The notes below the pieces were generated by a model that saw only the letters and a list, made by a program, of their open reading frames with translations, did not search any database and was not told the DNA's origin. A DNA stretch of 23,549 nucleotides from positions 1-23,549 of the IMG/VR virus record IMGVR_UViG_3300037189_012472, one strand, 5' to 3'. Below, piece after piece: positions 1 through 23,549 of this stretch (position 1 is the stretch's first letter; every line of letters starts with the position of its first letter). The stretch is from a virus. The translations under genes and the position numbers were made by a program.

Positions 1-1739
1 CGAGTTGGCGATCGGATGATCTGCTACACACTATCAATAGTTATGCAAAACGGAGTGCCACCGATTATGCGTTTCAGAAACACATCGAAGGCAGTCAACA
101 GTTGATGGCGGCTTTGGGCGCAAAGACCCATCGCAATGGGGCGCCGATTGATCCGCAGATCTTGGCCAGCACGCCGGATGTGCGCAGCGAGCCTGAGGTT
201 CAAAACATCATTCGCGAGTTCAGTGGCGCGCCCGCGCAGTCTTCGGTGGGCAAGATTGCTGGGGCCACTTCGGTTGCGAGCCAGCTTGCACTGGGGCCAG
301 TTAGCCGCGCGAAAGACGTAGTCGGAACGGCCGCTAAAGGACTTGCGTTCTTGCAGCCTACTGACTATGCGCAAGGCTTGATTGACTTCGCGGGGCATCT
401 TGCGAATTGGACTAAAACCGCCGAGCGCTCATATGCCAGCGGACTTAATCGGCGCGATGCGGCCGCTCAAATGCGTGCCGTGATGGGCGTACAAGATATG
501 GTGTCGAATCATCTCAGCCGAGCCGCTGAGTTCATTGGCAAAGCGACGGGCTTGAATAAGCTTGAGCAAGGCGCTCGTGTGGTGGCGCAGGCTTGGGGCG
601 ATACGATCATTGGGCTGACTAAAGCACGGGCAATGGCTGGTGATATCAATTCGGCTAAGTTTCTTGATAAGCTTAGTCCTGATTGGCGGACACGCACGGA
701 TCTCGACTTGTCGGCGCAGATGGGTCGTGTACTCCAAGGCACTTATGATATGCGTAGTTTGCCCGCATGGATGCTTCAAGGGCCCGCGGCGCCTTATCTC
801 GCGTGGAGCAAGTGGAGCATGGGGCAGCTCAATAACTTCATGGATTACGCGATTAAGCCTGCGACCGAGGGCAATGTTGCGCCATTGATTGGGCAGTTGT
901 TTATTGGACTAGCCGGCGGCCAAGCGGTCCAAGAAGTGGCTGAGTGGTTGAACAATCGCGAGAACAAAGACATCAACTGGAATGAGCTTTCGTCATGGCT
1001 AGATCAGAATCAAGGACAGCTTGGCGCCGATGGGACTCAGTTGCTTGGGCAAAAGATGTTGACGTTGGTGCAGAATCTCGGCACGTTTGGGTTTGCGGGC
1101 GACTTGGCCAAGACTGGTCTTGATGCGATGGTTGGCGGAACACAAGGCGTTGGGGCATTGCCCGTGGCGGACACGGTGATTGATGCGGGCAAGCGCACCG
1201 CGGCGGCCTTGAAGGCCATTGATGATGGCGAGGATGTTGGGCGGGTTATGAGGCAGTTGATTACGGACATGGCCAAAGGTCATGTGCAAGTGGCCCGTGC
1301 GGCATCGAATTGGTTGGATAAGGATGCCTCGCTGGACTATAACGACAAGCGGCGCCGGCGGTTGTATGATGAATTGACGGGTGAGAAATCCAATGGTCAA
1401 ACCTTTGCGATTTCGTATAGTAACTTGGGCGAGCGCGATCTGGACAAGATGACGGATGTGGACGATATCGGAACGGCGGCGGGGAATTTGATCGCCAAGG
1501 CGGCTGAGCGATCACAGAATCAAGAAGACTTCACGCGGGAAATTAGGAAGCTTACGACCGCCCAGAATAGTGTGATGCCTAATCCGGAGCGGCAGCCCGC
1601 GAAGGTGGCTGGTTATCTTAACTGGCTAGAGGGCGCAGATCCCGGCAGCGGGATGGATGCGGTGGCACGATACGAAACTAATAAGGGAATGGCAGCCTAT
1701 AAGAAAGCACTAATAGAAGCAGGAGCAGGATTGAGATAA
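1..1739 (+). CDS. Large phage protein, probably virion-associated (5' end outside window)
   Basis: The reading frame is open from the left edge (first complete codon at position 3) to TAA at 1737-1739, so this is the C-terminal ~578 residues of a longer protein; the TTG at 102 is not needed as a start. The sequence is rich in Ala, Gly and Gln, largely helical in character, with hydrophobic Gly-rich stretches (around positions 860-930, residues such as IGQLFIGLAGGQAV) and no catalytic motif I can recognise. Phages often encode very large polyvalent or internal virion proteins with this composition, and it is the only plus-strand gene here, convergent with the replication genes, as expected for a late structural gene. 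The assignment to a virion protein is inference. An ejection or tail-tip protein is an alternative. It ends just before a strong terminator. Confidence 0.7.
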   Translation, partial: SWRSDDLLHTINSYAKRSATDYAFQKHIEGSQQLMAALGAKTHRNGAPIDPQILASTPDVRSEPEVQNIIREFSGAPAQSSVGKIAGATSVASQLALGPVSRAKDVVGTAAKGLAFLQPTDYAQGLIDFAGHLANWTKTAERSYASGLNRRDAAAQMRAVMGVQDMVSNHLSRAAEFIGKATGLNKLEQGARVVAQAWGDTIIGLTKARAMAGDINSAKFLDKLSPDWRTRTDLDLSAQMGRVLQGTYDMRSLPAWMLQGPAAPYLAWSKWSMGQLNNFMDYAIKPATEGNVAPLIGQLFIGLAGGQAVQEVAEWLNNRENKDINWNELSSWLDQNQGQLGADGTQLLGQKMLTLVQNLGTFGFAGDLAKTGLDAMVGGTQGVGALPVADTVIDAGKRTAAALKAIDDGEDVGRVMRQLITDMAKGHVQVARAASNWLDKDASLDYNDKRRRRLYDELTGEKSNGQTFAISYSNLGERDLDKMTDVDDIGTAAGNLIAKAAERSQNQEDFTREIRKLTTAQNSVMPNPERQPAKVAGYLNWLEGADPGSGMDAVARYETNKGMAAYKKALIEAGAGLR

Positions 1740-1741
1740 AC

Positions 1742-1780
1742 AAAAAAAAAGCCCACTCAATTAAGAGTGGGCTTTTGTTT
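1742..1780. terminator. Bidirectional rho-independent terminator between convergent genes
   Basis: A perfect 8-bp stem, GCCCACTC (1751-1758) with GAGTGGGC (1765-1772) and an AATTAA loop, is preceded by nine A residues and followed by TTTTGTTTT. It therefore reads as a terminator on both strands. It ends the plus-strand virion gene (stop at 1739) and the long minus-strand gene series (last stop at 1790). Confidence 0.9.
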
Positions 1781-1789
1781 TAATGCAGA

Positions 1790-1960
1790 CTAGCCACGTA
1801 GAAACTCATATGTTTTTTCGTAAGCTACTCCCTCGACTAGCTCAACGTCAACGCACGTAACGTGAGCTACGGTATGAAGATGACAATTCTCGTTTATCCA
1901 CTTGATTAGAGGCTTTGCTGCCTCCAGCATTTCTTTTGCTTTTTCGTCTTGTATCGTCAT
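1790..1960 (-). CDS. Small hypothetical protein, 56 aa
   Basis: ATG at 1958-1960, stop TAG at 1790-1792, protein beginning MTIQDEKAKEMLEAAKPLIK. It has an amphipathic N-terminal helix followed by a short beta-like part. I recognise no family. It is the last gene of the minus-strand series, and its first 12 codons' DNA lies just past the preceding 47-aa gene, which ends at 1969, so the spacing fits an operon. The Shine-Dalgarno site is weak. A conserved phage 'hypothetical' is the best description. Confidence 0.5.
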   Translation of the reverse strand: MTIQDEKAKEMLEAAKPLIKWINENCHLHTVAHVTCVDVELVEGVAYEKTYEFLRG

Positions 1961-1968
1961 ATGTTTTA

Positions 1969-2112
1969 CTACTCGCCGAGAAGTTGATCCTTCTCGAACT
2001 CTTCGCGATCGTCTTCGTCGGAACGATCGGGTTCTTCATCATCCCAACGCGGGCCACGGCGGCGAAGATTCTCTTCGGCCTCGCCGCCTAGATAGGGATT
2101 CCATTCGCTCAT
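1969..2112 (-). CDS. Small acidic hypothetical protein, 47 aa
   Basis: The ATG at 2110-2112 overlaps the TGA of the MazG-like gene (2109-2111) in an ATGA junction, a usual sign of translational coupling. The product begins MSEWNPYLGGEAEENLRRRG and is very rich in Asp, Glu and Arg (runs such as WDDEEPDRSDEDDREE), so it is probably largely disordered. No family recognised. The exact ATGA coupling and the lack of any other gene in this gap support it as real. Confidence 0.5.
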   Translation of the reverse strand: MSEWNPYLGGEAEENLRRRGPRWDDEEPDRSDEDDREEFEKDQLLGE

Positions 2113-2543
2113 ACAGTCCTTGTAGGTTCAGTCCAGCCGGGCGGTTTCACTACCTTACCGTCATTAGCCCGCCGCACAATAAGACGGGGTTGATCTTCCA
2201 CGGTCACGGGCGTGGAGACGTATTGGAATTTATGCGTGATTGCATTGAACTGTTCAGGTGTCCACAGCTTATTCATGTTGGCGGCATGCACCTTGTTGAA
2301 ATGCTCGCCGAGTTGAGCGGATGTGAAGCCGGCCTCAGCCGCAGCACCCAACGCAAAATAGATCACGTCGACGATGCCATCGAGATATTCATTGGCTGTC
2401 TCGGCCTCATACATCTCGGTGGCTTCGTCATGAATCATGTCCGCCTGAAACTCACGAAGATTGTCGGGCGGGCAGATTGGCGTGGCAGAATTGTGCAAGC
2501 CGAAGGCTTTGCGGAGTTGAAGAATGGATTCGAAGGGCGTCAT
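2109..2543 (-). CDS. MazG-like nucleotide pyrophosphohydrolase
   Basis: A 144-aa protein of the all-alpha NTP pyrophosphatase (MazG / phosphoribosyl-ATP pyrophosphohydrolase-like) superfamily. Members hydrolyse (d)NTPs or related nucleotides to the monophosphate and PPi using Mg2+ bound by clustered acidic residues. The signature is visible: HDEATEMYEAE (about residues 38-48), then EYLDGIVDVIYFALG (52-66) with D55 and D59 as likely metal ligands, and the terminal VHAANMNKLW segment typical of phage members. ATG at 2541-2543, three bases after the TAA of the DUF6378-like gene. Phage MazG proteins are thought to adjust nucleotide pools or (p)ppGpp during infection; which substrate applies here cannot be told. 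Confidence 0.82.
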   Translation of the reverse strand: MTPFESILQLRKAFGLHNSATPICPPDNLREFQADMIHDEATEMYEAETANEYLDGIVDVIYFALGAAAEAGFTSAQLGEHFNKVHAANMNKLWTPEQFNAITHKFQYVSTPVTVEDQPRLIVRRANDGKVVKPPGWTEPTRTV

Positions 2544-2546
2544 AAT

Positions 2547-3035
2547 TTATTCTTTGTTCCTCATAACAATTCCGCCGCCGCAAGCCGCATAGCCTGCGGT
2601 ATCGTGCCAATGATCGAGATTATCTGGTGTGGTTTTGATGCGAGAGAGTTTGACACAGATCATAATAGTAGCCACATCGACGGGCGCAAGAGGCTCCTTT
2701 AGTTTCTTGCTCAGAGCGATATTGATGAGCCCCGCGATGTCTGCGAAGTTATCTTCCGCATCGCCATGCGTAGCATTGCGGTCCTTTGTGACATAGCCTT
2801 TGACCACATCGAGAAAGTCGGCGCGCAGGTTGGCGGCCGATTTAGGCGTACTAGTGGCTTCCTTGAATAATGGATAGCAGTTGGCTTTTGCAACTCGCAA
2901 AATACTATCAGGTTCTGGATCGTAATTTTGCCAACGTTCGTAGTCCACAGCCTCAAGTCTACCTGCCGCACACCAAGCCACATATCTTTCATATGTATGT
3001 GGCGGCAACTCATGCCATTCTTTTTTAAGCGACAT
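2547..3035 (-). CDS. DUF6378-like phage protein
   Basis: The C-terminal ~85 residues contain HGDAEDNFADIAGL followed by a helix ending in VDVATIMICVKLSRIKT and then HWHDTAGYAACGG. This matches my memory of the DUF6378 family of small phage proteins, which pair a HG/YG-D motif with a 'K..RI.....D...D.AGY' motif and may be distantly related to all-alpha nucleotide hydrolases. The first ~45 residues (KEWHELPPHTYERYVAWC...) are an added segment. I chose ATG 3033-3035, which overlaps the upstream ATPase stop by 11 bases; a TTG at 3075-3077 would add 14 residues. Function unknown; it sits beside a MazG-like gene, so nucleotide metabolism is a reasonable guess. Confidence 0.65.
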   Translation of the reverse strand: MSLKKEWHELPPHTYERYVAWCAAGRLEAVDYERWQNYDPEPDSILRVAKANCYPLFKEATSTPKSAANLRADFLDVVKGYVTKDRNATHGDAEDNFADIAGLINIALSKKLKEPLAPVDVATIMICVKLSRIKTTPDNLDHWHDTAGYAACGGGIVMRNKE

Positions 3036-4290
3036 AATGCGTAGCGTTGTTAATTCGTTTCTCTTTAATTCTACCAAGTTCTAACAGATCCTTCACAATC
3101 AAATCAAATTCCTGCGCCGTCTTACATGACGCATAGAATTGCGTATAGAGTGTTTTGCGGCCCGCACCGAGTTCGCCGGCCCGCCGAATAAACGTGTACA
3201 TCTGCTCGGCGATCCGTGTGGTCTCGTTGCGTCCAAGCCCCACGAAAGGAAGATGCATATTCTTCTCCCACTCTTCGAGGAGCGCTAGAGTCTTATGGCA
3301 TTCATCGAGCGTGACCACCATATCGGTGTTTTCCGCAAAATGAACGGCCAACAAAATCTTCATGAAGTGAAGATTCTTGCGCTCATAATAACCCTTGAGC
3401 ATGGGATGTTTGTTAGTGACTAACTTCGGATCTTGCCCCACAAACGTGGTGTCACAGAATGCTCGGGCCTCGGGCGTAAATTGCACCGGCCCATAAAGCA
3501 CTGAAAGTTTGCGCATCCAGCCTTGTAAGCTGTCGCGAGCGGCAAGTTGTTCGGGTTCGAGATCAGGGATAAGAAAGACTCCGAAGCGTTTGTCTTGTCC
3601 CCACACCACAACCGAACGGCTCATGAAGCCGTCAGTCAATACGTCTACGTTCTGCATGGAGCGGAACTTATCGTCGGTGGTGTTGCCGAGCAGCGATACA
3701 CAGATGTTGGTGCAGAAATCTGTACCTCCGTGTTTTAGCTTGCGCACATATTTCTTGCCGCCATTGTAGGCTTCGAGAAGATAATTCGTCAAGTCTTCAC
3801 TATGTTTCTTGAAGATTGATGTAAGTTCGTCAAGAATAAAGACAAGACTACTGTGCGTGTAAGTTTTAGGAATCTTACTAACCGGATCTATGTAGCGGTG
3901 GAGATAAGCCACCTTCGAGGTTTCTTGTGTGATCTGTTCGAATGTGGTACTGTTGGGCGCAATATAGACAAGCGGCCGCGAGGCACCATCAAAAGTGGCC
4001 CGGTTGCCCTCGGCGATTAGATCGGAATCTTCAAGAGTCTCAGTGACTACCGGATTACTTTTGATGTCGATGATGTTTTTCATCGCCGTCATAATCATGG
4101 ACTTGCCGCTGCCGGCTGGTCCGATGAATGTCATGTATTGGTTGGGAAATACTGGATGAGCATCCAGACCTCCGAACCAAACGCGACGTTGAAGTGCGGC
4201 CCCCATCATGAAGTAAAAGGAAGCATTAACCCAAGTCTGTGGACTGTTGACATGTTTAGTGTAGCAACACCAGTCATCATAGTTGCTCAT
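3025..4290 (-). CDS. P-loop ATPase, DUF3987/phage helicase-like
   Basis: A 421-aa NTPase. Walker A is GPAGSGKS (residues 57-64), preceded by PNQYMTFI as in DUF3987-type and primase-associated phage ATPases. Walker B is LVFILDE (149-155). The N-terminal 50 residues (DDWCCYTKHVNSPQTWVNASFYFMMGAALQRRVWFG) also match the lead-in to that ATPase core, and the C-terminus (about 365-415) has the helix-turn-helix pattern of a winged helix. Such proteins are candidates for the replicative helicase or loader in phages lacking DnaB. It lies one small gene from the polymerase palm half. The helicase role is inference; the ATPase fold is clear. The start overlaps the upstream 73-aa gene by 14 bases. Confidence 0.75.
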   Translation of the reverse strand: MSNYDDWCCYTKHVNSPQTWVNASFYFMMGAALQRRVWFGGLDAHPVFPNQYMTFIGPAGSGKSMIMTAMKNIIDIKSNPVVTETLEDSDLIAEGNRATFDGASRPLVYIAPNSTTFEQITQETSKVAYLHRYIDPVSKIPKTYTHSSLVFILDELTSIFKKHSEDLTNYLLEAYNGGKKYVRKLKHGGTDFCTNICVSLLGNTTDDKFRSMQNVDVLTDGFMSRSVVVWGQDKRFGVFLIPDLEPEQLAARDSLQGWMRKLSVLYGPVQFTPEARAFCDTTFVGQDPKLVTNKHPMLKGYYERKNLHFMKILLAVHFAENTDMVVTLDECHKTLALLEEWEKNMHLPFVGLGRNETTRIAEQMYTFIRRAGELGAGRKTLYTQFYASCKTAQEFDLIVKDLLELGRIKEKRINNATHYVA

Positions 4291-4498
4291 TGAGGTAAGC
4301 GAGCCGCACGGAGTTCTTACGGATTTGAAGGGTGGTTACGACTTTAAGTCCTTCAAGCTGTTGAAGCTCGGGATCAAAGTCGTCCGGCAGATGGCTCTCA
4401 TGAACGATTACTACTTGCGGCCCCGGGATTGCCGAAGGCCAAGCAATTAGCTTTTCACGAATTTGATTCGTGATTTGCGTTAGACGATCATTAGCCAT
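4277..4498 (-). CDS. Small hypothetical protein, 73 aa
   Basis: Begins MANDRLTQITNQIREKL at ATG 4496-4498 and ends with TGA at 4277-4279, overlapping the start of the P-loop ATPase gene by 14 bases. The pattern is an N-terminal helix, then alternating short strands (PQVVIVHESHLP, LKVVTTLQIRKNSVRLAYL), suggesting a small alpha/beta fold. No family recognised. It lies between the polymerase palm half (stop at 4525) and the ATPase, so it may be a replication accessory factor; that is only from position. Confidence 0.55.
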   Translation of the reverse strand: MANDRLTQITNQIREKLIAWPSAIPGPQVVIVHESHLPDDFDPELQQLEGLKVVTTLQIRKNSVRLAYLNEQL

Positions 4499-4524
4499 TG
4501 TAGCGGAGGAAGCAGAAGTGGTGC

Positions 4525-5517
4525 CTATTCAAGAACGTTCATCCCAAGGGGATTTGTGTCCTCATCATAGCCGCCCCAATTCTTGCCCACCTGAAAGTCA
4601 GAGCGCATAGTGAACTCAACCCCTTCGCGCCCGACGAGTTGTTGGGCCAGCGCCGACTGCATCAATGTTCCGGTGGCTTTGATGTCCGGATCAGGAGGGA
4701 TCGAAAGAAAGCTATCGTGTTTGTTATTACATGCTGGACGGATATGAGCAGGGCGTACACTATTAAAGCGCCGCACAGCACGATGAGTAATACAACCCAC
4801 AGTGGACTGTGGAATCCAAGAGATGGCTTCTCGGATGTAGCTGTCAGTAATCTGTCGTTCAAAGCGACGAGGGAATCCAAAAAGGTTTCGCAATATCCGA
4901 TCGCGGCGGACAGTAAATTCAATTTCATCTTGCCATTCAATAATTTCAGGGAACAGATCCGCAAAGAATTTAAGGAACAAACGGCATTCGTCGATCGACA
5001 ACACCATAGTTCCGTGCGATTGTTTGAGCGCTTGAAGCTGGAAAGTCCTCTCGCGCATACGATATGATGAGGCATGGCAAGTCATCTTGCCTACCTTGTA
5101 GGGAATGCCGCTGTTCTTAATCGCTTTATCGAGAGCTTTCCAGCCCGGTTGGGCGCGAAGATCTTCGGGCGCCAGCGATTTCCAGAACGCGGGCGATTGC
5201 CCGTCTAGCGGCCACCGATCTTTATACTGCTCGATAAAGATATGCATGGCCACGAAAGTGTGGGGTTTGATGCCCACCTCGAACAAGCGCCGATAGTTTC
5301 CGCGGCGGGTAAGATACGCCACGACAAGAGCCTCAGCGCCCGCTTGGTCGCATTGGACGAAACTGTGGCCGGCCGGAGCTATGTAGATATCAAGCGCTTC
5401 TTTGTCAGGGTTTTGGAGGTTAGCTCCGAAGCGCCCCAAGAATTGACCGCTGGCGAGCCGGAATGAACCGGTGCCAGCGACTTTGTAGGACGTAAGACAT
5501 GAGAAGTGGAGACTCAT
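4525..5517 (-). CDS. Family A DNA polymerase, C-terminal half (palm and fingers)
   Basis: This 330-aa protein begins exactly inside the polymerase domain of a Pol I-like enzyme. TSYKVAGTGSFRLASG (9-24) and GANLQNP (31-37) correspond to the TGRLSS...NLQNIP region. Motif A is FVQCDQAGAEAL, with catalytic D57. Motif B (O helix) reads YKVGKMTCHASSY, with K144 and Y152. Motif C is NNKHDS, with catalytic D268 and Ser where Pol I has Glu. A WIPQSTV element (234-240) is typical of phage enzymes. The exonuclease and thumb are in a separate gene at 6779-8206. ATG 5515-5517 overlaps the zinc-ribbon stop in an ATGA junction, so this is a true gene start, not a broken frame. The two products probably associate to make one enzyme. 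Confidence 0.88.
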   Translation of the reverse strand: MSLHFSCLTSYKVAGTGSFRLASGQFLGRFGANLQNPDKEALDIYIAPAGHSFVQCDQAGAEALVVAYLTRRGNYRRLFEVGIKPHTFVAMHIFIEQYKDRWPLDGQSPAFWKSLAPEDLRAQPGWKALDKAIKNSGIPYKVGKMTCHASSYRMRERTFQLQALKQSHGTMVLSIDECRLFLKFFADLFPEIIEWQDEIEFTVRRDRILRNLFGFPRRFERQITDSYIREAISWIPQSTVGCITHRAVRRFNSVRPAHIRPACNNKHDSFLSIPPDPDIKATGTLMQSALAQQLVGREGVEFTMRSDFQVGKNWGGYDEDTNPLGMNVLE

Positions 5518-5711
5518 AGATCTGGCGAGTTGTCACCATTCCAGTGTTTAACTTCCTCATATGGATCAAAGTCTTTCCATCGCGCAAGTACTTCAATAAA
5601 CTTTGCTGCACATTGCGGACATAAATGCTTAGCGCTATTGTAGTCCACTGTTGAACCGACACTTACGCAGCTAAGTGAATGTACAGACTTGCGACATTTA
5701 TAACATCTCAT
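5514..5711 (-). CDS. Small zinc-ribbon protein, 65 aa
   Basis: Begins MRCYKCRKSVHSLSC and later has HLCPQCAAKF, giving two CxxC pairs that probably bind one zinc ion. I chose ATG 5709-5711 rather than the in-frame codon at 5730-5732 because GAGGGA lies 8 bases upstream, a good ribosome binding site. The stop TGA overlaps the polymerase palm-half start (ATGA). It is one of three genes lodged between the two polymerase halves. Small zinc ribbons can bridge proteins or bind nucleic acid; a role in joining the polymerase halves is speculation. Confidence 0.65.
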   Translation of the reverse strand: MRCYKCRKSVHSLSCVSVGSTVDYNSAKHLCPQCAAKFIEVLARWKDFDPYEEVKHWNGDNSPDL

Positions 5712-5713
5712 AT

Positions 5714-6523
5714 TTAAGTTCCCTCTCTCCAATCTTCAAACGAACTATTGTTAGGTATTCCATCCTTGCTCAGATAGAGATATCGCAAGGTGGCTATGCG
5801 ACCGACGGGCGGATTAGTAACCCACTCGCGGCGCAGGATGTCATCGAATCCGGTGCCCACCTTAAACGACGGGCCTTTTGGATTGTGGAAAACAAGTGCC
5901 CCAACGAGCCCGGCAATACGAGGCTCGTCGGAAAGCTCTACGCCGATGCATTTAAATTCTCCATGTACAAATGCTTTGCGGCGCTGGAGATTTAAGGTTG
6001 CTCGTTTGTTTGTGCCTTGCGGAATGTAAGCTCCATACACGCTCTTAAGGATTTGGCCTTCGTAACCTTGACTAATATACTGTTCATAGAAACGGTCAAC
6101 GTCGATGCGCGTGAGGCAGCGTTCCCAATGGACCACTTGATAACCGGGGCCACGAAGATTACCGAGCCTAAGCATTCGATCCAATGCATTGCCAGTTCCG
6201 ACGTTGTCGAAGACATTGAAGGATACTTTCTCGGCGTTATCGCCGGGCCCCAGTCGATTGATGCCCACGGCGCTATTGATTTGTTGAAGGGCCATTCCAT
6301 GACAGTAAAGCTCGCCGTCAAGGATCAAGTCGCCCGCAGGCTGGATGTGCGCCAAGACCTCAGGTCGCCACTGAATACCTTCGCGCGTAAAGAATCCGCG
6401 GCCCGGAATCCACATACACCGCAGGCCGTTAAGCTTGGGCATCGAGATAACGTGGCCGAAGACTGCTGCATTATAGTCGCTAGCGCGCATAAAGCTCGCG
6501 GCGACCTGAGGATCTTTTTCCAT
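5714..6523 (-). CDS. ATP-dependent DNA ligase
   Basis: A 269-aa nucleotidyltransferase, short like other phage ligases. Motif I is KLNGLR, with the adenylated lysine K30; the usual Asp of KxDG is Asn here. DGELYCHG (69-76) is motif III, FNVFD (102-106) is motif IIIa, EGQILK (155-160) is motif IV, and RRKAFVHGEFKCIGV (181-195) resembles motif V, although its first lysine position is shifted. The rest forms the C-terminal OB fold. It seals nicks in DNA using ATP, most likely joining Okazaki fragments and repair gaps. The ATG shares one base with the preceding stop (TAATG), and the gene sits between the two polymerase halves in the same operon. An RNA ligase is less likely from the motif spacing. 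Confidence 0.85.
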   Translation of the reverse strand: MEKDPQVAASFMRASDYNAAVFGHVISMPKLNGLRCMWIPGRGFFTREGIQWRPEVLAHIQPAGDLILDGELYCHGMALQQINSAVGINRLGPGDNAEKVSFNVFDNVGTGNALDRMLRLGNLRGPGYQVVHWERCLTRIDVDRFYEQYISQGYEGQILKSVYGAYIPQGTNKRATLNLQRRKAFVHGEFKCIGVELSDEPRIAGLVGALVFHNPKGPSFKVGTGFDDILRREWVTNPPVGRIATLRYLYLSKDGIPNNSSFEDWREGT

Positions 6524-6777
6524 TATAGTTTAAAGGTTTTTTGTGCGGGACTTTCTTTCTCAAAGACAGGAACTTGCTTCAATGCCGCGAGTTCTTTTTC
6601 GAGTGCTGCTACCCGCGCGGCCAGAAGCTTACGCCCCTCGACAATAGTCTTGGCCACCTCAAGCATTCCAGCGTTGCCGCTGAGCTTAAGGGTCTTGTCT
6701 TCGCGCTGCGAGGCAATGTAACGGATCAGTTCGATGGCGCCATAAGGAGCCATCTGCATCATTTCAGGTTGATTCAT
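6523..6777 (-). CDS. Small coiled-coil hypothetical protein, 84 aa
   Basis: Begins MNQPEMMQMAPYGAIELIRY; residues about 40-70 (EVAKTIVEGRKLLAARVAALEKELAALK) have clear heptads and should form a coiled coil. ATG 6775-6777 lies one base past the stop of the polymerase N-terminal half, and its TAA shares a base with the ligase ATG. No enzyme motif. A coiled coil directly after the first polymerase half could mediate assembly, but that is only a suggestion from position. Confidence 0.6.
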   Translation of the reverse strand: MNQPEMMQMAPYGAIELIRYIASQREDKTLKLSGNAGMLEVAKTIVEGRKLLAARVAALEKELAALKQVPVFEKESPAQKTFKL

Positions 6778-6778
6778 T

Positions 6779-8206
6779 TTAGTATTCCCAAATCCAAGAT
6801 TCGAAATTGAGCATGCCCTTTAGCTTCACCATGCGGCGCATCTCGAAGATCACATCAATCGCTACATTCTTGGGGTTTTTGATTTTGATTTTGTATAGTG
6901 CGTCTCCGGCCACCGACGGGGCGCCAGAGTTCGTAGTCTTTTCTGGGCGATAACCCATCAGACCATGAAGATATTTCACTACTTGATCGGGAGAACCTGG
7001 GTTAAGAGGCTTTCCGACAAGAATATTAAGGACTCTCTGGAGGTCTCGGTGACGAGTCTCGCAGGCGCGAATGATGGCTTGACGCTTAATCTCAGTGTAT
7101 TCGAGTCCTTGGAGGGACATGAAGCCATAGTCATAGAGCGATGACATTGCTTGCCCGACACTGTCCATAAGTCCTTGATCGAGCGCAATCGTGGCCTGTT
7201 GTCCGTAGTAGATTTCACGGAGAGCCACCACGTCTTTAACATTGTAAGCTCGAAGCTGGTCAAACTGCTGCTTATTTCGGGGATCAAAAGATCCACCTTC
7301 ATCTTTGTGAAAGGGTCTGTTGGCGTATAAGGTTTGCTGATGAGCGAGAGACTTTTCAGCTTCGGGCCAGATACGGTGGCCAGCAACCATGGTGCAGTAA
7401 ATGTCCAGTCCAAATGGCAGCCGGTAAAAAGCTGCGAGGAAGAGTAAGTCGAAGAGTGCATTGTGAATAACGATGCGGCGCCGCTTCATTTCGCGTACCA
7501 GTGCGGCAAAGAAAGCTGGACCAACTCGTAAGTTACCAGCCCAATCATAGACAGGTACAGAATAAACAGGACTATCGCCACAAGCGATGGCGAGGCAGAG
7601 AAGAGTATTAGTCTTTGGATTGCATTCAATATCAAAGAAGATAGGTCCTTCGTGAGCGAAGACATTAAGCGCATCGCGTGTGTTATCGACGTAGTACGCT
7701 TTGGGTTCCGGCGGCGATATCGGACCGGCATAAGTCAGGACCTTTCGAACGTCTTGTTGAAACCAGAAGCGATAGTTACTGCGCTTGGTGGGCGAGTTAG
7801 ATTTGCCATCGCCGTCGGTATCATCCTCATCATCGCCATCTAGGCCCGCCAATTCATCCTCGATGCCGCGGGCATCGCAGGCGTCTTGCGGCCAGTAGGT
7901 TGTGATGAATGGAACTTTGCTCTGCGATTCGTAGATGACCCCGCGGAATGCGTCAAGCGTTTTGCCTTTAGCCGCCGGGATAAATGGGAGGGCATTGGTG
8001 CCCGCAAAAATAATCTTGCTGAGTTTGGCGCCGACGGGTCTGTCGCCTTTGAAGAATGCATCGACGGTGGTCGTGAACACTTCTGTGTCGTAATCTATTC
8101 CGTGCTCGGCAAATGTCTCGCGGCACAGATCTCCGGCGGGCCCAAGGTTAATGCCTTGATTCTCGCGGTCAAATCTGTTGAGGCCATTAAGAACGAGGGC
8201 AATCAT
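6779..8206 (-). CDS. Family A DNA polymerase, N-terminal half: UDG-like + 3'-5' exonuclease + thumb
   Basis: A 475-aa protein. Residues ~15-110 resemble a shortened family 4 uracil-DNA glycosylase (IIFAGTNALPF, AFRGVIYE, FITTYWP), but the catalytic residues are not evident. An Asp-rich linker follows (~116-134). The DnaQ-like 3'-5' proofreading exonuclease has all three motifs: FFDIE (D192, E194), HNALFD (N249, D253) and YNVKD (Y321, D325). The end (EMRRMVKLKGMLNFESWIWEY) is the thumb part of Pol I, stopping just where the 330-aa protein at 4525-5517 continues. I chose ATG 8204-8206, overlapping the upstream stop (ATGA), over a TTG six codons earlier. Together the two halves make about 805 residues, a normal phage Pol I size with an extra N-terminal domain. 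Confidence 0.82.
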   Translation of the reverse strand: MIALVLNGLNRFDRENQGINLGPAGDLCRETFAEHGIDYDTEVFTTTVDAFFKGDRPVGAKLSKIIFAGTNALPFIPAAKGKTLDAFRGVIYESQSKVPFITTYWPQDACDARGIEDELAGLDGDDEDDTDGDGKSNSPTKRSNYRFWFQQDVRKVLTYAGPISPPEPKAYYVDNTRDALNVFAHEGPIFFDIECNPKTNTLLCLAIACGDSPVYSVPVYDWAGNLRVGPAFFAALVREMKRRRIVIHNALFDLLFLAAFYRLPFGLDIYCTMVAGHRIWPEAEKSLAHQQTLYANRPFHKDEGGSFDPRNKQQFDQLRAYNVKDVVALREIYYGQQATIALDQGLMDSVGQAMSSLYDYGFMSLQGLEYTEIKRQAIIRACETRHRDLQRVLNILVGKPLNPGSPDQVVKYLHGLMGYRPEKTTNSGAPSVAGDALYKIKIKNPKNVAIDVIFEMRRMVKLKGMLNFESWIWEY

Positions 8207-8412
8207 TTGGAAGGAGCCCCGCAATTAGGGCATTTGTACGGATGTCCATAGTCGTGTGTCGTTGTGCAATATGAACACTTAACCTTAAGTGATGCGCATA
8301 GCTTAGGCTGGTTGCCTATCAAATTGTCATATGCCATATTCGACATATTCATACGATCGTGATTAAATGCGCTGAGGGTAGCTTCGGCGGTTAGTCCGGG
8401 GCAATATCCCAT
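8203..8412 (-). CDS. Small zinc-ribbon protein, 69 aa
   Basis: Begins MGYCPGLTAEATLSAFNHDR and ends with CSYC (near residue 46) and CPNC (near 62) separated by THDYGHPYK, a zinc ribbon. ATG 8410-8412 has a strong Shine-Dalgarno AAGGAG 8 bases upstream, just after the DenV-like gene's stop. Its TGA overlaps the start of the polymerase N-terminal half (ATGA). Function unknown; it is the second zinc ribbon placed directly before a polymerase half, the other being at 5514-5711. Confidence 0.65.
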   Translation of the reverse strand: MGYCPGLTAEATLSAFNHDRMNMSNMAYDNLIGNQPKLCASLKVKCSYCTTTHDYGHPYKCPNCGAPSK

Positions 8413-8424
8413 ATGATTATCTCC

Positions 8425-8844
8425 TTATTTAACAGGCCAAAAGTAAAGATAGTTTGGAAGCTCCGACCAACCAAACTTGCCATAGTGAACGGGATCTTTA
8501 CGCAGTAGGTTTGATCGGTGTGTTTTGTGAACGCGTTCGTCGCCTAGCCAGAATGGAGTATGACCGCGTCTTGCTTTATAGCCTAGCACATCCATAAACT
8601 TTTGCCACGTAGTGTCTTCGTATCCGCGCGCCATCCACTCTTCGACAATGGCCTGATGATACTGTGCTAGAGGTAACTCACAACCGCGCCACATCTTTAC
8701 CGCCGGATGATGTTGCCAGCCATAATTGGGATCAATGAGGGCTTTGAGGATTTGTAAGTTCTCGACTCGCTGCTTGCCGAGCCGCCGCGTATCTAGCACC
8801 CGTGCGCACTCCTTGAAGTCGGCAAAGGGCAAAAAGGTTTGCAT
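8425..8844 (-). CDS. Pyrimidine dimer DNA glycosylase-like protein (DenV / MSMEG_6728-like)
   Basis: A 139-aa protein beginning MQTFLPFADFKECARVLDTRRLGKQRVE. The pattern (TFLPFADF near the N-terminus, LDTRRLGKQRVE, then HHPAVKMWRG, LGDERVHKTHRSNLLRKDP and a Trp-Pro C-terminus) is that of the family related to T4 endonuclease V found in actinobacteria and phages. DenV removes UV-induced cyclobutane pyrimidine dimers by glycosylase/AP-lyase action; activity of the distant family is less well shown. It follows a promoter-like sequence and heads the polymerase operon. Role: probable repair of phage DNA. Confidence 0.8.
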   Translation of the reverse strand: MQTFLPFADFKECARVLDTRRLGKQRVENLQILKALIDPNYGWQHHPAVKMWRGCELPLAQYHQAIVEEWMARGYEDTTWQKFMDVLGYKARRGHTPFWLGDERVHKTHRSNLLRKDPVHYGKFGWSELPNYLYFWPVK

Positions 8845-8881
8845 ATAGATATAGAAAATCCCACTCCGCTACGGCATCGAG

Positions 8882-8897
8882 TGTACCACACGGTACA
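8882..8897. promoter_or_regulatory. Perfect palindrome overlapping a start site; possible operator
   Basis: TGTACC-ACAC-GGTACA is a 6-bp-arm inverted repeat immediately downstream (minus strand) of the -10-like TATTAT at 8897-8902. It therefore covers the predicted transcription start of the DenV-like gene. A dimeric repressor could bind here, or the RNA could form a 5' hairpin. No regulator is known. Confidence 0.35.
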
Positions 8898-8925
8898 TAA
8901 TACTTGAGGAAATTTGGTAACCCAA
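8897..8925 (-). promoter_or_regulatory. Candidate sigma70-type promoter upstream of DenV-like gene
   Basis: On the minus strand, TTGGGT (8920-8925) and TATTAT (8897-8902) are separated by 17 bases. The -10 matches 5 of 6 consensus positions and the -35 only 3 of 6. It lies about 50 bases upstream of the start codon at 8844. A 7-bp inverted repeat (8900-8906 with 8923-8929) brackets the element. Confidence 0.35.
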
Positions 8926-8971
8926 GTATCAAAGGACTCGAAGATCAGTCCGCAGCGGAATGGGAAATGTC

Positions 8972-9102
8972 GAAACTCTTAAGTTTCAAATCTGGCACCA
9001 AGGGCTCCGTATCCTCCCGGCGGGCAGACAATCCCGCCAGCACCCTATGCATCCCCTTAGTGCCAGATTTGAAACTGCAAGCCCCGGCGAAGAGGCTTGC
9101 AG
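8972..9102 (-). other. Structured intergenic element with mutually exclusive hairpins
   Basis: The 270-base gap between the SSB-like stop (9115) and the DenV-like start (8844) has no convincing gene. A perfect 17-bp inverted repeat (8982-8998 with 9060-9076) extends by 5 more pairs after one mismatch and encloses a smaller GGCGGG/CCCGCC hairpin (9019-9024 with 9033-9038). A third hairpin, CTGCAAGCC/GGCTTGCAG (9075-9083 with 9094-9102), lies next to the SSB-like stop and shares two bases with the long arm. GAAACT at 8972-8977 can also pair with AGTTTC at 8982-8987, competing with the long stem. This could be a terminator/attenuator, an mRNA processing site or a small RNA. No clear U-run follows any stem. 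Confidence 0.55.
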
Positions 9103-9114
9103 ATGAGCGGCTAA

Positions 9115-9639
9115 TTAGAAGCCATCGGCCAGCATCGAACGAACCTGATCGAAGCTAAAGTCGGGCGTGAAGCGCCGGACAATAGGCTCGCCATTCTCGT
9201 CCCGCTTGGCCTTGGCGATATCAAAGGCCGCGTTGCGCTCGGTGCTGTCGGTAACATACTCGGTCTTACAACCGACCAGCATCGAGATGCGATGATTCTC
9301 AAGCTGCTTGAGCAGGCCGACAACCTCGTCGGGACCATACTCCTGATTCTCTGGAATCTGCTGGAGCAGGCCGAGCTTCTCAAGCTGGGGCGCCACACGA
9401 TTGAGGGCATCGTCGACACCGTTCTTGTTCTTCAACATAACATACATCCGGCCCGTCGCTCCGGCGGTCTTGTATGAGCGGCCGGCGTATTCAACCACAT
9501 CCGGCCCGACGATCTCGCCGTCGATGGTCACCATGGGAAATCCCGTCGACTTGCTCTCGGTGAGCTCGACCTTGTCGATGCGCACGTTGTAGGCGTTGCG
9601 GGGAATGTAACCGATGGCGACTTCTTTTCCACGAATCAT
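9115..9639 (-). CDS. Probable single-strand DNA-binding protein (DUF669-like)
   Basis: A 174-aa protein with N-terminal EVAIGYIPRNAYNVRIDKVELTES and KSTGFPMVTIDGEIVGP, the strand pattern of an OB fold like that of phage DUF669-type and other SSB-like proteins. It would coat single-stranded DNA in replication and recombination. Immediately upstream on the minus strand is a Sak4-like recombinase, the usual partner of a phage SSB. Codon use is unlike most neighbours, with strong preference for C-ending codons (ATC, AAC, TAC, GTC), suggesting high expression. It is first in its transcript, behind a sigma54-like promoter (9710-9725) and a 5' hairpin. No acidic C-terminal tail like bacterial SSB is present; the end is VRSMLADGF. 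Confidence 0.65.
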   Translation of the reverse strand: MIRGKEVAIGYIPRNAYNVRIDKVELTESKSTGFPMVTIDGEIVGPDVVEYAGRSYKTAGATGRMYVMLKNKNGVDDALNRVAPQLEKLGLLQQIPENQEYGPDEVVGLLKQLENHRISMLVGCKTEYVTDSTERNAAFDIAKAKRDENGEPIVRRFTPDFSFDQVRSMLADGF

Positions 9640-9680
9640 TGTATTATCTTTGTGTTACTGCGTTTTGGTTTTGTGACAAG

Positions 9681-9697
9681 CTAGGCTTGTGGCCTAG
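9681..9697 (-). other. Hairpin at the predicted 5' end of the SSB-like mRNA
   Basis: CTAGGC (9681-9686) pairs with GCCTAG (9692-9697), loop of five. If the sigma54-like site at 9710-9725 is used, transcription would start near 9699, placing this stem-loop two bases from the 5' end, where such hairpins commonly stabilise mRNA. It could instead act as a weak terminator for the Sak4-like operon, but no T-run follows. Confidence 0.45.
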
Positions 9698-9709
9698 TAA
9701 ATGGGAGGA

Positions 9710-9725
9710 AGCTAATGGTATGCCA
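9710..9725 (-). promoter_or_regulatory. sigma54-like (-24/-12) promoter for the SSB-like gene
   Basis: Minus strand TGGCATACCATTAGCT: GG and GC are 10 bases apart as required, TGGCA and the final T also fit the consensus TGGCAYR-N4-TTGCW, with one departure (A for T in the -13 side). It lies in the 90-base gap between the Sak4-like stop and the SSB-like start, with a predicted start site near 9699. The 19171-19186 site has the same TGGCAYA-N4-TAGCT form. Confidence 0.5.
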
Positions 9726-9729
9726 AGCT

Positions 9730-10392
9730 TTAAACATTCGGTGCAATAGTTTGCAGCGCGAGATTAACGTCGTTCACGATCACGTCGCCAAGGCCCCAGA
9801 AAGGCGGAGTCTTGGCCAGCGTGACGCCGTCAGTTTGGGTGCCTAGGAAGTATTCAATCTTGCCAGTCTCCTTAGACTTCTTGGCGAACGAAGTCCAGAC
9901 CGCAATGCATTCGGACTCGATGCCCTTGTTGGCCCATTCTTTACCTTGCACAAAAGAACGGCGCCGGATTGTCAGGCTGCCATCGAGACCCTGAATCTGC
10001 ACCACCTCTTCGAGCGAGGTAAAGATGACCGTCTTCTTCGTGGCTTTAAGCTCGTTGAATAGATCTTGAATGCCGTCGTTGTAGTTCTTCCAGATGTCGA
10101 AGCCCTTGTAAGTTTTCTCGCACCAGACTTGAAGCTGGTCGATGGCCGCGGTGATACTGTCGATGGCGATGATCTTGATGGCCGGATCTTTGGCGGCTTT
10201 ACGGATCTCGACGAGCAACTTCTCGCGTGATTCGGAGGGTACGACGAGCGCGGGATTAGTCACCTTGAAGGGCATACCTTTCCGCTCGGCGTCGATGATG
10301 CGCGTAATATCTTGCGGCAAGTTGCGGAGGGATGTGGATTTGCCGGTGCCGCTGGGGCCGACGATTCCGATAAGTGTGGCGGGATAATTCAT
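9730..10392 (-). CDS. Sak4-like P-loop ATPase (AAA_24), recombination
   Basis: A 220-aa RecA-fold ATPase. Walker A is GPSGTGKST (12-20) and Walker B is IKIIAIDS (72-79, D78). A Ser/Thr-rich region and 'VIFTSLEEVVQIQG' follow, and the protein ends without further domains, as in Sak4 proteins of phages. Sak4 supports single-strand annealing and homologous recombination together with a phage SSB, and an SSB-like gene is indeed next. I chose ATG 10390-10392, right before MNYPATLIGIVG and two bases after the previous stop; the longer frame to 10464 adds 24 Ser/Thr-rich residues overlapping the upstream gene. Confidence 0.78.
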   Translation of the reverse strand: MNYPATLIGIVGPSGTGKSTSLRNLPQDITRIIDAERKGMPFKVTNPALVVPSESREKLLVEIRKAAKDPAIKIIAIDSITAAIDQLQVWCEKTYKGFDIWKNYNDGIQDLFNELKATKKTVIFTSLEEVVQIQGLDGSLTIRRRSFVQGKEWANKGIESECIAVWTSFAKKSKETGKIEYFLGTQTDGVTLAKTPPFWGLGDVIVNDVNLALQTIAPNV

Positions 10393-10393
10393 A

Positions 10394-10744
10394 TTAGAGG
10401 GAGATGCGCTGAATGAGGTTTCTGAGGTTGTCGTTATTGTCGGAGAGTTGATTCCTCTGACCAAGCAAACACGAATGTAGGCGTGTGAGGTTTAACATAG
10501 GCATAGGCGGCCTATCTTGTTGAGGCTCTTCTGCTGTGAGAATTGGACTAAGCTCTTCTTCAAGAAGCTTAATCAGTTCAGCATAAGTTTCAATCTCTTT
10601 TTGATTCGCATCAGTGACTTCATTGAGCGGCGAGCTTTTAGTAGCGACACCTTCGGTAGTCTGATGTGGATGCATCTTTTGTGCATAAGCGTATGGCTGC
10701 GGAATACGAGGCGATGATTTGATGTTGTCGAATTCAGGTCTCAT
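10394..10744 (-). CDS. Hypothetical protein, 116 aa
   Basis: Begins MRPEFDNIKSSPRIPQPY. The first ~45 residues are Pro/Gln-rich and probably disordered; residues ~48-70 (QKEIETYAELIKLLEEELSPIL) form a helix or short coiled coil, and a second helix ends the protein. ATG is three bases beyond the nuclease stop, and the stop is one base before the Sak4-like start, so it is sandwiched in the recombination operon. No family recognised; an adaptor for the nuclease/Sak4 pair is possible by position only. Confidence 0.55.
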   Translation of the reverse strand: MRPEFDNIKSSPRIPQPYAYAQKMHPHQTTEGVATKSSPLNEVTDANQKEIETYAELIKLLEEELSPILTAEEPQQDRPPMPMLNLTRLHSCLLGQRNQLSDNNDNLRNLIQRISL

Positions 10745-10747
10745 AAT

Positions 10748-11665
10748 TTACCAAGCTAGTGGTTCATATTTAACTACTGCGGTTTCGGACAGAAAGAGAT
10801 CTACTTGATCTTTGTTTTGCGCGAAGCAAAGTTTTTTAAACGGGCACGCCGGGCACGCATTGTTAATCATGCCGGTGGGAGGCGGAAGAATATCGTCTTC
10901 AACATAACGCCGAACTTGCTCGATGAATGCGTAAAGCATTGTGGAAAAGATCTTGAAGTTCTCTTCGGTGAATCCGGTCTCGGGGCCTAAGCGCCACGTG
11001 ACGGGCTTGGCCGATAACAAGATTGCAAGCGGCCGCATCACAAGCTTACGATACCAAGCAAGATTGCCGAGATTGATGTCGTCCTTGAAGATTTCATAGG
11101 CATGACGATTCACAATCCATGGGTAGAATGTGAATTGGGTGTCGCCTTCATAGCCCGCAATAACCTCCTTGAATAGATATTTGCGTGAAGTTTTGTAGTC
11201 GGTGATGACGATGAGATTGCGCCGCTCGTCGTGCGAGAGTACGTCGATGGTACCCGCAAATACAAAGCCCGGCGCGGTGTCGATAGGGAACTCGAACTTA
11301 TACTCGGCGCCTTGACAATGAGAGAGCGCGATGGGCTTCGGAAGATCTTGCGGATTAAGTGATGATACTGCTTCCTTAATCTGTGTGGCTTCTTTGGCCG
11401 GCAGATGTTTTTCGCGTGCGGCCTTAAGCGCGTCAGTCATTGCGCGCATACTGTTTTCGGGCGAGCGATTGAATGCGAGATCTTCCGCAAACTTATGAAT
11501 GATCTTGCCCACCGTCAGGATAGGATCTTCGGTCTTGGGCTTGAGCCCCAACACCACAGTTAGAAACCAGCGGCGATGGCAGGCGGCAATCTTGAGGCCA
11601 CTGGCGTTGATTGGGATTTTATCTGGTCGCCCGTCGGCGGGCAGATCTTGTAGAGATAATGTCAT
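10748..11665 (-). CDS. PD-(D/E)XK nuclease with 4Fe-4S cysteines (Cas4/RecB-like)
   Basis: A 305-aa nuclease. In order: C29 (first cluster cysteine), GKIIH (H57), AGTIDVL (D141), ITDYKTS (D156 and K158, the D-x-K pair), DTQFTFY (the QxxxY motif, Q177 to Y181), and the C-terminal CPACPFKKLC (C271, C274, C280). This arrangement of one N-terminal and three C-terminal cysteines around a PD-(D/E)XK core defines the Cas4/AddB-type iron-sulfur nucleases. Such phage enzymes resect or cut DNA ends for recombination. No Cas1, Cas2 or CRISPR array is in the window, so a CRISPR role is unlikely. Its start overlaps the 72-aa gene stop (ATGA). Confidence 0.88.
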   Translation of the reverse strand: MTLSLQDLPADGRPDKIPINASGLKIAACHRRWFLTVVLGLKPKTEDPILTVGKIIHKFAEDLAFNRSPENSMRAMTDALKAAREKHLPAKEATQIKEAVSSLNPQDLPKPIALSHCQGAEYKFEFPIDTAPGFVFAGTIDVLSHDERRNLIVITDYKTSRKYLFKEVIAGYEGDTQFTFYPWIVNRHAYEIFKDDINLGNLAWYRKLVMRPLAILLSAKPVTWRLGPETGFTEENFKIFSTMLYAFIEQVRRYVEDDILPPPTGMINNACPACPFKKLCFAQNKDQVDLFLSETAVVKYEPLAW

Positions 11666-11880
11666 CCTAGCTTGAATGTTTGTTGTTTCTTAATGATGTC
11701 TTGAATACCCGGAATGTTTGCGAGCAGAGGATCTTTAATAAGTTCATCGAGCGATCCGCCGAGCGGCCTCGTGTGGGGAAAATGCGGCATCAGGGCCGCA
11801 ATCAATTCAGTGTCCGTCAGTTCGGAGATTGGCTTGGTGAAACCCAGCAGGTGGTCTAAGTGGTTGGTCGATTCGCTCAT
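11662..11880 (-). CDS. Small hypothetical protein, 72 aa
   Basis: Begins MSESTNHLDHLLGFTKPISELTDTELIAALMPHFP at ATG 11878-11880, with AAGAGATTAAG as a modest upstream ribosome site. Helical throughout, with an LTDTELIAALMPHF helix and IPGIQDIIKKQQTF at the end; no family recognised. It overlaps the nuclease start in an ATGA junction and, unusually, overlaps the upstream 136-aa gene by 74 bases in another frame. Coupling to the nuclease suggests a partner or accessory role. Confidence 0.55.
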   Translation of the reverse strand: MSESTNHLDHLLGFTKPISELTDTELIAALMPHFPHTRPLGGSLDELIKDPLLANIPGIQDIIKKQQTFKLG

Positions 11881-12217
11881 ATTTCTTAATCTCTTCTGAG
11901 ACCACGATGTATCGTGTAGTTTTTGGCCTACGTTGTCTTTGAGATTTTTCTATATCGGCAGAGGTGGTTGCTACTGTATAACCATCCGGAACTTTGACAT
12001 ACCATTTATGCTGTGCTTGATACCGCACAAGACAGAGCGGCGTTGATCTGATGTAGTTAGCATTATTGTGTTCCCATGAGTAAGGACCAGTCGGGTAATA
12101 AATAGCACTCTTCGAGGCACGCAGTATCTCAAGTTGTGCGTAGATTTCATCAAGTGATTCAGGATTCTTGAGCCGCCTTTTAAACGGAATCAAGTACACC
12201 ACTTTTTCTTTTTTCAT
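11807..12217 (-). CDS. Hypothetical protein, 136 aa
   Basis: I chose ATG 12215-12217 (MKKEKVVYLIPFKRRLKNPESL) because GGAGGA stands about 8 bases upstream, one of the best ribosome sites in the window; a TTG 18 bases earlier is in frame. The ATG overlaps the TGA of the 58-aa gene. The protein is basic with aromatic-rich strands (KSAIYYPTGPYSWEHNNANYI) and ends with a polar tail. No family recognised. Its last 24 codons lie over the start of the next gene in a different frame. Confidence 0.55.
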   Translation of the reverse strand: MKKEKVVYLIPFKRRLKNPESLDEIYAQLEILRASKSAIYYPTGPYSWEHNNANYIRSTPLCLVRYQAQHKWYVKVPDGYTVATTSADIEKSQRQRRPKTTRYIVVSEEIKKYERIDQPLRPPAGFHQANLRTDGH

Positions 12218-12390
12218 TTCTTCTTCCTCCTCCAACTAACCGGCCCATATCTTGACTCATCAAGTTTATAGGCTTTAGCAATTCGCACCGTATCCATCAC
12301 TTCTCCTTTGCCCGCAAGCAAATGTGCATTGTCTCCGTTGTTGCCATGTGTCTTGCGCAACAATTTATTACTGGTCTCGTCGAGCGCCAT
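12214..12390 (-). CDS. Small hypothetical protein, 58 aa
   Basis: ATG 12388-12390, TGA 12214-12216, product starting MALDETSNKLLRKTHGNNGD and ending with a basic SWRRKKK tail whose codons carry the GGAGGAGGAAGAAG ribosome site for the next gene. It lies between the lysozyme-like gene stop-side (12396) and the 136-aa gene. No family recognised. Supported by the exact ATGA junction and absence of another gene in the gap. Confidence 0.5.
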   Translation of the reverse strand: MALDETSNKLLRKTHGNNGDNAHLLAGKGEVMDTVRIAKAYKLDESRYGPVSWRRKKK

Positions 12391-12395
12391 AGTGG

Positions 12396-12842
12396 TTATT
12401 GATTATTGAGCAGAGATGTGTAGATGTTGGCGTAACGTTCGGCCCGCTCACGAACTTCGCGAGGACAGTTTGTGGTGAGATAGCCGCGACGCCTAAAGCC
12501 CGCATAGCCCATGTTCCACATACAGTAGAATTGGGCGGCACTTGCTTCGCGCCAGCCATTCGCTTCTTGATACTTATACAGCAGCCAAAGCGTATGGACC
12601 TTGGCGCACCGGGCTGCTTCGTCGGGATTAGATAGCTGGGGCTTGTGTCCCTTGAAGTGTTGCTTCCATACGGCCGTACGAATCTGATAGCGACTAAGCT
12701 CGCCAGCCGCTCCGACTTTATGATCGTTGTTGCCGCTTTCGATCTGGCTTAATGCGGCCAGCCGTGTCGATAAGTCGTGTGATAATGCGGCTCCATGGCC
12801 GGCGAGTACAAGCGCTATTGGTAGGCTCATGATTGGATTCAT
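12396..12842 (-). CDS. Lysozyme/SLT-like muramidase domain protein
   Basis: A 148-aa protein. An N-terminal hydrophobic stretch (IMSLPIALVLAGHGAAL) could be a signal peptide or signal anchor. Then LSQIESGNND (likely catalytic E35) followed by GAAGELSRYQI matches the 'E-S-G ... GAxG..Q' signature of soluble lytic transglycosylases; two later segments (YKYQEANG, AAQFYCMWNMGYAGF) fit the helical lysozyme fold. These enzymes cleave peptidoglycan between MurNAc and GlcNAc. Its place inside a replication/recombination operon is unusual, as lysis and virion muramidases normally lie in late regions. ATG overlaps the upstream stop (ATGA). Confidence 0.65.
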   Translation of the reverse strand: MNPIMSLPIALVLAGHGAALSHDLSTRLAALSQIESGNNDHKVGAAGELSRYQIRTAVWKQHFKGHKPQLSNPDEAARCAKVHTLWLLYKYQEANGWREASAAQFYCMWNMGYAGFRRRGYLTTNCPREVRERAERYANIYTSLLNNQ

Positions 12843-13036
12843 GCATTGAATATTTGACTGTTAGTTCGGAATGATCCTTCGTCACGCAGGCCACGGCGGT
12901 TCAGCCACTCGCGATACTTGCGGTCGATTTGGCGTTGAGTAGCGGCCATACTATTTTCGCCGCGCGTAATGCGCGGGTCAGGAACTCCTGCGGTAGTATG
13001 ACTACTTCCGGTGGTAACTAGTTTGCGCTTGCTCAT
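12839..13036 (-). CDS. Small basic hypothetical protein, 65 aa
   Basis: Begins MSKRKLVTTGSSHTTAGVPDPRITRG and continues with a basic helix, TQRQIDRKYREWLNRRGLR. It is coupled to the lysozyme-like gene by ATGA, and its start is six bases after the stop of the 227-aa gene. A DNA- or RNA-binding role is possible from the charge; no family recognised. Confidence 0.5.
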   Translation of the reverse strand: MSKRKLVTTGSSHTTAGVPDPRITRGENSMAATQRQIDRKYREWLNRRGLRDEGSFRTNSQIFNA

Positions 13037-13042
13037 GGTGAT

Positions 13043-13726
13043 TTATCCTTCGAGTGCCGTTAGTGCTTCGGGGCTCATGTGTAGGATTGTCAGTTGTTTA
13101 TCGCCTGCAATCCAATCGTGGATAAAATACTTATCCTGTTTGATGATTCCGATTGCCCATTCGAGGGAAGCAGGATCGACGCCGACCCAAGTTTTGTGTG
13201 TATCTTTTGCCGCGCTGGAAAAGAACTCTTGAACTTCCTCGCGAAATTGGAAGGCATCGAATCCGGTCTCGCCTTCGCGGGGCACTTCGGTTAGGCCCTC
13301 GAAGAAGTTATCGAGATTCTTATCTTCAAGTTCGCGGAGTGAGAAGGTTATTAGATTGCGGGTGCGCTTGATAACGAACAATTCTACATTGTCCCGGATG
13401 GCATTCCAATCCTCGTCGGCCATTGCATAGTTCCACTTCTCTACGACGCCGCCGTCGAGAAGCCACTGGCGACCCTGCGTGAATTGCGCGAGGACGGTGC
13501 GCGAATCATAGGGCGATCGGATGAGAGATTTTTGCAGGGTCTTAGACGGCACGGCGAGAAGCTTCTCGATCATGCGGTAGACTTGTGTGCCCCATGTCTT
13601 CTGATAGTAAGGATAACCGGGCTTGCGCGGGTTAGCTTCGAGACCGCCGCCGGGCTTGAGAATGTGGTCGGCCGCAGCCAACGCCTCACGAGCATCTAGC
13701 TTAGGTTTATGCGGTTGCAGATTCAT
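13043..13726 (-). CDS. Hypothetical protein, 227 aa
   Basis: Begins [28 protein letters not shown] and overlaps the end of the sigma54-activator gene by 20 bases. It is mixed alpha/beta, with GRQWLLDGGVVEKWNYAMADEDWNAIRDNVELFVIKRTRN in the middle and a C-terminal WVGVDPASLEWAIGII segment. No Walker, nuclease or zinc motif seen. It is tightly linked to the AAA+ activator and is a candidate partner or regulator of it, but function is unknown. Confidence 0.6.
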   Translation of the reverse strand: MNLQPHKPKLDAREALAAADHILKPGGGLEANPRKPGYPYYQKTWGTQVYRMIEKLLAVPSKTLQKSLIRSPYDSRTVLAQFTQGRQWLLDGGVVEKWNYAMADEDWNAIRDNVELFVIKRTRNLITFSLRELEDKNLDNFFEGLTEVPREGETGFDAFQFREEVQEFFSSAAKDTHKTWVGVDPASLEWAIGIIKQDKYFIHDWIAGDKQLTILHMSPEALTALEG

Positions 13727-14570
13727 AACGCGGAAGTTTTAGTTTCTGGATTTCACGGCGCAATAGGATGTTATAGAGTGCACGAACATTACCGAGCATC
13801 ACATCTTCGGGCGGAATATATTCATCGGGTTCGAGAGGGGTCCATCGCTCGTCTTTGATGATGCGATCGGCGAGGTATCGAATCTCGCCGGGGCCACGCT
13901 CTTGAAGCGAGTAGGTTTGAAGAGACAGTTGATTGATGCGGAAGTATAGATCCTCACGGAATGTGCCCGCTTGAACCATGGCGAGCAAGTTCCGATTGGT
14001 GGCGAATACAAAGCGACATCCAATGGGAATAGAGTCGACGGCCCCGACGGGCAGCACTCGCTTCTCTTGAATGACCCGCAAAAGTTTGGCTTGTTGCGAG
14101 AGTGGCAACTCGCCGATCTCGTCGAGGAATGCGACCCGCTTGCCCACGCTGCGCAAGAATCCCGGGGCGCCTTTGGCCAGCGCGCCCGTGAATGCACCCG
14201 GCGCATATCCGAATAGCTGCGACTCGAACAGGGTATCTGTCAAGCCGGCCATGTTGATTGAACTATACTTAGGGATAAACTCACTCATGTCGTCGTAGGC
14301 GACAATGCCTGCTAGCAACTCTTTGCCCGTGCCGCTTGGGCCATGAATGAGGAGATTGTAGCGGGCGAATTCTTTGTTGAGCCGAATCGCCTGCCGCACG
14401 GTCTCGCGGGTAGGTTCGTGTTGTGTAGGATAAATGTACCAAGCCCAATCATTAACCCGCCGGATACGATGCTTATCAATTTCGTAATCCTCCTCAATCT
14501 GTCGGAGGATTTGCTCTTGAAATCCCTGCCGCAATTGCGGGTGCTTTGACGGATCTATGTTGAGATTCAT
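13707..14570 (-). CDS. sigma54-dependent activator AAA+ domain protein without HTH
   Basis: A 287-aa AAA+ protein of the NtrC/PspF class. Walker A is GPSGTGKE (77-84). The diagnostic sigma54-contact loop GAFTGA is intact at 125-130 in [11 protein letters not shown]. Walker B is VAFLDE (146-151), sensor I ATN (190-192), putative arginine fingers R205 and R211 in FREDLYFRI, and sensor II GNVR (260-263). In this class ATP hydrolysis drives remodelling of closed sigma54-RNA polymerase complexes. It has only ~60 N-terminal residues before the core and ends 24 residues after GNVR, so no Fis-type DNA-binding domain and no receiver domain. ATG overlaps the helicase stop (ATGA). It could act from solution, or with another DNA-binding protein; a non-transcriptional AAA+ role cannot be ruled out. 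Confidence 0.85.
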
Positions 14571-16735
14571 TTTTCACCTTCCTCTTCGTCATCGTCGTCT
14601 TCTTCTACTTCGATAATGCCCGTCGATTCCGAGCCCTTCAATTCATCTTCCGTAAGTTTGCGGCCGGCTTCCCGCTTGCGCACCGCACGTTCGAGTTCCG
14701 AGGCGAGGTCAATGTTAGATGAGCCGATGGCATCAATGGATTTAAGCTTCGAGGCCAGCTTCGGGGCCATATGATCCGAGAGCAACGTGTGCATAGGAAT
14801 GTAGATTTCTTGCACAGTGTCGGTGATAGTGCTGACTCGAACGCATCGGCCAAGCGCTTGCGCAAACTCTTCGGCCCAGTATGTCATGGTGGACATAACC
14901 CAGCGGGGCCGACAATGCACATAGCGATGATCGAGTGAGATGCCAGTGCCGCCGCTCGATAGGGTATAGACACAGAACTCTGTGCCGCCCTCGATGAATG
15001 CCTTGACATTTTCGTGGCGCTCTTCCTGAGATTGATTGTGGAGCTTAAGCTCTCGCAACTTGATGTTGCGTTGAGCGAATGCATCCTTGGTCATCTCGCG
15101 GAACAGCCGCTCGCTGGTGTACTTCACGCCCTTGTTGAAAGCGCGGAGTTCGGCCGGATCAATACCCAACTCGTCAGCGGTGGGTCGCCGCGTGGCGTCG
15201 GGGTTGTCGAGAATCCACTTGCCAATCATGCCGCCCACCTCGCTGGCGCGTTGGGTAGGAAGGAGATCTTCCTCGCGGATTTCTTTTTGTCCACCCCAAA
15301 TCAAACTGATCTTGCTGCGGGTATAGCCGAGCGACTTGAAGTATGCAGACTCCGAGAGCTTGAGCACATACTCCTTCAAGGTCTCGGTGAAACGAATAGC
15401 TAGCACAGGTGCATAGCCTTGCTTGTGAAGCTCGATAGCGTCGGCTACCCATTGATCTACTGTGGCAAGTTCGGCCGCCCGTGCCATCACCATGAAGGCC
15501 ACCATGACTTGGCCTTGCGGATCTACGCTGCGCCCGGTGGCCTCAAGCGCCTTGGTGTAATTGGACATGGCATTAACGACCATGCTCCAATTCGTGGGGT
15601 CAGTGATCTCAAAGAGCTTGACGCGATTAAGCGCCTTAACTTTCTGCGGATCATTGGGCGGCCGAATAAAGCGGTCGCCGATGGCCGCACTCCAACGCTC
15701 CAATGCCGCGCTATTGGGCTTGGTTAGCGGGATCTTACTACCTTCGTTGAGGGCGCGTGCGAACTCGGGGAACAACTCGCGATTGACGACACGGCCGCCA
15801 TACTCAATCTTCATGGCGAGTGTCATGAACATTGTGTCTTGAAGGGTTACTGCGGGCGTGGCCGAAGTGAACACCCACTTGATGCCGGGAATGTCGATGA
15901 AGGATGCGAGATACTTTGTGCGCTTAGCTTTCTCCTTCTTGAGTTCTTGGCACTCGTCGACAATGATTGCTCGCGGGGCGCATTCGTTGGGCAATCCGAA
16001 GCGGATGATGTTAGACTTCTGCCCGAATACCTCGACGGTATCCTTGCGGAAGAATGCCGCGTTCTTCTTGGACATGAGTTCGTTATAGCTCATGACATCG
16101 ACGGCCATTCCTATGTCCTTCAAGCCGAGCCGCTTGCAGGTGTCGCGAAACTCCAGCACCACGCTGCGCTTGGTGATGATAAGGATGGGCGGAAAGATAG
16201 CCATGAAGTTCATGAACTCCGAGGGCTTGTGTTTCTGGAGCCACAATGCGAGACCGGCCGCAATCCAACTCTTGCCCTTACCGGTGCCCAGTGGCACAAG
16301 TGCACCATCAAGATTCTGGTTGAACAGAACATCGAGCAGGGCGGCAATAGCCTTCTTTTGCTGAGGCTTAAATTCCATTCCGCCGGGCAGCGGAATGTCG
16401 ATGGTGGAATAAGTGCGTCGTTCGCGAGCGTCTCGCTCTTCGGCAATGCGCACTTGTTCTTTGCGGGCTCGATCGGGCGCGTTGCGAATCCAGTATTCGA
16501 CAACCTGCGACAAGATTTCGAGGTTGATGGCGCGGGCACGAGCGGCCTCAGGAATCTCGATGCCTAGTTCTCGTTGGACGTGTTCCCACGTGGAGACTGT
16601 GCCATACTTGAAGGCATTGAGAAGTTTGGTGCCGGCCGCTCGGGCGCTTGTGAGCGCGGTGGCCTCAAGCTTCTCGGCCGGCGATAGTTCGCGCCGGGCC
16701 TTCGGCGCCACGGGTGCAATAGATGATAGGTTCAT
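14567..16735 (-). CDS. SF2 DNA helicase
   Basis: A 722-aa superfamily 2 helicase. Motif I is LGTGKGKSW (149-157), motif II is VDECQ (259-263, a DECQ variant of DEAH), motif III SATP (291-294), motif V SSGGTGISL (593-601) and motif VI QALGRCVR (626-633, with arginine finger). About 120 residues precede the core (charged helices, RNAPDRARKEQVRIAEERDARE) and a very acidic tail ([14 protein letters not shown]) ends the protein. The domain layout resembles SNF2/RAD-type phage helicases such as T4 UvsW or branch-migration enzymes. It likely unwinds or remodels recombination and replication intermediates. ATG overlaps the upstream stop (ATGA), and its own TGA overlaps the activator gene start. Confidence 0.88.
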   Translation of the reverse strand: MNLSSIAPVAPKARRELSPAEKLEATALTSARAAGTKLLNAFKYGTVSTWEHVQRELGIEIPEAARARAINLEILSQVVEYWIRNAPDRARKEQVRIAEERDARERRTYSTIDIPLPGGMEFKPQQKKAIAALLDVLFNQNLDGALVPLGTGKGKSWIAAGLALWLQKHKPSEFMNFMAIFPPILIITKRSVVLEFRDTCKRLGLKDIGMAVDVMSYNELMSKKNAAFFRKDTVEVFGQKSNIIRFGLPNECAPRAIIVDECQELKKEKAKRTKYLASFIDIPGIKWVFTSATPAVTLQDTMFMTLAMKIEYGGRVVNRELFPEFARALNEGSKIPLTKPNSAALERWSAAIGDRFIRPPNDPQKVKALNRVKLFEITDPTNWSMVVNAMSNYTKALEATGRSVDPQGQVMVAFMVMARAAELATVDQWVADAIELHKQGYAPVLAIRFTETLKEYVLKLSESAYFKSLGYTRSKISLIWGGQKEIREEDLLPTQRASEVGGMIGKWILDNPDATRRPTADELGIDPAELRAFNKGVKYTSERLFREMTKDAFAQRNIKLRELKLHNQSQEERHENVKAFIEGGTEFCVYTLSSGGTGISLDHRYVHCRPRWVMSTMTYWAEEFAQALGRCVRVSTITDTVQEIYIPMHTLLSDHMAPKLASKLKSIDAIGSSNIDLASELERAVRKREAGRKLTEDELKGSESTGIIEVEEDDDDEEEGEK

Positions 16736-17040
16736 TCGGCGGGTGCAACAATGTCTAGGATTTCTTGGACGCTCTTGAATCCGTAGGCGCTGGGTGTCAA
16801 TGTAAGTTGACGCACGTAGGTGTCAAGGGCGAGCGATTCAGGAAGCGGTTGCTTGCTGAGATTTTCGAGGTGTCGTTGGAGGATGGAGTTCTGCTTGAGG
16901 ATAGGTTCGAGCTTGCGAGTGTTTGCGGCCAGCTTATCTTCGACGGTCATGCGGAGTTTGACCCGGCGGCTGATGGCTTGGTTGCGTGCCTTAACCATTT
17001 TGCGGAGGCGAAGTGTAGACTGCTTGAGCGTTGGATTCAT
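16732..17040 (-). CDS. Hypothetical basic helical protein, 102 aa
   Basis: From ATG 17038-17040 (MNPTLKQSTLRLRKMVKARNQAISRRVKLRM) to TGA 16732-16734, which overlaps the helicase ATG. The N-terminal half is strongly basic, and the rest is helical with heptad-like LEPILKQNSILQRHLENL. Another start, ATG 16996-16998, would reduce overlap with the upstream gene from 50 to 8 bases; neither has a clear ribosome site. No family recognised. Coupling suggests a helicase partner or loader, by position only. Confidence 0.55.
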   Translation of the reverse strand: MNPTLKQSTLRLRKMVKARNQAISRRVKLRMTVEDKLAANTRKLEPILKQNSILQRHLENLSKQPLPESLALDTYVRQLTLTPSAYGFKSVQEILDIVAPAE

Positions 17041-17599
17041 AGATGTTACGGTGGTCGATTTCTTTGATGATTTGTTCGATGGGAAAATAGATGATGATGT
17101 TGGTGGCATGATCGGCAGCGAAGGCGCCGCGAAGAGTGTCGATTAGATGTTGGGATTTTTCGCGGTATGTTTCCTCGCCGCGGGATGTAATAGATTTGGC
17201 AAGCGCTTCGGCTTTGTCGCGCGGAAAGATTGCAGAGCGCACAAGTTCGTGTGCGATGCGGTGAATGCGGAGTTCATGGGCGCGAGCGATAAGGTGACTG
17301 ACGTCGCGCTGGAGGAACTCTTCGCGCAGGGTGCGGCGGCGCTCGACGGAGTGTTCCCACTCGGTCTTCTCCCAGAGGACGCAGTAATGAAGGCCGTCCT
17401 CGTTGATTGTTTGGAGGAAGAACAGATCGGTGGTAATGATGGGGCGCAATAGCTCTGCGGTTTCGAGGGATATTACGCGGGCTATTGCGAGGTTGTTGCC
17501 GTAGGTGCGGCGGATAAAGTGCGACTTGAAGTCGTCGAGTGTAACGTCGCAGCTTGGAAAGAGCAGACTATAAAGTATCGAAGGTGTAATGGTGGACAT
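16991..17599 (-). CDS. Hypothetical protein, 202 aa
   Basis: I chose ATG 17597-17599 (MSTITPSILYSLLFPSCDVTLDDFKSHF); the frame runs open a further 124 codons upstream but over a GC-rich hairpin and the 110-aa gene, with low-complexity sequence, so the longer version is not credible. The protein is mostly helical and basic, with EKTEWEHSVERRRTLREEFLQRDVSHLI and IARAHELRIHRIAHELV; near the end NIIIYFPIEQIIKEID. No family recognised. No Shine-Dalgarno is visible; it may be read from a long structured leader. Confidence 0.55.
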   Translation of the reverse strand: MSTITPSILYSLLFPSCDVTLDDFKSHFIRRTYGNNLAIARVISLETAELLRPIITTDLFFLQTINEDGLHYCVLWEKTEWEHSVERRRTLREEFLQRDVSHLIARAHELRIHRIAHELVRSAIFPRDKAEALAKSITSRGEETYREKSQHLIDTLRGAFAADHATNIIIYFPIEQIIKEIDHRNIYESNAQAVYTSPPQNG

Positions 17600-17638
17600 T
17601 GTGAAGAGGATACAATGGTGCGTAGATACTTGGGTTCT

Positions 17639-17657
17639 GCCGCCGGGGTCCGGCGGC
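17639..17657. other. GC-rich perfect hairpin between two minus-strand genes
   Basis: GCCGCCGG (17639-17646) pairs with CCGGCGGC (17650-17657), loop of three, within the 82-base gap between the 110-aa stop (17682) and the 202-aa start (17599). No T-run follows on either strand, so it is more likely an mRNA-stabilising or processing structure than a terminator. Confidence 0.5.
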
Positions 17658-17681
17658 GGGTACGCCAAGGGCCCGCAAAAA

Positions 17682-18014
17682 TTAGGCGATCGAAGGCTCG
17701 ACGAGAGACTTGCCGATTTGCTGATCGGTATCGTTGGCGAATTGCACGAAGCGTTCAAGATCCTTTGCGAATCCATTGATCGTGCGCACCTTAGCATCGG
17801 CTTCGGCGCGAGATGCCATGCCAATGATAGCGCCCACGCGAAGATCGGGGCGCTTAATACGGAATCCGTTGATGGCCGCGATAGGACTACGGGCATCGGC
17901 GGCTTGCGGGATGTTGTTACTATCCATGAATACAACAACCCAATGTTTATACATGCCACCAGTGATGACATTGGTTTGATGTTGCATATTAACTACGTCT
18001 TGAACAGTTTTCAT
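17682..18014 (-). CDS. Hypothetical protein, 110 aa
   Basis: Begins MKTVQDVVNMQHQTNVITGGMYKHWVVVFMDSNNIPQAADARSP and has a beta-strand then helix pattern (GFRIKRPDLRVGAIIGMASRAEADAKVRTINGFAKDLERF). First gene of the long operon that holds the helicase and activator. Its leader from the predicted start near 18112 is about 98 bases and includes a CGGGCC/GGCCCG hairpin (18074-18079 with 18085-18090). No family recognised. Confidence 0.55.
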   Translation of the reverse strand: MKTVQDVVNMQHQTNVITGGMYKHWVVVFMDSNNIPQAADARSPIAAINGFRIKRPDLRVGAIIGMASRAEADAKVRTINGFAKDLERFVQFANDTDQQIGKSLVEPSIA

Positions 18015-18122
18015 TTTGCAGAATGTTCAGAGGTTGTTGTTAGATTCGATGGGCACACCTACCAGCGTACCCGCGGGCCGACCCGGCCCGTGAATCCAAC
18101 GACCGATGAACACCAACCTAGC

Positions 18123-18138
18123 CGCATAACTTGTGCCA
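18123..18138 (-). promoter_or_regulatory. sigma54-like (-24/-12) promoter for the helicase/activator operon
   Basis: Minus strand TGGCACAAGTTATGCG: a full TGGCAC at -24, GC exactly 10 bases after GG, A for T before TGC. It follows directly after a strong terminator and before the 110-aa gene, with nothing else in the 190-base gap 18015-18204 apart from the terminator and a small leader hairpin. Predicted start near 18112. Confidence 0.5.
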
Positions 18139-18140
18139 CT

Positions 18141-18183
18141 AAAAAACAAAGGACCCTGTCAGCGCCGCAGCCAACAGGGTCCT
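18141..18183 (-). terminator. Strong rho-independent terminator after the 215-aa gene
   Basis: On the minus strand AGGACCCTGT (from 18183 down to 18174) pairs with ACAGGGTCCT (18159 down to 18150), 14-base loop, followed by TTGTTTTTT. It ends the tRNA/215-aa transcript just before the sigma54-like site at 18123-18138. Confidence 0.9.
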
Positions 18184-18204
18184 CTTTATGCCGGACTACT
18201 TAAC

Positions 18205-18852
18205 TTACTTCTTGACGTCGCCCTTCTTGGCCTCGCGCTTGGCCTTGGTTTCGGTGATCTCCCGCAGCTTCGCCGTGAAGCTGATGACCGACGACACCAA
18301 GTTATCGCGGCGGGCCACAGCGGCCTCGCGATCGGGAACCCCGAGCGACTTGGCCACGTCGTCCGACCACTCGCCTTCGAGGGCCATGTACAACTGACCG
18401 AGATCCGCCCGCAGATTCCGCAGCTTGTCCGTGACAGACTTCTCAGTCTCGCGATCCTTGCTCACGCCGTAGATGAAGCTACCGAAATACTCGGCAACCT
18501 GTCCCTTCGTGAGATATGCCTCGTGCGCATCCTCGCTGCGGTCCGCGATGAACTCCGAGACTTCGTCGGCCAGCAGCGTGGACTGCCGCTTGACTTCGGT
18601 CTCCGTGCCATCCGGCGCCTTGACCTTGTCAGTGTGCTCGGTGACAACCTGCGACTTGGCGGTCGCAAGCGCCGTGGCGAACGCGAGCGCATCGACCTTC
18701 AAGACGGGCGACTTGAAGGTGACCGTGCGGGCCGCCGACTTTGCGGTCTTGCGCACCTCGCGGATGCTGTCGGCGAACACAGGATTCTTGGCTTCGTCGG
18801 CAGCAAACACGGCACCGGCGAACGAGGTGATAACTTCGATGTTGTGATTCAT
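18205..18852 (-). CDS. Hypothetical protein, 215 aa, codon bias of high expression
   Basis: Begins MNHNIEVITSFAGAVFAADEAKNPVFADSIREVRKTAKSA and ends with a basic tail (KLREITETKAKREAKKGDVKK). Helical, Ala/Lys/Glu-rich, with no motif recognised. Codons are strongly C-ending (ATC, ACC, GCC, TTC, GTC) compared with nearby genes, like the SSB-like gene. It is a single-gene unit bounded by the tRNA-Gln gene upstream and a strong terminator downstream. An abundant DNA-binding or structural protein would fit, but this is inference. No good Shine-Dalgarno precedes the ATG at 18850-18852. Confidence 0.65.
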   Translation of the reverse strand: MNHNIEVITSFAGAVFAADEAKNPVFADSIREVRKTAKSAARTVTFKSPVLKVDALAFATALATAKSQVVTEHTDKVKAPDGTETEVKRQSTLLADEVSEFIADRSEDAHEAYLTKGQVAEYFGSFIYGVSKDRETEKSVTDKLRNLRADLGQLYMALEGEWSDDVAKSLGVPDREAAVARRDNLVSSVISFTAKLREITETKAKREAKKGDVKK

Positions 18853-18877
18853 AATGATTGTGACTACTAACTAACTT

Positions 18878-18930
18878 GATTGAACTTAAGTTGCTCTAGC
18901 TTGAGGGCTTGAGTTTCGCAGCGTTCAATC
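18878..18930 (-). other. Inverted repeat in leader of the 215-aa gene
   Basis: GATTGAAC (18878-18885) pairs with GTTCAATC (18923-18930), within the 95 bases between tRNA-Gln and the 215-aa start. Inside are a 10-bp palindrome AACTTAAGTT (18883-18892) that competes with the outer stem and a CTTGAG direct repeat. It may control translation or RNA processing after the tRNA. Confidence 0.4.
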
Positions 18931-18947
18931 GGGAGCTGCTGAAAATT

Positions 18948-19023
18948 TGGAGGATCCGGCGGGACTTGAACCCGCAATGACCAGAGTCAAAGTCTGGTGT
19001 GTCTACCATTCCACCACGGATCT
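18948..19023 (-). tRNA. tRNA-Gln (anticodon UUG) with encoded CCA
   Basis: Cloverleaf seen on the minus strand: acceptor AGATCCG with CGGATCC, a D arm with GG in the loop, anticodon stem CCAGA/TCTGG with loop CTTTGAC (anticodon TTG at positions 34-36), TCATT variable loop, T arm GCGGG-TTCAAGT-CCCGC, discriminator T and encoded CCA. It reads CAA codons. The first acceptor pair is A1-C72 by my alignment, a mismatch; bacterial tRNA-Gln normally has a weak U1-A72. Phage tRNAs commonly serve codons rarer in the host. Confidence 0.9.
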
Positions 19024-19028
19024 GTTAC

Positions 19029-19110
19029 CTGTCCGCCAACACACTGACGTCGTTGTGCTTCATGTATTGTGCGCAATCGAGAGACGACAAAAATCAATTG
19101 CTGCGGACAG
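19029..19110 (-). other. 82-base tRNA-sized structured element before tRNA-Gln
   Basis: CTGTCCGC (19029-19036) pairs perfectly with GCGGACAG (19103-19110), closing 66 bases that contain a further GCAAT/ATTGC pairing. It ends five bases from the 5' end of the tRNA. Size and closed ends resemble a tRNA, but there is no T loop and no clear anticodon arm. Together with two hairpins at 19118-19154 it fills the leader between the sigma54-like site and tRNA-Gln. It might be a decayed tRNA, a small RNA or a processing signal. Confidence 0.4.
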
Positions 19111-19170
19111 AAAAGTTGGTGCCGGTTACGCATCCGGCGACACGCTTCGGTGTCCGACTATCCACTAGAT

Positions 19171-19186
19171 AGCTACGGCTGTGCCA
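19171..19186 (-). promoter_or_regulatory. sigma54-like (-24/-12) promoter for the tRNA/215-aa unit
   Basis: Minus strand TGGCACAGCCGTAGCT: TGGCAC, GC after 10 bases, and a final T, one departure from TGGCACR-N4-TTGCW. It sits right after the stop of the 130-aa gene (19188) and upstream of the structured leader, tRNA-Gln and 215-aa gene. Predicted start near 19160, followed by a hairpin (19139-19143 with 19150-19154). Same TGGCAYA-N4-TAGCT form as the 9710-9725 site. Confidence 0.5.
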
Positions 19187-19187
19187 A

Positions 19188-19580
19188 CTACTTTCCCGCA
19201 ATCAACTTTCCATCTTTGTCATAGAGGCTATATCCCTTATCTGGATCATTGAGCATATCCCACGTTACACAATAACCTTGGCCCATGTAATACCAAATTC
19301 CACGATCGGCCACCGAGATAACTGCGGCCCACGTCGAATCTTTCCACGTATTCTTTTTGAGATATGAACCGGGCGGCACATTAGACGGCCCGAATTGTGG
19401 AGTCGGCTTGGGGCGCCAGATAATAAATGAATCACTGATGTCCGGCATCGAGGCGCTTGTGTAAGCTTTCCATGGTGTTTCAGGCATTTCATGGTGTGGT
19501 CTTGATTGAATAATCTTTCCAGCCTCCCACAATTCGAGGATGTACTTGAACTTCTGATAGTGTTTTTGTTCGGCGGTCAT
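19188..19580 (-). CDS. Hypothetical protein, 130 aa
   Basis: Begins MTAEQKHYQKFKYILELWEAGKIIQSRPHHEM, then WKAYTSASMPDISDSFIIWRPKPTPQFGP and Trp/Tyr-rich short strands (DRGIWYYMGQGYCVTWDML). This Trp-rich pattern with 'W..y' and 'RPKP' is common in small phage accessory proteins; no function known. ATG is two bases after the 92-aa stop. Last gene of the accessory block before the sigma54-like site. Confidence 0.6.
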   Translation of the reverse strand: MTAEQKHYQKFKYILELWEAGKIIQSRPHHEMPETPWKAYTSASMPDISDSFIIWRPKPTPQFGPSNVPPGSYLKKNTWKDSTWAAVISVADRGIWYYMGQGYCVTWDMLNDPDKGYSLYDKDGKLIAGK

Positions 19581-19582
19581 AA

Positions 19583-19861
19583 TTAGTTGAGTAATTTTAC
19601 GGTGTTATTCTTGCGCCATTCGAGATGCGGATGATTTGGTTTGTGAATACGATAACTTACTTTGTCAGATTTTGAAACCGTTACTCCATCTTTTTCTGCA
19701 CGATCAACAAAATAATATTTGATGTAGCCATCTTGATATTCAAGGATGCACACATCAAGGCTATTAAATGGGTCATCATGTTCGAATCCCCACACCTCGC
19801 CGGGTTGAGGATACTTGGGTATGAACTTGTTGCGTAGATAGGTTAGGAATTTATTGATCAT
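19583..19861 (-). CDS. Hypothetical protein, 92 aa
   Basis: Begins MINKFLTYLRNKFIPKYPQPGEVWGFEHDDPFN. The segment PGEVWGFEHDDPFNSLDVCILEYQDGYIKYYFVD looks like a small SH3-like or beta-barrel phage family of unknown function, preceded by a basic amphipathic helix. No catalytic motif. Confidence 0.6.
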   Translation of the reverse strand: MINKFLTYLRNKFIPKYPQPGEVWGFEHDDPFNSLDVCILEYQDGYIKYYFVDRAEKDGVTVSKSDKVSYRIHKPNHPHLEWRKNNTVKLLN

Positions 19862-19879
19862 AAAGGTTAATCAAGTTAA

Positions 19880-20215
19880 TTATGTGCCTGCGTTGCCTGT
19901 CATGCGTTTGCACGCTATTGAAGTTCGAAACGTCGGAATTGATTGCATAAAATCGACTTCTTTGCACGGATCAGCGTCACGACAGCCTTCCCTGTATGCA
20001 TCCTCTAGCCACACCGCCGGGACGAGACGGTGCCAATAACCCTTTAGATTTATGATAGGGAACCAATCAGCATAAAGCCAGATGTACAAACACCCCTCAC
20101 GTTCGACAAGATGACACGGATAACAACCTGAGCCATCTATTGAACGTAAATACCAACCCGGATTCGTGGGCAACTCGTCAGTGAAGACGAGGTTGTTGAT
20201 GGTGATTGATTTCAT
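19880..20215 (-). CDS. Hypothetical protein, 111 aa
   Basis: Begins MKSITINNLVFTDELPTNPGWYLRSIDGSGCYPCHLVER. The PGWYLR motif followed by alternating strands and Trp residues (WLYADWFPI) is seen in many small phage proteins without known function. ATG two bases after the 56-aa stop. Confidence 0.6.
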   Translation of the reverse strand: MKSITINNLVFTDELPTNPGWYLRSIDGSGCYPCHLVEREGCLYIWLYADWFPIINLKGYWHRLVPAVWLEDAYREGCRDADPCKEVDFMQSIPTFRTSIACKRMTGNAGT

Positions 20216-20217
20216 AG

Positions 20218-20388
20218 TTAGTTAATCACAGGGATGAAATAGGTAGTGCCTCGGTGCTCAATACGATAAAGCATTCCGCCAAGCATCTGCACTTTCTCAC
20301 AGTGGTGACTCATCCACCGTTCGAACTTTACACTGGTGTTGTGAGTGCAGCGTCGGCGCCAACGCCGTTTAAGTTTTGATGGTTTCAT
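20218..20388 (-). CDS. Small basic hypothetical protein, 56 aa
   Basis: ATG 20386-20388, TAA 20218-20220. Begins MKPSKLKRRWRRRCTHNTSV, very basic at the N-terminus, then WMSHHCEKVQMLGGMLYRIEHRGTTYFIPVIN. The Cys and His residues could bind a metal. Overlaps the preceding gene by 20 bases. No family recognised. Confidence 0.5.
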   Translation of the reverse strand: MKPSKLKRRWRRRCTHNTSVKFERWMSHHCEKVQMLGGMLYRIEHRGTTYFIPVIN

Positions 20389-20716
20389 TCCACAATCCTT
20401 TCACCTTGAGATATGCTTCGGCACGTTGTGCTGCGGTGGCAGATACCCAAGCACGTTTATATTTATAAGTATCTTCTGGTCCTGTTGTTCTACAGGCAGC
20501 CAGATAAAGATTTTCGAACAAGTCTTGGTATTCCTCGTCAGTCAACGTCTTCTCAACCTCATGCATCGCGTTGAGATCGTTGTAATAGTTTGGTAACGTA
20601 TGCGCCAATACATTCGACATTGGATGTAGCCATGGCGGATACCATGTATTATGAATAGGTGAATGCTTCCACCCTTGCTCCTTCGCAATGGCTTCGTTGA
20701 TTTGTTGAGGTGTCAC
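20369..20716 (-). CDS. Hypothetical phage protein, 115 aa (ABA-sandwich-like)
   Basis: Begins with GTG (20714-20716) as MTPQQINEAIAKEQGWK, with LPNYYNDLNAMHEVEKTLTDEEY and TAAQRAEAYLKVKGLW. This is a widespread small phage protein; I connect it to the 'phage ABA sandwich' type by memory. Function unknown. It uses the AAGGAGG ribosome site inside the last codons of the 64-aa gene and a GTGA junction. Confidence 0.7.
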   Translation of the reverse strand: MTPQQINEAIAKEQGWKHSPIHNTWYPPWLHPMSNVLAHTLPNYYNDLNAMHEVEKTLTDEEYQDLFENLYLAACRTTGPEDTYKYKRAWVSATAAQRAEAYLKVKGLWNETIKT

Positions 20717-20907
20717 GGCTTGGCCTCCTTAATCCGCTCCGCCTCCTCGACGATCTCGCGACAGTCGAACGCGTTATGGATCACGAGCGCCTCGCTGTAA
20801 GTCTCGCCCGTCTCAGGATCGCTCCACTCGACGCGAGGACCACAATGACACATCGTTCCTTCCAGCTCGTGAGGCTTCTCGTCGTTGATCGGATAGACGT
20901 GGATCAC
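20713..20907 (-). CDS. Small hypothetical protein, 64 aa
   Basis: I chose GTG 20905-20907 (VIHVYPINDEKPHELEGTMC) because it overlaps the upstream stop in a GTGA junction and has AGGAGG seven bases ahead. The protein contains CHCGPRVEW and ALVIHNAFDCREIV, a familiar small phage protein pattern (HVYP...HE...HN..D.RE) of unknown function, perhaps metal-binding. Confidence 0.65.
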   Translation of the reverse strand: MIHVYPINDEKPHELEGTMCHCGPRVEWSDPETGETYSEALVIHNAFDCREIVEEAERIKEAKP

Positions 20908-21437
20908 GGCTTGGCCTCCTTGGCTGCGCTCCATTCAGCGGCTTCGGGATGATCGAAGATCCCCATCTTGACCGTCAGTCGTCGGTGCATCGCATCCCCC
21001 GCCTCCTCCAGCCGCTTGATCCGGGCGCGTGCCTCGGTATACCGATTCACTATCCCGTTCAACTCATCGAGTGTCTGGTCTGCGATAGTGCAATGGACAC
21101 GCAACTCATCCCTCTCCTCCGTGAGCCGGGCGACCTCAGAAGCAAGTGCTGACGAGCTGCGCTCCGACTGTTTGGAGAGATGGTTAAATGCCACGTCGGC
21201 CACGCGGATTTGTTCGCGCAGTAGACGGTTGGTCTCGTTGGACTCCTCCAACTCCTTAACAAACCGTGCCGAGTCCGTTTGACACAGAGCAAGGCGCCAT
21301 TCGAGATCTGAAATCCGCAGGTCTTTCTGTTCGATAGCGACGCGCCATCCATCCTGCTCCTTTGTCATATCGCCGATTGCGAAATCGTTCACTTCCTTCC
21401 TCCACACCACACGGGCGCCATGCTGTTTCAGATTCAT
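20904..21437 (-). CDS. Coiled-coil hypothetical protein, 177 aa
   Basis: Begins MNLKQHGARVVWRKEVNDFAIGD; residues ~30-150 are heptad-like (KDLRISDLEWRL, ELEESNETNRLLREQIRV, SEVARLTEERDELRVH), a long coiled coil. ATG 21435-21437 has GGAAG seven bases upstream; a GTG at 21390-21392 behind GGAGGAAGG is an alternative. It overlaps the end of the next gene by 182 bases in another frame. Small coiled-coil proteins of this kind are common in phage accessory blocks. Confidence 0.6.
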   Translation of the reverse strand: MNLKQHGARVVWRKEVNDFAIGDMTKEQDGWRVAIEQKDLRISDLEWRLALCQTDSARFVKELEESNETNRLLREQIRVADVAFNHLSKQSERSSSALASEVARLTEERDELRVHCTIADQTLDELNGIVNRYTEARARIKRLEEAGDAMHRRLTVKMGIFDHPEAAEWSAAKEAKP

Positions 21438-21678
21438 GCGGCCACTTCCATTCTAGTTCTTGCCACCGAACTGCGTCGATGGGTATGATGAGCAATTGAC
21501 CAAGCCTGATACGTCCGGTGTCCTCCAAGTAGCCGGTAATGATCCAGCTATGGATAGTCTTTGCATAGCACTCATCGAAATGGGCCCACCATTGTGAACC
21601 CATGCGCTGGAGCCAACCCTTGATTGTGACCTGTTTGCAATAGAAGCACTTAGCAGGGTACTTAAGGCGTCGGGCCAT
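21256..21678 (-). CDS. Hypothetical protein with CxxC motif, 140 aa
   Basis: Begins MARRLKYPAKCFYCKQVTIKGWLQRMGSQWWAHFDECYAK, a possible zinc knuckle (CFYC). The first ~75 residues look like a real protein; the last ~60 (MARRYRTERPADFRSRM... end) overlap the coiled-coil gene in another frame and look less protein-like. The true end may differ if there is a sequence error or frameshift near 21437. Confidence 0.5.
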   Translation of the reverse strand: MARRLKYPAKCFYCKQVTIKGWLQRMGSQWWAHFDECYAKTIHSWIITGYLEDTGRIRLGQLLIIPIDAVRWQELEWKWPHESETAWRPCGVEEGSERFRNRRYDKGAGWMARRYRTERPADFRSRMAPCSVSNGLGTVC

Positions 21679-21680
21679 AG

Positions 21681-21884
21681 CTATTTGGTAAGACGCAAAT
21701 GGTGATAGCGTTGCGAATACTCGACAAGTATACGCACCTCTTTCACTTCGGGCTTTTTGAGGTAGAAGCGTGCGGTCGCCAGCGCCTCGCGTTTGTTGCT
21801 GTAATCATTACGCGTCGAATGCCAATGCTCAACGAGTACGGCCAGATAATAGCGCTTGCGCTTGCGTGGCTTGAATAACTTCAT
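21681..21884 (-). CDS. Small hypothetical protein, 67 aa
   Basis: I chose ATG 21882-21884 (MKLFKPRKRKRYYLAVLVEHWHS) because GGAGGG is seven bases upstream. Very basic N-terminus, then WHSTRNDYSNKREALATARFYLKKPEVKEVRILVEYSQ, a strand-helix-strand pattern. No family recognised. Its ATG begins one base after the TAA of the 104-aa gene. Confidence 0.6.
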   Translation of the reverse strand: MKLFKPRKRKRYYLAVLVEHWHSTRNDYSNKREALATARFYLKKPEVKEVRILVEYSQRYHHLRLTK

Positions 21885-21885
21885 C

Positions 21886-22200
21886 TTAATTCCCTCCAAG
21901 TTCCTGCCCGATCTCGCTGGCCGTGAGCATGGCGATGTACACAGGCTCATGATACACATTCATTTCGGCCTGTGTTTGCCAATGCTGCTGAAAGGCAACA
22001 AAATATTCGCCATACCAATAGGAACGTTCAATCCACATACGGCGACAGGTATCGCTAGGGAGCGGCCTCGCGACAACGCGCCAGTCAATACCCTCGTTGG
22101 GCTGTTCGCTTAGGAATTTGTGGAGATATTTACTTCCCTGTAAAGGGAAGCGCTCACCACGTGGCGAATAACAATCAAAGAGGAATGTTGAGGAGGTCAT
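21886..22200 (-). CDS. Hypothetical protein, 104 aa
   Basis: Begins MTSSTFLFDCYSPRGERFPLQGSKYLHKFL and contains aromatic-rich helices (WIERSYWYGEYFVAFQQHW). ATG overlaps the TGA of the small membrane protein gene (ATGA). No family recognised. Confidence 0.6.
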   Translation of the reverse strand: MTSSTFLFDCYSPRGERFPLQGSKYLHKFLSEQPNEGIDWRVVARPLPSDTCRRMWIERSYWYGEYFVAFQQHWQTQAEMNVYHEPVYIAMLTASEIGQELGGN

Positions 22201-22298
22201 TTAACGCATCCTTCCATTTGACCAACAAGAAAGAATAGCGCCAGCAAAACGATGATGGCCGCGAGACCATCCCAATGGAATTTGTCTTTGGATTTCAT
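22197..22298 (-). CDS. Tiny membrane protein, 33 aa
   Basis: ATG 22296-22298 (MKSKDKFHWDGLAAIIVLLA) to TGA 22197-22199. Basic N-terminus followed by one clear transmembrane helix (GLAAIIVLLALFFLVGQ) and a short EGCVK end. Such one-helix peptides in phages can be inner-membrane or lysis-related proteins; no function is known. The longer frame to 22388 has a weak upstream sequence and is not favoured. The 59 bases between it and the next gene (22299-22357) hold nothing I can identify. Confidence 0.5.
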   Translation of the reverse strand: MKSKDKFHWDGLAAIIVLLALFFLVGQMEGCVK

Positions 22299-22357
22299 AA
22301 ACAATTCTTTACTAACCAACCAAATCGCACGCCTCAGCGAAGCGGGCGAATGAGTGG

Positions 22358-22543
22358 TCAAGTTGGATCGTAATTGTTGTAGTAACAAGTCATGCAGTTA
22401 AAACGCTGGTCGTGCTCCGTGCCACATTCTTTGCACACAATAAAGTTTGTGTGCCGCTTTTGATGCTCCAAAGCCTCAGCCGTGCGACCGGCTAAGAGTA
22501 GCATCAATGAAATCGTGTCTGGCGTAAGGTCAATGGTCTTCAT
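22358..22543 (-). CDS. Small zinc-ribbon-like protein, 61 aa
   Basis: Begins MKTIDLTPDTISLMLLLAGRTAEALEHQKRH (ATG 22541-22543) and ends with CKECGTEHDQRFNCMTC, two CxxC pairs that should bind zinc. An upstream TTG would add two residues. The ATG is two bases after the stop of the 71-aa gene. Third zinc-ribbon protein in the window. Confidence 0.6.
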   Translation of the reverse strand: MKTIDLTPDTISLMLLLAGRTAEALEHQKRHTNFIVCKECGTEHDQRFNCMTCYYNNYDPT

Positions 22544-22545
22544 AT

Positions 22546-22761
22546 TCAAATATCCTTCAAAATTTGCGGATCATTTTCACAAATGTCTCTAAGTTGATCG
22601 TCATAATCATAACCACGTTCCATTGCAAGCTCGACGAAGTCGTTTAGCGCAAAGAACACGTTATCATGCAAACCATAAGCTTCTTGCTCAATGGTTCCGA
22701 GGGTTGTGTTTTTGGAGACCGGGTATTCCGGTAACAACTTTTTAAGTTCGGACATTGTCAC
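22546..22761 (-). CDS. Small acidic hypothetical protein, 71 aa
   Basis: Begins MTMSELKKLLPEYPVSKNTTLG, rich in Asp/Glu (YDYDDQLRDICENDPQILKDI). Start is GTG 22759-22761 with AAGG seven bases before, or ATG 22753-22755. All-helical in pattern. No family recognised; acidic small proteins of phages sometimes mimic DNA or bind host proteins, which is a guess. Confidence 0.55.
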   Translation of the reverse strand: MTMSELKKLLPEYPVSKNTTLGTIEQEAYGLHDNVFFALNDFVELAMERGYDYDDQLRDICENDPQILKDI

Positions 22762-22785
22762 AAAATAACCTTTTCTTCAGATTTC

Positions 22786-23013
22786 TTAAGCCCAATCAAT
22801 CCGCGAAAGTTTGGTACGATTCGCCGGCACACCATGCGGCATACGCTTGCAAACCCAAGCCCGTCCCTTATTCAAAGACCGATGATCGTGCTTTGCCGCA
22901 CGCTTACTGGTTGCATTTGTGGTTGGTGCACGCCGAAGAGCTTGGGCCGTGCCGAGATTATAGACGTTTCTGGGAGTCTTGTCCCACGCGGCGATTGGAT
23001 TAGATCGTGCCAT
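22786..23013 (-). CDS. Small basic hypothetical protein, 75 aa
   Basis: Begins MARSNPIAAWDKTPRNVYNLGTAQ; Arg/Lys/His/Thr-rich with no predicted domain. First gene of the accessory block; its ATG lies close downstream of a promoter-like sequence (23030-23056), suggesting a very short leader. The ribosome site is weak. Confidence 0.5.
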   Translation of the reverse strand: MARSNPIAAWDKTPRNVYNLGTAQALRRAPTTNATSKRAAKHDHRSLNKGRAWVCKRMPHGVPANRTKLSRIDWA

Positions 23014-23029
23014 ACTAAACTTTGTTTCT

Positions 23030-23056
23030 ATTATTCACTAAGGAGCACAATATCAA
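23030..23056 (-). promoter_or_regulatory. Candidate sigma70-type promoter for the accessory block
   Basis: On the minus strand TTGATA (23051-23056, 5 of 6) and AATAAT (23030-23035, 5 of 6) stand 15 bases apart; using TAATAG the spacing is 17 but the match poorer. It lies just upstream of the ATG at 23013. The -35 is inside the left arm of the 20-bp inverted repeat. A second, weaker candidate, TTGACG-16-TATCAA, lies at 23131-23158. Confidence 0.3.
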
Positions 23057-23142
23057 TAGACAAGGGAAAGAAGTCTGTCGAAATATAGAAGACTATCGGG
23101 GAAGACAGGCGGAAGGATGCCGCTTGTCTATTGATATTGTGC
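23045..23142. repeat. Perfect 20-bp inverted repeat with 58-base spacer
   Basis: GCACAATATCAATAGACAAG (23045-23064) and its exact reverse complement (23123-23142). The spacer contains a further hairpin, ACAGGCGG/CCGCTTGT (23105-23112 with 23121-23128), which competes with the outer stem and pairs fully only in a plus-strand RNA, using a G-U pair. Perfect 20-bp arms are well beyond chance here. Possible hairpin RNA, regulator target or origin element. Confidence 0.8.
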
Positions 23143-23212
23143 GCCTGTCGTGCGTCAACTTCGTCGCGTCTGTTGGTTAGGCAGGGGAGCAACTATCAAA
23201 ACGCACGGGGCG

Positions 23213-23320
23213 GAGACTTCACCGCTTGTGATACCTAGCACAAGCGCAAGTCTCGCTTTCCTTGTTAGAGAATGGCCAACGTGTAACGGTTCACACGTGA
23301 TGCCACCGTCCGTGCTCTAA
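23213..23320. other. Two nested multi-stem hairpins
   Basis: First: GAGACTT (23213-23219) with AAGTCTC (23248-23254), enclosing CGCTTGTG/CACAAGCG (23223-23230 with 23239-23246). Second: TTAGAG (23265-23270) with CTCTAA (23315-23320), enclosing TGGC/GCCA (23273-23276 with 23302-23305) and ACGTGT/ACACGT (23279-23284 with 23293-23298). Such ordered nesting suggests a folded RNA. Confidence 0.6.
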
Positions 23321-23442
23321 TAGCGGGAAAGGAGCCGGTTTTAGGAAACCCACAAAGCGAGGGGAGAAATCACTTACGCGTAACAGCGTTGCCGATTCCT
23401 AACCTTGCAAGCATTGCGCTTGCGAGCCATGGCTTCCGTTTC

Positions 23443-23460
23443 CGGATCGGATCGGATCGG
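23443..23460. repeat. CGGAT tandem repeat
   Basis: Three consecutive CGGAT units plus a partial fourth. A short iteron-like or simple repeat in the non-coding region; too short to assign a role. Confidence 0.6.
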
Positions 23461-23549
23461 CATTCGGGGCGAACCCCTACTGGCCAGAACCGTCCATTGC
23501 TACGATGCCCGCTTCCGCGTTTGCGAGACCGGCCATGCGATATCGGAAC

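Follow-up and report, generated by a model that had tools for sequence, protein, structure and literature searches.

Sigma54-type promoter candidates at the operon heads of a phage that encodes a minimal AAA+ activator

Can a phage place its own operons under sigma54, the sigma factor that needs an ATP-driven activator? The question is raised by three short sites in a viral DNA of 23,549 nucleotides (IMG/VR record IMGVR_UViG_3300037189_012472, the whole of which is called the window here), together with a gene for a sigma54 activator in the same DNA.

The three sites and the genes behind them

The sites had been annotated as -24/-12 promoters, and direct reading of the minus strand bears out the coordinates and the GG-N10-GC spacing of all three. 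Site 1 (9710-9725, minus strand; TGGCATACCATTAGCT, read 9725-9710) has a predicted start at about 9699, site 2 (18123-18138, minus strand; TGGCACAAGTTATGCG, read 18138-18123) at about 18112 and site 3 (19171-19186, minus strand; TGGCACAGCCGTAGCT, read 19186-19171) at about 19160. The common form TGGCAYA-N4-TAGCT given for sites 1 and 3 was found as described; site 2 ends in ATGCG. At -14 to -12, site 2 has the canonical TGC, and sites 1 and 3 have AGC, like most sites of the family.

The gene map agrees with the initial annotation that all three sites are intergenic and point toward minus-strand genes, and that these genes are the ones named for each site. Site 1 is the predicted promoter of an SSB-like gene (9115-9639, minus strand; DUF669 and phage SSB families), which is the first gene behind it and is more clearly recognised in its homolog in the relative G001. 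Site 2 would serve a minus-strand block made of a 110-aa gene (17682-18014) without relatives, a 202-aa gene (16991-17599), a helicase gene (ResIII/Helicase_C, 14567-16735) that is conserved in 28 viral loci, and the activator gene. Directly upstream of site 2 lies an intrinsic terminator (18148-18185, minus strand) with a 16-bp stem and a T-rich tail; a strong terminator between the site 3 unit and site 2 or its equivalent was found in the window, in G001 and in eight loci of a related lineage, B. The predicted target of site 3 is a single-gene unit coding for a 215-aa protein of unassigned function (18205-18852, minus strand), whose leader contains a tRNA-Gln (TTG; 18948-19023, minus strand). 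The protein forms a conserved family by alignment. Its predicted fold (pLDDT 80) gave no significant match in the PDB, and the tRNA-Gln was absent from the relatives scanned.

A position-specific matrix derived from 29 intergenic sigma54 sites of Salmonella (PMC3844500, Table 3), and hence independent of the window, was scored over all window positions on both strands. Site 2 ranked first, site 1 second and site 3 fourth. Their scores (13.9, 12.8 and 10.7) are lower than that of every Salmonella reference site (15.1-21.3). A matrix trained on lineage B alone put site 1 at the top of the window and site 3 in third place; site 2, with its differing last bases, was outside the top eight. Three copies in one window had been considered notable. 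Four positions score at least as high as the lowest of the three sites, while 200 dinucleotide shuffles give 2.3, so that the count is not beyond chance. The window by itself therefore proves nothing on significance, and an argument from the window alone was rejected.

Several other features were observed. A family A DNA polymerase is split in two genes (4525-5517 and 6779-8224, minus strand) with a ligase gene between them, an arrangement also present in G001, G024, G021 and G025. A gene for a pyrimidine-dimer DNA glycosylase (8425-8844, minus strand; Pyr_excise, 5e-24) is conserved in the relatives. Matches to sigma70-type early promoters were no more numerous than in shuffles; a TTGACA upstream of the helicase gene was rejected, since it sits in coding sequence, and a sigma70-like candidate early promoter, GGGACA-N17-TATAAT (22957-22985, minus strand), near the small right-end genes belongs to a class no more frequent than in shuffles. 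In G001 (39980-40660) and G024 (40781-41945) a long AT-rich intergenic stretch runs from the early genes to the terminase operon, where early promoters or an origin might lie.

The activator and the source of sigma54

The activator gene (13707-14570, minus strand) lies, as was initially annotated, in the operon headed by site 2. It codes for 287 aa that match PF00158 (Sigma54_activat, 6e-45), with GAFTGA, Walker A and B, sensor I, FRED, the arginine-finger region and sensor II present, and its closest solved structures in the PDB are activators of the NifA, NtrC and PspF types. A Pfam scan found neither an N-terminal sensor family nor a C-terminal HTH family; about 70 residues beyond the AAA+ match hold sensor II. 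A C-terminal HTH is also absent in some natural members of the bEBP group. Since no HTH was found, the protein is filed as an AAA+-core sigma54 activator and not as a full enhancer-binding protein. Exactly one activator was present in each of 10 contigs examined. The engineered AAA+-only protein DctD250 is constitutive, promiscuous and independent of enhancers (PMC3844500), and by analogy we infer that the window activator may be likewise. Truncated constitutive activators such as DctD250 (PMC3844500) resemble the phage protein in having the AAA+ domain alone and in the expected enhancer-free action from solution, but DctD250 was engineered whereas the minimal activator of the phage is natural and conserved.

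The regulon had been called self-contained, and for the window phage this could not be upheld, as no sigma54 gene is present in the window or in G001 (49.8 kb), its nearest relative. Sigma54_DBD was not found in either, and the sigma54 protein of lineage C, used as a query, gave no match in them. Both known positions of the sigma54 gene lie inside the window, itself a fragment, and neither holds sigma54. The phage would thus have to borrow the sigma54 of its host. In 18 of 25 related records the activator operon begins with a sigma54 gene, which directly follows a promoter of the site 2 type; apart from the window and G001, the remaining records end near the activator, short of the place of the sigma54 gene. 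That place is occupied in the window by the 110-aa gene, which is unrelated to sigma54. In G001 the equivalent of site 2 directly precedes the homolog of the 202-aa gene, which in lineage B is directly 3' of sigma54.

The sigma54 of lineage B is full-length (about 430 aa), has AID, CBD and DBD with the RpoN box kept, and aligns over its length with the sigma54 of solved holoenzyme structures. Lineage C is represented by G025 (52 kb), which is syntenic and whose proteins are mostly 27-52% identical. It has a diverged sigma54 of 488 aa between Sak4 and SSB, again with AID, core-binding domain and DNA-binding domain with RpoN box. For lineages B and C, where both sigma54 and activator are encoded, the term self-contained does hold. 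When 2.9 million viral contigs were scanned with patterns from a broad sigma54 alignment, a search bounded by the peptide patterns used, only these lineages were found. Two palindromes, TGCCAA-N3-TTGGCA, about 22 bp apart, were observed upstream of the lineage-B sigma54 gene (L008, L012, L014 and L021); in L012 the pair lies at about 4950-5007, and the right half of the second palindrome is the -24 element. Autoregulation of the sigma54 gene through this pair is possible.

The best five of the at least 556 bacterial sigma54 matches listed with a broader alignment belong to Verrucomicrobiota, and the top bacterial rpoN match is surrounded by chromosomal genes. Patterns specific for the phage sigma54 found nothing in bacterial genomes. 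Trees place the phage sigma54s with Verrucomicrobiota (SH-aLRT 99) on long phage branches, and a single phage clade was not rejected (AU 0.57). Because of this placement, and because the large terminase is closest to those of Akkermansia phages (31%), a verrucomicrobial host is likely. Matches to the activator and sigma54 in INPHARED were rejected as isolated phage relatives; none reaches 60% identity, and the records inspected proved to be either bacterial contigs or clones that are unannotated and unverified.

Recurrence of the sites in related phages

When the same intergenic regions were compared in relatives, all three sites were found to recur at orthologous operon heads. An equivalent of site 1 precedes the SSB gene in G001, and in lineage B its equivalents are TGGCCC variants ending AAAGCTCCCTCCCATT. 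Equivalents of sites 2 and 3 are present in G001 and in lineage B, and in the latter that of site 2 precedes the sigma54 gene. Further copies in the relatives lie upstream of a small gene, behind which come the large terminase and a probable portal gene, and about 155 nt upstream of a 433-aa gene. By gene order and position the latter is probably the major capsid protein; identification by predicted structure failed (pLDDT 27). In lineage C the sites precede SSB, the gene at the 215-aa position (the positional equivalent of site 3) and the capsid candidate, the last site falling inside a gene call on the opposite strand. The sites look like genuine sigma54-type promoters heading phage operons, and the regulon would also cover virion genes in the relatives, which goes beyond the initial annotation.

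Whether the main targets are the phage's own genes deserves some discussion. The promoters could be real and the activator could serve mainly to seize the sigma54 regulon or the polymerase of the host, while host activators could also serve the phage promoters. An AAA+-only activator that is promiscuous could, by analogy, open host sigma54 promoters (PMC3844500), and neither the window nor G001 has its own sigma54. We consider this unlikely, as promoters conserved across the three lineages stand before operons of the phage itself, and B and C carry their own sigma54, both of which point to phage genes as the main targets.

In most family sites -14 is A rather than T, so that the -12 element reads AGC and not the canonical TGC. 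The preference exists both in lineages that have a sigma54 gene and in those that have none, and possession of a phage sigma54 is therefore no simple explanation for it. Besides the usual AGCT class, lineage B has sites of a second class, in which the -12 element is the canonical TTGCT (TTGGCAT-N6-TTGCTT); these were observed at G021 7240-7255, G019 39946-39961, L006 19-34 and L019 406-421.

A search of IMG/VR for the activator gave 33 loci. TTGGCAY-Nk-GCW was counted in these loci together with the window: the sigma54 spacing, k=7, gave 46 occurrences and other spacings 0-8, except for 28 at k=15, a secondary peak that we read as the same promoters present in near-identical copies. TGGCAYN7GCW matched 67 times in 24 records, and the reversed pattern 6 times. 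A spacing control was made on six longer contigs and the window, together 339 kb, of which 10.6% is intergenic. In the sense direction of intergenic DNA, TGGCAY-Nk-GCW had 25 matches at k=7, whereas 13 other spacings gave 0-3 each and k=15 gave 7; with k=15 set aside, the mean at other spacings is 1.0. Even the bare GG-Nk-GC peaks at k=10 in intergenic sense DNA of these seven contigs (113 against 55-74). The formal Poisson value for the k=7 excess, 2e-26, is too strong because the contigs are related; the recurrence at operon heads in three diverged lineages is independent of this number. Three Akkermansia phages without the activator had no peak at k=7. In the relatives the motif is thus present far beyond chance.

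A conserved TTGGCAY..GCT could also be a phage operator, or another site bound by a repressor or replication protein, that merely looks like a sigma54 promoter. The non-canonical -12 part would fit this, and so would the palindrome pair at the lineage-B sigma54 promoter, which overlaps the -24 element as an operator would. The motif, however, is asymmetric, specific for direction and fixed at the sigma54 spacing, it stands upstream of operons right behind terminators, the palindromes were not seen at other promoters, and the genomes that have it encode a sigma54 activator and mostly sigma54 too, all of which makes an operator quite improbable. Chance matches in a GC-balanced genome with no regulon, which the shuffle count of the window alone would allow, are practically eliminated by the orthologous placement and the control for spacing, as recurrence in relatives is specific for spacing, direction and position, and the probability left to them is negligible.

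Proposed working of the regulon and its meaning

We regard it as highly probable that all three sites belong to a regulon that extends over the phage genome and are promoters dependent on sigma54, opened by the stripped-down AAA+ activator of the phage. Most likely the phage diverts the sigma54 polymerase of the host, or in relatives uses its own sigma54, by means of this promiscuous activator. After infection, sigma54-RNA polymerase would bind the sites as closed complexes unable to open the DNA alone, and the activator, having neither sensor nor DNA-binding domain, would work from solution and open all of them. The SSB/polymerase block, the helicase/activator block and the 215-aa gene would be switched on, and, judging from the relatives, also the blocks for terminase/portal and capsid. 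With its gene behind site 2, the activator would amplify its own expression; in lineage B, with sigma54 and activator both behind such a promoter, expression of both would be self-amplifying. Sigma54 would be supplied by the host for the window phage and G001, a dependence that we assume, and by the phage itself in lineages B and C. The first activator molecules could possibly come from read-through of terminators, from host activators or from undetected early promoters. The sequences show the sites with their spacing and conservation, the activator motifs and the sigma54 genes of relatives; from these we infer the transcription starts, the dependence on sigma54, activation without enhancers, the use of host sigma54 and the timing.

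Bacterial sigma54 (RpoN) regulons of the NtrC/PspF type have the same GG-N10-GC promoter and GAFTGA AAA+ activator, and the sigma54 of the relatives has the AID, CBD, DBD and RpoN box of bacterial RpoN. The phage system differs from them in being encoded by a phage, in an activator without sensor or HTH, in one activator for all promoters, and in sites that mostly have A at -14 and head replication and virion operons. Factors of the T4 gp55/gp33 type and those of group 2 jumbo phages (PMC7824862) likewise redirect the host core polymerase to viral promoters. They are, however, sigma70-type or gp33-like, the jumbo-phage sigma factors being RpoD-like or minimal HTH forms accompanied by gp33-like factors (PMC7824862), whereas sigma54 forms an unrelated family and depends on an ATP-driven activator. 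In Bdellovibrio phage phi1422, too, one gene carries the annotation of a sigma54-type regulator and is discussed as a bacterial regulator that was co-opted (PMC3391216); this is annotation only, with no promoters or sigma factor described, and no record with the name of this organism was found among the INPHARED matches to the window activator. No virus-encoded sigma54/RpoN was found published in the open-access papers searched, and none was found in PHROGs v4 or, apart from apparent bacterial contamination, in INPHARED. A viral scheme of sigma54 control, with promoters and activator and in some cases its own sigma54, was not found described for any virus in the open-access literature.

It is possible, and we suggest it tentatively, that the family runs an autonomous viral programme with a sigma54 encoded by the virus, an activator that naturally works without enhancers, and matching promoters in which the -12 element is shifted from the canonical TGC to AGC; the window phage would have kept activator and promoters while relying on host sigma54. 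If this is true, ATP-driven opening turns on the replication and virion genes, and the programme could be orthogonal to the regulon of the host. The phage family would use the ATP-dependent class of bacterial initiation with an activator, and in most members also a sigma factor, encoded by the virus. Such a system would offer naturally minimal sigma54 parts, a test of the co-evolution of sigma54 with the -12 element, and a regulatory marker by which to recognise uncultured phages, probably those of Verrucomicrobiota.
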